Assembly: GCA_007126035.1 (NCBI GenBank)
Contig: SLCC01000066.1
Location: 65,104 to 129,103, forward strand
Direction: 5' to 3'
Length of the DNA: 64,000 nucleotides
From: Gemmatimonadota bacterium
GTDB taxonomy: Bacteria; Gemmatimonadota; Gemmatimonadetes; Longimicrobiales; RSA9
Shown: positions 1 to 64,000 of the stretch, piece by piece
How the letters are laid out: every line of letters begins with the position of its first letter
Position numbering within the stretch: position 1 is the first letter of the stretch
Program-made: the position numbers and the translations under genes
The notes under the pieces: model-generated
Seen by the model: the letters and a program-made list of their open reading frames with translations, nothing else
Database searches by the model: none
What the model was told of the DNA's origin: nothing

Positions 1-609
1 GGCACCCGTGACGGCGTCACATCGATCCAGATGGACATCAAGGTTGAGGGCCTGACCCTGGAGATCATGCGGGAGGCGCTGGAGCGGGCGAACCGGGCGA
101 GGATGCAGATCCTCGACATCATGGACAAGACGCTGGCCACCCACCGCACGGAGCTCAGCGAGTACGCGCCGCGGATCATCACGATCCAGATCAACCCCGA
201 GAAGATCGGCGAGGTCATTGGCCCGAAGGGTAAGACGATCCGTGCCATCCAGGAGGATACGGGCGCGAAGATCGACATCGAGGACAGCGGCCTGGTGATG
301 ATCTCGAGCCCGGGCGGTGAAGGCGGCGAGCGGGCGCGGGAGATGATCGCTGCCATTGTGGAGGAGCCGGAGGTGGGCCGGATCTACGAAGGGGTTGTGA
401 AGACGGTGACGTCGTTCGGCGCCTTCGTGGAGATCCTGCCGGGGACGGAGGGCCTGTGCCACATCTCGGAGCTCCAGGAGGAGCGGACGGAGCGGACGGA
501 GGATGTCCTGAATGTGGGTGACGTCACGCAGGTGAAGCTGTTGTCCATTGACGAGAAGGGCAGGCTCCGGCTGTCGCGGAAGGCGGCATTGCAGGCGACA
601 GAGGCTTGA
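1..609 (+). CDS. pnp: Polyribonucleotide nucleotidyltransferase, C-terminal part (5' end outside window)
   Basis: This is the 3' part of PNPase, the phosphorolytic 3'-5' exoribonuclease of mRNA turnover. The reading frame is open from base 1, and its first residues (GTRDGVTSIQMDIKVEG) match the end of the second RNase PH domain. A KH domain follows with the GxxG loop in EVIGPKGKTI (about residues 69-78 of the fragment), then an S1 RNA-binding domain from about residue 125 (GRIYEGVVKTVTSFGAFVEI). The stop lies inside the start of the next gene: TTGA at 606-609 serves as both. Only about 200 codons are visible, so the catalytic core cannot be checked. The identification is secure from the domain order. 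Confidence 0.96.
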   Translation, partial: GTRDGVTSIQMDIKVEGLTLEIMREALERANRARMQILDIMDKTLATHRTELSEYAPRIITIQINPEKIGEVIGPKGKTIRAIQEDTGAKIDIEDSGLVMISSPGGEGGERAREMIAAIVEEPEVGRIYEGVVKTVTSFGAFVEILPGTEGLCHISELQEERTERTEDVLNVGDVTQVKLLSIDEKGRLRLSRKAALQATEA

Positions 610-1844
610 GCGGGGGGCAGTTCCACCGGACGGAGCTGGACGGAGGTCTGAGCGTTCTGACCCAGCGGGTGTCAGGTGTTCGCTCGGCCTCCGTCGGCGT
701 TTGGGTCCGGTACGGTTCGGCGCACGAGTCACCGTCGGAGCGAGGCGCGGCCCATTTGCTGGAGCACATGGTGTTCAAGGGCACGCGCCGTCGTTCGGCC
801 CGGGACATCTCGCTGGTGCTGGAGCGACTGGGTGGATCCTTGGACGCCTACACGTCGCGGGAGCACACCTGCTACCAGGCGCGGGTGCTGGACGAGCACC
901 TGGAGACGGCGCTGGACGTGGTCTCCGACCTGGTGGTGGCACCGGTGCTGGACGTGCGAAAACTCGACCTGGAGCGGGAGGTGGTGCTCGAGGAGATAGC
1001 CATGGTCGAGGACACGCCAGACGACCTGGTCTTCGAGTTGCACAACGAGGTGCTGTGGCCGGGTCACCCCTACGGCCACAGCATCCTGGGCACCCGCGAG
1101 TCGGTGGAGTCGCTGGAGGCGGTGGATCTCAGGCGGATCCACGACTCGGCCTATCGCCGGGGGTCGCTGGTGGTTGCGGCGGCGGGCGCCGTGGACCACG
1201 ACCGTGTGGTGGAGTGGGTGGCCCGGCATTTCGAAAGTGTTGGTAATGGTGGCGTTTCGAGCACGGTGGCGACGCCGCCTCCTTTAGCGCCTTCCGAGCA
1301 CCGGTTCGAGCGGCCTGGCAGCCAGGCTCATGTCGTGCTCGGCACACGCACCGTATCTCATGCGGACCCTCGACGTTACGCGCTCATACTGCTGTCGACG
1401 GCGGTGGGCGGGGGGATGAGCTCGCGACTCTTCCAGCGGGTCCGCGAGGAACTGGGTCTTGCCTACGCGGTCTATTCGTTCCAGTCCTTCTACCGCACCA
1501 CCGGTGCCTTCGGCGTGTACGTGGGCACCCGTCCCGAGTGGGCGGAGCGGGCGGTGCAGGTCATCCGTGACGAGTTGCGGCGGGTCTCCCAGGAGGGGTT
1601 GCTGCCCTCGGAGCTCGAGGACGCGAAGGGGCAGGTGAAGGGACAGACGGTACTGGGGCTGGAGTCGGTGGGCGGGCGGTTGCACCGCCTGGCCATGCAG
1701 GAGCTTCATGGTGAGCCCTACCGTACCATCGACGAGCTGCTCGCGCGGATCGATGGGATCACTATAGACGAAACGGCAGTGGTCGCGGCGGAGTGGCTGG
1801 ACCCGGAGCGATGGGTCACGGTCCGTCTGGGACCCGCCCATTGA
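606..1844 (+). CDS. M16 family zinc metallopeptidase (processing-peptidase/pitrilysin type)
   Basis: The 412-residue protein is a single-unit M16 peptidase of about the usual length for bacterial processing-peptidase-like members. The inverted zinc motif HxxEH is present as HLLEH (H50, E53, H54). The distal glutamate region is also intact (LEEIAMVEDTPDD, about 60-75 residues downstream). The C-terminal half carries the second M16 domain with the Arg/Tyr-type segment around GLAYAVYSF. The chosen start is the TTG at 606, which overlaps the pnp stop; the protein then begins directly at the conserved first strand. No signal peptide is visible, so it is probably cytoplasmic. The pnp-M16 neighbourhood is common in bacteria. 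The substrate is unknown. Confidence 0.93.
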   Translation: MSGGQFHRTELDGGLSVLTQRVSGVRSASVGVWVRYGSAHESPSERGAAHLLEHMVFKGTRRRSARDISLVLERLGGSLDAYTSREHTCYQARVLDEHLETALDVVSDLVVAPVLDVRKLDLEREVVLEEIAMVEDTPDDLVFELHNEVLWPGHPYGHSILGTRESVESLEAVDLRRIHDSAYRRGSLVVAAAGAVDHDRVVEWVARHFESVGNGGVSSTVATPPPLAPSEHRFERPGSQAHVVLGTRTVSHADPRRYALILLSTAVGGGMSSRLFQRVREELGLAYAVYSFQSFYRTTGAFGVYVGTRPEWAERAVQVIRDELRRVSQEGLLPSELEDAKGQVKGQTVLGLESVGGRLHRLAMQELHGEPYRTIDELLARIDGITIDETAVVAAEWLDPERWVTVRLGPAH

Positions 1845-1859
1845 CTAGGAGCGTAGGCG

Positions 1860-2972
1860 ATGATCATAGGGGTTCCGAAGGAGATCAAGACCAACGAGTA
1901 CCGTGTGGCGTTGGTACCTGCGGGATCGGAGGCACTCATAAGCGCCGGCCACGAGGTCCTGATCGAGAAGGGGGCTGGGCTGGGGGCGGGGTTCACCGAC
2001 GCTGATTACGAGGCGACGGGTGCGAAGCTGATCGATACGGCGGATGAGGTGTGGGAACGGGCTGAGATGATCCTGAAGGTGAAGGAGCCCATCGAGCCCG
2101 AGTGGCCCCGGCTGAGGGAGGACCAGGTCCTTTTCACCTACCTGCATTTTGCCGCGTCGGAGGAGCTGACCCGGGCGGTGATCGATTCCGGGTGCATAGC
2201 CAATGCGTACGAGACAGTCCAGCTGCCCACCGGCGAGCTGCCTCTGCTGACGCCCATGAGCGAGGTGGCTGGGCGGATGGCTATCCAGCATGGCGCCAAG
2301 TACCTTGAAAAGCTGCACGGCGGGCGGGGCGTCCTTCTGGGCGGCGTGCCAGGGGTGGAGCCGGGCACCGTTGTGATCCTGGGTGGCGGTATCGTGGGCT
2401 CCAACGCAGCCAGGATGGCGGCCGGCCTCGGAGCCCACGTGATCATCCTGGACGTATCGCTGAACCGCCTCCGCTACCTTTCCGAGGTCATGCCGGCCAA
2501 CGTCCAGACGATCCATTCCAATCGGTACAACATCCTGGAATGGGCGGAGCGGGCGGACCTGCTTGTGGGTGCAGTGCTCCTGCCGGGCGCCCGTGCTCCG
2601 AACCTCATCAGGCGGGACGACCTGAAGCGGATGAAGGACGGGGCGGTGATCGTGGACGTGGCGGTGGACCAGGGCGGCTGCGTGGAGACCATCAAGCCGA
2701 CGACCCACGAGAACCCGATCTACGTCATCGACGGCGTCCTCCACTACGGCGTGGCCAACATGCCGGGCGCGGTGGCCCGCACCTCCACGCTGGCGCTGAC
2801 CAATGCCACGTTCCCCTACACCCTGACCCTGGCGAACAAGGGCTGGAAGCGCGCGTGCCAGGAGGACCGGGCGCTGGCCCTGGGGCTGAACGTGGTCAAG
2901 GGCAAGGTCACCTATCCGGGAGTGGCGGAAGCCTTCGGTCTGGAGTACACCCCGGTGGAGGAGGTGCTGTGA
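1860..2972 (+). CDS. ald: Alanine dehydrogenase
   Basis: NAD-dependent L-alanine dehydrogenase interconverts alanine and pyruvate plus ammonia. The length (370 residues) is normal for the family. The N-terminus [10 protein letters not shown] is typical. The catalytic lysine and histidine lie in ILKVKEP (about residue 74) and YLHFAAS (about residue 95). The dinucleotide-binding loop [10 protein letters not shown] sits near residue 175. The ATG at 1860 follows a TAGGAG ribosome-binding site at an acceptable distance. The gene starts 15 bases after the M16 peptidase stop and reads the same way, so it is likely in the same transcript. Confidence 0.96.
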
Positions 2973-2994
2973 CCCGGAATCCGGCGTCCAGGTC

Positions 2995-3447
2995 GTGACG
3001 GACGTGGTTCGCGTGCCAGTCCGGCGGTTGCCCCATTACCCGCCGGACTGGCCGCTACCGGGGTACGCCACCATCGGCTCGGCGGCGGTCGACCTCCGTA
3101 ACGCAGGGCCTCGCTTCGTCCTGGACGCGGGTGAGCGACGGCTGGTGCCGACGGGGCTGGCACTGGCTCTCCCCGAGGGGCTGGAGGCGCAGGTCCGCCC
3201 CCGGTCCGGCCTGGCGGTCCATAGGGGTATCGGCATACTGAACTCGCCCGGTACCATCGACAGCGATTACCGTGGAGAAGTACAGGTGCCCCTGGTCAAC
3301 CATGACAGTGGGCCGCAGGAGATCGACCACGGCGAGCGGATCGCGCAGCTGGTGGTGGCCCGGGTGGCACGGCTAGAGTGGTCGCCCGCGGAGACGCTCC
3401 CAGAGACGGATCGTGGGTCCGGTGGCTTCGGTAGCACGGGCCGCTGA
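2995..3447 (+). CDS. dut: Deoxyuridine 5'-triphosphate nucleotidohydrolase (dUTPase)
   Basis: dUTPase hydrolyses dUTP to dUMP and pyrophosphate, which limits uracil in DNA and supplies dTMP synthesis. The 150-residue protein shows the trimeric dUTPase motifs in order: GSAAVDL (motif 1, with V where Y is common), RSGLA (motif 2), GTIDSDYRG with the catalytic Asp (motif 3), and the C-terminal arm [10 protein letters not shown] (motif 5). The start is GTG at 2995, 22 bases after ald. A candidate promoter for the shape operon begins just downstream of this gene. Confidence 0.95.
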
Positions 3448-3463
3448 GCCGCTGACATGTCGC

Positions 3464-3492
3464 TTGCAGCCACCTTCGGCGGCCCCTAGTTT
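3464..3492 (+). promoter_or_regulatory. Candidate promoter for the mreB operon
   Basis: TTGCAG (3464-3469) and TAGTTT (3487-3492) are separated by 17 bases. The match to the sigma-70 consensus is modest (3 of 6 in each box), but the -35 hexamer is the same as in the candidate hisS promoter. The site lies in the only substantial gap before the shape genes. Transcription would start near 3499, just ahead of a perfect hairpin. Confidence 0.4.
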
Positions 3493-3501
3493 GCACAACC
3501 T

Positions 3502-3524
3502 ACGCCCCGGCCCAGCCGGGGCGT
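3502..3524 (+). other. Perfect 10-bp hairpin in the dut-mreB gap
   Basis: ACGCCCCGGC (3502-3511) pairs perfectly with GCCGGGGCGT (3515-3524) around a CCA loop. It could terminate dut transcription, but the following bases (GTCCTTGATG) are not a real T tract. If the upstream promoter is used, the hairpin would instead lie at the extreme 5' end of the mreB mRNA, where such stems can protect transcripts. Confidence 0.6.
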
Positions 3525-3602
3525 GTCCTTGATGCGCACCTTCGACGGCCGGCCCGGTGCCGGCGGGGAGACGATCCACTGCCTAGCTGGTTACAGTCCG
3601 GG

Positions 3603-4610
3603 TTGCTGCCGGTCAACGATATAGCTGTAGACCTCGGCACAGCGAACACCCTCGTCTACGTGAAGGGCGAGGGGATCGTCATGAACGAGCCTTCGGTAGT
3701 CGCCTTGGAGCGCGGGTCGAACAGGATCAAGGGCATCGGCCTCGAAGCGAAGCGTATGCTGGGCCGCACGCCGGAAGGGATCATGGCGATCCGCCCGCTC
3801 AAGGACGGGGTCATTGCAGACGTGGACATCACGGAAGTGATGCTCCGACACTTCCTTCGCCAGGTCACGTCGAAACGGATCTTCCGGCTCAAGCCGCGGG
3901 TAATCGTGGGGGTACCGTCGGGCATCACCGAGCTCGAGCGGCGGGCGGTACGTTCCAGTGCCGCCGCGGCGGGAGCGAAGGAGGTCTACATGGTTGCCGA
4001 GCCCATGGCCGCGGCCATAGGCGTGGGTCTGCCAGTGGACACGCCCACGGGCAACATGGTGATAGACATCGGTGGTGGCACCACGGAGATCGCGGTGATC
4101 GCGTTGAACGGGATCGTGAGCGACACGTCGATCCGGGTGGGCGGTGACGAGGTGGACGCCGCCATCGTGACGTTCCTGCGCAAGAACTACAACCTGCTGA
4201 TCGGCGAGCCCACGGCCGAAGCGATCAAGATCCAGATCGGCTCGGCGTTCACGAGCGGCGAGGAACGGGAGATGGAAGTGAAGGGCCGGGACCTGGTGAG
4301 CGGGATCCCGAAGACGGTGCGGGTGCATTCTCAGGAGATCCGGGAGTGTATCCAGGAGCCGGTGCAACAGATCGTGGACGCGGTGCGGCGCGCGCTGGAG
4401 ATCACGCCTCCCGAGCTGGCCTCCGACATAGTCGACCGGGGGATCGTCATGACGGGCGGCGGGTCCCTGATCCGGGGGCTGGACGAGTTGCTGGCGCACG
4501 AGACCAACCTGCCGATCCACATCGACGAGGAACCGCTGACGTGCGTGGTCCGTGGCGCGGGTCGTATCCTGGATGACCTGCCCCGCTTCCGCGGCGTGCT
4601 GGCGGTGTGA
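3603..4610 (+). CDS. mreB: Rod shape-determining protein MreB
   Basis: MreB is the bacterial actin homologue that organises lateral cell-wall synthesis at the inner membrane. The 335-residue protein has the phosphate 1 loop (DLGTANTLVYVKG), the phosphate 2 loop (DIGGGTTEIAV) and the adenosine motif (TGGGSLIRGLD). Length is normal and no lesion is seen. The start is uncertain: TTG at 3603 gives LPVNDIAVDLG but has no ribosome-binding site. The frame is open further upstream, and GGGGAG (3565-3570) stands 8 bases before a CTG at 3579. That start would add an N-terminal LPSWLQSG segment resembling the membrane-binding helix of other MreBs. mreC and mreD follow. Confidence 0.95.
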   Translation: MLPVNDIAVDLGTANTLVYVKGEGIVMNEPSVVALERGSNRIKGIGLEAKRMLGRTPEGIMAIRPLKDGVIADVDITEVMLRHFLRQVTSKRIFRLKPRVIVGVPSGITELERRAVRSSAAAAGAKEVYMVAEPMAAAIGVGLPVDTPTGNMVIDIGGGTTEIAVIALNGIVSDTSIRVGGDEVDAAIVTFLRKNYNLLIGEPTAEAIKIQIGSAFTSGEEREMEVKGRDLVSGIPKTVRVHSQEIRECIQEPVQQIVDAVRRALEITPPELASDIVDRGIVMTGGGSLIRGLDELLAHETNLPIHIDEEPLTCVVRGAGRILDDLPRFRGVLAV

Positions 4611-4624
4611 GCAACGGGTGAGCT

Positions 4625-5509
4625 GTGCCTGAGTATTTCGACCATTCCACGCGAAGGGGCTGGAAGAGCCTGGGTATCGCGCTGGCGTTGGTCGTCGTCG
4701 CCCTGTTCCTTTCGCTCCTGCCGCATGAGCAGCAGGGGCCGATCCGCCAGGCAATCCGGGGCACGCTCCTGCAGCCGTTCATCAGCGCGCAGGCCGAGCT
4801 GGCGGCCAGGAGTGGTCGGGCGGTGGACGTGCCAGCCTTGCGGGCGGAGCGAGACTCCCTGTCCGCGGTGGTCGCAGCCCAGGCCAGCCTGGCGGAAGAG
4901 AACCGACGGCTGCGTGCGCTTCTCGGTCTCCTGAACCGGGCGCCGGAAGGGTTCATCCCCGCCGAGCTGTTGCGGGTGGGCACCCGGGGCGGAGAGAGCA
5001 CGTTCATCCTGAACGTTGGTCGGGACGACGGAGTCACGTCATCCAGCCCGGTCATAGCGGCGGGGGGGCTGATCGGGGTGGTATGGGAGGTGGGCCGGCG
5101 CTCGTCGCAGGGCATCGACTGGACGCATCCCGAGTTCCGGGCCAGCGCCATGACGGCGGATGGGCAGACCTACGGGATGGTGGAGCCGCGGCGGGGGCGC
5201 TACCGCGAGGAGGACCAACTGGCGCTGAGGGGCACGCCCTTCCACGTGGATGTGCGTCCGGGTACGCGGGTGCTGACGTCGGGGCGCGGGGGCGTCTTTC
5301 CCCGCGGCATCCTGCTGGGTACGGTGGTCGGGATAGAGGACGCGGACACAGGATGGCGCAAGAGCTACCTGATCCGCCCTGCCGTGCGCCCCGAGGCGGT
5401 GACTTACGTCCTGGTAGGCATTCGGGACGCCAGCGAGTTGGAAGATCTATCGCCCCTCTGGACCGGATCAACGACGCCAATGGAAGACGGTGCCGGAGGT
5501 AACCGGTGA
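4625..5509 (+). CDS. mreC: Rod shape-determining protein MreC
   Basis: MreC is the periplasmic scaffold of the elongation complex. The 294-residue protein has a short cytoplasmic N-terminus and one membrane segment (about residues 15-32, GIALALVVVALFLSLL). A coiled coil follows at about residues 70-106 (heptads around RAERDSLSAVVA and LAEENRRLRALLGLL), then the beta-rich MreC domain with the usual GGLIGVV segment. It starts with GTG 14 bases after mreB and overlaps mreD by 4 bases (GTGA). Confidence 0.92.
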   Translation: MPEYFDHSTRRGWKSLGIALALVVVALFLSLLPHEQQGPIRQAIRGTLLQPFISAQAELAARSGRAVDVPALRAERDSLSAVVAAQASLAEENRRLRALLGLLNRAPEGFIPAELLRVGTRGGESTFILNVGRDDGVTSSSPVIAAGGLIGVVWEVGRRSSQGIDWTHPEFRASAMTADGQTYGMVEPRRGRYREEDQLALRGTPFHVDVRPGTRVLTSGRGGVFPRGILLGTVVGIEDADTGWRKSYLIRPAVRPEAVTYVLVGIRDASELEDLSPLWTGSTTPMEDGAGGNR

Positions 5510-5979
5510 AGGACGGAGCAGGGTTCTGGGTTTTCATTGGCCTCCTGGTGATCGTCCACTTCTTTCTGCATCTCACACTCGGTCTGGACGCGCGTGCGCC
5601 GGACCTGCTGGTGGTGGCGGTGCTGTTGGGTGCCCGGTCGCTGTCGGGCGGAGCGGCGGCGGGACTGGGTTTCGGCCTGGGGCTGCTCGAGGACGCGGTC
5701 TCGGTAGCGGCGTTCGGCGCGGCCGCGGCCACGTTCACCATCATAGCCTACTTGGGCGCCCGGACCCGGGACCTCATGGTGGGAGACAGCCTGGTGTTCG
5801 TCTTCGTCTATGTGTTCATCGGGAAGTGGGCCCAGGCGGCCATGTACTACGGACTGGCGGGAGGAGTGCGGAGGGGTGAGCCGGTGGAGGCGCTCCTGAT
5901 GAACGCTCCACTACAGGCCATATACGCCGCTGCCGCAGGGCTGGTGGCAGTGGGGATCTACCGGGCGGTACAACGCTAG
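5506..5979 (+). CDS. mreD: Rod shape-determining protein MreD
   Basis: MreD is a small integral membrane protein of the elongation complex. The 157-residue product is very hydrophobic, with about five predicted membrane segments and little conserved sequence, as is usual for MreD. The assignment rests mainly on size, topology and position between mreC and the PBP2 gene. It starts at GTG 5506 inside the mreC stop. Confidence 0.85.
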   Translation: MKDGAGFWVFIGLLVIVHFFLHLTLGLDARAPDLLVVAVLLGARSLSGGAAAGLGFGLGLLEDAVSVAAFGAAAATFTIIAYLGARTRDLMVGDSLVFVFVYVFIGKWAQAAMYYGLAGGVRRGEPVEALLMNAPLQAIYAAAAGLVAVGIYRAVQR

Positions 5980-6027
5980 GCACAGGTAGTCGACCGCCTT
6001 TGTACACCCCCTCGAGCGAGATGGAGC

Positions 6028-7797
6028 ATGGAGCGAGATCCAGGTGACCCGCGTCCCCCTCGCGCCCGCAGTGCCCTGGCCGTGGGCGGAGCCGGTCTGG
6101 GAATCCTGTTCCTCGTGTTCGTCCAGATGCAGGTCCTGAACAGCCCGCTGCACGAGGTCGCCAGCGGCTCCACCCTGCGACCGGAGCGGATTCCGGCTGC
6201 CCGCGGCGTCATCCTGGATCGCCACGGCTCGATCCTGGCGGAGACGGTGCCCGCATACGCCGTGTATCTGACCGCTGATTCCCGGGCGTCCGCTCTGGCT
6301 ACACTGGATCGGCTCGTCCCCCACCTGGACCTGGACGACGACGAGATCGACCGGCTGGCTGCCGGTGACTGGGCCGGCGGGCGGAAGCTGCTGGTCTCCG
6401 CGGACGTGCCGGTCGAGGTGGCAGCGCTGTTACTGGAGCGGCGGGCCGAGTTGCAAGACGTGCAGATCGAGACCTGGCCAAAGCGCCACTACCCTGCCGG
6501 CCGCAGCGCGGCCCATGTGGTCGGGGTCGTGGGACCTCCCGGCGTGGGCGACGAGCAGGACGGTCCAGGTCGAAAGCCGTTGCCGAGAATGGTCGGGCGC
6601 CTGGGTGTGGAGCGGCGGTACGACGAGAGGCTCCAGGGCAGGGACGGGATGAGGTATCTGGAGGTGGACGCCGAAGGGGTTGCAACCCGTAGCCTGGACC
6701 TGCCCGCCGCAGTGCCAGCCGTGCCGGGCCAAGAGCTGAGGCTCAACCTGGACCTGGCGATCCAGCGCGCCGTCGCCGAAGCCATACCGGAGGACGAGCG
6801 GGTAGCCGTGGTGGCGTTCGAGGCTGCGACCGGCGAGGTCCGGGTACTGTACTCGTCTCCGAGTTACGACCCCGTTCGGCTCCCTGCGCCCGTGGTCCAG
6901 GACGGGTGGCCGTCCGTGACGGAGGACTGGTATGGGTCGAGCAACCGCGCGGTCGAGGCCAGGTATCCACCCGGACCCGCCATGAAGGTGGTCACCGCTG
7001 CGCTGGCGCTGGGACTCGGCCTTCACGACGGTGAGACGGTCATGCCGGTGCCATGCCGCGGTGGCATGTCGTACGGCGATCGCTACCTGCGCTGCTCCGA
7101 TTCGCAGGGGCACGGGCTGTTGGACCTGGGAGCAGCGACGTCGCAGAACTGTCACGTCTACTTCTATCAGCTCGGCCTCAAGATCGGCCCCGACAACATA
7201 TTGGCGGCGGCTGGGCGGCTGGGGCTCGGCCGCGGGACCGGGGTGGACCTGCCGGACGAGGCGCTGGCGGTGCTGCCTGCCGCTACCTCCACCGGGAACG
7301 CCGGGTCCGCCGGGTCCCTTAGCGGGACCGACGCCATGAGGATGGCCGCAGGTGTGGGGCTGGTTGAGGTGTCGCCCCTCGAGATGGCACATCTCTTCGC
7401 CATGCTCGTCACGGACCGGCCGGTGCCACGGCCCCGGCTCGCGACCCACGCCCCAATCGAGCTGGACGACCGGGTCAACCTCGTCATCTCACCGGCGGAC
7501 CGGGCCTGGCTGAGGGCCGCCCTGACCCGGGAAGAGCAGCCCTCCTGGCAGTGGAGTGGCGTCTCAGGCTCGACCGCCCGCGCCGACGTCCCGGTCGTAG
7601 AGTGGTGGCTCGGATTGGCGTCACCTGGTGATGGCGCGCCCGAGCTCGTGGTGGCGGTGGTGGTGGAGGGCGGCACCGGGACGACGCGGTCGGCGGAGCT
7701 GGCGGGGCTGGTGGTGGAGCTGTACAGGGAAGGTTTTGCAGACACCCGACGCGCGGCCCGCTCCCCTTTCCGATCACCGGTCCAGCCCGGGACGTAG
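6028..7797 (+). CDS. mrdA: PBP2-like protein with degenerate transpeptidase motifs
   Basis: The 589-residue product has PBP2 (MrdA) architecture. It has one N-terminal membrane segment (about residues 15-35), the PBP2 dimerisation-region signature RGVILDRHGSILAE (about residues 55-68), and a C-terminal transpeptidase-like domain from about residue 230. All three catalytic motifs are altered. SxxK reads PAMK (P317-K320 in YPPGPAMKVVTA). SxN/SxD reads NCH (N374-H376 before VYFYQL). KTGT reads VSGS (V512-S515). The flanking sequence is still PBP2-like and the frame is intact, so it is a full-length, probably catalytically dead transpeptidase homologue rather than a decayed pseudogene. It follows mreD directly. 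rodA, usually adjacent, is absent; accD comes next. It may act as a scaffold or glycosyltransferase partner (inference). Confidence 0.85.
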   Translation: MERDPGDPRPPRARSALAVGGAGLGILFLVFVQMQVLNSPLHEVASGSTLRPERIPAARGVILDRHGSILAETVPAYAVYLTADSRASALATLDRLVPHLDLDDDEIDRLAAGDWAGGRKLLVSADVPVEVAALLLERRAELQDVQIETWPKRHYPAGRSAAHVVGVVGPPGVGDEQDGPGRKPLPRMVGRLGVERRYDERLQGRDGMRYLEVDAEGVATRSLDLPAAVPAVPGQELRLNLDLAIQRAVAEAIPEDERVAVVAFEAATGEVRVLYSSPSYDPVRLPAPVVQDGWPSVTEDWYGSSNRAVEARYPPGPAMKVVTAALALGLGLHDGETVMPVPCRGGMSYGDRYLRCSDSQGHGLLDLGAATSQNCHVYFYQLGLKIGPDNILAAAGRLGLGRGTGVDLPDEALAVLPAATSTGNAGSAGSLSGTDAMRMAAGVGLVEVSPLEMAHLFAMLVTDRPVPRPRLATHAPIELDDRVNLVISPADRAWLRAALTREEQPSWQWSGVSGSTARADVPVVEWWLGLASPGDGAPELVVAVVVEGGTGTTRSAELAGLVVELYREGFADTRRAARSPFRSPVQPGT

Positions 7798-7843
7798 CCG
7801 GAACTGCCCACTTGCCCCCCCGTCCCTGAGTGGCGCCTGCCCT

Positions 7844-7871
7844 TTGCCCGGGCGCGAGAGCAGGATATCTT
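7844..7871 (+). promoter_or_regulatory. Candidate promoter for accD-folC
   Basis: TTGCCC (7844-7849) and TATCTT (7866-7871) are separated by 16 bases. Each box matches the sigma-70 consensus at 4 of 6 positions. The site lies in the 148-base gap after the PBP2-like gene and would give a leader of about 67 bases before accD. Nothing else was recognised in this gap. Confidence 0.5.
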
Positions 7872-7945
7872 ACTTGTTTCCCTGCAGGAGAGCCTGGGCA
7901 GCTGCGGCCGCGAGGGGCTGGTGGCGACCCGGGCGAGGATTGGCA

Positions 7946-8815
7946 ATGGCCTGGTTCCGAAAAGAGAAGCGCAAGCTTACGTCGGCGGCGCGGCGTGAGG
8001 TGCCGTCCGACGTCTTTGAGAAGTGTCCGGAGTGCGGGGAGATCCTGTACCGGAACCGACTCTCGCAGAACGCACAGGTATGCCCGGCATGCGGCCATCA
8101 CCACCGTATGGAGGCGGAGGGCTACGTCGAACTACTCATAGATGAGGGCGGTTTCACGGAAACGGACCGCGGCATGAAGAGCAGCGATCCGCTGGGATTC
8201 TTCGACCTGAAGCCGTACCCGCAACGTCTGGCGGCGGCGGAGCGGAAGTCGGGTCGGGGTGACGCGGTGATCACCGGCTACGGTCCGTTGGAGGGCATGC
8301 CGGTGAACCTGGCGGTGATGGACTTCTCCTTCATTGGCGGCAGCATGGGCTCGGTGGTGGGCGAGAAGATCACGAGGGCGGCGCGTCGGTCGGAGCGGGA
8401 GGGGGAGCCCCTGATCGTGGTGAGCGCGTCGGGCGGCGCGCGGATGATGGAGGGGGTGCTGTCGCTGATGCAGCTGGCGAAGACGTCGGCAGCGCTTGCC
8501 CGTCTGCACGAAGCCCGGATCCCGTACGTTTCGATCCTGACGGACCCGACCACGGGCGGAGTGACCGCTTCCTATGCCATGCTGGGTGATGTCAACATGG
8601 CGGAGCCCGGGGCCTTGATCGGGTTCGCCGGTCCGCGGGTCATCGAGCAGACGATCAAGCAGGCGCTGCCGGAGGGGTTCCAGCGCTCGGAGTTCCTGTT
8701 GGAGCACGGGATGGTGGACGTGATCGTGGACCGGCGGGCCATGAAGGGCCGGGTGGCTGCGTACCTGCGCCACATGCTCGGGTTGCCCGAGCCAGCGGTC
8801 GAGAAGAGCGATTGA
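7946..8815 (+). CDS. accD: Acetyl-CoA carboxylase carboxyltransferase, beta subunit
   Basis: AccD forms, with AccA, the carboxyltransferase that makes malonyl-CoA for fatty acid synthesis. The 289-residue protein begins with the expected zinc ribbon (CPEC near residue 31 and CPAC about 20 residues on). It then shows the crotonase-type fold with SGGARMMEG and LTDPTTGGVTASYA. The ATG at 7946 (MAWFRKEKRK) was chosen because it gives the normal AccD N-terminus and follows GAGGAT. It overlaps folC by TTGA at 8812-8815; an accD-folC pair is common in bacteria. accA is not in the window. Confidence 0.96.
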   Translation: MAWFRKEKRKLTSAARREVPSDVFEKCPECGEILYRNRLSQNAQVCPACGHHHRMEAEGYVELLIDEGGFTETDRGMKSSDPLGFFDLKPYPQRLAAAERKSGRGDAVITGYGPLEGMPVNLAVMDFSFIGGSMGSVVGEKITRAARRSEREGEPLIVVSASGGARMMEGVLSLMQLAKTSAALARLHEARIPYVSILTDPTTGGVTASYAMLGDVNMAEPGALIGFAGPRVIEQTIKQALPEGFQRSEFLLEHGMVDVIVDRRAMKGRVAAYLRHMLGLPEPAVEKSD

Positions 8816-10131
8816 GCGAGCTGTCCTACGCCGCCCTGCTGGAGCACCTCTTCCCTCGCCTCACGGGCGGGATCCGTTGGGGCCTCGAGCGGACGCGCGG
8901 TCTGCTGGCGGCTGTCGGTGATCCACACCAGAGCTACCGCTGCATCCACGTGGGCGGGACAAATGGCAAGGGCTCGGTCGCGGCGATAATCGAATCCGTG
9001 CTTCGCTGTCAGGGTCATCGTACCGGCCTGTACACATCCCCGCACCTGGTGGATTTCCGCGAGCGGATCCAGGTGGCTGGCCGTCCGGTCTCGGAGACGG
9101 AGCTGCTGGAGTCGGCCCGTCGGCTGTGGCCGCTGGTGCAGGCGACGTCGCCCTCGTTCTTCGAGGCGGCGACGGTGATCGCATTCCTGGCCCTGGAGCG
9201 GGCGGGTGTGGAGGTGGCGGTGGTCGAGGTGGGCATGGGCGGCAGGCTGGACTCGACCAATGTGGTGGTACCGGACGTCTCGGTGATAACCAACGTGGCC
9301 ATGGACCACGCCCAGTACCTGGGGAGCGATCTGCGCACCATCGCGGTGGAGAAGGCGGGCATCATCAAGTCTGGCGTGCCGGTGGTGACCGGTGTCACCG
9401 AGCCGGACGTGGTTGCGGTGCTCGAGGAGAGGGCGAGGGCGGAGGGCGTGGACGTGCACACGGTCCCTGCTCCGTCTTCTGCTGTCGTGGACGCGCGGGG
9501 TACGACGGTCGTGCTCGACAGCATCTGGGGCTCGTTGACGCTGCGGGTGCCGCTGCCCGGCAGGCACCAGGCATCGAACCTGGCCGTGGCGATACGCGCG
9601 CTGGAGCTCCTGCCGGAGGAGCGTCGTCCCGATCGTGCGGCGGTGGTGGCGGGTGTGGCGGCGACGTACTGGCCGGGCCGACTACAGGTGGAGCGTCGCG
9701 CCTCGACCACGTGGATCCTGGACGTGGCGCACAACACCGCGGGGGTCGAGGCACTTATATCGTCGCTGCCGGACATCCAGCCGCCCCGGCCGGTGGTGGC
9801 GCTGGTGGGTGTGCTCGGGGACAAGGACTGGGACCGCATGCTGCCGCCCCTGCTCGGGTACGCTGATGAGATGATCCTGACCGAGCCGCCGTCAGCACCG
9901 CCGGAGCGGCGGTGGGACCCCGAGATGGTACTGAACGAGCTGGCCAGCCCACCTTCGGCCCGGGTCGTACGGCCGTTCGCCGCCGCCCTGGCGGCTGCCA
10001 GCGCCGCCGCCGCGGGCGGCACCGTGATCTGCACCGGCTCCGTCCACACGGTCGGCGACGCCATGCTGGCGCTCGGAATTCCGGCGTTCGGCAGCGGGTC
10101 GGGGTTGCAGGCGGAAGGTGGCGCTGCGTAG
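8812..10131 (+). CDS. folC: Bifunctional folylpolyglutamate synthase / dihydrofolate synthase
   Basis: FolC adds glutamate to dihydropteroate and folates. The 439-residue protein has the family P-loop GGTNGKGSV (about residues 45-53), the YTSPHLVDFRERI segment, the MGGRLDSTN motif and the Mur-ligase-type C-terminal domain (LDVAHNTAGVEAL). The start TTG at 8812 overlaps the accD stop. The final third is rich in Ala and Pro but has no break. The stop TAG at 10129-10131 is also the start of the candidate -10 box of hisS. Confidence 0.95.
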   Translation: MSELSYAALLEHLFPRLTGGIRWGLERTRGLLAAVGDPHQSYRCIHVGGTNGKGSVAAIIESVLRCQGHRTGLYTSPHLVDFRERIQVAGRPVSETELLESARRLWPLVQATSPSFFEAATVIAFLALERAGVEVAVVEVGMGGRLDSTNVVVPDVSVITNVAMDHAQYLGSDLRTIAVEKAGIIKSGVPVVTGVTEPDVVAVLEERARAEGVDVHTVPAPSSAVVDARGTTVVLDSIWGSLTLRVPLPGRHQASNLAVAIRALELLPEERRPDRAAVVAGVAATYWPGRLQVERRASTTWILDVAHNTAGVEALISSLPDIQPPRPVVALVGVLGDKDWDRMLPPLLGYADEMILTEPPSAPPERRWDPEMVLNELASPPSARVVRPFAAALAAASAAAAGGTVICTGSVHTVGDAMLALGIPAFGSGSGLQAEGGAA

Positions 10132-10134
10132 CTT
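10105..10134 (+). promoter_or_regulatory. Candidate promoter for hisS, possibly giving a leaderless mRNA
   Basis: TTGCAG (10105-10110) and TAGCTT (10129-10134) are separated by 18 bases, inside the end of folC. The -10 box ends 6 bases before the hisS ATG. Transcription from it would therefore start at, or within a base or two of, the start codon. There is no ribosome-binding site at a useful distance. Confidence 0.45.
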
Positions 10135-10140
10135 CGCCCG

Positions 10141-11418
10141 ATGACGTTTCAAAGTCTGCCCGGTTTCCGCGATTTCTATCCCGCCGAGTTCACGGCACGG
10201 CACCACCTGGTCTCTGCCTGGCGGGAGACGTCCCGTCGTTACGGGTTCGAGGAGTACGACGGTCCACCGCTGGAGCCGCTCGAGCTGTACGTGGAGAAGA
10301 GTGGCGATGAGATCGTGGAGCAGCTCTACAACTTCGTGGACAAGGGCGGTAGGGCAGTGGCGCTCCGTCCGGAGATGACGCCGACGCTGGCCCGAATGGT
10401 GGGTGCGCGGGCCCGGTCCCTGCCCAAGCCGATCCGGTGGTTCAGCGTCCCCCAGCTGTTCCGCTACGAGCGGACCCAGCGAGGTCGGCTCCGGGAGCAT
10501 TTCCAGTGGAACGTAGACGTGGTTGGCGAGGCGGACATATCCGCCGACGCCGAGGTGCTGGCGGTGGCGCTGGACTCCCTGGCGGCCCTGGGCCTGAATT
10601 CAGCGGACGTGGTTGCGCGGGTGAACGATCGCCGGCTCCTGGAGCGTCTGCTCACCACCACGGTGGGCGTGACGCCCGAACGGCTCGGCGCTGCGTACGC
10701 CGCCATCGACAAGCTCGGCCGGGAGGGAGCGGACCGGACGCGTGAGCGTCTGGTGGAGTCGAGCGGCCTGGACCGCGGCGGGGCCGACCTGGTCCTGGAC
10801 CTCCTGGCCCTGGGCCTGGACGACCTCTCCACCGAGTACGGCGCCCACGAGCTGGTGGGCCCCGAGATCGAGCGGTTATGGCACTATTTCGGCCTGCTGT
10901 CGGACCTGGGCTGGGCAGAGCATGTGACCTTCGATCCCACCATAGTGCGGGGACTGGCGTACTACACGGGCACGGTATTCGAGATCTTCGACCGTGCCGG
11001 CGAGCTGCGGGCCATCTGTGGGGGAGGTCGTTATGACAACCTGCTGGCTGCTGTGAGCGACATCGAGCTGCCGGCGGTAGGGTTCGGCATGGGCGACGTG
11101 GTGCTGGGCGAGCTGCTGCGGGACCGGAGTCTCCTGCCCACCTCGGCCCCTGGACCGGACTACTTCGTGGTCACCATCACCGCCGAGGAGCGCCCTCTCA
11201 TGCGCCGGGTCGCCCGGTCGCTCCGGGCACGGGGCCACTCGGTCTCCTACGCGCTGCGCCAGGTCGGGGTGGGCAAGCAGTTCAAGGAAGCGAACAATCG
11301 GGGCGCCAGGCGAGTCATCGTCCTGGGCCCCGACGAGGTGGCCCGGGGCGTGGCGGTGGAGCGGTTGATGACCACGGGCGAAGAACGGCAGGTCCCCCTC
11401 ACCGAGCTGGAGTCATGA
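10141..11418 (+). CDS. hisS: Histidine-tRNA ligase
   Basis: This class II synthetase charges tRNA-His. The 425-residue length and complete domain set (catalytic core plus C-terminal anticodon-binding domain ending in IVLGPDEVARG) favour a real HisS over the shorter regulatory HisZ. Visible motifs are LRPEMTPTLAR, motif 2 (FRYERTQRGRLREHFQW), the histidine box RGLAYYTGTVFE near residue 270 and motif 3 (GFGMGDVVL). The REHFQWN and RGLAYYTG variants are the type also seen in many non-proteobacterial and eukaryotic HisRS. It lies 9 bases after folC and overlaps the next small gene by 4 bases (ATGA). Confidence 0.94.
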   Translation: MTFQSLPGFRDFYPAEFTARHHLVSAWRETSRRYGFEEYDGPPLEPLELYVEKSGDEIVEQLYNFVDKGGRAVALRPEMTPTLARMVGARARSLPKPIRWFSVPQLFRYERTQRGRLREHFQWNVDVVGEADISADAEVLAVALDSLAALGLNSADVVARVNDRRLLERLLTTTVGVTPERLGAAYAAIDKLGREGADRTRERLVESSGLDRGGADLVLDLLALGLDDLSTEYGAHELVGPEIERLWHYFGLLSDLGWAEHVTFDPTIVRGLAYYTGTVFEIFDRAGELRAICGGGRYDNLLAAVSDIELPAVGFGMGDVVLGELLRDRSLLPTSAPGPDYFVVTITAEERPLMRRVARSLRARGHSVSYALRQVGVGKQFKEANNRGARRVIVLGPDEVARGVAVERLMTTGEERQVPLTELES

Positions 11419-11678
11419 AGACGCCAGAGGAGTACGACGAAGAGCGTCGCCGGATCATCCGGCAGATCAGCGTGCTGACCTGGGGCCTGCTGGGCGGCGT
11501 CCTCTTCTTCGCCATTGTCGGCGGCGCGCTGCTGGCGTGGATCATGACGTTCGCGGGGCTGCCGTTCCTGCGGACCTGGTTGATTGTGAGCCTGCTGCTG
11601 CTGGCGGTGCCGCTACTGGTGCATATCGCTCCGAAGCCATGGAAGAAGGCTGACCATGGAGAGGAGCGGGACGGATGA
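11415..11678 (+). CDS. Small two-helix membrane protein, unknown function
   Basis: This 87-residue protein has a charged N-terminus (MKTPEEYDEERRRIIRQ), then two strongly predicted membrane segments (about residues 22-46 and 52-72) and a basic/acidic tail. The ATG overlaps the hisS stop and proS follows 24 bases later, so it is co-transcribed with two aminoacyl-tRNA synthetases. No family was recognised. Codon use matches the neighbours and the overlap argues that it is real. Confidence 0.7.
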   Translation: MKTPEEYDEERRRIIRQISVLTWGLLGGVLFFAIVGGALLAWIMTFAGLPFLRTWLIVSLLLLAVPLLVHIAPKPWKKADHGEERDG

Positions 11679-11702
11679 ACGGACAGGGAGACTGCGTGCC
11701 AC

Positions 11703-13202
11703 ATGGCAGATGACAAGGCCCTGACCCCGCGGGGTCAAGATTTCTCGAGCTGGTACAACGAGGTGGTGCTGCGGGCCGAGCTGGCCGAGCACTCACCGGT
11801 GCGGGGCAGCATGGTGATCCGGCCCTGGGGCTACACGCTGTGGGAGAACATGCAGCGGGCTCTGGACGACATGTTCAAGGCCACGGGCCACCAGAACGCG
11901 TATTTCCCGCTGCTGATCCCCTTGAGCTTCATCGCTCGGGAAGCTGAGCACGTGGAGGGGTTCGCCAAGGAGATGGCCCTGGTCACCCACACCCGTGTCG
12001 TCCCGGACGGCCAGGGCGGGCTCGTGCCCGATCCGGAATCGAAGCTCGAGGAGCCGCTGGTGATCCGGCCCACCTCCGAGACCATCATCTACGATGCCTA
12101 TTCCCGCTGGGTCCAGAGCTACCGTGATCTGCCCATCCTGATCAACCAGTGGGCCAACGTGATGCGTTGGGAGATGCGTACCCGCCTGTTCCTGCGGACC
12201 GCCGAGTTCCTCTGGCAGGAGGGCCATACGGCGCACGCCACCAACGAGGAGGCGGAGCAGGAGGCGCAGACCATTTTGGGGGTGTATCGCACCTTCATGG
12301 AGGAGTGGATGGCGATGCCGGTCATCACCGGTCGCAAGAGCGACTCGGAGCGATTCCCGGGGGCCGACCACACCTACGCCCTCGAGGCCCTGATGCAGGA
12401 CAACCGTGCATTGCAGGCCGGCACGTCCCACAACCTGGGCCAGAACTTCGCACGACAGTTCGACCTGAAGTTCCAGGCGGAAAGCGGAGACTGGGAATAC
12501 GCCTGGAACACGTCCTGGGGCGTCAGCACCCGACTGGTGGGAGGCCTCGTCATGACGCACGGTGATGACTCGGGCATAGTGCTACCGCCGAAGCTGGCGC
12601 CGGTCCAGGTGGTGATCACGCCCATCTGGAAGACGGACGAGCAGCAGGCGGTGGTCCTGGAGAAGGCGGAGAGCGTAGCCAATGTCCTTCGCCAGGAGAA
12701 TATCCGGGTACACGTGGACGCCCGGGAGAACATGTCCCCAGGCGCCAAGTACTACGACTGGGAGCGCAAGGGCGTGCCGCTGCGGATGGAGATCGGACCG
12801 AGAGATGTGGCCAAGCAGCAGCTGGTTCTGGTCAGGCGAGTGGTTCCCGAGGGTGGGGACCGTAAGGAGTTCCTGAGCGAGACCATGGCACTATCGGTGA
12901 TCCCGGAGCGGCTGCGGGAGATCCAGGTCGGGCTCCTGGCGGTGGCACGCCGGCGCCAGGAGGCCAACACGTTCCGGCTGACCGAGTACGGGCCGTTCAA
13001 GAAGATGGTGGCGGAGAGGGGCGGCTTCTACTTTGCCGGCTGGTGCGGCGCTGTCAGCTGCGAGGACAAGGTGAAGGAGGAGACGAAGGCCACGATCCGT
13101 GTGCTGCCGGATGCGTCGTTCCGCAGCGATCCACCGCCGGAGCGCTGCCTGGTGTGTGATGGCGCTGCCCGGCATGAGGCTGTCTGGGCCCGTGCCTACT
13201 GA
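11703..13202 (+). CDS. proS: Proline-tRNA ligase (type 3, archaeal/eukaryotic-like)
   Basis: This class II synthetase charges tRNA-Pro. The 499-residue protein lacks the large editing insertion of the E. coli-type enzyme. It shows the ProS type 3 hallmarks: RTRLFLRTAEFLWQEGHTAHA (motif 2, near residue 160), GTSHNLGQNFARQF, motif 3 (WGVSTRLVGGLVMTHGD) and a cysteine-containing C-terminal domain (GWCGAVSCEDKVKEET, then CLVCDG) likely to bind zinc. The ATG at 11703 is preceded by a CAGGGAG element about 12 bases upstream. It overlaps the start of lysA. Confidence 0.95.
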   Translation: MADDKALTPRGQDFSSWYNEVVLRAELAEHSPVRGSMVIRPWGYTLWENMQRALDDMFKATGHQNAYFPLLIPLSFIAREAEHVEGFAKEMALVTHTRVVPDGQGGLVPDPESKLEEPLVIRPTSETIIYDAYSRWVQSYRDLPILINQWANVMRWEMRTRLFLRTAEFLWQEGHTAHATNEEAEQEAQTILGVYRTFMEEWMAMPVITGRKSDSERFPGADHTYALEALMQDNRALQAGTSHNLGQNFARQFDLKFQAESGDWEYAWNTSWGVSTRLVGGLVMTHGDDSGIVLPPKLAPVQVVITPIWKTDEQQAVVLEKAESVANVLRQENIRVHVDARENMSPGAKYYDWERKGVPLRMEIGPRDVAKQQLVLVRRVVPEGGDRKEFLSETMALSVIPERLREIQVGLLAVARRRQEANTFRLTEYGPFKKMVAERGGFYFAGWCGAVSCEDKVKEETKATIRVLPDASFRSDPPPERCLVCDGAARHEAVWARAY

Positions 13203-14475
13203 GACGGCCGCCGTGCCCGGCTCCTTCCTGTACCATGACGACGTGCTCCACTGCGATGGTGCACCCGTCCCGGACCTGGCCGCCCGCTACGGCACGCCCC
13301 TCTACATCTACAGCGAGGCCAGCATCTTGGACCGGGTTCGATCCCTGGACCAGGCCTTCGAGCCCCTGGATCGTCTCCTGGCCTACAGCGTCAAGGCGAA
13401 TGGCAACCTCTCGATCCTGCGCACCCTTGCCAGGGCGGGCTGCGGGGCGGACATAGTCAGCGGCGGGGAGCTCTATCGGGCGCTCAGGGCCGGCGTGCCC
13501 GCCGATCGGATAGTCTTCAGCGGCGTTGGAAAGAGCCGGGCCGAGCTCGAGCAGGCGCTGGCCGCGGAGATCCTGTGCTTCAACGTCGAGAGCGAAGGTG
13601 AGCTGCGGGAGTTGGCCGACGTGGGCCGGGAGGCGGGACGGGCTGCACCGGTGGCCTTACGGATCAACCCTGACATCGAGAGCCCCACACCCCACGCGTA
13701 CACCCGTACCGGGCATCGGGCCACCAAGTTCGGGATCCCAAGCGAAGAGGCCTTCCGACTCTATGGCCTTGCGGCCGAGCTGGAGGGCATTGTCCCCATC
13801 GGTATCGACGCCCATATCGGGAGCCAGATCGTCGACCCGGAGCCGTACCGTCTCTCGCTGCTCCACCTGCTCGACCTGGTGGAAAGACTCCGGCAGGACG
13901 GGCTGGCCCTGGAGCTGTTGGACCTGGGCGGCGGGTTCGGCGTCTCCTACGACGAGGCCCTGGATCCGCCTCCGGAATCATTCGCGGAGCGGATCGTGCC
14001 CCATCTGGCCACCAGCGGCCTCCGGCTGATCCTGGAGCCCGGCCGCTACCTGGTGGGCCACGCGGGCATGCTCGTGACCAGGGTGCTCTACGTGAAAGCC
14101 ATGGGTGCCAAGACGTTCATAATCACTGATGCGGGCATGACAGACCTGCTCAGGCCCAGCCACTACTCCAGTATCCACAGGGTCGACCCTGTGCGGAAGG
14201 AGCTGGACCGGGAAGTCCGGCGAGTGGATATCGTCGGGCCGATCTGCGAGACCGGGGACTTCCTGGCCCTCGACCGGGACCTCCCCCTGCCCGAGCCCGG
14301 TGACCTGCTGGGCATCCATACTGCGGGCGCCTACGGTTTCACCATGGCCTCCACCTACAACGCGCGCCCCCGAGCGGCCGAGGTGCTGGTTGCTGGAGAC
14401 AAGGCCCGGCTGATCCGGCGCCGGGAGACATACGACGATCTGATACGGGGTGAGGAGGAGCTGCTGCTGGAATGA
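13192..14475 (+). CDS. lysA: Diaminopimelate decarboxylase
   Basis: LysA is the PLP enzyme of the last step of lysine synthesis. Seen are the PLP lysine (K68 in YSVKANGN), HIGSQI, the [10 protein letters not shown] loop, [19 protein letters not shown] and the C-terminal [12 protein letters not shown] motif. The product is 427 residues. The start is uncertain: GTG at 13192 ([11 protein letters not shown]) overlaps proS by 11 bases; GTG 13213 and ATG 13174 are also in frame. The stop overlaps guaA (ATGA). A DapL-like aminotransferase at 28196 could supply the same pathway. Confidence 0.94.
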
Positions 14476-16022
14476 GTGCGCACGAGAACCGGATCCTGAT
14501 CCTGGACTACGGCTCCCAGTTCACCCAGCTCATAGCCAGGCGGGTGCGGGAGGAGCGCGTCTACTGCGAGGTGCACCCGCCAACACTGACGCTGGAAGAG
14601 ATCCGGGCCTGGCAGCCAAGGGGTATCATCCTGTCCGGCGGTCCCGCATCCGTCTACGCCACCAACGGCCCCAGCGCCGAGCCCGAGCTGCTGGATCTGG
14701 GTGTGCCCGTCCTGGGCATATGCTACGGGATGCAGCTCATCGCCAAGATGACAGGCGCCGACGTCCAGGCGGGCCGGCGTGAATACGGCCGCTCCCAGAT
14801 CAGCGTCACCGTCCCCGACGAGCTGTTCGCCGGGTTCGAGACAGGTGAGAGCGTCACCGTTTGGATGAGCCACGGCGACCACGTGGACCAGCCGCCGCAA
14901 GGATACGAGGTTCTGGCGACGTCGCCGTGGCTGCCGGTGGCCGCCTTCCGGGCCGTGGACCGGCCCGTTTACGGCGTCCAGTTCCACCCAGAGGTGGCGC
15001 ACACGCCGCGGGGCGACGAGATGATCTCGAATTTCGTCTTCCGCATCAGCGGCTGCGAGCCGACCTGGACAGCCGGCTCGTTCATCGATGAGCACTTGAC
15101 ACGTATCCGGGAACAGGTAGGCGATGAAGAGGTCATCTGCGGCCTCTCGGGCGGGGTGGACTCGTCCGTAGCCGCCGCGCTGGTGCAGCGGGCCATCGGT
15201 GACCAGCTCACCTGCATCTTTGTCGATACCGGACTCCTGAGGAAAGCGGAGCGCGAGGGGGTCGAGCGCACCTTCCGGAGCCACCTGGGCATGCGCCTGG
15301 AGGTGGTGGAGGCGCAGGACGAGTTCCTGTCCCACCTGGCCGGCGTCGAGGATCCGGAGCAGAAGCGAAGGATCATCGGCGAGCGGTTCATCCGGGTCTT
15401 CGAGCGGGCCGCGAAGGAGCTGGGTCACGATGCGCGCTTCCTGGTACAGGGCACACTCTACCCGGATGTCATCGAGTCCCAGGCCGTGCGAGGCCCGTCC
15501 GCAGTGATCAAGACCCACCACAACGTGGGCGGACTGCCTGCCGACATGCAGTTCGAGCTGGTGGAGCCTCTCAGGGAGCTCTTCAAGGACGAGGTCCGGA
15601 ACGTGGGCCGGGAGTTGGGGCTGCCCGAAGAGGTGGTGGGCCGCCATCCGTTCCCCGGCCCAGGCCTGGCCGTGCGGGTCCTGGGTGATGTGACACGAGA
15701 GCGCCTGGACATCCTCCGGGAGGCGGACGCGATCTATCTGGAAGAGATACGCGCCGCAGACCTCTACGACGATATCTGGCAGGCCTTCGCAGTCTTGCTC
15801 CCCGTCCGGAGCGTAGGCGTGATGGGTGATTTCCGGACGTACGACAGCGTGGTGTCATTGCGGGCGGTGACGAGCCGCGATGGTATGACCGCCGACTGGT
15901 TCCCCTTCCCCTACGACATCCTGGCCCGGATCTCCAACCGGATAATCAACGAGGTAGCGGGCGTGAACCGGGTGTGCTACGACATCAGCTCGAAGCCGCC
16001 GGCCACGATAGAGTGGGAGTAG
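14472..16022 (+). CDS. guaA: GMP synthase (glutamine-hydrolysing)
   Basis: GuaA converts XMP to GMP. The 516-residue protein has a class I glutamine amidotransferase domain (nucleophile C84 in GICYGMQ; FHPE with the His/Glu pair near residue 172), a P-loop ATP pyrophosphatase ([12 protein letters not shown] near residue 226), and the C-terminal dimerisation domain ([12 protein letters not shown]). It ends in the expected PATIEWE. The start ATG overlaps the lysA stop. It is the last gene of the accD-guaA run; no clear terminator was found after it. Confidence 0.97.
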
Positions 16023-16105
16023 ACGCGTGGCTGACCATGCCACCAAGCGGTGGTGCGACGCTCCGACCGGCTCGTGGCGCAAGGGCTGAGCGAAGGCCTG
16101 GCCTG

Positions 16106-16318
16106 TCAGGCCGCGTCGCGGTCGTCCTGCTGAGCCACGCCCTCCGCCGTCAGTCGACGGAGGTAGATACCGGCATAGTTCTCGTCAATGGCCGCCAGAC
16201 GGTTCTCCGGCGTCGGCCGGAAGGACGCATCGCACCGCTCACAGGCGATCCGCCGGTCCTCGCCGCTTCCCACCAACCTCCAGTTACCAGTGCAGTGACC
16301 GTCCCTGTGTTCCAACAC
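16106..16318 (-). CDS. Small cysteine-containing protein, unknown function; start uncertain
   Basis: The 70-residue frame from a GTG start has coding-like third positions and a CERC pair (IACERCDASFRP) plus one more cysteine, suggesting a metal-binding fragment. In the same frame the sequence continues upstream without a usable start codon (EETPCPRVSK) to a stop at 16364-16366. An ATG at 16360-16362 lies in another frame, and a run of five C (16348-16352) separates the two. A one-base gain or two-base loss in that run would give a longer protein with four or more cysteines. It may thus be a correct short gene, a sequencing error or a frameshift. It lies convergent to guaA. Confidence 0.45.
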   Translation of the reverse strand: MLEHRDGHCTGNWRLVGSGEDRRIACERCDASFRPTPENRLAAIDENYAGIYLRRLTAEGVAQQDDRDAA

Positions 16319-16393
16319 TTTCGATACCCTCGGACACGGCGTTTCCTCCCCCTCGGTCGCATATCAGTGCAACCTCCGTACCCGATCACCACC

Positions 16394-16822
16394 TCACCAC
16401 GCTTCCTCCTCCAGCAGCCATTGGTCAGGCTCGTCGTCCGGCGCCGTTACCATCAGCCGATTGGCGATGCTGTCCCAGACCGCCGCCAGCACGCCCGGCC
16501 GTCGATAATGTCGATCCACGAAGTTCCGGAGCGCTTCCTCCGTGGCGCCGTGCTCCTTCAGGATCTCTGCCTTCCGGCGCTCGAACTCTCGGACGGTAGA
16601 CTCATCATCGTGGTCAGCCAGCTCCGGTTCCGCCTGCCGGATCGCCACGACGATGTCTATGAACTGGGCCGGCTTCAGCACCAGGTCCTGGTTCGTCGGC
16701 TCCGTTGCGCCGCAGGCGCTGGCGAGGGGCAGGAGCATGCCCAACAGGAGCCAGAGGTGCAGTCGTGGTACCCGTGGTCCGCTGCGCTGGCCGGTCCTGG
16801 TCGACTGGTTCACACTCGTCAT
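16394..16822 (-). CDS. Putative lipoprotein resembling DUF4296 proteins
   Basis: The 142-residue product has a basic N-terminus, a hydrophobic stretch ([15 protein letters not shown]) ending in a plausible lipobox cysteine near residue 37, then a helical charged domain. The C-terminal pattern ([28 protein letters not shown]) resembles the DUF4296 lipoproteins known mainly from Bacteroidota; this is a motif-level impression. It is predicted to be membrane-anchored outside the cytoplasm. It reads away from clpB, with about 190 bases between the two starts. Confidence 0.7.
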
Positions 16823-16840
16823 CCGTCAGTCTGGTCTGGT

Positions 16841-16864
16841 TCTTCCTCGTGCGGTGCAGGAAGA
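16841..16864. repeat. Inverted repeat between the divergent lipoprotein gene and clpB
   Basis: TCTTCCT (16841-16847) and AGGAAGA (16858-16864) form a perfect 7-bp dyad with a 10-base spacer. It lies in the 186-base divergent gap and could be an operator. It does not resemble CIRCE or a HAIR element, and no sigma-32-like promoter was recognised for clpB. Confidence 0.35.
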
Positions 16865-17008
16865 TAGGCACTGGCGTCATGCCCGCGCCATCCCTGCTGC
16901 CGTCCTGGATCACCGCGTCTGCCTGAACGGCAGCGCGGGGAGGCATGAGATGTGTACCCCGGGTCGGCCGGAGAGGTCGTCACTGGAGCCCTGAGGCTAT
17001 GAGGAACG

Positions 17009-19639
17009 ATGCTGAATCCGAATCGAATGACGCTCAAGGCCAGCGAAGCGATACAGGTTGCGGCGGCGGAGGCGGAGCATCGCGGCAACCCGTCGCTCGA
17101 GGACATGCACCTGTTGCACGCCCTCGTGGGCCAGGAGGAGACGGTGGTGGTGCCGATCCTCCAGAAGGTGGGTGCGAACGTCACCCGGGTCCGGGAGCGA
17201 CTCGAGGCCGCCCTGGATCGGCTGCCGAAGCAGAGTGGCGGTGCCCGGCCTACACTCAGCCGGGAACTGAATGCCATTCTGTCCAGGGCCGAGGAAGAGG
17301 CACGGTCCCTGGGCGACGAGTTCGTATCGGCCGAGCACCTGTTGCTGGCACTGGCCTGGCAGAAGGGGAGCACGAGCCGCGAGCTCCTGGAGAGCGAGGG
17401 CGCGAGCCGGGAGGCGCTGACCCGGGGTCTCGAGGCGGTCCGCGGCCCGCACAGGGTGACGAGCCAGGAGCCGGAGCAGCAGTACCGCGCTCTGGAGCGG
17501 TTCGGCCGGGACCTGACGGCCCTGGCACGGCAGGGCAAGCTTGATCCGGTGATCGGTCGGGACGAGGAGATCCGGCGCGTGGTCCAGGTGCTGAGCCGGC
17601 GGACGAAGAACAACCCTGTCCTGATCGGCGAGCCAGGCGTGGGCAAGACGGCCATCGCCGAGGGGCTGGCCCAGCGCATGGTCAGCGGTGACGTGCCCGA
17701 GTCTCTCCAGGACAAGGTGCTGGTCCAGTTGGACATCAGCGCCATGGTGGCCGGGGCCAAGTACCGGGGCGAGTTCGAGGAGCGGTTCAAGGCCGTCCTG
17801 AAGGAGCTGACGGAGGGGGAAGGTCGCTTCGTGACCTTCATCGACGAGCTGCACACACTGGTCGGCGCCGGCGGTGCCGAGGGCGCGGTGGACGCGGGCA
17901 ACATGATCAAGCCGCCCCTGGCACGGGGCGAGCTGCACGTGGTGGGCGCCACCACCCTGGACGAGTACCGCAAGCACATCGAGAAGGACGCGGCCCTGGA
18001 GCGGCGGTTCCAGCCGGTCTACGTGGGAGAGCCGAGCGTGGAGGATACGATCGCCATCCTTCGGGGCTTGAAGGAGCGCTACGAGGTGCACCATGGCGTG
18101 CGGATCACCGATGACGCCCTGATCGCCGCGGCCCGCCTGTCCGATCGTTACATCGGCGGCCGTTTCCTCCCGGACAAGGCCATTGACCTGATTGACGAGG
18201 CGGCGAGCCGGCTGCGCATAGAGATCGACAGCCTGCCCCAGGAGATCGACGAGGTGGAGCGGCGGGTGGTCCAGCTCGAGATCGAGAAACAGGCGCTCGC
18301 GGCGGAAGAGGCACCGGAGACGGTACGTCGCCGCCAGTCCATCGAGCGGGAGCTGGCGGAACTGCGTGAGCGGTCAGACTCCATGAAGGCCCGTTGGCAG
18401 CGTGAGAAGGAGCAGATCGCGACGTTGCGCGAGCTGAAGCAAAGGATCGACGACCTGCGGGTGGAGGCTGAGCGTGCCACGCGGACCGGTGACCTGAGCC
18501 GGGCTGCGGAGATCCAGTACGGCGAGGTCCCGGCAACGCAGCGTGCCCTCGAGGAGGCGGAGGCCAGGCTCCAGGAGATGCAGGCGGAGAGCCGGTTCCT
18601 CAAGGAGGAGGTGGACGCCGAGGACGTGGCGGACGTGGTCTCCCGGTGGACCGGTATCCCCGTCAGCCGCATGCTCGAGACGGAGCGGGAGCGGCTGCTG
18701 AGGCTCGAGGAGCTGTTGGGCGCCCGTGTCATCGGGCAGGAGCCTGCGCTGTCGGCGGTGAGCGACGCGGTGCGACGCAGTCGCGCCGGGCTCCAGGACC
18801 CGAACCGGCCAATCGGCAGCTTCATCTTCCTGGGGCCCACGGGCGTGGGCAAGACGGAGACGGCCCGGGCGCTGGCCGAGTTCCTCTTCGACGACGAGGA
18901 TGCCATGGTCCGGATCGACATGAGCGAGTACATGGAGAAGCACGCCGTCGCCCGGCTGATCGGGGCGCCGCCCGGCTATGTGGGCTACGAAGAGGGCGGG
19001 CAGCTGACCGAACAGGTCAGGCGGAGGCCGTACAGCGTGGTGCTGTTCGACGAGATCGAGAAGGCGCACCCCGAGGTCTTCAACGTCCTGCTCCAGATCC
19101 TGGACGACGGACGGCTGACCGACTCGCAGGGCCGGACGGTGGACTTCCGCAACGTCGTGGTGATCATGACCTCGAACATCGGGAGCCCCTACATCCTGGA
19201 GCAGGCGGCGGGCGACTGGAGCAAGACCGAGACCTATGTCATGGGCGAGCTCCAACGGCATTTTCGGCCCGAGTTCCTGAACCGGATCGATGATATCATC
19301 GTGTTCCATCCGTTGAGCCAGGAAGAGCTGAGTCGCATCGTGGAGCTCCAGCTCAGGCGCGTCGAGCGACTGGTGGCCGACCGGCGGATTGAGCTTGCTG
19401 TCACCGATGAGGCGAAGGCGCTGGTGGCCAGGGAGGGCTACGATCCGGCTTTCGGTGCCCGGCCCCTCAAGCGTGCCATCCAGAGACTGGTGCAGAATCC
19501 CCTGGCGGTGCGCATGCTCGAAGGTGACATTCCCGAAGGGAGCCGCGTGTTGGTGGAGGTGCCGAGGGCAGGTAACGGCTTGGAATTTCTGGTGACGCCT
19601 CGCTCCGACCCGGAGCAGGCCGGTCAGGAAGCGAGCTGA
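17009..19639 (+). CDS. clpB: Disaggregating chaperone ClpB
   Basis: ClpB is the hexameric AAA+ disaggregase that works with DnaK. The 876-residue protein has the Clp N-domain pair, nucleotide-binding domain 1 ([13 protein letters not shown], about residue 207) and a coiled-coil M domain (about residues 410-530, rich in Glu/Arg heptads). Nucleotide-binding domain 2 ([13 protein letters not shown], about residue 609) carries [22 protein letters not shown], and the C-terminal D2-small domain follows. It has the M domain and no ClpP-binding loop was noticed, which fits ClpB rather than ClpC. ATG 17009 ([14 protein letters not shown]) aligns with the usual N-terminus. Confidence 0.97.
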
Positions 19640-19711
19640 TCTCTTGACACCTCTCACGGCCAGCGCGACGTTGCAGTGAGCGGAGCCCACCCTCTGATTC
19701 GAAAGGATGCG

Positions 19712-20149
19712 ATGAAGCCCTTCCTGGCCGTTCTGGTGCCCGTCCTGATGCTGGCGGCGTGCGGGTCGAGGGACGTCGTGCCCGCCATGGACTCGACCGG
19801 TCCCGCCCTGGTGGTCGAGCGGTTCCTGCAAGCAGCCAACACGAACGACCTGCATGCCATGACCCAACTGTTCGGGACCAGCCGCGGCACCATCGACCAG
19901 CTCGAGCCCAGGGAGCGAGCCGAGAAGAGGATGCAGGTCCTGGCTTCCGTGCTGCGCCACGACGATTACACTATCCAGGGTCAGCGGGCGGTGCCCGGCC
20001 GGCTTCAGGACGCCACCGACATGCTCGTCGAGCTGCAGATCGGAGACCGGAAGGTGGTGGTGCCCCACCTGGTCGTGCGCCGCAGAGATGGCTGGATCAT
20101 CGAGCGGATCGAGATCGAAGCCCTGACGCTGCACGGTGTCGAGCGATAG
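19712..20149 (+). CDS. Small lipoprotein, unknown function
   Basis: The ATG at 19712 follows GAAAGGA and gives a 145-residue protein with a textbook lipoprotein signal (MKPFLAVLVPVLMLAACGS; lipobox cysteine at residue 17). The rest looks like a small alpha/beta domain (VVERFLQAANTNDLHAMTQLFG...), of the kind found in SnoaL/NTF2-like proteins, but the match is not firm. A perfect TTGACA (19644-19649) lies upstream without a good -10 partner. It sits 72 bases after clpB on the same strand. Confidence 0.75.
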   Translation: MKPFLAVLVPVLMLAACGSRDVVPAMDSTGPALVVERFLQAANTNDLHAMTQLFGTSRGTIDQLEPRERAEKRMQVLASVLRHDDYTIQGQRAVPGRLQDATDMLVELQIGDRKVVVPHLVVRRRDGWIIERIEIEALTLHGVER

Positions 20150-20451
20150 TGTCACCCTTCTAGAAGGATGCCCAGCCCACGGCCATCAGACACGCGACCT
20201 GCCCCTCAGATCGGGAACCCTGTCGGCGTAGCTGCAAGTTGCCGTTCCTGCCCTCTCGAGCCGGGAACCCGCGGGCCACCTCGCGACTTGAAGGGGTGGA
20301 GAATGCCGCAGCGGTGGACGACTATCGCCAGAGTGGTCGAGGAGAGCCACAGCGCATGACCTCGGCCGGCTAATTGCGTCCGCGGGGACGCGGCAAAGCT
20401 GAACAGAAGAGGCGCTCGGGAGGCCGGGCGCCCGCCAAACGGAGGTAGACG
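20150..20451. other. 302-base gap before thioredoxin: palindrome and structured leader
   Basis: No convincing gene is seen. CCTTCTAGAAGG (20156-20167) is a perfect 12-bp palindrome right after the lipoprotein stop. CGGGAACCC occurs twice near 20212 and 20262. GCGTCC (20375-20380) pairs with GGACGC (20385-20390) around GCGG, followed by a second GC-rich inverted segment near 20420-20440, so the trxA leader is probably folded. No T tract follows, so it is not a clear terminator. Confidence 0.4.
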
Positions 20452-20790
20452 ATGGCGGATAACGGTGCCAAGCCTGTGACGGTGGACGACGCCAATTTCG
20501 GGACGGAGATAGAGGGCAGCGATGGGCTGGCCATGGTGGATTTCTGGGCGGCCTGGTGCGGACCCTGCCGCCTGGTGGCTCCGGTAGTGGAGCAGCTGGC
20601 GTCCGAGTACGCCGGTCAGCTCAAGGTGGGCAAGCTGGACGTGGACACGAACCAGCAGACCGCCATGCGCTACAACATCCGCTCCATCCCCAGCATACTG
20701 TTCTTCAAGGACGGCAAGCACGTCGACACCGTGGTGGGCGCCGTTCCCAAGCCTATGCTCGAGCGCAAGATACAGGAGCACCTGGCCTGA
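20452..20790 (+). CDS. trxA: Thioredoxin
   Basis: This 112-residue protein is a classical cytoplasmic thioredoxin: the redox motif WCGPC (C36, C39) in FWAAWCGPCR, the cis-proline region SIPSILFFKDGK, and a final helix. It reduces protein disulfides such as those of ribonucleotide reductase. ATG 20452 follows GGAGG at a good distance. The 5' leader contains a stable hairpin. rsmI follows 35 bases later. Confidence 0.96.
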   Translation: MADNGAKPVTVDDANFGTEIEGSDGLAMVDFWAAWCGPCRLVAPVVEQLASEYAGQLKVGKLDVDTNQQTAMRYNIRSIPSILFFKDGKHVDTVVGAVPKPMLERKIQEHLA

Positions 20791-20825
20791 CCGGCCGGTG
20801 GGATGACTGAACGGGGTGGGGCACC

Positions 20826-21659
20826 TTGCCCTCTCTGTACATCGTAAGCACGCCTATCGGTAACCTGGCGGACATCACCTATCGTGCGGTGGAGGTCCTG
20901 CGCTCTGTCGACCGCATCCTGGCGGAGGACACCCGCCGCACGTCCATCCTGTGCCGCCACTACGATCTCACTGCTCCGCTGATCTCCATGCACGAGCACA
21001 ACGAGCGGGCGCGGATCGACGCGGTCCTGGGTTGGTTGGAGGCAGGAGAATCGCTGGCCCTGGTCTCCGATGCTGGCACACCGCTGGTCTCGGATCCGGG
21101 CTGGCGACTGGTCTCTGCGGTCATAGAGGCAGGCTACCGGGTGGTGCCCGTGCCAGGTGCCTCCGCCGCGCTGGCGGCGGTGGTGGCGTCGGGCCTGGAT
21201 CCGGAGCCGTTCACCTTCTTCGGATTCCTGCCCCGCTCGGGCAGGGCCAGGGCCGACCGGCTCGACGAGCTGGCGACTTTGCCCCACACGGCGATCCTCT
21301 ACGAAAGCCCCCAACGGCTGGTCCGGCTCCTGGATGACCTGGCGGAGCGGTCGTCGGGCGAGCGCAGGGTGGTGATTGGCCGGGAGCTGACCAAGCTGCA
21401 CGAGGAGATCATACGGGGCCCGTTGAGCGAGGTCGTAGCCAGCTTCCGGGAGCGTGCGGTGCGGGGCGAGGTGGTGGTGGTGGTGGAGGGCTGGGCGGGG
21501 GCACCGGCCGGCGTCGATGAGGAGGCAGCAAGCGCGCTGGCTTCAGCGCTGCTCAAGGAAGGGACGCGACCCAGCGCCGTGGCGCGCGAGGTGTCCCGGC
21601 GCCTGGGCCTACCCCGCAACCTGGCCTATCAGATAGTCCAGCGGCTGAAGCAGGATTGA
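20826..21659 (+). CDS. rsmI: 16S rRNA (cytidine1402-2'-O)-methyltransferase
   Basis: RsmI uses S-adenosylmethionine to methylate the ribose of C1402 in the 30S P site. The 277-residue protein has the tetrapyrrole-methylase-type fold: STPIGNLADIT (about residues 7-17), LAEDTRRT, SDAGTPLVSDPG, VPGASAALAAV and FFGFLPRSGRARA, with the C-terminal helix-turn-helix-like RsmI domain. The start is TTG 20826, which places the conserved first strand at the N-terminus. A GTG repeat (21472-21488) encodes a run of five valines in a core strand. Confidence 0.95.
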   Translation: MPSLYIVSTPIGNLADITYRAVEVLRSVDRILAEDTRRTSILCRHYDLTAPLISMHEHNERARIDAVLGWLEAGESLALVSDAGTPLVSDPGWRLVSAVIEAGYRVVPVPGASAALAAVVASGLDPEPFTFFGFLPRSGRARADRLDELATLPHTAILYESPQRLVRLLDDLAERSSGERRVVIGRELTKLHEEIIRGPLSEVVASFRERAVRGEVVVVVEGWAGAPAGVDEEAASALASALLKEGTRPSAVAREVSRRLGLPRNLAYQIVQRLKQD

Positions 21660-21680
21660 GCCGCTGCCGGGGCTCGGGGA

Positions 21681-22196
21681 TCACCGGACGACCGGGAGCT
21701 CACCCCTGAGCCAGGTGGACGGGCCGAACACCGGTTGCCCGAACGCGCCGGCGTCCACCGATATCGTGCCATTCAGCGCATAGGCCACCTGCTGGCCAGT
21801 CACGGCGGCCAGGAGGTGCTCCGCTATACCCGGGATGTCGGCGAAGCTGATCGTCACGTCCAGGGGCACGATCGTGTCGCTGGCGGCTGGCAGCGGGAGA
21901 CCGAGGGGCAGGTCGATGGCGGCCGCGTGGTCCTCTTCGAGCAGCAGGTGGCCCGTGAGGCTGGCGAGGGTGAAGCCGATGGCGTTCGGGTTCTCCACAT
22001 GTGCCCATATCCTGACCTGGGCACCGCCCAGGGGCCGACCGGCAGCGGGTCCGACGATCCTGAGCTCGGAGGTTCGCTCCGGCGCCAGATCGAAGTTGGG
22101 CGGCTGGATGAGCCCCGGGAATATGGCGCACCCGCCGAGGCCGATCACTGCCGCCAGGGCTGAGACTATGCTGATCCGCCGGACGACGCTGATCAT
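21681..22196 (-). CDS. LEA14-like (WHy domain) lipoprotein
   Basis: The 171-residue product starts at ATG 22196 and has a signal peptide ending in a lipobox (IGLGGC). It then has a beta-sandwich of the LEA type 2/WHy kind: VRIWAHVENPNAIGFTLASL is the typical strand with the NPN motif, and a second strand pair surrounds TIVPLDVTISF. Such proteins are envelope or stress-related; no molecular function is established. It is convergent with rsmI (21-base gap) and co-directional with the epimerase gene upstream. Confidence 0.8.
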   Translation of the reverse strand: MISVVRRISIVSALAAVIGLGGCAIFPGLIQPPNFDLAPERTSELRIVGPAAGRPLGGAQVRIWAHVENPNAIGFTLASLTGHLLLEEDHAAAIDLPLGLPLPAASDTIVPLDVTISFADIPGIAEHLLAAVTGQQVAYALNGTISVDAGAFGQPVFGPSTWLRGELPVVR

Positions 22197-22272
22197 GGGC
22201 TGGTCACTGTTCGGGTTGTCTGACGGTCTCACCTCCGCAGCGGCAGTGCAACGCGCGTGCCCGTCCACTTGC

Positions 22273-23247
22273 TCAAGCCATGGCGGCCAGCTCGGCGTTC
22301 AATGTCTCGGCCAGCCCGTCCCTCAAAGGCCGCGGCCTCCACCTCAACTCGCCGCGGCTCCGGGAATCGTCGGCGAAGTAGGTCACGCCGCCGGCTATCC
22401 GGAGCGTCTCCGGGTGGTACATCTGGGGGAGGGATACCAGGGCGGAGAGGGGTCTGAGCAGCGTCGATGACAGGCGGGCCAGCACGGGAGGCAGGGTCAA
22501 CCGCGGCGGTCGGATGCCGGTGATCTGGTGGGCCAGACGGAGGACCTCGCCCCACATCCTGGTCTCGCCGGCCAGGACATAGCTCTCACCCACACGGCCC
22601 CGTTCCATGGCCAGCAAGTGACCACGGGCTATGTCGTCCACATGGGCCCAGCAACCGCCTTGGACCGGAATCATCGGTAGGCGCCGCCGCAGGTAATCGC
22701 GGAGGACATCGCCTACGTTGCTCTGGTCGCCCGGCCCGTAGACGATGCCCGGCTGGACGATCACGAGCGGGAGGCCGGCGGCAGCCATTGGCAGCGCCAC
22801 CTCGTGGTGGGCCTCCCACTTGGTCCGCTCGTACTCGCTCAGCCAGGGACCGGCGTGCCGGTGCGTGTGGTCCACCGTCCGGCCGCCGGTGTCACCGAAG
22901 ACCACGATGGAGCTGGTGTAGACGATCCTGCCCACGCCCGCGTCCCCGGCTGCCTCCAGCACATGCCGCGTGCCCTGCACGTTGGTCCGGTGGGCCGCGG
23001 CCGAGTCGCGGGCACCCACCTTGTACCAGGCGGCCAGGTGGAACAGCCCGTCGGCGTCTTCCATCGGCGGCCGCAGCGAATCGGGCTCCAAAAGGTTGGC
23101 CTTCACCAGGTCGACCCCCAGCTCGCCCAGCTCGAGACCGCGGCGGTGGTCCCGGACCAGAGCGACCACGTCATGGCCGGCGCTCACGAGCTGGCGGACC
23201 AGGCTGCGACCGATGAAGCCGGTGGCCCCGGTGACCAGGTACCTCAT
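22273..23247 (-). CDS. NAD-dependent epimerase/dehydratase family protein (extended SDR)
   Basis: The 324-residue protein is an extended short-chain dehydrogenase. It has the nucleotide loop TGATGFIG near the N-terminus, VDLVKANLLEPDSL, a catalytic Ser in YTSSIVVFGD, the YxxxK pair in YERTK and the VIVQPGIVYGPGD segment. The closest families are dihydroflavonol-reductase-like and hopanoid-associated (HpnA-like) epimerases; the substrate cannot be told. ATG 23247 (MRYLVTG) has GGGAG six bases upstream. It is divergent from the JAB-DinG gene across a gap that contains tandem dyads. Confidence 0.87.
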   Translation of the reverse strand: MRYLVTGATGFIGRSLVRQLVSAGHDVVALVRDHRRGLELGELGVDLVKANLLEPDSLRPPMEDADGLFHLAAWYKVGARDSAAAHRTNVQGTRHVLEAAGDAGVGRIVYTSSIVVFGDTGGRTVDHTHRHAGPWLSEYERTKWEAHHEVALPMAAAGLPLVIVQPGIVYGPGDQSNVGDVLRDYLRRRLPMIPVQGGCWAHVDDIARGHLLAMERGRVGESYVLAGETRMWGEVLRLAHQITGIRPPRLTLPPVLARLSSTLLRPLSALVSLPQMYHPETLRIAGGVTYFADDSRSRGELRWRPRPLRDGLAETLNAELAAMA

Positions 23248-23414
23248 GGGTACTCCCGGTAGGCGGGGCAAGAACGCGCTGGGGCGGCGGCCAGACAAAC
23301 CAGTAGCGGGTCGAGTTCGATCATGAGGGGGAGTCGGGTTCTGACAGTGGACGCGGACGAGTGAAGATGGGCGGGGCTGCCCTTTCAGGCAAGCGAGTTA
23401 CCCGGGCATCCGCC

Positions 23415-23441
23415 GGACTGGCGTCCATCGGACTGACGTCC
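23415..23441. promoter_or_regulatory. Tandem GGAC-N4-GTCC dyads between the epimerase and the JAB-DinG gene
   Basis: GGACTGGCGTCC (23415-23426) and GGACTGACGTCC (23430-23441) are near-identical 12-mers in direct repeat. Each is itself a dyad of the form GGAC-N4-GTCC, and CCCGGGC flanks the pair on both sides (23401-23407 and 23443-23449). This is the layout of a cooperative operator. A TACTAT (23475-23480) lies downstream and could be the -10 box of the helicase gene. The N4 spacing matches the form of Gram-positive LexA boxes, but the bases differ. Confidence 0.45.
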
Positions 23442-23517
23442 CCCGGGCGCCTCGCCTTTCCTGCCGTGGTCGGTTACTATCTCTTCGGTGTTCCTTCGCC
23501 CATGAATCGGTAGGTCC

Positions 23518-26097
23518 ATGCCCCGCATCCTGCACCTGACCAGATCCGCTGCCGGAGCCATCCGGCGGGAGGTGGAGCGAGCCAGAGGCAACGAGGTGTG
23601 CTTCGTGGCCGCGGTGGACCAGGACGGTGCGGTACAGGCCCCCCGGGCGGTGGCCCGCGGCAACCGTAACGAAGTGCTGGCGGCGGCCCGTGACGCGGCG
23701 TGGGGGTCTCTGGTCATCCACAACCATCCGTCGGGCGACCTGGATCCCAGCGATGCGGACCTGGCGGTGGCCGCGGAGCTCTATGCTCAGGGCATCGGGC
23801 TGGCCATCTGCGACAACGATGCCCGGGAGTTGTACGTGGTTGCCGAGCCGGCGCGGGACGCGGAGTACGAGGAGCTGGATGGCTCGGCGGTGGAGGCGGT
23901 GCTGGCGCCGGGTGGCGCCGTTTCTCACGCCCACGCCGGATACGAGGACCGGCCGACGCAGCGGGACATGGCCGTGGCCATCACCGGTCGCTACAACGGG
24001 GGTGGCGTGCTGGTGGCTGAGGCAGGCACGGGCACGGGTAAGAGCATTGCGTACCTGATCCCCGCGGTGGAGTGGGCGGTGCTGAATCGTGAGCGGACGG
24101 TGGTCTCCACGAACACGATCAACCTCCAGGAGCAGCTGGTGACCAAGGACCTGCCGTTCCTGCGCACGGCACTCGGTCGCCCGTTCAGGTACGCCCTGGT
24201 GAAGGGGCGTGGCAACTACATCTCCATCCGCCGAGCCCGTCTGGCCATGGAGACAGGGCTGTCGCTGGTGGACGGTCCGGCTGCCCGGGAGCTGTCGGCG
24301 TTATTGGAGTGGCTCGAGAGCACGAGAGATGGTTCGCTCCAGGACTTGCCGTTCACCCCGCTGGCGGAGGTGTGGGACGAGGTGGGCAGCGACAGCGACG
24401 TGTGCCTGCGAGGCCGCTGCCCCCATTTCGAGCAGTGTTTCTACCAGAGGGCGCGGCGGGAGGCTGCTGGAGCGGACGTGCTGGTGGTGAACCATCACTT
24501 GCTGTTCAGCGACGTGGCGGTCCGGCGGGCCCAGGGGAACTGGACGGCGCCGGCGGTTCTGCCGCCCTACCGGCGGCTGGTCCTGGACGAAGCCCACAAC
24601 ATGGAGGAAGCGGCTACCAGCCATCTCGGCGTATCCGTCTCGAGCCGGGGCCTGTCCCGGCTCCTTTCCCGCCTCGACCGGCGTGGCAAGGGTGTCCTGC
24701 GGGCGGTGGAGGAGCGATTGAAGCTGGTGGAGGTCAGGAGCGTCCGGGCCGGGTGCCTTGCTCGGATCGAGAAGTCGCTCCGGCCGGACGTGGCCAATGG
24801 GAAGCAGCGGTCTGGCGACCTGTTCTCCCGTCTCGAACGAGTTCTGGCCGCGTCTTCCGACGGTGTGGCCCGGCTGGCGGACGGCTTCGCCGACACGGAC
24901 GACTGGCGTGAGGTGGTGGCGCCGGCGCTGGAGGACCTGCTGCTCGTGCTCGACCGTCTGGCCCGTGGCCTGGATGGGCTGCGGGAGGCGGTGCTGGAGG
25001 ACCGACTGGCCACGGAGAAGCTGGAGGAGCAGCTGGTGGAGGTGAGCGCGCTGGCCGGCCGGGTCCGAGGGCAGGCGGAAGCGTTGCGTACGGTCATGGT
25101 CCCTGGCGACGACCCGGTGGAGCTGGTGCGGTGGCTCGAGCGGCGGGGTGGTGCCGGGGCCCGGGGCGCCAACGTAATGGCCTGCGCCGCGCCCGTCGAC
25201 CTGGGTCATGTCCTGGAAGAAGCTTTGTGGGAGCCGATGGATACGGCCATCCTGACGTCGGCCACGCTCAGCACCCGGGATGGTTTCGGTTTCGTCACCG
25301 GTAGGCTCGGGTTGGACCGCATCGCCAGGGTGACGGAGGAGAGCTATCCCAGCCCCTTCGATTTCCAGGAGCAGACGATGGTGGCCATTCCCACGGACTT
25401 GCCCGGCATGCGGGGCGCTGACGACCGCGCCACGGCCACGGTCATCAGGGACCTGGCCAGCGTCTCGGACGGTGGGGTCTTCGGCCTGTTCACCTCGTAT
25501 CGTGCCCTGCGCTCAGTGGCCGCGACCCTGCGCCGCTGGCGAGTAGACGGGCAGTGGCCGTTGTTCGTGCAGGGGGAGGCGCCTCGGTCCGAGCTGGTCC
25601 GCCGGTTCGCGGCCGATGGTCGGGGCATCCTGCTTGGTGTGTCCAGCTTCTGGGAGGGGGTGGACGTGCCGGGCGACCCGCTGCGCGGGCTCGTCCTGGC
25701 CAAGCTCCCGTTCCGGGTGCCTACCGAGCCACTCACGGCGGCCAGGATGGAGGCGCTGGAGCGGGAGGGCAGGAGCGGATTCTTCCACTACATGCTGCCC
25801 CATGCCGCGCTACGCTTGAAGCAGGGCTTCGGCCGACTGATCCGCTCGGCCAGCGATTGTGGCGCCGCCGTGATTCTGGATGGGCGTATCCTATCGAAGC
25901 CCTATGGCCGGTACTTCCTGGAGTCACTGCCGCCGGCTCCCGTGCGGACCGGTTCCTGGGACGACCTGCTGGCTGGCCTCGATCTGTTCTACTCGCGCAG
26001 GGCGTCCGCCGCTGCCGGCGATCCCGGCATCGTCCATGTCGGGGCATCCGAGATGCCACCGCCAGCGCCGCTCGACGACCTGGAGACTGTGGAATGA
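23518..26097 (+). CDS. DinG-type helicase with N-terminal RadC/JAB domain
   Basis: The 859-residue protein fuses two domains. Residues about 1-125 form a RadC/JAB (MPN+) domain with the JAMM motif: HNH (H68, H70), S78 and D81, an HxH-x10-D spacing. From about residue 140 comes an XPD/DinG-like superfamily 2 helicase: Q-motif region RPTQRDMA, Walker A AGTGTGKS (about residues 168-175), DEAH (about 356-359), and motifs V/VI (GVSSFWEGVDVPG, QGFGRLIRS). The DinG Fe-S cysteines are C296, C301 and C307, but the first, expected in NYLC, is S236 (NYIS). The family unwinds DNA forks, R-loops or RNA-DNA duplexes. The start follows TAGG. The stop overlaps the next ATG. Confidence 0.9.
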   Translation: MPRILHLTRSAAGAIRREVERARGNEVCFVAAVDQDGAVQAPRAVARGNRNEVLAAARDAAWGSLVIHNHPSGDLDPSDADLAVAAELYAQGIGLAICDNDARELYVVAEPARDAEYEELDGSAVEAVLAPGGAVSHAHAGYEDRPTQRDMAVAITGRYNGGGVLVAEAGTGTGKSIAYLIPAVEWAVLNRERTVVSTNTINLQEQLVTKDLPFLRTALGRPFRYALVKGRGNYISIRRARLAMETGLSLVDGPAARELSALLEWLESTRDGSLQDLPFTPLAEVWDEVGSDSDVCLRGRCPHFEQCFYQRARREAAGADVLVVNHHLLFSDVAVRRAQGNWTAPAVLPPYRRLVLDEAHNMEEAATSHLGVSVSSRGLSRLLSRLDRRGKGVLRAVEERLKLVEVRSVRAGCLARIEKSLRPDVANGKQRSGDLFSRLERVLAASSDGVARLADGFADTDDWREVVAPALEDLLLVLDRLARGLDGLREAVLEDRLATEKLEEQLVEVSALAGRVRGQAEALRTVMVPGDDPVELVRWLERRGGAGARGANVMACAAPVDLGHVLEEALWEPMDTAILTSATLSTRDGFGFVTGRLGLDRIARVTEESYPSPFDFQEQTMVAIPTDLPGMRGADDRATATVIRDLASVSDGGVFGLFTSYRALRSVAATLRRWRVDGQWPLFVQGEAPRSELVRRFAADGRGILLGVSSFWEGVDVPGDPLRGLVLAKLPFRVPTEPLTAARMEALEREGRSGFFHYMLPHAALRLKQGFGRLIRSASDCGAAVILDGRILSKPYGRYFLESLPPAPVRTGSWDDLLAGLDLFYSRRASAAAGDPGIVHVGASEMPPPAPLDDLETVE

Positions 26098-26732
26098 GCC
26101 ATGGCACCACCCGGCAGCCGCCGTCCAAGATAGTCTGCGTGGGCCGCAACTACCGGAAGCACGCCGAGGAGCTGGGCAACGTGGTGCCGGAGCGGCCGCT
26201 CCTGTTCCTGAAGCCGCCGTCGTCGCTGGTGGGCTCCGGTGAAACCATCGTGCTCCCGCCCGAGTCGGCGAGGGTAGAGCATGAAGGGGAGATCGGTGTG
26301 GTGATAGGGACCAGGTGCAGACACGTGCCGGAGGACGGCGCGCTGAGCGTCGTCGCCGGGTACTGTGCCGTGAACGATGTGACCGCCCGCGACCTCCAGC
26401 GGCTGGACGGGCAGTGGGCCCGGGCCAAAGGATTCGACACGTTCTGCCCCATGGGCCCCATGGCGCCGGCGTCTGGCCTGGACTGGCGGGAGCTGGAGGT
26501 GATCTGTCAGATCGACGGTGAGCGGCGACAGCATGGCCATGCCCGGGACATGGCCTTCGGCATCCCTTTCCTGGTAAGCTACATCAGCCGGGTCATGACC
26601 CTGGAGCCCGGAGACCTGATCGTCACCGGGACGCCGGAGGGCGTGGGGCTGCTGAGCCCCGGGTCGGAGGTGGTGGTGCAGGTGGTGGGGGTCTCGGAGG
26701 TCCGGAACCCGGTGGCGGCGGCCACGTCATAG
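26094..26732 (+). CDS. Fumarylacetoacetate hydrolase family protein
   Basis: The 212-residue product has the FAH fold of acylpyruvases and related hydrolases/decarboxylases. Seen are VGRNYRKHAEELG, the metal-binding EGEIGVVIG, AVNDVTARDLQ, KGFDTFCPMGP and TGTPEGVGLLSPG. The short length fits the single-domain acylpyruvase (YcgM/FAHD1-like) class, which hydrolyses acylpyruvates or decarboxylates oxaloacetate. The exact substrate is unknown. The ATG overlaps the helicase stop (ATGA), so translation is probably coupled. Confidence 0.88.
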   Translation: MSHGTTRQPPSKIVCVGRNYRKHAEELGNVVPERPLLFLKPPSSLVGSGETIVLPPESARVEHEGEIGVVIGTRCRHVPEDGALSVVAGYCAVNDVTARDLQRLDGQWARAKGFDTFCPMGPMAPASGLDWRELEVICQIDGERRQHGHARDMAFGIPFLVSYISRVMTLEPGDLIVTGTPEGVGLLSPGSEVVVQVVGVSEVRNPVAAATS

Positions 26733-26765
26733 GTAGATCTCCCGCCGCCGCCAACCGACTTCTGG

Positions 26766-27974
26766 CTACTGTAGCTCCGGCTTCAACAGCTCGTAGACCC
26801 GGACCATCTGGCCGTCGCCTTCCTGCCAGACCCCGATCAGTCGGTCCTCGCCGATGCCGGTCACCCGGAGACGGCGAGGTGTGGTCAGCTCGCCCAGCCA
26901 GCGACCGTCGGGCGCGAAGACGCTCCACACCCGCTCGTCCCTGCGACGGTCGGGGAGGTGGAGGACCCAGAGGTGGTCGCTGCCATCCACCAACATCGTC
27001 TGCTCGTGGGCGGGCAGGTGGTCCGCGAAGACCGCCCGGCCCAACTCTTGGCGCATGGTGCGGACGGCGGGGCCGGCGGCGGCCAGGCGCTGATCGGTGT
27101 ACTCCCGCACGAACCGCCGGTCGATCCGCTCTGACGCCCAGTCGCGGCCGAACCGACGGATCAGCCGGCCGTCGGTATCCACCTCATCGATCCAGAAGTC
27201 ACGGGTGTCGGACAGGTAGATGGAGGCGCCCCGGGAAGCGGCGGCGGTGAAAGCAGCGAACAGCACCTGGTCCACCCTGCGCTGGGCGCCGTCTCCGGTG
27301 ACGACGAACTCGGCGCCCGCCGCGTCCACCAGGGGCTCGATCTGGAGCGTGCCAGGGTGCAGCAGGCTGTAGGTGAAGGTGGCCCGGGACCGGCCCTCCG
27401 TCGTCGGCTGCGGGTTGTTGGGCCGACCCACAAGCCGGCCGTCAGCGAGCCGGTGCAGCCAGACAGGCGCCTCGTCGCCTGTGGGCAGCGGACGCGCGTC
27501 CAGCACCGCGCCGTGGATGTCGTAGCGGGTGATCCGGCCGAGCGTGGGGTCATAGACGATCAGCGTGTCCGAACCTACCAGCCAGCTGCGCAGGACGAAC
27601 CGGCACCGCCCCGGATCGGAGCCGTCGCCGCCGAAAGCGCGGATGAAGGCGCCGTCCCCGCGGTAGAGCCTGACTTCGGGTGGGCTGCTGCAATGGGTCA
27701 CGAGGATCCGGCCGTCTGCCAGGATCTGAGCGTCTCCTACATTGGTGAAGCTGTAGGCACGCTGACCGGTGATTCCGCCCAGCGAGAGTGCGGGGTCGGC
27801 GGCCACCTGCCAGCGCTCGGACTGGCTCCATTCTGGACTGTGGGACATCATGATGGAGACGCCGGCGGAGTCATGGTGTGTCACCGGCTCTCTCGCGACA
27901 CCGTCGCAGGCGGTACCGAGTGCCATGAGGGCCAGGAGCGGCAGTGGCGTGAAGGTGTGGGTGATCCTGGTCAC
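26766..27974 (-). CDS. Putative lipoprotein with 6-bladed beta-propeller fold
   Basis: The 402-residue protein starts at GTG 27974 after AGGGGGA. It has a signal peptide with a cysteine near residue 23 (LMALGTACDG) and then repeated propeller strands such as GDAQILADGRILV, LYRGDGAFIRAFGGDGSDPG and SDHLWVLHLPD. This is the 6-bladed beta-propeller type that is abundant in Gemmatimonadota and Bacteroidota. Function is unknown; it is likely surface or periplasmic. It is divergent from the aminotransferase gene. The 221-base gap between them shows no clear promoter, although TTGTCT with an ACACAT 17 bases on reads toward this gene. Confidence 0.8.
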   Translation of the reverse strand: MTRITHTFTPLPLLALMALGTACDGVAREPVTHHDSAGVSIMMSHSPEWSQSERWQVAADPALSLGGITGQRAYSFTNVGDAQILADGRILVTHCSSPPEVRLYRGDGAFIRAFGGDGSDPGRCRFVLRSWLVGSDTLIVYDPTLGRITRYDIHGAVLDARPLPTGDEAPVWLHRLADGRLVGRPNNPQPTTEGRSRATFTYSLLHPGTLQIEPLVDAAGAEFVVTGDGAQRRVDQVLFAAFTAAASRGASIYLSDTRDFWIDEVDTDGRLIRRFGRDWASERIDRRFVREYTDQRLAAAGPAVRTMRQELGRAVFADHLPAHEQTMLVDGSDHLWVLHLPDRRRDERVWSVFAPDGRWLGELTTPRRLRVTGIGEDRLIGVWQEGDGQMVRVYELLKPELQ

Positions 27975-28195
27975 AAAGTCCCCCTATCTCCCGCGGCCAC
28001 GGGTCTGACGTGGCGGAGAGCGAGGCGAGCAGGGGCCTGTCCCAATGTGTGCGTCGCGCAGGAGCAAAGACAAGCTTGATCTGGAGACACGGACCGCGCT
28101 GCACGGGCGGGTCGTCTTGCCGGGAGGGCTTGGGCGCGTTCGATTGATCCGGCGCTGGCAGGACCGTCACACCTCATTCGCGAGAGATCTTGCAC

Positions 28196-29362
28196 ATGCC
28201 GAAGGTGCACAGCCGTTTTCACAACTTTCCCGCATACCCCTTGGCCGACGTACCACGGATCCGGCGGGAGTTGCTGTCCCGGGGCGTCGATGTGATAGAC
28301 CTGGGCGCCGGTGACGCCGACCTGGCGCCGCCGAAGGTGGCCGTGGACGCGCTGAAGGAGGCGGCCGAAGATCCCGACCTGGGTCGGTACGGGTTCCAGC
28401 TCGGGCTGGTGGCGCTCCGGGAGAGTTTGGCTGCCTGGATGGACCGCAGGTTCGGGGTGCCAGTGGACCCCATGGCAGAGCTGCTGCCGTTGCTCGGCTC
28501 GAAGGAAGGGATCGCGCACCTGGCGCTGGCATATGTGGGGCCGGGCGACGCCACGGTCATCCCCGACCCCGGCTATCAGCCCTACCGGGGCGGCACCCTG
28601 CTGGCCGGGGGAGAGCCGTACCTGGTCCCGCTCCGTCCCGAGCACGACTTCCTGGTCCCGCTGGACTCCATACCGGAAGAGGTGGCCCGACGGACAAGCA
28701 TCCTGTACCTGAACTACCCGAACAATCCCACGTCGGCCGCGGCGCCTCTATCCTACCTCGAGGAGGCGGTGGCATGGTGCCGGGAGCGAGATGCCGTCCT
28801 CTGCTACGACAACGCGTACAGCGAGATAGCGTTCGATGGCTACCGGCCGCCCAGCATCCTCCAGATCGACGGGGCAGGGGACCTGGCCATCGAGTTCCAC
28901 TCGTTCTCCAAGACCTTCAACATGACCGGCTGGCGGGTGGGCTGGGCCGTGGGCAACGCGGCGATCATAGCGGCCCTTCAGCGGGTCAAGACCTTCACGG
29001 ACACGGGGCACTTCATGGCGGTGCAGGCCGGGGCGAAGGCGGCGATCGATCATTACGACGACTGGGTCCCGGCCAATGTAGAGGTCTTCCGGCGGCGCCG
29101 CGACGCGGCGGTGGCCGCCCTGCGTGCTGTCGGCTTCGATGTGGAGCCGCCTGCCGCCACCATGTACCTCTGGGTCCCGGTCCCCGGAGGGGAGCCGTCC
29201 GAGTCCTTCGCCCTCAGGGCCCTGGAAGCTGAGGGTGTGGTGGTGATGCCGGGAGCGGCTCTTGGTGGTGGGGGCGAGGGCTTCCTGCGACTGGCGCTGA
29301 CGGCGGGCGAGGAGCGGCTGGCGGAGGCGGCCACACGGCTCGGCCGCGTCATCCGTCGCTAA
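28196..29362 (+). CDS. Aminotransferase class I/II (LL-diaminopimelate aminotransferase-like)
   Basis: This PLP enzyme of fold type I has 388 residues. Seen are LGAGDADLAPP, GSKEGIAHLALAYVGPGD, YLNYPNNPTSA, the aspartate/tyrosine pair CYDNAYSEI and the Schiff-base lysine K239 in SFSKTFNMTGWRVG. The pattern is that of the DapL/YfdZ-like group, which would give LL-diaminopimelate directly from tetrahydrodipicolinate. With lysA in the same window this is attractive, but other amino donors are possible. ATG 28196 was chosen for its GAGAGAT site; a TTG six bases upstream is also in frame. Confidence 0.87.
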   Translation: MPKVHSRFHNFPAYPLADVPRIRRELLSRGVDVIDLGAGDADLAPPKVAVDALKEAAEDPDLGRYGFQLGLVALRESLAAWMDRRFGVPVDPMAELLPLLGSKEGIAHLALAYVGPGDATVIPDPGYQPYRGGTLLAGGEPYLVPLRPEHDFLVPLDSIPEEVARRTSILYLNYPNNPTSAAAPLSYLEEAVAWCRERDAVLCYDNAYSEIAFDGYRPPSILQIDGAGDLAIEFHSFSKTFNMTGWRVGWAVGNAAIIAALQRVKTFTDTGHFMAVQAGAKAAIDHYDDWVPANVEVFRRRRDAAVAALRAVGFDVEPPAATMYLWVPVPGGEPSESFALRALEAEGVVVMPGAALGGGGEGFLRLALTAGEERLAEAATRLGRVIRR

Positions 29363-29448
29363 AAGGGCCCACTGGCCGTTCCGATCACCATTCTAGAGCG
29401 GGCGGTTGCTGAGGAACGGAGAGACGGGGCTGGGTTATCACCAGCAAC

Positions 29449-30231
29449 ATGATTCATCTCCCGCGACCCAGGCCCGCCAGATCCCGGCGTCGTCCCGTCC
29501 ATGAGCGCCGTGTGCGGGAGCGCCGTGTCCTGCTCGTGGCGCTCGGGGTCTCCCTCGTCGTACACCTGCTGCTGATCCCACTGGCAGGCAGGTGGCTCGA
29601 CCCGGAGGTGGCCTACGTCCCCGACGAACGGGAGGTGCGTCTGCCGGAGCGGGAGCGCGGTTTGCAAGCGGTGGCCCTGTCGGAGGTCGAGACGGTAGAG
29701 GTCACGCCTGATCCGGTGCCGGAGCCGCTGCCGCGCCCGGACCCGGCGACGCCCGTTGAAGTTGCGCCCGAGGAGCCGGCGCCTGTGCAGCGGAGGAGCC
29801 CGGCCGAGCGGCTGGAACCCAGGGTCGTGGACCCGCGGCTATGGCGACCGCTCGTGGTGCTGCCCCGTGAACCGAGCCTGGGAGAGGTCCAGGAGCGGGT
29901 GGCGGCGGCGATCGAGATGCTGAGCGATTCGGCGCTGGCGGAGACGGAGCGGGCGATAAGGGCACGTGACTGGACGGTGGAGGACGCCAAGGGCGGACGC
30001 TGGGGCATCAGTCCCGGCAAGATTCACCTGGGCTCGGTGACGCTGCCATTGCCGGTGTATTTCCCCACCGACATGGAGGCGGAAGCGCGGCAGGCTCTCT
30101 GGTACGAGCTGGAAACCCAGCTCGACCGTGCCGAGTTCCTGGAGAGCTTCGATCAGCGGGTCCGCGCCATCCGGGAGCGGAGGGACCGGGAGCGGAACGA
30201 GCGGCGGGGTGCGGACCCCGGCGGCGGGTGA
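29449..30231 (+). CDS. TonB-like single-pass membrane protein without a TonB C-terminal domain
   Basis: The 260-residue protein has a very basic N-terminus (RRRPVHERRVRERR), one membrane segment (about residues 27-46), a proline- and glutamate-rich stretch (PDPVPEPLPRPDPATP) and a helical, charged C-terminal part. The first half looks like TonB, but the C-terminal YP-containing TonB domain is not evident. Such proteins recur in Gemmatimonadota-type genomes without assigned function. No ribosome-binding site is visible before ATG 29449; TATCAC (29436-29441) lies 7 bases upstream, so the mRNA may be leaderless. Confidence 0.7.
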   Translation: MIHLPRPRPARSRRRPVHERRVRERRVLLVALGVSLVVHLLLIPLAGRWLDPEVAYVPDEREVRLPERERGLQAVALSEVETVEVTPDPVPEPLPRPDPATPVEVAPEEPAPVQRRSPAERLEPRVVDPRLWRPLVVLPREPSLGEVQERVAAAIEMLSDSALAETERAIRARDWTVEDAKGGRWGISPGKIHLGSVTLPLPVYFPTDMEAEARQALWYELETQLDRAEFLESFDQRVRAIRERRDRERNERRGADPGGG

Positions 30232-30336
30232 GTCGCGGTCGTGGCTGTCGGCGGTGACGCTCGACGGGCCGCGGATTCATGGCTCGTGCCTTGCACTTCC
30301 TGGGATTGGTATCAATACGAACCAGGAGCGCAGAGG

Positions 30337-31068
30337 ATGATGCAGGAAAGTGGCAGGAAGAATCTTTTGACCGCACTCGGGATCTCGGCGGGTGTAGCGA
30401 CGGGAGTGGCGGCTGGGTTCTGGTTGTGGCGGCGGAGGTCCCCGGCCCTGGAAGATGAACTGGACCGGTGGGCCGAGCCCCGCGGTTCGGCGCAGGATGT
30501 GGCAGACGCGTTCCGCGACGATCCGAAGCTTTCCCGGCGTCGGGTCGAGGTGGACGCCATTGCCGAAGGAGTGGTCGAGCTGAGCGGGTCCGTCCGGGAT
30601 CGAGGTGAGGCGGACCGGGCGGTAGGGATCGCGCACCGCACTACCGGTGTCTATACGGTGGTGAACCGACTCCGGATCGAGGAGGAGGAGGCACACAGGC
30701 AGGTCACACGGCAACGCCGGGACGACGGGGATCCGGCGCTGCGGGAGCGGAAGCACTACGGGATGGGTGTGGGGATGGGTTCGCCGCGGCACTCGCCCGC
30801 CACGGATCCGGCGCGACCGAGTGACAAGCAGCAGATTCTCGAGCGCGAGCTGGACGTGGGGCGGGTGGATGACCCGCCCGACTCGCCGCCGCACCCGGTC
30901 TCGGGAGCGGCGGCGGTGGACGACCCGCTCGTGAAGCCGGGCGATGAGGACGCGATACGGGAGGCCGGACTGGACCCATCACCGCGGCCGATCTCGACGC
31001 CAAAGGAGTCGAGGCCGGAGAGCGGGCCGGATGGAGAGACGGGGGAGGAGGCGGAGGAGCAGGGCTGA
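30337..31068 (+). CDS. BON-domain membrane-anchored protein
   Basis: The 243-residue protein has one N-terminal membrane segment (LLTALGISAGVATGVAAGFWLW). A BON domain follows at about residues 50-110, with the pattern VDAIAEGVVELSGSVRDRGEADRA ... TGVYTVVNRL. BON domains are thought to bind phospholipids or act in envelope stability. The C-terminal half is low-complexity, rich in Pro, Asp and Glu, and probably disordered. Start ATG 30337 (MMQES) follows CAGAGG. The frame is open further upstream, but that sequence shows no coding character. A good terminator follows. Confidence 0.8.
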   Translation: MMQESGRKNLLTALGISAGVATGVAAGFWLWRRRSPALEDELDRWAEPRGSAQDVADAFRDDPKLSRRRVEVDAIAEGVVELSGSVRDRGEADRAVGIAHRTTGVYTVVNRLRIEEEEAHRQVTRQRRDDGDPALRERKHYGMGVGMGSPRHSPATDPARPSDKQQILERELDVGRVDDPPDSPPHPVSGAAAVDDPLVKPGDEDAIREAGLDPSPRPISTPKESRPESGPDGETGEEAEEQG

Positions 31069-31095
31069 GGCCCGCGGCTCCAGCCCTCGCCCCTC

Positions 31096-31127
31096 GCGGT
31101 CCGGCCGGTAGCGGTCGGACCGCTTTT
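31096..31127 (+). terminator. Rho-independent terminator after the BON-domain gene
   Basis: GCGGTCCG (31096-31103) pairs perfectly with CGGACCGC (31116-31123) across a 12-base loop, and TTTT (31124-31127) follows at once. It lies 27 bases after the BON gene stop and just upstream of valS. The stem overlaps the place where a -35 box for valS would be expected. Confidence 0.75.
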
Positions 31128-31146
31128 CGTGTTAGAGTTGCAAGCT

Positions 31147-33903
31147 ATGACTGAGCCACTATCGAGGACCTATGATCCCGCAGGGATCGAGCGGCCGCTC
31201 TATCAGGAGTGGCTGGAGGCGGGCTACTTCGGCGCGTCCGCGGAGGCCGTGCTCGAAGGGGCACGGGATCCGTACGTGATCGTCATCCCACCGCCGAACG
31301 TGACGTCGGTCCTGCATATGGGCCACGGGCTGAACAACACTCTCCAGGACCTGCTGATCCGGTGGCGGCGCATGCAGGGCCGGGAAGCCCTGTGGGTGCC
31401 GGGCACCGACCACGCGGGCATCGCCACGCAGAACGTGGTGGAGCGACAGCTCGCCCAGGAGGGGCTGACACGGCAGGACCTGGGTCGTGATGGGTTCCTG
31501 CGCCGGGTCTGGTCATGGGTGGACGAGACTCGCCCGCAGATCATCCGCCAGCTCCAGGCCACCGGCTGCTCCTTCGACCTGAGCCGTGAACGGTTTACCC
31601 TGGAGCCGGAGCTGTCGCGGGCCGTGCGCGAGGTCTTCGTCCAACTCTACGAGAAGGGCTTGATCTACCGGGGCAACTACATAATCAACTGGTGCCCCCG
31701 GTGCCTCACGGCCCTGTCCAACGAGGAGGCGGAGTCCGAGGAGGTGGAGGGAAAGCTTTACCATCTCTGCTACCCGGTCCCCGAACCGGAGCACGCGGAC
31801 CGTCTGCCACAGCTCGCTGATGGCCGTCCATACGTGGTGGTCGCCACTACCAGGCCGGAGACCATGCTCGGCGATACCGCCGTGGCCGTCCACCCGGAGG
31901 ACGAGCGGTACGCGGGGCTGGTGGGCCGCCAGGTCGAGCTGCCGCTGACCGGCCGCCGGATCCCCGTCATCGAGGACGATTGGGTGGACCGCGAGTTCGG
32001 GAGCGGTGCGGTCAAGGTCACGCCGGCCCACGATCCGAACGACTTCGATATCGGCCGTCGCCACCACCTGCAGGAGATCGATGTGCTGACGCCGTCCGGC
32101 ACCATGAGCGACGCCGTGCCGCCGGCATTCAGGGGCATGGACCGCTTCGAGGCGCGCCAGCGGGTGGTGGAGGCGTTGAAGGAGCAGGGCCTCCTGCACC
32201 GCGTCGAGGAGTACACGCACTCGGTGCCCCGGTGCTACCGGTGCGACACGGTGGTGGAGCCTCGTCTCAGCGAGCAGTGGTTCGTGCGCATGGAGCCCCT
32301 GGCGCGGCCCGCGCTGAAGGCGAGCAGGGAGGGCCAGGTCCGGTTCACTCCCGAGCACTGGCGCGGCGTCTACGAGAGCTGGCTCGAGAACATCAGGGAC
32401 TGGTGCATAAGCCGCCAGCTCTGGTGGGGTCATCGCATCCCCGTCTGGTACTGCCAGGCGGAAGGGTGTCACGAGACGATCGTGGCCCGGGAGGACCCCA
32501 GCAGCTGTCCCGGGTGTGGGAGTGGTTCGCTGGAGCAGGACCCGGACGTTCTGGACACCTGGTTCTCGAGCTGGCTCTGGCCGTTCTCCACGCTGGGCTG
32601 GCCTGAGGACACGGCCGACCTGAAGGCCTTCTACCCGACGCACACGCTGTCCACGGCGCCGGAGATCCTGTTCTTCTGGGTCGCCAGGATGATCATGGCG
32701 GGGTATGAGTTCATGGGCGAGGCGCCGTTCCGGGACGTGGTGCTGCATGCCACGGTCCGAGACCACCACAACCGTAAGATGTCGAAGTCCCTGGGCAACG
32801 GGATCGACCCGCTGGAGGTGGTGGAGCGGTTCGGCGCCGACGCCCTCCGTTATACCGTGGTGGCGGGCGCGGCGGTGGGAACGGACATCCAGTTGAACTA
32901 CGAGAACCTGGAGGAGGCTTTCGCCCCTGGTCGTAACTTCTCGAACAAGCTGTGGAACGCCGGTCGATTCGCCTTGATGAACCTGGGCACCGAGTCGGTG
33001 AAGCGTCCCGAGGACGTCGCTGGCGAGCTGGAGCTGGCGGACCGCTGGATCCTGTCGCGCCTCAGCAAGACCACCGGGCGGGTGGACGCGGCCCTGGAGT
33101 CGTATCGTCTGCACGAGGTGGCTGAGGCGTTGCACGCCTTCTTCTGGGGCGAGGTGGCTGACTGGTACCTGGAGCTGATCAAGCCGCGCATGCAGGGTGA
33201 GGCGGGTGAGGGCAGCCGCGAGGCGGCCAAGGCCACGCTGGTGGCGGTCCTGGACGGCGTCTTCCGGCTACTACATCCCATCATGCCGTTCATCACCGAG
33301 GCGCTGTGGCGGCGGCTGCCGTGCCCGGGGGGCGAGGCTCGAGCGCCGTCGCTCATGGTTGCTTCATGGCCAGTGCCCCGGCCGGAGCGGGAGGACGACG
33401 ACGCGGAGGCGGAGATGCGGGCGCTCCAGGAGCTTATCTCCGTGGTCCGCGGGCTCCGATCCGAGTATGACGTGCCTGCCCGGGCGGAGGTGTCCGTAGC
33501 TCTCGTCGACACGCCGGACGTGCTGCAGGCGGCCCTGGCCACCGAGGAGCGGTCGCTGCGCCGCCTGGCGGGCGTGGGTGTGGTGGAATACGCTGGCGGC
33601 GGCGGGGATGACGGTGGCGCGCCGGGCGGTGGTCGTGGCGCCGGTGCGCACGCGGTCCTGCGCTCGGGCGCCGAGCTGTTCCTCCCGCTGGAGGAGCTGA
33701 TCGACGTGGACCGGGAGCGGGAGCGTCTGCGGGACGAGCTGGGCCGGATCGAGCGTCTGCTCACGTCCACCAGGGTCCGATTGGGTAGCGAGCAGTTCGT
33801 GACGCGTGCGCCGGCGGAGGTGGTCGCGCGGGAGCGGGAGAAGGAAGGGAGCCTGGCAGACCAGCGGGAGCGCCTGTCCCGCAAGTTGGAGGGGCTTGGA
33901 TGA
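31147..33903 (+). CDS. valS: Valine-tRNA ligase
   Basis: This class I synthetase charges tRNA-Val and edits mischarged threonine. The 918-residue protein has the HIGH signature as HMGH (H57 in SVLHMGHGLNN), the GTDHAGIATQ and TTRPETMLGDTAV (editing domain) segments, and KMSKS (K544 in NRKMSKSLGNGIDP). The anticodon domain and the C-terminal coiled coil that clamps the tRNA follow. A Gly/Asp-rich linker (GGGGDDGGAPGGGRGAG, about residues 818-834) precedes that region. ATG 31147 has no ribosome-binding site; TAGAGT (31133-31138) ends 8 bases upstream. The stop overlaps the next ATG. Confidence 0.97.
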   Translation: MTEPLSRTYDPAGIERPLYQEWLEAGYFGASAEAVLEGARDPYVIVIPPPNVTSVLHMGHGLNNTLQDLLIRWRRMQGREALWVPGTDHAGIATQNVVERQLAQEGLTRQDLGRDGFLRRVWSWVDETRPQIIRQLQATGCSFDLSRERFTLEPELSRAVREVFVQLYEKGLIYRGNYIINWCPRCLTALSNEEAESEEVEGKLYHLCYPVPEPEHADRLPQLADGRPYVVVATTRPETMLGDTAVAVHPEDERYAGLVGRQVELPLTGRRIPVIEDDWVDREFGSGAVKVTPAHDPNDFDIGRRHHLQEIDVLTPSGTMSDAVPPAFRGMDRFEARQRVVEALKEQGLLHRVEEYTHSVPRCYRCDTVVEPRLSEQWFVRMEPLARPALKASREGQVRFTPEHWRGVYESWLENIRDWCISRQLWWGHRIPVWYCQAEGCHETIVAREDPSSCPGCGSGSLEQDPDVLDTWFSSWLWPFSTLGWPEDTADLKAFYPTHTLSTAPEILFFWVARMIMAGYEFMGEAPFRDVVLHATVRDHHNRKMSKSLGNGIDPLEVVERFGADALRYTVVAGAAVGTDIQLNYENLEEAFAPGRNFSNKLWNAGRFALMNLGTESVKRPEDVAGELELADRWILSRLSKTTGRVDAALESYRLHEVAEALHAFFWGEVADWYLELIKPRMQGEAGEGSREAAKATLVAVLDGVFRLLHPIMPFITEALWRRLPCPGGEARAPSLMVASWPVPRPEREDDDAEAEMRALQELISVVRGLRSEYDVPARAEVSVALVDTPDVLQAALATEERSLRRLAGVGVVEYAGGGGDDGGAPGGGRGAGAHAVLRSGAELFLPLEELIDVDRERERLRDELGRIERLLTSTRVRLGSEQFVTRAPAEVVAREREKEGSLADQRERLSRKLEGLG

Positions 33904-35195
33904 AGGCAGTTCTGCTTCTGGTGGCGGCGGTCGCCGTGCTGGTGGGCTGTGCGCAGCCCAGGCAGCCTACGGGCGGTCCGCCCATCGAGCGGCCGCCCCA
34001 GGTGGTTGCGGTCCGTCCGGCCCCGCACAGCGTGGTGACGGAGCTTGACCGGCCAGTGGTGATCAGCTTCGACGAACGGCTGAGCGAGCGGTTGGAGGGG
34101 GTGCGGGAGTGGGATGAGGCGGTGATCGTGTCGCCCGAGACCGGCCAGGTCCGGGTGCGACGTGGCCGGCGCGAGGTTCAGGTCTCAGTGGCCGGTGGTT
34201 GGCAGCCTGGCCTGGTCTATCGGGTCGAGGTGCTGCCGGTGCTGCGCGACCTCTTCAACAACGTGCTGGACGAGCCGATAGAGCTGGTGTTCTCCACGGG
34301 TCCCGCCATCCCCGAGACGGCGGTTGCGGGGTTCGTCGAGGATCGGCTCACCCGTCGGCCCGTGGAAGGCGCCCGGGTCGAGGCGCTGCACCAGGACTCC
34401 CGCCATGCGTACGTGGCTTTGACGGACTCGGCGGGGTTCTTCGCGCTGCGCCACATACCCGCTGGCAGCTACGAGCTGCGCGCGTGGCTGGACGAGGACC
34501 GTGACAGGCAGGTCGATTTCACCGAGCCGCAAGACAGTACCCGGTTCGCCCTGGTGGCCGAGGACACAGTGGTGGTGGAGATGCAGCTGCTGCCCCGGGA
34601 CACGACGCCGGCGCGGTTGGTGAGGGCCGCAGTCATCGACTCCACCAAGCTGGAGCTGGGCTTCGATGACTATTTCGCTGCCACCGGCGGCCCGTTGCCG
34701 GGCACCGCCAGGATCTACCTCCTGGACGATAGCACCTTCGTCACCGGCGGGACGCTGTTCCATGGCACCCGGCTGGACTCCCTGCGTGCGGTGGATGCGG
34801 CCGCGGCGGAGGAGGCGGCCCGAGCCGCAGCCGACACCCTGGACGCGGAACCGGACGAGTCCCTGGATGCCCTCGCCCGTCGTCAACCCGGAGTGGGAGC
34901 CCGAGGCCGTGAGACCCGCACGCCGCTACCAGCGCGGGAGCTGGTGCTCCTTCTGGACTCCGTGCTGGATTACGAGACCGGCTACTTCGTGGTGGTGGAG
35001 GACGTGGTCAACATCCACGGCCTGGCTGGCGGCGGGGGCACGGCCGACTTCCGCACGCCCGTAGAGCCGGAGCAGCCTGAGCAGCCGGATCCAGACCCGC
35101 CCGATCCCGATGCCGCACCTCCCGCCGGCCAGCCGCAGCCGACTAGCGCGCCGCCGCCGGACGGACTATCACGACCGACCAGGTCGCCACCATGA
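33900..35195 (+). CDS. Lipoprotein with Ig-like and carboxypeptidase-regulatory-like domains
   Basis: The 431-residue protein has a clear lipoprotein signal (MKAVLLLVAAVAVLVGC; cysteine 17). Residues about 35-135 form a Big_5-type Ig-like domain (VISFDERLSE ... GLVYRVEVLPVLRDLFNN ... LVFSTG). Residues about 140-230 resemble the carboxypeptidase-regulatory-like fold (AVAGFVEDRLTRRPVEGARVEA ... FALRHIPAGSYELRAWLDEDRD). The C-terminal tail is rich in Pro, Gln and Asp. Similar surface lipoproteins are common in Bacteroidota and Gemmatimonadota. It overlaps valS (ATGA) and selA (ATGA). Confidence 0.8.
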   Translation: MKAVLLLVAAVAVLVGCAQPRQPTGGPPIERPPQVVAVRPAPHSVVTELDRPVVISFDERLSERLEGVREWDEAVIVSPETGQVRVRRGRREVQVSVAGGWQPGLVYRVEVLPVLRDLFNNVLDEPIELVFSTGPAIPETAVAGFVEDRLTRRPVEGARVEALHQDSRHAYVALTDSAGFFALRHIPAGSYELRAWLDEDRDRQVDFTEPQDSTRFALVAEDTVVVEMQLLPRDTTPARLVRAAVIDSTKLELGFDDYFAATGGPLPGTARIYLLDDSTFVTGGTLFHGTRLDSLRAVDAAAAEEAARAAADTLDAEPDESLDALARRQPGVGARGRETRTPLPARELVLLLDSVLDYETGYFVVVEDVVNIHGLAGGGGTADFRTPVEPEQPEQPDPDPPDPDAAPPAGQPQPTSAPPPDGLSRPTRSPP

Positions 35196-36604
35196 CCGAC
35201 GCCCGGCGATCGATCCCGGCGGTGGAATCGCTCCTTGCCTCGGCCGAGTTCCGGGGGCTCATAGAGCGGGCGGGACGGGACCGGGTTGCCGCCATGATCC
35301 GCGCGGTGCAGACCCAGGTGCGGGAGGCCTCGGCGCGGGTCGATGGCGGAGACGGGGCCGGCGATCCTCCCGCAGCGCCGGCCTGGTACGCCCGGGCCGT
35401 GGCCGCCCGGATCGACGCGGCGGACCGGCGGTCGCTCCGCAGGGTGATCAACGCCACTGGTGTGGTCCTCCACACCAACCTGGGCCGGGCGCCGTTGGCG
35501 GACGCAGCCCGTGGAGCTGTGGCGGAAGCCGCCGGTTACACTACCCTCGAATACGACCTGGCGACGGGATCCCGTGGCTCGCGTCACGACCACTGCGTGT
35601 CCTTGCTGCGGGAGCTGACCGGGGCGGAGGCGGCCCTGGTGGTGAACAACAACGCCGCCGCCGTCGTGCTGGTGCTCAACACGCTGTCCGCCGGCGCCGA
35701 GGCCGTGGTCAGCAGGGGCGAGCTGGTGGAGATCGGCGGGTCGTTCCGGATCCCCGAGATCATGGCCTGGAGCGGCGCCCTGATGCGGGAGGTCGGCACC
35801 ACGAACCGGACCCACCTGGGCGATTACGAGCAGGCGCTGGGCCCCGATACGGGGCTGTTGCTCAAGGTCCACCGGTCCAATTTCCGTATCGAGGGCTTCA
35901 CGAAGGAGGCGGGCGTGGCCGAGCTGGCAGGGCTGTCTAGCCGGAGCGGCGTGCCCCTGCTCCACGATCTGGGCTCCGGCGCCGTGCTGGACCTCGGTGA
36001 GCTCGGTCTGCCCCTGGAGCCTACCGCCCGCCAGACGCTGGAGGACGGGGCCCAGGTGGTCACCATGAGCGGAGACAAGCTGCTGGGCGGGCCGCAGGCG
36101 GGGATCATCCTGGGCAAAGCCGAGTTGCTGGACCGCATGCGCCGCAACCCGCTGCTTCGTGCCATCCGCTGTGACAAGCTCGCCCTTGCGGCTCTCGAGG
36201 CCACGCTGGCCCTGTATCGAAATCCCGACAGCGCCCGCTCCCAGGTCCCTGTGCTCCGGATGCTGGCGGAGACGCCCGAGCACCTGGCGCAGCGGGCTGC
36301 CGGTATGGCTGCCCGCCTCGGCGAGCGAGGCGTTATTGCCGTGACCGCGCCGGGCCAGTCAGCCGTGGGTGGTGGCGCCTACCCGGGCGTGGAGCTCGCC
36401 ACGTGCCTGGTGGTGGTGTTACCTGGTGAGACGGGAGCTAGCGAGCTGGCGGCCCGGCTCCGGGACGGTGACCCTCCCGTCGTGGCCAGGATCGCCGAAG
36501 ACTCGCTGCTGCTGGACCCGCGGACGGTCCTGCCTCAGGAAGACGACGCTCTGGTGGCAGCCGTCGTCGCCGCGCTCTCAGCACCCGACCCGCCGGATCT
36601 GTGA
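35192..36604 (+). CDS. selA: L-seryl-tRNA(Sec) selenium transferase
   Basis: SelA converts seryl-tRNA(Sec) to selenocysteinyl-tRNA(Sec) with selenophosphate. The 470-residue protein begins with the usual helical N-terminal domain (IPAVESLLAS) and has INATGVVLHTNLGRAPL, the conserved NNNAAAV loop, RSNFRIEGF, DLGSGAV and the PLP lysine K296 in TMSGDKLLGGPQAG. Length and motifs are normal. selB, selD, tRNA-Sec and a selenoprotein gene were not found in the window. It overlaps the upstream lipoprotein gene (ATGA) and lies 13 bases before the phosphatase gene. Confidence 0.95.
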   Translation: MTDARRSIPAVESLLASAEFRGLIERAGRDRVAAMIRAVQTQVREASARVDGGDGAGDPPAAPAWYARAVAARIDAADRRSLRRVINATGVVLHTNLGRAPLADAARGAVAEAAGYTTLEYDLATGSRGSRHDHCVSLLRELTGAEAALVVNNNAAAVVLVLNTLSAGAEAVVSRGELVEIGGSFRIPEIMAWSGALMREVGTTNRTHLGDYEQALGPDTGLLLKVHRSNFRIEGFTKEAGVAELAGLSSRSGVPLLHDLGSGAVLDLGELGLPLEPTARQTLEDGAQVVTMSGDKLLGGPQAGIILGKAELLDRMRRNPLLRAIRCDKLALAALEATLALYRNPDSARSQVPVLRMLAETPEHLAQRAAGMAARLGERGVIAVTAPGQSAVGGGAYPGVELATCLVVVLPGETGASELAARLRDGDPPVVARIAEDSLLLDPRTVLPQEDDALVAAVVAALSAPDPPDL

Positions 36605-36617
36605 TCGGGAGCAGGCC

Positions 36618-37190
36618 GTGATCCGTGCCCTGTTCGTGGACCGGGACGGCACCGTCATCCGGGAGCGAGGCTACCTGGCCGACCCGGCCGGCGTGGAGCT
36701 CCTGCCCGGTGCCGTGGAGGGGCTGGCCGCTCTGGAGAGGGCAGGCTACCGGATAGTGATCGTCACGAACCAATCCGGCATTGCCCGAGGTCTCTACGAC
36801 CTCGCCGACTTCGAGGCGGTCCAGCAGAGGGTGGAGGATCTCTTGGCCGACCGGGGTGTCACCGTACTGGGCAGCTACCATTGCCCGCACCATCCTGAGT
36901 ACACCGGCCCCTGCGCTTGCAGGAAGCCTGCGCCGGGACTGTACAGGCAAGCTGCCGCCGAGCACGGGCTGGAGCTGGCCACTTCAGTGTGGGTGGGCGA
37001 TCGGCTCCGGGACGTGGAGACGGCAGGTCTCTTCGGCGGGCTCGCCGTCCTGGTACGCACCGGCTACGGTGCCGATGAGGCTCGCCGCATGCCCGACGGT
37101 GTCGTCGTGGCCGACCACCTGGCCGACGCCGCGGACCTCATCCTGCGCGCCCCGGGTTTCGGTAGTAGGGGCAGGCTCACAGACCGCTGA
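36618..37190 (+). CDS. GmhB-type HAD phosphatase (heptose bisphosphate / histidinol phosphate family)
   Basis: The 190-residue HAD-superfamily protein has motif I with the two aspartates (D8 and D10 in FVDRDGTVI), motif II in VIVTNQSGIARG, the zinc-binding loop CPHHPEYTGPCACRKP, and motif III/IV around WVGDRLRDVETA. This fits D-glycero-D-manno-heptose-1,7-bisphosphate 7-phosphatase; the histidinol-phosphatase half of HisB is the main alternative. No other heptose genes are nearby. The start is GTG 36618, after GGGAGCAGG. Confidence 0.88.
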   Translation: MIRALFVDRDGTVIRERGYLADPAGVELLPGAVEGLAALERAGYRIVIVTNQSGIARGLYDLADFEAVQQRVEDLLADRGVTVLGSYHCPHHPEYTGPCACRKPAPGLYRQAAAEHGLELATSVWVGDRLRDVETAGLFGGLAVLVRTGYGADEARRMPDGVVVADHLADAADLILRAPGFGSRGRLTDR

Positions 37191-37271
37191 CCCGGGCGCG
37201 AAACATGCGCCGGAGCCCGGTGTAAGCACTGATCCAGGAGCTTGTAGAACAGCACACGACCAGGAGGATCA

Positions 37272-37601
37272 ATGACCATAACGGTCACGCCCAACGCGGC
37301 GGCGGAGGTGCAGAAGTTCATGGAGGAGCAGGGCGCTGCGGACACGGCCGGCTTGCGGGTGGCGGTTCTGCCCGGCGGGTGCTCCGGATTCCAGTACGGG
37401 CTCAACATCGAGGACGAGCCCCAGAGCGACGACGAGGTGGTGGACCTGAGCGGGCTCCGACTGTTTGTCGATCCGTTCAGCGGGCAGTACCTGGACGGGG
37501 TGGAGATCGATTACGTGACGACCATGATGGGCTCGGGCTTCACGTTCAAGAACCCGAACGCCAGCGGCGGGTGCGGGTGCGGTAGTTCCTTCACCACCTG
37601 A
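37272..37601 (+). CDS. Iron-sulfur cluster insertion protein (ErpA/IscA/HesB type)
   Basis: A-type Fe-S carrier of 109 residues with the three conserved cysteines: C37 in GGCSGFQYGLN and C101/C103 in GGCGCGSSF near the C-terminus. It receives clusters from the scaffold and delivers them to target enzymes. ErpA, IscA and SufA cannot be told apart from sequence alone. The ATG follows AGGAGG. About 80 bases separate it from the upstream phosphatase gene. Confidence 0.93.
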   Translation: MTITVTPNAAAEVQKFMEEQGAADTAGLRVAVLPGGCSGFQYGLNIEDEPQSDDEVVDLSGLRLFVDPFSGQYLDGVEIDYVTTMMGSGFTFKNPNASGGCGCGSSFTT

Positions 37602-37625
37602 GCTGCTGGTCCACTGATCGTGTAC

Positions 37626-37654
37626 GGGGCCCGGCCGCACGGCGGTCGGGCCCC
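37626..37654 (+). terminator. GC-rich hairpin after the Fe-S carrier gene
   Basis: GGGGCCCG (37626-37633) pairs with CGGGCCCC (37647-37654) across 13 bases. No T tract follows (TGCGCATGG), so it is a weak terminator candidate. The rest of the gap to 37760 holds a short stem-loop (CCGCT/AGCGG near 37700-37720) and no clear promoter. Confidence 0.45.
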
Positions 37655-37760
37655 TGCGCATGGGTGTGCCCCGTACCCGTAGCCGCTGGTTACGAGTTAT
37701 GTTTCGCCGCTCCCGTGCAGCGGGGGTTTCGGCATCGAGACACCAGGTTACTACGGGGCG

Positions 37761-38429
37761 ATGATCGAGCTGGCAGGGCTGACGAAGGCGTACGTGGATG
37801 CGGGCGGTGAGCGAGTCGTCTTCCGGGACCTGGACCTGTGGGCGGCGGATGGGGAGATCGTGGTGCTCCTGGGCCCCAGCGGATCGGGCAAGACCACGCT
37901 CCTGAACCTGGTGAGCGGCATTGACCTTCCCACGGCCGGGGCTGTCCGGGTCGGCGGCGTAGCCCTGACGGCTCTGAACGAGCGGGAGCGGACGCTGTTC
38001 CGGAGGGACCAGATCGGCTTCGTCTTCCAGTTCTTCAACCTGATCCCGACGCTGACGGTGGAGGAGAACCTTCTATTGCCACTGGAGCTGAGCGGCAGGG
38101 ACACGGCCGCGGCCCGGCGCCGGGCGCTGTCGCTGCTGGCGGAGGTGGGGCTGGTCGACAGGGCAGGCGAGTACCCGGATCGCCTGTCGGGGGGTGAGCA
38201 GCAGCGCGTTGCAGTCGTCCGGGCGCTGTCCCACGACCCGGCGGTGGTCCTGGCGGACGAGCCCACGGGCAACCTGGACCGGGACACTGGCCGGAGCATC
38301 CTGGCCCTGCTCGAGCGCCTGGCCCGCGGGGCGGGCAAGACGCTCCTGATCGTGACGCACAGCGAAGAAGCGGTCTCTATGGCGGACCGCGTCCTGGTCC
38401 TCAGGGACGGAAAGCTGTCGACGCCATGA
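37761..38429 (+). CDS. ABC transporter ATP-binding protein (LolD/MacB/AttE type)
   Basis: The 222-residue ATPase has Walker A GPSGSGKTTL (about residues 38-47), the Q-loop region RRDQIGFVFQFFNLIPTLT typical of the LolD/MacB class, the signature LSGGEQQRVAV and Walker B VVLADEPTGNLD. It overlaps the FtsX-type permease by 4 bases. Together with the AttH-like lipoprotein that follows, this looks like an AttEFGH-type export or lipid-handling system. ATG 37761 has GGGG just upstream. Confidence 0.93.
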   Translation: MIELAGLTKAYVDAGGERVVFRDLDLWAADGEIVVLLGPSGSGKTTLLNLVSGIDLPTAGAVRVGGVALTALNERERTLFRRDQIGFVFQFFNLIPTLTVEENLLLPLELSGRDTAAARRRALSLLAEVGLVDRAGEYPDRLSGGEQQRVAVVRALSHDPAVVLADEPTGNLDRDTGRSILALLERLARGAGKTLLIVTHSEEAVSMADRVLVLRDGKLSTP

Positions 38430-40951
38430 CGCTCCTCCGCCGTGCCAGCGTCCGCCACCTATGGGTCCACCGCTGGCAGACGGGCCTGGCCATCCTGGGC
38501 GTGGGACTAGGTGTGGCGGTGGTGTTGGCCGTGGACCTGGCCGTCTCCAGCGCCAGGGTCGGCTTCACGCTGTCGGCAGAGACGGTGGCGGGCAGGTCCA
38601 CGCACCGGGCCGAGGCGGGGCCGGCCGGCCTGGATGATGGTGCCTACCGCCGGCTCCGCTCGGTGGCAGGTGTCACCGCCGCCGCGCCCGTGGTCGAGGG
38701 TGAGGTGGTGGCCCGCGGCCCGGGCGGACCCGCGGTCTTGCGGGTCCTGGGGGTCGATCCCTTCGCGGAGGCCCCGTTCCGGCGCTACAGCGGCGACCGC
38801 GACGACCGCCGGCACGCATCGGTCCTGATCGGCGACCGGACCACGCTCCTGACCAGCTCCACCGCCGCCGTGCTGGCGCTCGACGGAGGGGACTGGCTGG
38901 GTGTGGAGGTGGCCGGGCGCCGGGACAGCGTACGGGTGGCCGGGCTCCTCGACCCGGCGGACGAGGCGAGCAGGCTGGGTCTCGAGAACCTGCTGGTCAT
39001 GGATGTAGGCACGGCGCAGGCGGTCCTGGGCAGGCGGGGGCTGGACCGGGTGGACCTGATCCTGGAGTCGGATGCCGCCGTTGCGGACGCGGCCGCCGCG
39101 CTGGGACCCGGCGGCACGATCGTGGTGGCGGGCGCCGCGGCTGGAGCCCTCCAGGACATGACCAGGGCCTTCGACCTCAACCTCCGGGCCCTCAGCATGC
39201 TGGCCCTGATCTTCGGCGTATTCCTGATCTACAACAGCGTAACCTTCTCGGTGGTCCAGCGACGTCGACTGCTGGGCACCCTCCGCGCCCTGGGCGCGTC
39301 CCGGCGCCAGGTCTTCGGCCTGGTCCTGGGCGAGGCCGCGATCCTGGGACTGGTAGGCGCAGCTCTGGGCCTGATCCTCGGCCTGGCCCTGGGGAGCGGG
39401 CTGCTCCGGCTGGTGACCCGTACCATCGAGGACCTGTACTTCGTGGTCACGGTGCGGGAGCTGGTGATCTCACCGGCTACGCTGGCTGCGGCAGCCGCCC
39501 TCGGCATCGTGGGCACACTGGCGGCAGCGGCACCACCCGCCTTCGAGGCGGCCATGACCGAGCCCCGGGCCGCGCTGCTCCGGTCCGAATTGGAGGCGGG
39601 ACTGCGCCGTCGACTGCCGCTTCTCTCGCTGGCGGGACTGACATTGGCGGCCGTGGGCATGCTGGTCCTGGTCGTGGCGACGGGCGTGGAAACGAGCTTC
39701 GTCGGCCTGTTCGGTGTCATCCTCGGCGCCGCACTGCTCACACCCCAGGTGACTGTGCTGCTCATGCGCCTGCTCCGACCTGCGGCGGGTGCGGTGCTGG
39801 GTGTCCTGGGACGCATGGCCGCCAGCGGTGTGGCCGCGAGTATGAGCCGGACCGGTCCCGCTATCGCTACTCTAACGGTGGCCGTGGCCGTCACCATCGG
39901 GATCGGGATCATGATCGGCAGCTTCCGGCGCAGCCTGGTGGACTGGCTCGACATCACCCTTTCCGCCGATGTCTACATCTCGGCAGTGCGGCCCGCGGGC
40001 GCCCTCACGAGCACCCTGGACCTCCGCGCGGTGGCCGTGTTGGGCGATGATCCGGCGGTTGCCGAGGTCAGGCGCTACCGGGAGGTGACGGTACCCACAC
40101 CGGCGGGCCCAGTAGACCTCATGGGCATCAGCATCGACAGCCGGTTGCGCGACCACTTCACCTTCCTGGACGGCGACGTCGCGGAGCTCTGGGAGCCGTT
40201 CGTGGAGGGATCGGTACTCCTCGTATCCGAACCCTTCGCCCACCATCGACGGACCCAGGTGGGGGACACCCTGACCCTGCAGACCGAGCGGGGGCCGGAG
40301 TCGCTGCCCATCGCCGGCGTCTTCCGCGACTACGGCTCGGACCGGGGCCTGGTCATGATCAGCTACTCCGGCTACCGCGAACGCTGGGATGACCCCACCG
40401 TGACCACCATGGCCCTGATCCTCGAGCCCGGTGCCGACCGGGACGAGGTCATCAACCGGCTCCAGGCCGCCACCGCTGGGATCCAGCCCCTCAACATCCG
40501 GTCGAATCACCGGCTGGCGGAAGTCTCGCTGTCGGTATTCGATCAGACATTTGCCATCACCCAGGTCCTGAGGTTCCTGGCCCTGATCGTGGCCTTCGTC
40601 GGCGTGCTCAGTGCTCTCATGGCGCTCCAGTTCGAGCGAGTCCGGGAGCTGGGCGTGCTCCGGGCCAACGGCCTCACGCCAGGGCAGGTGTGGACCATGG
40701 TCGCGTCCCAGACCGGTATCATGGGCTTGGCCGCTGGAATGATGGCGCTCCCCCTGGGGCTGGGCCTGGGCGTCCTCATGATCGAGTTCGTCAATCGCCG
40801 GTCATTCGGCTGGTCCATAGACATGAGCGCGCCGCCCGACCTCATCCTCCAGGCCATGGCACTGGCCCTGACCGCCGCCCTCCTGGCCGGCCTCTACCCC
40901 GCCTGGCGCATGGCCAGGACGTCACCGGCGGAGGCGTTGAGGGGCGAATGA
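38426..40951 (+). CDS. FtsX-like ABC transporter permease
   Basis: The 841-residue protein has a first membrane helix at about residues 15-35 and a large extracytoplasmic MacB-type domain. A three-helix FtsX core follows (about residues 260-380, around LALIFGVFLIYNSVTFSVVQRRRLLGTLRALGASRRQ; shown only in part in this family). A central membrane block, a second periplasmic domain and a final FtsX core (residues about 700-840, ending RMARTSPAEALRGE) complete it. This double-core layout is that of permeases working with LolD-type ATPases. Substrate unknown; the neighbouring lipocalin-like lipoprotein suggests a lipid or hydrophobic cargo. Confidence 0.9.
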   Translation: MTLLRRASVRHLWVHRWQTGLAILGVGLGVAVVLAVDLAVSSARVGFTLSAETVAGRSTHRAEAGPAGLDDGAYRRLRSVAGVTAAAPVVEGEVVARGPGGPAVLRVLGVDPFAEAPFRRYSGDRDDRRHASVLIGDRTTLLTSSTAAVLALDGGDWLGVEVAGRRDSVRVAGLLDPADEASRLGLENLLVMDVGTAQAVLGRRGLDRVDLILESDAAVADAAAALGPGGTIVVAGAAAGALQDMTRAFDLNLRALSMLALIFGVFLIYNSVTFSVVQRRRLLGTLRALGASRRQVFGLVLGEAAILGLVGAALGLILGLALGSGLLRLVTRTIEDLYFVVTVRELVISPATLAAAAALGIVGTLAAAAPPAFEAAMTEPRAALLRSELEAGLRRRLPLLSLAGLTLAAVGMLVLVVATGVETSFVGLFGVILGAALLTPQVTVLLMRLLRPAAGAVLGVLGRMAASGVAASMSRTGPAIATLTVAVAVTIGIGIMIGSFRRSLVDWLDITLSADVYISAVRPAGALTSTLDLRAVAVLGDDPAVAEVRRYREVTVPTPAGPVDLMGISIDSRLRDHFTFLDGDVAELWEPFVEGSVLLVSEPFAHHRRTQVGDTLTLQTERGPESLPIAGVFRDYGSDRGLVMISYSGYRERWDDPTVTTMALILEPGADRDEVINRLQAATAGIQPLNIRSNHRLAEVSLSVFDQTFAITQVLRFLALIVAFVGVLSALMALQFERVRELGVLRANGLTPGQVWTMVASQTGIMGLAAGMMALPLGLGLGVLMIEFVNRRSFGWSIDMSAPPDLILQAMALALTAALLAGLYPAWRMARTSPAEALRGE

Positions 40952-42228
40952 GCACGATAGCACGCACGGGTTCGAAGGCGCGCGTCGGTCCGAGGGCCCG
41001 CGGCCGGTTCGCGGCCCCGCACCTGGGCCTCGGTCTCGGCCTGCTGGCAGCCGTCAGCGCTTGTCAGGACACGGGCCCGGCCCGGGCTACGCTGTCGGTG
41101 ACCGAGATCCTGGCAGACGCCGACACCGTCGGCTTCGCCCGCGCCGACCGGCCGAGGGTGTTCGAGTTCCCCGCCGATCACGGGCCTCACCCGGAATTCC
41201 GCCACGAATGGTGGTACTACACCGGTAACCTGCGGGCACGGGACGGCCGGGCCTTCGGCTTCCAGCTGACCTTCTTCCGGAACGCACTGCGGCCAGGGGC
41301 CAGCAGCGTGGAGTCCGACTGGGCGACGAACCAGGCGTTCATGGCCCATTTCGCCCTGACCGACGTGGTGGCTGGCCGGTTCTTCGCCTTCGAGCGCTTC
41401 GACCGGGGCGCCGTCGGGCTGGCCGGGGCCCGGGCCGAGCCGTTCCAGGTGCACGTGAGCGACTGGGTGGTGGAGTCGGTCTGGGACCACGAAGCGGGCC
41501 GGCCTGTGCCGCCCGTGCGCCTGCGGGCGGCACAGGACGGGGTCGTCCTGGACCTGGTACTGGAGTCCGCCAAGCCGCCGGTGCTCCAAGGAGATGAGGG
41601 GTTGAGCCAGAAAGGTCCGGAGCCGGGCAACGCCTCGTACTACTACTCACTCACCCGTCTCGCGGCCCGCGGTGCCGTGGCCGTACAGGACGAGCCCGTC
41701 GAGGTGGAGGGCTGGGCATGGCTGGACCGTGAATGGGGCACGAGCGCCCTGGGCCCGGAGCTCGAGGGCTGGGACTGGTTCTCCATCCAGCTGGACGACC
41801 TCACTGAGCTCATGGTATACCGGCTTCGCCGCCACGACGGCGAGACCGATCCCCTCAGCCGCGGCTCCTTCGTGCACGCCGACGGGACCACCGTGGGGCT
41901 CGGTGCGGACGACCTGGTGCTCGTGGCGACCGGCCGCTGGCGCAGTCCGCGCGGTGGCACCTACCCCTCCGCCTGGCTGCTTCAGGTGCCACGGCTCGAC
42001 CTGGAGCTACGGGTCCAGCCCGTGCTGGCCGACCAGGAGGTGGACCTATCGTTCCGGTACTGGGAAGGGGCCGTCACCGTGACCGGCCGCCGGGGCGCTG
42101 AGCCCGTGGCCGGTCACGGCTACGTCGAGCTGACAGGCTACGCCGAGGCTGACCTGGCGGCGGGCGGTTCCGACAGCTCCTCGTCGTCGCCCTCCACAGG
42201 TCGGCCCAGGAACCGCACCGCCAGGTAG
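40948..42228 (+). CDS. AttH/CrtC-type lipocalin-like lipoprotein
   Basis: The 426-residue protein has a long basic N-terminus, a hydrophobic segment and a lipobox-like LAAVSAC (cysteine near residue 39). It then shows the AttH/CrtC fold: FPADHGPHPEFRHEWWYYTGNL, FGFQLTFFRNAL, and the second-domain EVEGWAWLDREWGTSAL and WDWFSIQL. The start ATG overlaps the permease stop. The family end is normally near GHGYVELTGY; here 25 further residues with a serine run extend into the convergent nhaC gene. It is probably the substrate-binding or chaperone part of the ABC system. Confidence 0.88.
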   Translation: MSTIARTGSKARVGPRARGRFAAPHLGLGLGLLAAVSACQDTGPARATLSVTEILADADTVGFARADRPRVFEFPADHGPHPEFRHEWWYYTGNLRARDGRAFGFQLTFFRNALRPGASSVESDWATNQAFMAHFALTDVVAGRFFAFERFDRGAVGLAGARAEPFQVHVSDWVVESVWDHEAGRPVPPVRLRAAQDGVVLDLVLESAKPPVLQGDEGLSQKGPEPGNASYYYSLTRLAARGAVAVQDEPVEVEGWAWLDREWGTSALGPELEGWDWFSIQLDDLTELMVYRLRRHDGETDPLSRGSFVHADGTTVGLGADDLVLVATGRWRSPRGGTYPSAWLLQVPRLDLELRVQPVLADQEVDLSFRYWEGAVTVTGRRGAEPVAGHGYVELTGYAEADLAAGGSDSSSSSPSTGRPRNRTAR

Positions 42229-43817
42229 ATCAGTACCAGGCCCAGCAGGATCGAGATCAGGGGGTTCAAGCCCCAGATGGCCGTGGGCAGGTTCCCGACC
42301 AGCATGGCCACCACCGCGGCCAGCAGCGCGTAGGGGAGCTGGGTCCGGACATGGTCGATGTGGTCGCAGGCCGAAGCCATGGAGCTGATCACCGTGGTAT
42401 CGGAGATGGGCGATGCGTGGTCGCCGAAGACCGCGCCCGCCATGACCGAGCTGATGGCGCCCAGCATGATCACGTAGTCGTGTCCTGCCTCGAACCCGAC
42501 GCCAGCCCCCATGGCCACCGCCAGCGGGACCACCACCGGGAACAGGATGGCCATGGTCCCCCAGGACGTGCCCGTGGAGAAGGCGGTGAGCGCCGCCACT
42601 ACGAAGACCAGCAGCGGGAGTGACCACAGGGGCAGCGCCTCGCCCAACAGCGCAGCCAGGTACGGGCCAGTGCCCAGCGCGCCGGTGGTGGCGCCCAGGC
42701 CCCAGGCCAGGGCCAGGATGACCACGGCCATGAGCATGGCCCGCATACCGCCCACCCACGAGCCCAGGGCGTCCCGGATGGTCAGGATCCGCTGGGCCAC
42801 CGCCAGGATCATCGCCATGACGCCGCCGGAGAACGAGGCCCACAGCAGGGCACTGAACGGGTCAGCCGCCGCCACCACCTCCCGGATCCCGAACTCCTGG
42901 CCAGCCAGCGCCTCGGCACCCGTGTACCAGAGCGCCGCCAGCGCCACCACCACGACGGTGGCGATTGGGATCAGGGCGTTGTACCAGCGGTGCGGCACAT
43001 CCTCCCCCGCCTCGCCCAGGAGTGAGTCCACGTCCGCGGCCAGCGTGGCGCCGGGGCGATACAGGCCTTCACCCCGCACCGCTCGCTGCTCCGCCGCGTG
43101 CATGGGTCCGAACTCCCGCCCCGTCAGCGCGATCATCAGGACCAGCATCATGGCGAAGATCGGGTAGAACAGGTACGGGATCGAATGGAGGAAGACGTTG
43201 AACGGGTTGGCGGCACCCGCCAACAGCTGCGCCTGTAGCTCGGGCTCCACCACCTGGGCCGCCGTGGTGGCCATGGCATCCTGGATCCGAGAGATCTCGA
43301 AGCCGACCCAGGTGGAGATGGGCGCGATCACGGCGATGGGCGCCGCCACCGAGTCCACGATGTACGCCAGCTTCTCACGTGAGATCCGCAGGTCGTCCGT
43401 CATGGGACGCATGGTGTTCCCGCGGATCAGGGTGTTGGCGTAGTCGTCGAAGAAGATGATAAGGCCGGACACCCAGGTGATTATCTGGCCCCGCCGCCGC
43501 GTGGTGGCCCACGGCCGCAGCGACTCCACCACGCCCTGGGCGCCTCCGCTCCGGGCCACCACCCCGACCATCCCGCCCAGCATTAGGCTGAACAGCACGA
43601 TGGCCATGTGGTCGCGGTCCGTCAGCGGATCCAGGATGAAGTCCTCCAGGCTGGTCATTGTGGCGTCCAGCGGGTTGAACCCCACGACGAACAGCGCGCC
43701 GAGCCAGATGCCGGCGAAGAGGGAGAGGATGACTTCTCGGGTGAGAAGGGCAAGGGCTATAGCTACGAGGGGCGGAACAAGGCTGAGCCACCCCGGATCG
43801 ACATTGATCGCGTCCAT
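42138..43817 (-). CDS. NhaC-family Na+/H+ antiporter
   Basis: The roughly 559-residue protein is strongly hydrophobic with 11-13 predicted membrane segments and NhaC-type sequences (FFDDYANTLIRGNTMRPMTDD, SGGVMAMILAVAQRIL, FSTGTSWGTMAILFPV, GDHASPISDTTVISS). It would export sodium or import protons, or carry organic anions as some relatives do. Start ATG 43817 (MDAINVDPGW) has AGGAG only 2 bases upstream; ATG 43832 is an alternative. The C-terminal tail (GRPVEGDDEELSEPP) overlaps the end of the AttH gene by 91 bases on the other strand. Confidence 0.92.
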   Translation of the reverse strand: MDAINVDPGWLSLVPPLVAIALALLTREVILSLFAGIWLGALFVVGFNPLDATMTSLEDFILDPLTDRDHMAIVLFSLMLGGMVGVVARSGGAQGVVESLRPWATTRRRGQIITWVSGLIIFFDDYANTLIRGNTMRPMTDDLRISREKLAYIVDSVAAPIAVIAPISTWVGFEISRIQDAMATTAAQVVEPELQAQLLAGAANPFNVFLHSIPYLFYPIFAMMLVLMIALTGREFGPMHAAEQRAVRGEGLYRPGATLAADVDSLLGEAGEDVPHRWYNALIPIATVVVVALAALWYTGAEALAGQEFGIREVVAAADPFSALLWASFSGGVMAMILAVAQRILTIRDALGSWVGGMRAMLMAVVILALAWGLGATTGALGTGPYLAALLGEALPLWSLPLLVFVVAALTAFSTGTSWGTMAILFPVVVPLAVAMGAGVGFEAGHDYVIMLGAISSVMAGAVFGDHASPISDTTVISSMASACDHIDHVRTQLPYALLAAVVAMLVGNLPTAIWGLNPLISILLGLVLIYLAVRFLGRPVEGDDEELSEPPAARSASA

Positions 43818-43941
43818 GACTCCTGTTGGCATGAGGGTCAGTTACGGGGCCGGAAGATATGGCAGGACCGGCGGCCAGGCCAGCCGCTCAGGCGTGCCTT
43901 CGCCGGTCGCCACAGTTACAGTCGCGTCCCTGCCACCGGCG

Positions 43942-43970
43942 TTGACGCTCCGCGTCCGCCCGGATACCTT
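43942..43970 (+). promoter_or_regulatory. Promoter of the pyrR-pyrB-pyrC operon
   Basis: TTGACG (43942-43947) and TACCTT (43965-43970) are separated by exactly 17 bases, 5 of 6 and 3 of 6 matches to the sigma-70 consensus. The start point would be near 43977, giving a leader of about 33 bases before pyrR. No PyrR-type attenuator fits in such a short leader. Confidence 0.7.
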
Positions 43971-44009
43971 GCCGTCGGCTACCTCGAACGCACTCTTGCA
44001 ACGCCGGAA

Positions 44010-44558
44010 ATGGCATCAGACAGACAGCAGTTACTGGACGAGCGGGCGGTCGAGCGGGCACTGGCCCGGATGGCTCGCGAGATCATCGAGAAGAGCGTCA
44101 GCACGGAGGCTCTCTCTCTGGTGGGGATCCACCGACGCGGTGTGCAGCTGGCCCACCGCATCGCCGATGAGATCAGCAAGGCTGAGGACCACCGCCCGGT
44201 GGTGGGATCCCTGGACATCACACTCTACCGAGACGACCTGATGGCGATCGGTCCCCGCCCGGTGGTGGGTGAGACTCGGCTGCCGGAGGGGGGCATCGAC
44301 GATCGGGTGGTAGTGATCATCGACGATGTGGCCTTCACGGGACGCACCGCCCGGGCCGCCATGGACGAGCTGGCGGATTTCGGCCGACCTCGCCGGATAC
44401 TCCTGTGCGTCCTGGTGGATCGGGGCGGCCGGGAGCTTCCCATCCAGCCGGACATCGTGGGTCGCCACCTGGACGTACCGGAAGGGATGACCATCGACGT
44501 GCTGGTTCCCGAGCTGGACGGTCGGCTCGCCGTGGAACTGGCGCCGCAGGGAGGGTAG
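44010..44558 (+). CDS. pyrR: Bifunctional pyr operon regulator / uracil phosphoribosyltransferase
   Basis: PyrR binds uridine nucleotides and, in many bacteria, pyr mRNA; it also has uracil phosphoribosyltransferase activity. The 182-residue protein has the type I phosphoribosyltransferase PRPP loop [19 protein letters not shown] (about residues 97-115), [12 protein letters not shown] and [11 protein letters not shown]. Start ATG 44010 has GCCGGAAA just ahead. It is first in the pyr operon and 2 bases from pyrB, which supports a regulatory role, though the leader seems too short for attenuation. Confidence 0.94.
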
Positions 44559-44560
44559 TC

Positions 44561-45532
44561 ATGCCGCCGAACACCGCACTGGGCAAGGACCTGGTCGGCC
44601 TGGAAAGCCTCACCGCCGACCAGCTCCGGGCCATACTGGACACCGCGGAGGCGTTCAAGGAGATCAGCGAGCGGCAGATCAAGAAGGTCCCGGTCCTGCG
44701 AGGCAAGACCATCGTCAACGCCTTCTTCGAGCCATCCACCCGGACCCGGGTCTCGTTCGAGTTCGCCGAGAAGCGCCTGAGCGCCGACACGGTGAACATC
44801 GCCAGCTCGGGTTCGAGCGTGGTCAAGGGGGAGACGCTGGTGGACACGGCCAGGAACCTTGAGGCCATGCGCATCGACATGGTGGTGATGCGCCACGGCT
44901 CGTCGGGCTCGGCCCAGTTCCTTGCCGAGCGGATCCCGTCCAACGTGATCAACGCGGGTGACGGCAGGCACGAGCACCCGACCCAGGCGCTGCTGGACAT
45001 GCTGACGATCCGGGACCACGTGGGCCGGCTCGAGGGCGTGAAGGTGTGCATTGTGGGTGACATACTCCACTCCCGCGTCGCCCGGTCCAACATCTTCGGG
45101 CTCCGCACCCTGGGCGCGGAAGTCGGGGTGTGCGGGCCCCGGACCCTGCTCCCGGCAGCCATAGAGGAGATGGGGGTGAAGGTGTTCGCCCGGATCGAGG
45201 AGGCCATCGAGTGGGCCGATGTGCTCAACGTGCTCCGGCTCCAGCTCGAACGGATGCAGGCTGGCTACGTGCCGAGCCTGCGGGAATATAATCGCGTGTT
45301 CGGCCTGACCCGGGAACGGGTCCAGGCGGCGCCCGGTGAGCTGCTGGTCCTGCACCCCGGGCCCATGAACCGGGGCGTGGAGATCGACAGCGACGTTGCG
45401 GACGGCCCCCAGTCGGTCATCCTCGACCAGGTGACCAACGGGGTGGCGGTGCGCATGGCGGTTCTATACCTGCTCGCCGGCGGCGAGCCGGAGAAGGCGG
45501 AGGCGGCGAAGGTGGACGGCGCACATGGCTGA
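44561..45532 (+). CDS. pyrB: Aspartate carbamoyltransferase catalytic subunit
   Basis: PyrB joins carbamoyl phosphate and aspartate, the committed step of pyrimidine synthesis. The 323-residue protein has the carbamoyl-phosphate motif [13 protein letters not shown], the lysine loop [27 protein letters not shown] and [10 protein letters not shown]. There is no pyrI-type regulatory gene next to it. ATG 44561 follows GGGAGGG. It overlaps pyrC by 8 bases. Confidence 0.97.
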
Positions 45533-46856
45533 GCGAACGATTGTACTCAAGGGTGGCCGGGTGATCGACCCGAGCCAGGGGATCGACCAGGTCGTCGACC
45601 TGCTGCTGGTTGACGGCGCCGTCGCCGAGCTGGGCACCGACATCCAGGCGGGCGGGGATGCGGAGGTGCGGGACGTTTCGGGGCTCGTCGTCGCCCCGGG
45701 GCTGATCGACCTGCACGTCCACCTCCGTCAACCTGGTGGCGAGCACAAGGAGACCATCACCAGCGGCGCCTGGTCGGCAGTGGTGGGCGGGTTCACCGCC
45801 GTCTGTGCCATGCCCAACACAGAACCGCCCATTGACGACCCGGCCGCCGTTGGCTACGTGGCGGCACAGGGCCGGCGTGCCGGCGCTGCCCGGGTCTATC
45901 CGGTGGGCGCGGTCTCGGTGGGGCAGAAGGGCGAGCGGCTGGCACTGGTGGGCGAGATGGTCGACGCGGGCGCGGTGGCCATCTCCGATGACGGCCGCCC
46001 GGTCTCCGACAGCGGGCTCATGCGGCTGGCCCTTCAGTACACTGACACGTTCGGGATTCCGGTGGCGTCTCACTGCGAAGATCTCTCCCTGTCCCGGAAC
46101 GGGTCGATGCACGAGGGCATCGTGGCGACACGGCTCGGGATCACCGGGATCCCGTCAGCGGCGGAAGAGGCGATGCTCGCCCGGGACCTGCTCCTGGCAC
46201 AGCTGACGGGCGGCCGCCTCCACGTGCAGCACGTATCGACCCGCTATGGCGCCGAGCTCATCCGGAACGCGAAGGCCAGGGGGGTCCAGGTGACGGCTGA
46301 GGCCACGCCCCACCACTTCACCCTGACCCACGAGGCGGTTATCGGGTACCGCACCGATGCCAAGGTCAATCCACCGCTACGACCCGCCGACGACATGGAG
46401 GCGATCCGGGAGGGGCTGCGCGACGGCACCCTGGACTGTATCGCCACCGACCATGCGCCCCACCACTACGACGAGAAGGAGCAGGCGTTCGAGGACGCAC
46501 CCTTCGGACTGGTCGGGCTGGAGACGGCGCTGGGCCTGGGCATCACCGAGCTGGTGGAGAAGGGCGTGCTCGGGCTGAGCGAGCTCGTCGAGCGGATGAG
46601 CACGGCGCCCGCACGGGCCTTCAACCTCCCTGGCGGCAGCCTCAGGGTCGGCGCGCCCGCCGACGTCACCGCCTTCGATCCGGCGGAGCAGTGGACCGTC
46701 GACCCGGAGCGGTTCGTCTCGAAGAGCCGGAACACGCCGTTCACCGGTCGCCAACTCAAAGGCCGGGCCCGGCTCACGGTGGTGGGCGGCCGGGTGGTCT
46801 GGGACGCCGATCAGGGGCTGGATCACGCGCGGCAGCAGGCGCGAAAGAATGCCTGA
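45525..46856 (+). CDS. pyrC: Dihydroorotase
   Basis: The 443-residue enzyme is a class I (long) dihydroorotase of the amidohydrolase superfamily, catalysing cyclisation of carbamoyl aspartate. Metal-binding and substrate motifs are present: [37 protein letters not shown] and [17 protein letters not shown]. The C-terminal segment [15 protein letters not shown] is also typical. It lies in the pyrR-pyrB-pyrC order and overlaps both neighbours by 8 bases. Confidence 0.96.
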
Positions 46857-47949
46857 CCAGGTCGCCAGTCCGCTCCCGTCCATGCGGGACTGGCTGGCGG
46901 GCGCAGCGGTGCCCTGGCCTCCTGCCGCGACCCTCGAGGCAGGCGACCGGGTGACCGCGTGCTACAGTGTGGCCGCCGCCGCCGCCGCGCGGACCAGGCA
47001 CGACAAGCCCTACCTCCGGCTCCAACTCAGTGACCTCCACGGGACCGTTGAAGCCCGGGTCTGGGACGATGCGGAGAGATTGGCGAACGTGGCTCGGCCA
47101 GGAGTCTACGTCGGCGTCAGGGGCAGGGTCGAGGTCTTCCAGGGTCAACGTCAGGTGGTGGTGGAGCATCTGGAGCGGATCCAGGTCGACCCGGCGGACC
47201 TGGGACTCTTCCTCCCACGCTGCCCCCGGGACCCAGAGGAGCTGGAAGCGGCGCTCAACCTGCATATGGCCAGTGTGAAGGAGCAGCCGCTGAAGAAGCT
47301 GCTCCGCCACCTGCTCGGACCCGACACCGCGACCGGGCGGTGGTTCCGGCAGGCGCCCGCGGCCAAGCGGAACCACCACGCCTACGTGGCGGGGTTGCTG
47401 GAGCACACGGTCTCCGTGACCGGCCTATGCACGGTCATGGCCGACCACTACGGGCCGGTCGTGGACCGGGACCTGCTGGTCACCGGCGCGCTGCTCCACG
47501 ACATCGGCAAGGTCCAGGAGATAGCCATCGAGGCGGGGTTCCCCTACACCACAGCCGGCAAGCTCCTGGGCCACGTCCTGCTCGGCCTCGAGATGGTCCA
47601 CGAGGCGGGACGTCGCCTCGACGTGCCCGACAGCAGGCTCCGTCTGGTGGAGCACCTGATAGCCGCACACCAGGGCCGCTACGAGTGGCAGAGTCCGCGG
47701 GAGCCACGCACCATTGAGGCCCTGATCCTCCACCACGCCGACGACACCGACGCCAAGGTCCAGCCGGCCATCGACCTGGTCAGGGCCAGCGACCCGGGTT
47801 GGACCGACTACTCCCGGTCCTTCGGTCGCGAGTTCTTCAAGCACCACGAGGGGGCTCCGCCCGACTCGGAGCCGGATTCTGCCGACGGCAAGCCGCCCGC
47901 CGATCCCACCGGTCGGCCCGACCCGGACACGCTCTCCCTCTTCGACTGA
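46849..47949 (+). CDS. YhaM-family 3'-5' exoribonuclease (OB-fold plus HD domain)
   Basis: The 366-residue protein has an N-terminal OB-fold (about residues 25-110, DKPYLRLQLSDLHGTVEARVWDD) and an HD domain with NHHAYVAGLLEHTVSV and LLHDIGKVQEI, then HHADDTDAKVQPA. This is the YhaM layout, a nuclease trimming RNA 3' ends and single-stranded DNA. The C-terminus is a Pro/Asp-rich tail ending in LSLFD. The start overlaps pyrC by 8 bases; a link with pyrimidine synthesis is not obvious. Confidence 0.9.
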   Translation: MPDQVASPLPSMRDWLAGAAVPWPPAATLEAGDRVTACYSVAAAAAARTRHDKPYLRLQLSDLHGTVEARVWDDAERLANVARPGVYVGVRGRVEVFQGQRQVVVEHLERIQVDPADLGLFLPRCPRDPEELEAALNLHMASVKEQPLKKLLRHLLGPDTATGRWFRQAPAAKRNHHAYVAGLLEHTVSVTGLCTVMADHYGPVVDRDLLVTGALLHDIGKVQEIAIEAGFPYTTAGKLLGHVLLGLEMVHEAGRRLDVPDSRLRLVEHLIAAHQGRYEWQSPREPRTIEALILHHADDTDAKVQPAIDLVRASDPGWTDYSRSFGREFFKHHEGAPPDSEPDSADGKPPADPTGRPDPDTLSLFD

Positions 47950-48065
47950 GCCCGTCGGCCCGCCTGCCCGGGACCGGCCGCCGTGACGGCCCTTGCGCCG
48001 GGTTGCCTGGGACCTCGACTCGCGCCATCCTTCTTATGCGCGTAAACCCTCACAGGATGGACAGA

Positions 48066-51000
48066 ATGCGACGACGCTATCACGCTTTCACGCTGCCCCT
48101 GATGGCCGTGCTGGTGGCGATCTTCGCCTCCGCCTCGGTCGAGGCGCAGACGAAGCTGCTCCGGTTCCCGGCGATCAACGGGGATCGGGTGGCGTTCACC
48201 TACGCCGGTGACATCTGGACGGTCCCCGCCGCGGGCGGTGTGGCCGTGCGCGTGACCGCGCACCCGGGGCTCGAGCTGTTCCCCGTGTTCTCCCCCGACG
48301 GGAACCACATAGCCTTCACCGGCCAGTACGATGGCGACGAGCAGGTGTACGTGGTACCCACGTCGGGTGGCGTGCCGCAACAGCTCACTTTCTACCCGGC
48401 GGGCGGGCCACGGGCCGAGCGCTGGGGCTACGAGCACCAGGTCTACGGCTGGACGCCGGACGGGAGCAGGATCCTGTTCCGCTCAGGCCGCGACGGATGG
48501 TCCATCTCCAGGACCAACCTCTACACCGTCGCCGCCGCCGGCGGCCCCGCCGAGGCCCTGCCGATGCCGCGGGCCGGCTCCGGTGCCTTCTCCCCCGACG
48601 GCACGCAGATCGTCTACTCGCCCCAGTTCCGTGACTTCCGCTCCGAGAAGCGGTATTCCGGCGGGACGGCGAACCGGCTCGTCATCTTCGACCTCGAGGC
48701 CAACGACGCCGTGCCCATACCCGATCGAGAGCGGGCGCAGCGGGATCCCATGTGGATCGGTGACCTGATCTACTACAACTCCGACGACGACGGGACCTTC
48801 AACATCTACTCGTACGACCCCCGTTCCGGTGAGCGCCGGCAGGTCACCCGCTTCGACACCTGGGATGTGCGCTGGCCCAGCGCCGACCCGGCCGCGGGGC
48901 GGATAATCTTCGAGAAGGCGGGCGAGCTCCGGATCCTGGACACCGGGACCGACCAGGTCACGCCCCTGTCTATCTATGTGCCACACGACGGACTCCACAC
49001 CCGGCCCTCTCGGTTGGCCGTCGGCCGCCAGGTGGCCGGCTTCGGACTGAGCCCCAGCGGGGAGCGGGCACTCTTCACCGCCCGGGGCGACCTCTTCACC
49101 GCGCCCATCGAGGAAGGGCCGACCCGCAACCTCACGTCCAACTCCCGCTACCACGACAAGGCCGCCGCCTGGTCGCCTGACGGGCGGAGCATCGTATTCA
49201 TCTCCGATCGGACGGGCGAGGAAGAGCTGTGGCTCATCGCCCAGGACGGCCGCGGCGAGCCGGAGCAGCTAACACGGGGCGGTGAGGCCATGCGCTACAG
49301 CCCGCGCTGGTCGCCGGACGGGTCCCGGATCGCTTTCAGCGACAAGAACGGCAAGCTCTGGGTCCTGACCATGGACGATCGGCGCCTCACCGAGGTGACC
49401 GAAGACCCGCGCGGCACCATCGGTGACTACACATGGTCGCCCCGGGACAACCACCTGGCTTTCAGCATGGCCGACCGGCGGGGTTACCGGGCTATCCAGA
49501 TCTGGAGCGCCGGCGACGGCCAGGTCCGGCAGGTGACCGACGGCTTCTTCGGTGAGTCCAACCCGGCGTGGGGCGCCACCGGCGAGTACCTCTACTTCCT
49601 GAGCAACCGGGAGTACGCGCCCCAGCTCTCCCGGGTCGAGTGGAACTTTGCCGGGAACCGGAACACGCGGATCTACGCCCTGTCCCTCCGGAACGATGTG
49701 CCCCACCCGTTCCCGCCCAGGAGCGACGAGGTCAGGATCGACGAGGGCGACGAAGCCAGGTCCGGCTCCGCCGCGACGGCTGACGGACCGCTGCGCATCG
49801 ACTTCGACGGGATCGCCCGGCGCGCGGCGCCCGTACCAGTAGCCGCCGACAACTACAGCGGCCTCATGGCCAACGACGGCCACCTCTTCTACGCCGTGAC
49901 CGGCGCCTCCTACTACGGCCGCGCCTCGGACACCAGGCCCAGCCTCAAGGTCTTCAATCTGTCCGATCGCAACGAGTCGACTCTGGCCGAGGGTATCGCC
50001 GGCTACACCATGTCCGCCGACGGGAAGAAGATCCTCGTGCGCGAGGGCCCCAACTTCGTCCTCTACGACGCCAGGGCCGGCGGCGGCAGCTCCAGGAAGA
50101 CCGTCTCCACCGCAGACATGCACGTGGACCGGGTGCCCCAGGACGAGTGGGCCCAGATCTTCGACGAGGTCTGGCGCCGCTACCGGGACTTCTTCTACGT
50201 GGAGAACATGCACGGCTACGACTGGGAGGCCATCGGCGAGCAGTACCGGCCCCTCCTGGCCGACGTGGCCCATCGCTCGGACCTGAACTACCTCATCTCC
50301 GAGATGATCTCCGAGCTGGCCGTGCAGCACGCCTACATCGCCGGCGGCGACTGGGATCAGCCCGCCCGGCCCAGCGTGGCCCTGCCCGGTGCCCGGTTCG
50401 AGCTGGATCCCGCAAGCAGACGCTACCGGATCAGTCGCATCCTTTCCGGGCACAACGAGGAGCCAGGCTACCGCTCGCCCCTGACCGAGGTGGGCGTCGA
50501 CGTGTCCGAGGGCGATTACGTCCTGGCAATAGACGGCGAGGAGCTGAGGCCGGACGAGGACCCGTACCGGCTCCTGCGCCACAAGGCGGACCGGCCCGTC
50601 ACCCTGACCGTCAACTCAAGGCCCGAGATACGCGGGGCCCGGGAGGTGACCTTCCAGCCGGTGACCAATGAGCAGTCCCTGGTCTACCTGGATTGGGTCG
50701 AGGACAACCGGCGCCGCGTCGAGGAGATGACCGACGGACGGGTCGGCTACCTCCACGTCCCCGACATGGGCGCGCCCGGAATAGCCGAGTTCATCAAGTG
50801 GTACTATCCCCAGGTCCACAAGGAAGGCCTGGTCATCGATGTCAGGGCCAACGGCGGCGGCAACGTGTCTTCGATGCTTATCGACCGCCTGAGCCGTGAG
50901 CTCCTGGCTACCGGGTTCTCACGGAACGACGACTACCCCACCACATACCCGCGGGGCGCCGTGTTCTATGGCTCCATGGTGACCATCCTGGACGAGAACT

Positions 51001-51344
51001 CGTCCTCCGATGGCGACATCTTCCCCGCCATGTTCCGCGAGGCAGGCCTGGGGCCCCTCATCGGAAAGCGCTCATGGGGCGGTGTGGTCGGCATCACGAA
51101 CCGCGGCACACTCATCGACGGGGGCACCGTCAACGTGCCCGAGTTCGGCTTCAACAGCGTCACCGGCGAATACATCATCGAGGGCTACGGCGTCGATCCC
51201 TGCATCGAGGTCGATCAGGATCCCATCGCCGTGATCGAAGGCCGTGACCCGCAGCTCGAGCGCGCGGTCCAGGAGGTGCTCCGCCTCATGGAGGAGAACC
51301 CCAGGTCCCTGCCCGAGCGGCCCGCACCGCCGGTGGTGAGGTAG
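48066..51344 (+). CDS. Tricorn-type S41 serine protease
   Basis: The 1092-residue protein starts with a signal peptide ([19 protein letters not shown], cleaved near SVEAQ), so it is exported. Residues about 20-660 form two TolB-like beta-propellers ([40 protein letters not shown]). A tricorn core domain, a PDZ domain (about residues 770-860) and an S41 protease domain follow. The catalytic serine is S981 in SSSDGDIFP; the histidine is in [10 protein letters not shown] and the acid near [17 protein letters not shown] 48066 has AGGA 8 bases upstream; ATG 48057 is also in frame. It is thought to degrade peptides. Confidence 0.93.
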
Positions 51345-51349
51345 GCCGG

Positions 51350-51379
51350 AACATCGAGCATGGAACCTCGAACATCGAG
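51350..51379. repeat. Short 21-bp-period direct repeat after the tricorn gene
   Basis: AACATCGAG occurs at 51350-51358 and 51371-51379, with TGGAACCTCG between, so a unit of about 21 bases is partly repeated. It looks like a small intergenic repeat remnant. The rest of the gap to the rpsT terminator shows nothing recognisable. Confidence 0.4.
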
Positions 51380-51440
51380 GAGCCGGGGGGGCGGGTTGGC
51401 AAGGTGCCGGCTCGACCCCCTCCAGCGTCGCTCGAGGTTG

Positions 51441-51478
51441 AAAAGAGCCGCCCCCGTCCAGTCACGGGAGCGGCTCTT
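51441..51478 (-). terminator. Rho-independent terminator of rpsT
   Basis: Read on the minus strand, AAGAGCCGC (51478-51470) pairs perfectly with GCGGCTCTT (51451-51443), with an inner CCCGT/ACGGG stem. The 3' arm runs into CTTTT formed by the bases at 51441-51446. It lies 25 bases after the rpsT stop. The same stem could also slow transcription coming from the tricorn gene. Confidence 0.85.
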
Positions 51479-51503
51479 GACGCCGAACGGCAGGAGGGAG
51501 GCC

Positions 51504-51767
51504 TTAAGGCGTGCCCCCCTTCTCGTTGACTATCCGGGCGAGCTGGGCCTTCTTGCGGGCGGCCTTGTTGGGGTGGACCAGGCGACGGGTGCCGAAACGG
51601 TCCAGCAGCGCAGAGGCCCGCTTGAAGGCCTCCGTCGCCGAATCGCCGTCTTCTGCGCTGATCACCCGCTTCATAGCCGTCCTGAGCTTCGACCGCTGGT
51701 GACGGTTCCGCTCGGTCCGCCGCCGGTTCTGGCGGCTCCGCTTTTCTGCGCTCCTGCTGTTCGCCAA
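51504..51767 (-). CDS. rpsT: 30S ribosomal protein S20
   Basis: S20 binds 16S rRNA early in 30S assembly. The 87-residue, very basic protein begins LANSRSAEKRSRQNRRRTER, which matches the usual MANIKSAEKR start, so the TTG at 51767 is the likely start. AGGAG lies 10 bases upstream. The C-terminal helix (HPNKAARKKAQLARIVN) is typical. Promoter, gene and terminator together form a complete single-gene unit, as for rpsT in many bacteria; TTG starts there are used in feedback control elsewhere. Confidence 0.95.
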   Translation of the reverse strand: MANSRSAEKRSRQNRRRTERNRHQRSKLRTAMKRVISAEDGDSATEAFKRASALLDRFGTRRLVHPNKAARKKAQLARIVNEKGGTP

Positions 51768-51806
51768 GGCCCTGAATCTCCTGGGATCGGTTCGTACTAG
51801 CCCAGA

Positions 51807-51835
51807 ATTGTAGACCGGGGCTCTGGAGCTGTCAA
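51807..51835 (-). promoter_or_regulatory. Promoter of rpsT
   Basis: On the minus strand TTGACA (51835-51830) and TACAAT (51812-51807) are separated by exactly 17 bases: a perfect -35 and 5 of 6 in the -10. It is the best promoter seen in the window. Transcription would start near 51800, about 33 bases before the rpsT start. Confidence 0.9.
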
Positions 51836-51998
51836 GATCCGAGACCAAGGAGTTTTCGCGGACGGAGTTGGTGGGCCGGATCGGCTACTGGGCCCGCGCT
51901 CCCGGCCTCGCTCCCCGCTTGGTCGCCCTGCCGGCCTGGTCGTTTTGGGCGCCGGGACGTGGCGCGACCTGCCGCCAGGATGTAGCTTCAGGCCCATC

Positions 51999-52769
51999 AT
52001 GGCACTGCCTGAGGAGACGACGTTCGTCGTCGAGCTGGATCGGTTCGAGGGTCCGCTGGACCTCCTGCTCCACCTAATCCGGGAGCAGGATGTCGACATC
52101 TTCGATATTCCCATCGCCCGGATCACCGAGCAGTTCCTCCAGGCCATCGAGGGGATCGAGGAGCTGGGCCTGGATCGGGCCGGCGAATTCCTAGAGATGG
52201 CGGCCACGCTCGTTCGGATCAAGGTTCAGCTACTGTTGCCGCGTCGGCTGGATGAAGAGGGCGAGCTGGAGGACCCCCGAGCTGAGCTGGTGAGGCGGCT
52301 CCTGGAGTACGAGCATTTCCGTGACGCCGCCGATCGGCTGGAGGATGCGGAGGCGGAGCGGGCCAGGCGCTACGGCAGGGGCTTCGTGCCGCCGAAGCCG
52401 GCGGTGGACCCCGCCGCACTGGAGCTGGAGGTGGACTGGGGTGACGTGTGGGACGCGCTTTACGAGCTGCTCGAGCGGAGTCGTCCTCCCGACGTCCATC
52501 ATGTGCACGGACGAGTGGTCACGCTGGAGGAGAAGGTGGAGCTTGTGCTCCGGACCCTGTCGGAGTTGACGCGTGTCCAGTTCCAGGACCTCCTGCGGGA
52601 GCAACCGGATCGGGTGCACGCGGTGGCCACGTTCCTGGCCGTTCTCGAGCTGGCGCGCCGCCGCGAGCTGGCGCTGCGCCAGAGTCGCCATTTCGCTCCG
52701 TTGTGGCTCTACGCACGTCAGGCCGAGACCGATCAACCGGAAGCGCATGAAGAACAAGCAGATCATTGA
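51999..52769 (+). CDS. scpA: Segregation and condensation protein A
   Basis: ScpA is the kleisin of the bacterial SMC condensin complex. The 256-residue protein has the N-terminal kleisin pattern FEGPLDLLLHLIREQDVDIFDIPIARI (given here as part of residues 14-40), then LDRAGEFLEMAATLVRIK, and a C-terminal winged-helix region. ATG 51999 (MALPEETTFVVEL) gives the normal start. The frame is open upstream, but that sequence is not conserved. TAGCTT (51983-51988) lies 10 bases ahead. It overlaps scpB by 23 bases. Confidence 0.95.
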   Translation: MALPEETTFVVELDRFEGPLDLLLHLIREQDVDIFDIPIARITEQFLQAIEGIEELGLDRAGEFLEMAATLVRIKVQLLLPRRLDEEGELEDPRAELVRRLLEYEHFRDAADRLEDAEAERARRYGRGFVPPKPAVDPAALELEVDWGDVWDALYELLERSRPPDVHHVHGRVVTLEEKVELVLRTLSELTRVQFQDLLREQPDRVHAVATFLAVLELARRRELALRQSRHFAPLWLYARQAETDQPEAHEEQADH

Positions 52770-53373
52770 GGCCCTGCTCTTCGCCAGCGATGCTCCCCTG
52801 AGCGCCCAGGACCTGGCGCGTGGGGAGGAGGAGATGGACCCTGCGGCGGTGGAGAGCATCATAGGCGAGCTTTGGGCGGAGTACGAGGCCCATGCTCGGG
52901 CGTTCCAGGTGTACGAGATCGCTGGAGGCTACCAACTCCTGACGCGCCCCGAGTTCGCCTCCCACCTGGAGCGTTTCGAGACGGTGCCCAGGAGCACTCG
53001 CCTCAGCGGGGCGTCGCTGGAGGTGCTGGCGATCATAGCCTACCGCCAGCCCATCGGGCGCTCCGAGGTAGAGGAGATCCGGGGCGTGGGCTCGTCTCAC
53101 GTGCTACGGACGCTGCTGGAGCTCGGACTCATTGACGTCGTGGGCCGGGGCGAAGGGCTGGGTCGGCCGCTCCTCTATGGCACGACCCAACGCTTTCTCG
53201 ACCACTTCGGCTTTGCTTCCCTGGATGACCTGCCCAGGCCCGATGAGCTCCCGGTCGTGCTCAAGGAGCGGCGGAGCGGTGAACCGGCCCCGGCGGTGCC
53301 AAACGACCCGGGCGGTGACGGGAGGGCCGGCAGTGGGAGCGCCGGTGTTGCCGGGAGCGGAGACGGGCGGTGA
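52747..53373 (+). CDS. scpB: Segregation and condensation protein B
   Basis: ScpB is the second kleisin-associated subunit of the SMC complex, with two winged-helix domains. The 208-residue protein shows IIEALLFASDAPLS at the N-terminus, the conserved LEVLAIIAYRQPI and the RGVGSSHVLRTLLELGLI segment. A Gly/Ala/Pro-rich tail of about 30 residues follows the domain. ATG 52747 lies within scpA; the stop overlaps rluB (GTGA). Confidence 0.95.
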   Translation: MKNKQIIEALLFASDAPLSAQDLARGEEEMDPAAVESIIGELWAEYEAHARAFQVYEIAGGYQLLTRPEFASHLERFETVPRSTRLSGASLEVLAIIAYRQPIGRSEVEEIRGVGSSHVLRTLLELGLIDVVGRGEGLGRPLLYGTTQRFLDHFGFASLDDLPRPDELPVVLKERRSGEPAPAVPNDPGGDGRAGSGSAGVAGSGDGR

Positions 53374-54095
53374 GGCTTCAGCGGTACCTGTCGCGTGCCG
53401 GAGTGGCGTCGCGGCGGGCGGCGGAGGAGTTGATCCGGCAGGGTCGGGTCCGGGTGAACGGGGAGGTGGTGACGGAGCTGGGAACGAAGGTGGGTCAGGG
53501 CGACCGTGTGGAGGTGGGTGGTCGGGAGGTGCTCCTGAGCGAGCCGGTCTGGGTGGCGCTGAACAAGCCGGCCGGTTACGTGACGACGCGCTCCGATCCG
53601 CAGGGTCGGCCGACGGTCTACGAGCTTCTGCCCGAGCGGTACACGGGTCTGTTCCACGTGGGGCGGCTGGACCAGGGCAGCGAGGGTCTGCTACTGCTGA
53701 CCAACGAGGGGGACGTGGCGAACCGGCTGCTGCACCCCAGCCGCGAAGTGGACCGGCTCTACGTGGTGGACGTGGTGGGGATTCCTGATCGTCATGGGCT
53801 GTCCCGGCTGCGATCGGGTGTCGAACTGGACGATGGGTTGGCCCGGGCGCATCGGGTCCAGGTGGTTCGTCGGGAGCGGGCAGGTCGTGGTGCGGGCGCG
53901 GAGCCCCATGCACGGCTGCAGGTGGTGGTCCGTGAGGGGCGCAAGCGCGAGGTAAGGCGTATGTTCGATGCGATCGGCCATCCGGTCCGGCGCCTGGTGC
54001 GGGAGCGGGTGGGCCCGATCTCGCTTGGGGACCTACCTCCGGGCGATTGGCGGGAGTTGAGTCAGCGGGAGGTGGAAGCGCTCCGGGCGATCTGA
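53370..54095 (+). CDS. RluB/RsuA-family rRNA pseudouridine synthase
   Basis: The 241-residue enzyme has an N-terminal S4 RNA-binding domain (RLQRYLSRAGVASRRAAEE) and the RsuA-type catalytic motif GRLDQGSEGLLLLTN with the catalytic aspartate D101. It then shows EGRKREVRRMFDAIGHPV. It isomerises a uridine in 23S (RluB) or 16S (RsuA) rRNA. The scpA-scpB-rluB order is a widely conserved cluster and favours RluB. The start is GTG 53370 inside the scpB stop. Confidence 0.93.
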   Translation: MRLQRYLSRAGVASRRAAEELIRQGRVRVNGEVVTELGTKVGQGDRVEVGGREVLLSEPVWVALNKPAGYVTTRSDPQGRPTVYELLPERYTGLFHVGRLDQGSEGLLLLTNEGDVANRLLHPSREVDRLYVVDVVGIPDRHGLSRLRSGVELDDGLARAHRVQVVRRERAGRGAGAEPHARLQVVVREGRKREVRRMFDAIGHPVRRLVRERVGPISLGDLPPGDWRELSQREVEALRAI

Positions 54096-54207
54096 TCGTG
54101 CTGGCGTACCGGGTCCAGGCTGCGCATGGTGGTGTTCGGGTCGCCGGTACACCGTATGTCGGGTGGTGGGGTTATGCGAACGTGGACGCTGATGATTGGC
54201 GAGAGAC

Positions 54208-55860
54208 ATGGATATAGAGGGGAAGACCGCTTTGCTGTTGGGCGGGTCGGGTCTGGTAGGACTGGCAGTGGCTCGGGCGCTGGTGCCGCACGGGCCGCGC
54301 AAGATCGTCCTCACCGCTCTGACCCGGGAGGAGGTGGAGCCGGTGCTGGAGGAGTTCCGGCGCGAGGCGGAGGGCATCGAGGTCGCCGGCGAATGGGGTG
54401 ACATCTTCTGGCCGGAGTCGTTGAAGGACCGGCCGCGCAGCGATGCCATGCAGGACCCGGAGGCAAGGGCCCAGCTCCTGGACGACCTTTACGGCGATCT
54501 GACCGACGACGTGATCCGCCGCTCCACCTTCGCGGCGATGATCGACCGGCACCGGCCCGACCTGATCGTGGACTGCGTCAACACGGCCACGGCGTTCGCG
54601 TACCAGAACGTGTTCGCCAGCGCGGCGCAGCTCCGGAAGGAGGCGGAGTCCGGGCAGTGCAGCCGTGAGATGGTGGAGCAGCATCTGGCGACGCTGTACC
54701 TGCCTCAGCTAATCCGCCACGTGCAGATCGCCCTCGAGGCGATGCGTCGTGCGGGCACGCAGTTCTACCTGAAGATCGGCACGGCGGGCACGGGTGGCAT
54801 GGGCCTCAACATCCCGTTCACCCATTCCGAGGAGCGTCCCAGCCGGATGCTCCTGGCCAAGTCTGGCGTGGCCGGTGCCCACACGCTCCTGCTCTACCTG
54901 ATGGCCCGGACACCGGGTGGACCTGCGGTCAAGGAGATCAAGCCCACGGCGGCCATCAGCTGGAAGCGGATCCGGTACGGCCAGGTAGAGAAGCGAGGCC
55001 GTCCGCTCGAGCGGTTCGACACCACTTCACCCATCCCGTTGGACCGGTCCTTCTCGGAGGAGGCCGAGGGTTCGTACCAGGCCATGGGCCAGCCTCTCGA
55101 GGGCGTCTTCGTGGACGCCGGTGAGAACGGCTTCTTCAGCCTGGGCGAGTTCGAGGCGCTGACGGCCCTGGGGCTCATGGAGTTCATCACCCCCGAGGAG
55201 ATCGCCGAGAACGTGGTGCGTGAGATCCGCGGCCATGCCACGGGCCGGGACGTGGTCGCCGCTCTGGACGCGAGCACGTCGGGACCGACCTACCGGGCGG
55301 GCATGCTCCGGGAGGTGGCGGTGGCGAGGATCGAAGCGCTGGAGCGGGAGCATGGGGTGGAGGCCGTCGCCTACGAGATGCTGGGGCCGCCGCGGCTATC
55401 GAAGCTGCTGTTCGAGGCCGCCATCCTGGGCCGCCTCTACCCCGACCTGGACGTGGCCTCCGAGCTCGACCCGGAGGACACGGCCCGCCGGTCCCGCGAG
55501 CTGATCGAGACGGACGACGACCTTCGGATCCGGATCGTGAGCATCGGCATCCCGATCCTCCTGCCCGACGGTGAGAACATCTTACGGGGTCCCACACCCA
55601 AGGTGGCCCCTCAGCCGGGCCAGTCACCCAGGGATCCGCGGTTGGCGGACAACGGTTGGGTGGACCTGAGAGCCGAGAACTGGGCCCGGTGGCGGGGCAG
55701 GTTCCAGAAGATATGTGGGGAGCTGGAGTCCGGGCCCAGCTCGGCTGAGGGGTCACGGGCCGACCGGGAGCCGCACGACCGGGATCGAGAGGTGCGACCC
55801 GGCCGCCTGGCGGCCTGGATATTCCGGTACGAGGACGCCGGTGAACGGATGAAGCGGTAG
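54208..55860 (+). CDS. Large Rossmann-fold protein of unknown function
   Basis: The 550-residue protein begins with a nucleotide-binding loop of SDR type (MDIEGKTALLLGGSGLVGLAVARAL), followed by EWGDIFWPE and DLIVDCVNTATAFAYQ. A YxxxK catalytic pair is not evident. The central part has KIGTAGTGGMGLNIPFTHSEERP and LLAKSGVAGAHTLLLYLMAR; the C-terminal 200 residues are charged and helical with no recognised domain. It is much longer than a standard SDR. The start ATG 54208 was preferred over an in-frame TTG at 54196. It lies after rluB and before a strong terminator. Confidence 0.75.
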   Translation: MDIEGKTALLLGGSGLVGLAVARALVPHGPRKIVLTALTREEVEPVLEEFRREAEGIEVAGEWGDIFWPESLKDRPRSDAMQDPEARAQLLDDLYGDLTDDVIRRSTFAAMIDRHRPDLIVDCVNTATAFAYQNVFASAAQLRKEAESGQCSREMVEQHLATLYLPQLIRHVQIALEAMRRAGTQFYLKIGTAGTGGMGLNIPFTHSEERPSRMLLAKSGVAGAHTLLLYLMARTPGGPAVKEIKPTAAISWKRIRYGQVEKRGRPLERFDTTSPIPLDRSFSEEAEGSYQAMGQPLEGVFVDAGENGFFSLGEFEALTALGLMEFITPEEIAENVVREIRGHATGRDVVAALDASTSGPTYRAGMLREVAVARIEALEREHGVEAVAYEMLGPPRLSKLLFEAAILGRLYPDLDVASELDPEDTARRSRELIETDDDLRIRIVSIGIPILLPDGENILRGPTPKVAPQPGQSPRDPRLADNGWVDLRAENWARWRGRFQKICGELESGPSSAEGSRADREPHDRDREVRPGRLAAWIFRYEDAGERMKR

Positions 55861-55886
55861 CCTCCGAACAGCAACACGGTAGCCCC

Positions 55887-55933
55887 CCGGACCGCGTTTC
55901 CGCCTCTTCGGCGGGGGCGCGGTCCGGATCTTT
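55887..55933 (+). terminator. Terminator after the Rossmann-fold gene
   Basis: CCGGACCGCG (55887-55896) pairs perfectly with CGCGGTCCGG (55918-55927), enclosing a second stem (CCGCC/GGCGG). ATCTTTC follows. This long, stable hairpin with a short T stretch closes the scpA-to-Rossmann unit. The gap from here to moxR (to 56039) shows AAAATGTATG near 55998-56007 as a possible -10 region but no convincing -35. Confidence 0.75.
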
Positions 55934-56039
55934 CACGTACTGCTGCGCGTACAGGCGAGAGGGCATCGTAACGCTGGTACGAATCGCCCGCCCCTACGCA
56001 AAATGTATGTCCTGAGACCAGGTCATTGAGGAGGTGGAT

Positions 56040-57016
<977 letters not shown>

Positions 57017-57020
<4 letters not shown>

Positions 57021-58009
57021 GCCTCCTGCACCGCCTGCGGCTGGTCGGGCGGCGGGTGGCCGGTGAGGAAGAGCCGGCCCGGAGCCGTCAGTCCTCGCGC
57101 CAGCCGCCGCCGGGGGGAGTACCTCGGGAGGTGCTCCGCCAGGTGCGGCTCATCGAGCTCCGCACCCGGGGTACGGTGAACTCTCTGTTCACAGGCGAAT
57201 ACCACTCCGCGTTCAAGGGCCAGGGGATGGAGTTCTCCGAGTTCCGTGCCTACGAGCCGGGCGACGACATCCGCGACATCGACTGGAACGTCACTGCCCG
57301 TATGGGTGAGCCGTTCATCCGGAAGTACGTGGAGGAGCGGGAGCTAACGGTGATGCTCCTGGTGGACCTGTCGGGCTCGGAGCAGTTCGGCACCCGTGGC
57401 CGGTTGAAGGCGGAATTGGCTGCCGAGCTGGCGGCCGTGCTGGCCCTCTCGGCCATCCGGAACAACGACCGTGTAGGTCTGCTCCTGTTCACCGACCGCA
57501 TAGAGCACGTGGTCCCGCCGAAGAAGGGACGCCGGCACGTGCTCCGCCTGATACGTGACCTGCTGGCCTTCGAGCCCGCCGGGCGGGGCACGGACATCGC
57601 CGGTGCCCTGGACTACGCCGCCCGCATGCTCCGTCACCGGTCGATCCTGTTCCTGCTCAGCGACTTCCAGGTGCCCCGGCAGGAGGATGGTGGTCACCGG
57701 ACCTTCAGGCTCGTCTCGAACCGACACGACCTGGTGGCCGTACGGATGGTGGACTCCGTCGAGGAATCGCTGCCAGCCGCCGGACTCCTGGTGCTCCGTG
57801 ACCCGGAGACCGGGGACGAGGTGGTACTGGACACCAGCAGCCCCCGGGTGCGCAGCCGGTACGACGCCCGCTCCGACGCCGAGCAGAGGGCGCTCCGCTC
57901 CATGTTCCGTCGCCTGGGGATCGATGAGATCGAGGTGCGGACGGAGCGCTCCTATGTCAGGCCGCTGCTGGCGTTCTTCCGTGCCCGGGAAAGGAAGCTG
58001 GCCCGATGA
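57017..58009 (+). CDS. DUF58 domain protein
   Basis: The 330-residue protein has the DUF58 hallmark FRAYEPGDDIRDIDWNVTARM (about residues 74-94) followed by a vWA-like domain (LLVDLSGSEQFGT, GLLLFTDRIEHVVPPKKGR, LLSDFQVP). Such proteins are partners of MoxR ATPases. Start TTG 57017 lies inside the moxR stop, so translation is coupled. No signal peptide or membrane helix is obvious. Confidence 0.9.
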
Positions 58010-58968
58010 GACGAGCCGCCTCCGCCACCGTCGCCCTGCTTCTGGCCGGTGCCGCTCTGGTGGGCTTGCTGCTCGGGCCGGCCGCCCTCGAGGGCCAGTC
58101 GGTGACAGCGGCGGTGCTGGCGGACAGCGTTCGGGTAGGCGACGTGGTGCCGGTGGCGGTCCGGGTGTCGGCACTGCCCGGGCACCGGGTCTCGCTGCCC
58201 CCGCTGTTGCCGGTGGAGGGCACGGACACAGAGAACGCGGCCAGCCTCCAGCAGCAGTCCCAGACCCTGCCCGACGGCTCCGTCGTGGTCACCGGCATCT
58301 ACTCGGTGACACCGTGGCGACCTGGCGAGGCGAGGCTCCCGGAGCTGCCGGTGCGAGTGGAGGGACCGGACGCTCAGGAGCGGCTCCTGATGGCTGAGCT
58401 GCCGACGCTGCCGGTACAGTCGGTTCTGCCGACGGACGCCGATCTGCTGGACCCGATGCCGCCGAAAGATGTCCTGGGCCGGAGCTACCTCCGGTGGCCA
58501 TTCCTGCTGCTGGCGCTGGCCCTCCTGGCACTGGCCGGCCTGGGGGCGTGGTGGCTGCGGCGCCGGCAGGGTACGGCCAGCGCAGTCGTTCCAGCGGGCG
58601 ACCTGCCTCCCCGGGAGCGGGCGCTCATGTCGCTCCGGGATGCTCGCCAGGCGGGGCTGATCGAGGAGGGCGATTGGAAGGAGTTCTACACTCGAGTCTC
58701 CCACGCGCTGAGAGATTACCTGGACGCCTTGGAGTCTGCCTGGGGCGAGGACCTCACCACCACTGAGGTGCTGTCCCGGGTCCGGGAGTTGGCCGGCGCC
58801 ACGGTGGCCGGTGACCTGGCGGCGTTGCTGCGCCCGGCGGACCAGGTCAAGTTCGCCCGGCGGCAGCCCACGGCGGCGGAGGCGCTGGCGGAGTGGGAGG
58901 CGGCGGAGCGGTGGGTCGAAGAGTTCCGGCATCCTCGCCACGAGGAGCAGGTGGAGAGGGCGGCATGA
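58006..58968 (+). CDS. BatD-like/DUF4381-type membrane protein
   Basis: The 320-residue protein has an N-terminal signal or anchor (about residues 7-25), a beta-rich domain (VRVGDVVPVAVRVSALPGHRV) and a membrane helix (about residues 167-185, WPFLLLALALLALAGLGAWW). A helical cytoplasmic domain ends it (EFYTRVSHALRDYLDALESAWGEDLTTTEVL). The last part resembles DUF4381-type modules of MoxR/vWA operons. It overlaps the DUF58 gene (ATGA) and batA (ATGA). Confidence 0.82.
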   Translation: MRRAASATVALLLAGAALVGLLLGPAALEGQSVTAAVLADSVRVGDVVPVAVRVSALPGHRVSLPPLLPVEGTDTENAASLQQQSQTLPDGSVVVTGIYSVTPWRPGEARLPELPVRVEGPDAQERLLMAELPTLPVQSVLPTDADLLDPMPPKDVLGRSYLRWPFLLLALALLALAGLGAWWLRRRQGTASAVVPAGDLPPRERALMSLRDARQAGLIEEGDWKEFYTRVSHALRDYLDALESAWGEDLTTTEVLSRVRELAGATVAGDLAALLRPADQVKFARRQPTAAEALAEWEAAERWVEEFRHPRHEEQVERAA

Positions 58969-59951
58969 GCATGGGATTCCAGCTGCCCTGGACGCTCCTG
59001 TTGTTGGCCCTGGTGCCGCTCTGGTACCTGCGGCGACGGTCGCTGCGTCGGCGGATCACGTTTTCCAGGGCCACTGCCATGGCGGAGACGGGCGGCAGGA
59101 CGGGCGCCTGGCTCGCCTGGCTGCCGGACTGGTTGCGGGCCGGCGCGCTGGTGCTGCTGATCATCGCCCTGGCGGGGCCCAGGACCGGCGCGTCAACGAC
59201 CACGGTGGAAGCCGAAGGCATAGCCATCGTCCTGGTGGTGGACATCTCGTCGTCCATGCTGGCGGAGGATTTCCACCCGCGAAACCGGCTCACCGTGGCC
59301 CGTGCGCAGGCTGCCAGCTTCATCCGGGGCCGGCAGCATGACCGCATTGGCCTTGTGGCCTTCGCGGGCCAGGCCTTGACCCTGGTCCCCGTGACCATCG
59401 ACTACCCTGTACTGTTTCAGGCTCTGGAACAGCTCCAGATCGGGATGGTGGAGGACGGGACGGCCATCGGCACCGCCATCGCCACCGCCGCCAACCGGCT
59501 GCGGCGGGCGCCTGGCGACTCCAAGGTCATGATCCTGCTCACCGACGGGGAGAACAACCGGGGCGAGATCGATCCGCTGACAGCGGCCCAGGCCGCCGCC
59601 GCGTTCGACATCCGGATCCACACGATAGCCGTGGGCACCGACGGGGTCGCCCGGATCCCCGTAGCCCGTGGCGCTTTCGGCGGCCACCAGTACGCCGAGC
59701 TGCCGGTGAGCATCGACGAGGAGCTGCTCCAGGAGATCGCCGACCTGAGCGGCGGGTCGTACTTCCGGGCCACGGACGAGGCAGCTCTGGACCGGATATA
59801 CCGGGAGATCGACGAGCTGGAGAAGTCCGCGGTGGAGTTGAGCACGTACACCCGCTACACGCCCCACCACCGCGCCTTCCTGCTGTTCGCGGCGCTCCTG
59901 CTGGTGGGCGAGTGGGGGCTGCTGGCCAGTCGCTGGGGGAGGGTGCCGTGA
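58965..59951 (+). CDS. BatA-type vWA domain protein
   Basis: The 328-residue protein has two membrane segments near the N-terminus (residues about 6-22 and 55-75), then a vWA domain with the MIDAS motif VVDISSSM, the threonine region and ILLTDGENNRG. A final membrane helix follows (LLFAALLLVGEWGLL). This is the BatA layout from aerotolerance operons of Bacteroidota. Start ATG 58965; ATG 58971 is also possible. The stop overlaps the next gene. Confidence 0.9.
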   Translation: MSMGFQLPWTLLLLALVPLWYLRRRSLRRRITFSRATAMAETGGRTGAWLAWLPDWLRAGALVLLIIALAGPRTGASTTTVEAEGIAIVLVVDISSSMLAEDFHPRNRLTVARAQAASFIRGRQHDRIGLVAFAGQALTLVPVTIDYPVLFQALEQLQIGMVEDGTAIGTAIATAANRLRRAPGDSKVMILLTDGENNRGEIDPLTAAQAAAAFDIRIHTIAVGTDGVARIPVARGAFGGHQYAELPVSIDEELLQEIADLSGGSYFRATDEAALDRIYREIDELEKSAVELSTYTRYTPHHRAFLLFAALLLVGEWGLLASRWGRVP

Positions 59952-61744
59952 GCTTCGAAGATCCCCGGCTCCTCTGGCTGGCTCTGGCCCTGCCCGCGAT
60001 GGTGGGCCTGGGGGTCTGGGGTTGGACTGTCCGCCGTCGCCGGGCCGCGGAGGCTCTCGGGTCGCCCGGGCTCCTGGCCCGCCTCGGGGCGGGTGACCTG
60101 CAGCACCTTCCTCTTGCCCGCCTCTTCCTGCTCTGCCTGGCCGCCGCGGCCCTGGGCGTCGCCGCCGCCGGCCCGCGCTGGGGCCTGGAGAGCGTGGAGG
60201 AGGAGACCATCGCAGGCGACCTGGTGCTGGCACTGGACGTCTCCCGCTCCATGCTGGCGTCCGACATCGAGCCTGACCGGATGGAGCGCCAGCGGGTGCT
60301 GGCCCGGCGAGTCCTCCAGGGGCTGCCGGGTGACCGGATCGGACTGGTCGTGTTCGCCGGCCGGGCCTTCGTCCTGACGCCGCTGACCACCGACCACAGC
60401 GTGCTACACCTGCACCTGGACGGCCTGGACCCTGACATGGTGACGCAGGGCGGCAGCACGCTCTCCGCGGCTCTGCGGCAGGCGACGGACGTGGCCCGAG
60501 GGCCGCACGACGTGGGGCGGGGCACGGTGCTCTTCGTCTCCGACGGCGAGGCCCTGGAGGAGAGGGGGGCGGTGCTGAGGGCGGCGGACCGGGCGGAACG
60601 GCTGGGCATCGTGGTCCATACGGTGGGCGTCGGCACGCGCGACGGGGCGCCCGTACCCGCCCGGCCGGGTCCGGATGGCCGAGTGGTGGGATACACCCAC
60701 GATCCCGACGGCGGAATCGTGATCAGCCGACTCGACGATGAGCTGCTCCGGGAGGTGGCTCGCCGCACCGGCGGTCGGTACTTCGCCCTGGGCCAGGCCG
60801 GCAGCACGGACGCGCTGATCCGTACACTACAGGGGCTGGACCGCACGGAGGGTGATCCACGGAGCGGCGTTCGCCCGCGGCCGCGTCACGCCTGGTTCGT
60901 TCTGCTGGCCCTGGCTCTCCTGGCGGTGGACGGGACCTTCGCCCCTGGTCGGCGTCGCGCCGCGTCGGGTCCGGCAAGGCCGGGAAGCGGGGGGCGCAAT
61001 GCGTCGGCTCGTGCGCGACCCCCGCGACGGTCGCCTGCTCGGGCCGTGCTGGTCCTGGCCCTGGCCGTAGTGACGTCCGGTGCCGTCTTCGCCGGGATCG
61101 AGAGAGGCAACCGGCTGTACCGCGCCGGCCAGGTGGCAGAGGCGGTCGAGGCCTACAGGGCAGCGCTGGGCACCCGGGCGGATGGACCGGTGCTCCGCTA
61201 CAATCTCGGCACGGCCCTGCTCCGGCTGGGACGGTTCGCCGAGGCGGAAGAGTATCTCCTCAGCGCCCTCGACCAAGTGGCCCCTGAGGACGTGGGCCTG
61301 GTCCATTACAACCTGGGCCAGCGCTTCCTGGAAGACGCCCGGGCCAGCCATGACCCAGCCGCCGCTGGCCCGCTCTATGAGGCCGCCGTCGAGGCCTACC
61401 GCCAGGCGCTCAGGCACCGGCCGGGCGACGGCCACGCCAAGTGGAACTACGAGCTGGCACTGCGGGAGCGGGACGAGCAACAGGCGCTGGCCGGCGAGAC
61501 CGATCACGAGCCCGAGGACCTGGACCGGGACCCGGAGGAGGGCGACGAGGACGCAGGCGGAGGAGCCGGGTCGCCGGGCAGTCCCGATCCGCCGGCGCCC
61601 CGCGGCGGGGGCGAGGATCAGGCCCCCATGACCAGGGAACAGGCGGAGCGAATCCTGTCGGCCATTGAACAAGACGAGCGGGAGCTGATGCGAGAACGAC
61701 TGCGTCAGGGGCCGCGCCAGCCGCCGCCGGCCAGGGACTGGTAG
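59948..61744 (+). CDS. BatB-type vWA protein fused to a TPR region (BatB-BatC fusion)
   Basis: The 598-residue protein begins like BatB: two N-terminal membrane segments, then a vWA domain with the MIDAS motif ALDVSRSM and GLVVFAGRAFVLTPLT. A membrane helix near residue 325 is followed by TPR repeats (about residues 385-510: GNRLYRAGQVAEAVEAYRAAL, RYNLGTALLRLGRFAEAEEYL) and an acidic, Gly/Pro-rich tail. In other genomes BatB and the TPR protein BatC are often separate. Start GTG 59948 overlaps batA; the next gene starts directly after its TAG. Confidence 0.88.
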   Translation: MSFEDPRLLWLALALPAMVGLGVWGWTVRRRRAAEALGSPGLLARLGAGDLQHLPLARLFLLCLAAAALGVAAAGPRWGLESVEEETIAGDLVLALDVSRSMLASDIEPDRMERQRVLARRVLQGLPGDRIGLVVFAGRAFVLTPLTTDHSVLHLHLDGLDPDMVTQGGSTLSAALRQATDVARGPHDVGRGTVLFVSDGEALEERGAVLRAADRAERLGIVVHTVGVGTRDGAPVPARPGPDGRVVGYTHDPDGGIVISRLDDELLREVARRTGGRYFALGQAGSTDALIRTLQGLDRTEGDPRSGVRPRPRHAWFVLLALALLAVDGTFAPGRRRAASGPARPGSGGRNASARARPPRRSPARAVLVLALAVVTSGAVFAGIERGNRLYRAGQVAEAVEAYRAALGTRADGPVLRYNLGTALLRLGRFAEAEEYLLSALDQVAPEDVGLVHYNLGQRFLEDARASHDPAAAGPLYEAAVEAYRQALRHRPGDGHAKWNYELALRERDEQQALAGETDHEPEDLDRDPEEGDEDAGGGAGSPGSPDPPAPRGGGEDQAPMTREQAERILSAIEQDERELMRERLRQGPRQPPPARDW

Positions 61745-64000
61745 ATGATCGCCACCCTGCTACTCGCCCTCCTGGTCAACGCACAGGACCCTGTGCGGGT
61801 ACGGGCCCAGCTCACCGAGGATGAGGTCGCGGTAGGGCAGACCACCATCCTGCGGGTCGAGGTGGAGACGGGCGGACCCAGGGCACGGATCCAGGAGATC
61901 ACGAGCCTGCCCCCGGGCCTGGAGCTGGTGGGCACCCGTGACTCCGATCAGCGCCAGTTCAGTCTGCCCGGTGGCGGTCGCCGGTTCGTCTCCAGGGACC
62001 ATGTGCTCCGCCCCACCGTGTCGGGCCGCTACCAGGTACCGGCCGTGGAGGTGGTGGTGGACGGCAGACACTACTCCTCGCAGCCGCTCCTGCTCACCGT
62101 GACCGGAGGCCACGTCCCGGGCCACGGCGGCGCGCCGGCCTCCGGTGACGGCGTCATCCTCCGGACCTGGCTCGACGCGGATACCGCGTATGTGGGGCAA
62201 CAGGTGACGCTGAACGTGGAGATCCTCTTCTCCCGGGACGCACGGCTTCGACTCCGTCGAGCGCCAGAATACGAGCCGCCATCGCCGTCCGGGTTCTGGG
62301 TCCATGACTACCCCGATCCCCCGCCCGTCACCCGCGGGAGGGGCAGCGACCTCTACGAGTCCCGGACCTTCCGTCGGGCACTCTTCCCCATCGCGCCGGG
62401 CCAGCTCGAGGTGCCACCGGCCCAGCTGTTCTACGAGATGCGACCGGGGGTCCGGCAGGAGCCGGAGTCCGCGACCCTGGTGTCGGACCCGCTGGCCCTG
62501 GTCGTGCTGTCGCCACCGGAGGAGGGCAGGCCCGAAGGATTCACCGGGGCCGTCGGTCAACTGGGCATGCGGGCCTGGCTGGAGCCGGTGGAGGTGGCCG
62601 CCGGCGAGGCGGCGGTGCTGTCGGTGGAGGTCCGTGGGCAGGGAAACACGAAGGCGCTTCCCCCGCCCCTGCCCCCTGCCATCCCGGGCGCCCGGGTGTT
62701 CCCGCCCTCCGAGGAGTCGGAGTTGGACGTGACCAGCGCCGGTGCGGAAGGGTGGAAGCGGTTCTCGTGGATGGTCATACCCCGCGATACCGGTGAGTTG
62801 GAGATTCCGGACGTGTCATACCCGGTCTTCGATCCGGTCGCTGGCCACTACGTCCTCCTGTCCGCGGAGGTGCTTTCGCTGCGCGTCCTGCCGGGCACCG
62901 CCACTGTGGCGCCCGAGACGCCCATGGCGATGACCGAGCTGCGATACCTGAAGCACTCGTCGCGTGACGGGGACCCGCTCGATTGGGTGCGCTCGCCCTG
63001 GTTCGCCGGCGCCCAGCTCATCCCCGTCCTGCTCCTGGGCGGTGCCATGTTGGCACGGCGCCGCAGACGGTCCGAGCGAAGTGGTAGGCAGTTCTCGGCG
63101 CGGGCCCTGCGCCGACGACGGCGGGCCGGCATCCGGGACCTGGAGAAGGCGGCGGCGGCAGGCGACGAGGACTTCCTCGACCGGGCCGAGCGCTTCGCCG
63201 CCCGGTGGCTGGCGGATCGTCTCCAGGTAGAGGCGGACTCCGCCGGCCGGGAAGAGGCGCTCTTGGCGGCGGGTGTTCCTGCGGAGACGGCTCGTCTTCT
63301 CCGCCAGGTCCTCCAGCGTACTGGCGCCGCCCGCTACGCTCCGGAAGCACCGGACACGGCGACCAGACTGGACCTGCTCCGCTCCCTCGACCGTGCCCTG
63401 GAGCGGATCGACCGGGAGGCGCCCGGACGACGGCCACGCGGTCAGCCCGGCGCCAAGGCCGCCGCGGCCCTCCTCGTCATCGCGGCCAGCGCCTCGGGCG
63501 GCGGGGCGGCCGCGGCCAGTCCGTCAGCTCAGACGGATTTCGCCGCAGGCGTCGCCCTATACGACGCCGGCCGCTACGTCGAAGCGGCCGAGGCGTTCCG
63601 GCGCCACCTGGAACGTCGGGACGCTGACCCGGCCGGGTGGTACAACCTGGCCGTGGCACAGTACCGGGCGGGCGAGCCGGGTCACGCGGTATGGGCCTGG
63701 CTCAACGCAGCGCGACTGGACCCGCGAGATCAGGACACCCGCCATAACTTGCGGATCGCCGGCGCGGCGCCCGAGTTGGTGGCCCGCGCCACGCCCACGC
63801 CACCGCTCCGCCCCGACGAGCTCGTCCTGCTGGCGGCGGTGTTCTGGTTCCTGGCAGCCGCCCTGGGCGCTTACGCCACGCTTCGAGGCGCCAGGAGGGC
63901 AAGGGTCTTCGCGACCATCGCCCTCGTCGTGGCCCTGGGCTCCGGCGCCGCATCGGTACATGCCTACCGCGCACCCGAGACGTTGGTGGTGCTGGCTCCC
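61745..64000 (+). CDS. BatD-type protein with C-terminal TPR and membrane helices (3' end outside window)
   Basis: The frame runs open from ATG 61745 to the window edge (752 codons). It starts with a short signal peptide (MIATLLLALLVNAQ) and BatD-type beta domains (RAQLTEDEVAVGQTTILRVEVE; a second set from about residue 145, and a third from about 275). A membrane helix follows near residue 425, then a helical cytoplasmic region. A TPR pair lies at about residues 600-670 (ALYDAGRYVEAAEAFRRHLE, NLAVAQYRAGEPGHAVWAWL), then two more membrane segments. The C-terminal part looks like BatE, so it is a probable BatD-BatE fusion. Confidence 0.85.
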   Translation, partial: MIATLLLALLVNAQDPVRVRAQLTEDEVAVGQTTILRVEVETGGPRARIQEITSLPPGLELVGTRDSDQRQFSLPGGGRRFVSRDHVLRPTVSGRYQVPAVEVVVDGRHYSSQPLLLTVTGGHVPGHGGAPASGDGVILRTWLDADTAYVGQQVTLNVEILFSRDARLRLRRAPEYEPPSPSGFWVHDYPDPPPVTRGRGSDLYESRTFRRALFPIAPGQLEVPPAQLFYEMRPGVRQEPESATLVSDPLALVVLSPPEEGRPEGFTGAVGQLGMRAWLEPVEVAAGEAAVLSVEVRGQGNTKALPPPLPPAIPGARVFPPSEESELDVTSAGAEGWKRFSWMVIPRDTGELEIPDVSYPVFDPVAGHYVLLSAEVLSLRVLPGTATVAPETPMAMTELRYLKHSSRDGDPLDWVRSPWFAGAQLIPVLLLGGAMLARRRRRSERSGRQFSARALRRRRRAGIRDLEKAAAAGDEDFLDRAERFAARWLADRLQVEADSAGREEALLAAGVPAETARLLRQVLQRTGAARYAPEAPDTATRLDLLRSLDRALERIDREAPGRRPRGQPGAKAAAALLVIAASASGGGAAAASPSAQTDFAAGVALYDAGRYVEAAEAFRRHLERRDADPAGWYNLAVAQYRAGEPGHAVWAWLNAARLDPRDQDTRHNLRIAGAAPELVARATPTPPLRPDELVLLAAVFWFLAAALGAYATLRGARRARVFATIALVVALGSGAASVHAYRAPETLVVLAP

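Follow-up and report, generated by a model that had tools for sequence, protein, structure and literature searches.

A full-length PBP2 is encoded beside mreBCD in a member of the Gemmatimonadota, and none of the three motifs of a catalytic D,D-transpeptidase is present in it: SxxK, SxN/D and KTG are replaced by PxxK, NCH and VSG, respectively. The question raised by this locus is whether the gene is decaying, is an error of the assembly, or encodes a protein that is kept for something other than its chemistry. The stretch of DNA analysed, 64,000 nucleotides and hereafter called the window, belongs to a 3.88 Mb draft genome (218 contigs, 98% complete, contamination estimate 4.2%).

The gene starts with ATG and is open for 589 codons, with no internal stop. 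The product has a membrane helix, a PBP_dimer pedestal and a transpeptidase domain, as seen in Pfam (PBP_dimer, 2e-27; Transpeptidase, 6e-25; both above cut-off), in the AlphaFold model and in the PDB matches. Against TIGR03423, the NCBIfam equivalog, it scores 301 bits, below the cut-off of 455. Orthology to the mre-locus PBP2 is supported by synteny and by the tree, in which the protein falls among mre-locus copies, beside the operon copy of genome G009 (support 66, modest); a foreign origin of the gene was rejected on the same grounds. The features are collected in Table 1.

Table 1. Features of the mre locus, in positions of the window.
Feature	Position	Strand	Remarks or basis
mreB	3603..4610	+	172/172 near-invariant residues retained
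mreC	4625..5509	+	20/20 near-invariant residues retained; Pfam
mreD	5506..5979	+	just below Pfam cut-off; synteny
Catalytically dead PBP2, mre-locus orthologue	6028..7797	+	589 aa; Pfam, synteny, tree, AlphaFold
Transmembrane helix	6052..6138	+	residues 9-37; AlphaFold model, regional identity
Hinge stretch	6139..6201	+	residues 38-58; conserved N-R motif gone; among the most eroded regions
Pedestal (PBP_dimer)	6190..6690	+	residues 55-221; 21/26 near-invariant residues retained
Transpeptidase domain	6805..7686	+	residues 260-553; 36/50 near-invariant residues retained
SxxK site	6976..6987	+	P317-A-M-K320
Predicted zinc ligand C343	7054-7056	+	retained
Predicted zinc ligand C356	7093-7095	+	retained
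Predicted zinc ligand H362	7111-7113	+	retained
SxN site	7147..7155	+	N374-C375-H376, AAC TGT CAC
Predicted zinc ligand C375	7150-7152	+	retained
10-column deletion after residue 506	7543..7548	+	relatives' GGTA...SLEH; directly before KTG strand
KTGT site	7561..7572	+	V512-S513-G514-S515, GTC TCA GGC TCG
Gap where relatives have rodA	7798..7930		between PBP2 and accD
accD	7931..8815	+	conserved downstream neighbour

The catalytic serine is replaced by proline, P317 (CCC, 6976-6978), within the stretch YPPGPAMK, of which K320 is retained. S317, S374 and K512 are at least 95% invariant among 55 comparison sequences, and the near-invariant residues I441, Q443, H524 and F527 have been lost from the window protein in addition. 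In alignments with solved PBP2s and with relatives the protein can be followed without a break through all three motif sites, so that a frameshift is no explanation; sequencing error was likewise rejected, as seven residues are altered at three places within a continuous alignment. To judge from these alignments, three separate losses in an otherwise alignable PBP2 exceed chance. The initial annotation had described the loss of all three motifs in a full-length PBP2 beside mreBCD, and the codons, Pfam and the alignments confirm this description, which needs no correction apart from a start coordinate placed three bases ahead of the P317 codon.

Signs of a pseudogene (stops, frameshifts, lost coding signal) are absent across all 589 codons, and GC content by codon position is like that of the neighbouring genes (GC3 0.83 versus GC2 0.52). 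The branch leading to the window PBP2 alone measures approximately 1.6-1.9 substitutions per site, without a stop or frameshift. Of all single substitutions possible in this gene, some 2-3% create a stop, and a neutral divergence of 6-9% would bring one in with 95% probability; independent shuffling of the codon positions gave 8 stops on average and, in 2000 trials, never an open frame. Should even some of the excess change postdate the loss of catalysis, a frame left open by chance would be improbable. The tree branches of the operon PBP2 are 1.87 for the window protein and 0.45 for G009, as against 0.27 and 0.14 for a second PBP2 (PBP2b, see below) of the same two genomes. A seven-genome comparison gave, for the window genome (G000) and G009, respectively, 0.36 and 0.17 for mreC, 0.60 and 0.26 for RodA, 0.27 and 0.14 for PBP2b, and 1.62 and 0.44 for the operon PBP2. 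The window lineage is thus about twofold fast overall, and the dead PBP2 nearly fourfold. A fresh pseudogene or an artefact is unlikely, and the earlier judgement that the gene is not a fresh pseudogene is supported by the open frame, the divergence, the coding composition and an apparently well-folded model.

The AlphaFold model (pLDDT 86, pTM 0.83) is that of a complete PBP2, confident across most of the fold, and its top PDB matches are PBP2s, among them the PBP2-MreC complex 5lp5. Two of the predicted zinc ligands, C343 and C375, show no variation among the 81 sequences compared. Of all parts, the membrane helix has held up best in comparison with the sister sequence, with an identity to intact operon copies of 0.46 compared with 0.52 in the sister (29 residues, and hence noisy). 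For the region 312-383 the identity is 0.55 to relatives compared with 0.69. The hinge (0.30 compared with 0.58) is strongly eroded; it and the later stretches of the transpeptidase domain (0.31-0.35 compared with 0.56-0.69) are where erosion has gone furthest. The rate of change has risen to about the same degree in the pedestal and in the transpeptidase domain, so that no binding surface stands out. That fold, helix and metal-site ligands are kept despite so large a change in sequence argues for a structural role.

In the relatives the gene order is mreBCD-PBP2-rodA-accD-folC. The window lacks rodA between PBP2 and accD, and tblastn found no RodA remnant in 7798-7930. A full-length rodA is located outside the mre operon (G000:C14:6960-8216, L016); its product retains 75 of 77 near-invariant residues and places inside the family's own RodA clade, indicating that the gene has moved and is not foreign, and contamination was rejected as its source. 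Since MreB and MreC retain every near-invariant residue scored (Table 1) and RodA nearly all, the rest of the Rod system is alive.

Three dimer-domain PBPs are present in the genome: the window PBP2, PBP2b on contig C195, and FtsI on C130, where FtsW is also found. PBP2b (G000:C195, L015:11162-13096) has intact motifs (PPGSTFK, SCN and KTGT) and is the second, intact PBP2 for which the initial annotation had proposed a search; its neighbours are shared with G009, the nearest relative, and contamination was rejected on this basis. It is probably PBP2b that supplies the chemistry in this genome. The hinge arginine of PBP2b is gone (R62M), and valine replaces histidine at an aligned zinc-ligand column (H386V), with another histidine nearby. 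PBP2b copies cluster closer to the PBP2s of another family than to the operon copies, a hint of ancient duplication or transfer.

All twelve genomes of the family were searched. Six of them (G001, G002, G004, G008, G009, G010) carry an operon PBP2 with intact motifs, and G001, G002, G009 and G010 have PBP2b as well. The operon PBP2 is absent from another five (G003, G005, G006, G007, G011), in which PBP2b is the only PBP2 and mreD is directly followed by rodA, as is visible from mreC in four of them and from rodA in G007; these loci (L070-L073, L089, L091, L093, L094) keep mreBCD-rodA-accD. As the operon PBP2 has intact motifs in all the other family genomes that have kept it, the loss is confined to the window lineage. 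A first scan of the genome contigs with the protein alone as query returned nothing. Across the order (154 genomes) nothing more than 41% identical to the window PBP2 was found; 20 further second copies all have the motifs, and none of 80 GTDB loci has the dead form (77 with all motifs, one KTA variant, two truncated). A clade-wide pseudo-PBP2 is rejected by these searches, and in these data the dead form stands alone, in a single draft genome. The initial annotation's suggestion that the non-catalytic PBP2 is conserved in its clade is not supported: the annotation had named relatives with intact motifs as evidence to the contrary, and such relatives were looked for and found within the family. 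Its further point, that catalysis had been lost in the elongasome PBP, stands as to the loss but has to be qualified, given the intact PBP2b and the relatives that delete the operon copy.

Three observations were made in passing. A Gemmatimonadota PBP2 (L143:3368-5815) has KTA in place of KTG, with SxxK and SxD intact; a PBP2 match in a genome of the same order (G109:C333:2642-4084) contains one in-frame TAA; and one record titled Gammaproteobacteria (L159), probably mis-named or mis-binned, has a Gemmatimonadota-like PBP2 locus.

The reading we favour, with a probability of about 0.5, is that the dead PBP2, anchored in the membrane, serves the Rod complex as a non-catalytic partner and was kept after PBP2b took over cross-linking. 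The take-over would have freed the operon PBP2 from catalysis, which explains how its active site could be lost; the dead protein would then have been retained, holding RodA by the membrane helix and/or MreC by the pedestal, with cross-links supplied by PBP2b. That the protein is left over from take-over by a paralogue is suggested by the intact PBP2b, the departed rodA and the five family genomes without an operon PBP2. A structural partnership is supported by the intact PBP2b and Rod genes, the lack of stops, the GC pattern, and the fold, zinc ligands and helix that are kept; it is weakened by the restriction to a single draft genome, by the loss being found in no relative, by the eroded hinge and by a rodA that is no longer encoded alongside. 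Upon inhibition of PBP2 in E. coli, RodA becomes toxic through a futile cycle (PMC5549755); by analogy, such toxicity would oppose a structural partnership unless another transpeptidase is at hand. The dead PBP2 may still have the activator role toward the SEDS polymerase that the initial annotation suggested, as its membrane helix is well kept, but in its simple form, acting on RodA, this role is weakened by the loss of the hinge N-R, by the position of rodA outside the operon and by the toxicity of a Rod system with inactivated PBP2. Only tentatively do we go further and propose a natural elongasome pseudo-transpeptidase maintained by selection, in which the job of PBP2 is split, the dead copy activating or positioning the SEDS polymerase while the paralogue cross-links.

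The main rival to a structural partnership is that the gene is a dying relic, dispensable given PBP2b, under weak residual selection and yet to acquire a stop. Five genomes of the family manage with mreBCD-rodA-accD and PBP2b as sole PBP2, so a role of the operon copy, if any, is not universal, and decay stays a live explanation. Moreover, 18 near-invariant residues and ten alignment columns are gone, divergence is strongest in the C-terminal half, and the dead form is conserved in no relative. A relic would nevertheless have to have passed through very large divergence without a stop or frameshift, while retaining zinc ligands, membrane helix, fold and a normal coding composition, and for these reasons we consider this course of events less likely than a structural partnership.

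It could also be proposed that binding to RodA has been lost while binding to MreC, PBP2b or newly made wall persists, so that the protein would brake the Rod complex or serve it as a decoy. The missing hinge N-R and relocated rodA, in a gene that still lies beside mreC, would fit this, as would the finding that PBP2 both activates (interface I) and inhibits (interface II) RodA (PMC10257715); the best-kept part, however, is the membrane helix, through which RodA is likely to be contacted, and such a regulator seems improbable. A changed chemistry, in which the pocket binds or cuts something else through other residues, might draw on K320, C375 and the relatively well-retained region 312-383, but with no nucleophile at the SxxK site, the KTG strand motif gone and no alternative motif recognised it is very unlikely. 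Equally hard to credit is an assembly, binning or read error: the genome is a fragmented draft with some estimated contamination, but the seven altered residues fall at three distinct sites with the frame intact, the gene order on both sides is shared with relatives, and G009 is the nearest relative by both mreC and PBP2b.

The dead PBP2 is thus real, unusual and not conserved in its clade; its function we only infer. The case for an essential structural role of class B PBPs, apart from their chemistry, has come mainly from engineered mutants. With a natural dead PBP2 and an intact partner in one genome, the structural and catalytic roles would be separated by evolution itself, and comparison with the relatives that deleted the operon PBP2 would reveal when the structural one is required.

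Among known systems, the protein resembles PBP2/MrdA (TIGR03423, PF03717 + PF00905) in its position after mreBCD, domain order, fold, zinc-site ligands and tree placement, and differs in lacking the catalytic serine, SxN, KTG and hinge N-R, and in the absence of an adjacent rodA. PBP2b is a member of the same family, approximately 33-35% identical, but has intact motifs and falls in a clade apart, which has conserved neighbours of its own. In A. baumannii PBP2, a zinc site (D350, D365, H371, C384) stabilises the transpeptidase domain, and its loss abolishes rod shape (PMC9974482). The window protein likewise has a cysteine at the x of SxN/D, a histidine and upstream ligands; in contrast to that catalytic enzyme, its C343/C356/H362/C375 belong to a domain that is dead, and their metal is a prediction. 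Class B PBPs have been proposed to activate SEDS enzymes independently of their catalysis (PMC8078798; PMC10257715). No paper fitting a natural catalytically dead class B PBP was found among the open-access papers searched. A system that works like the one proposed here is B. subtilis PBP2B(S309A): this class B PBP is non-catalytic, yet it builds the division complex and supports division, the cross-links being made by a second PBP, PBP3 (PMC5656894). That protein is a division PBP mutated at one position in the laboratory, rather than a natural elongasome pseudoenzyme; by analogy, the dead PBP2 would be its natural counterpart.
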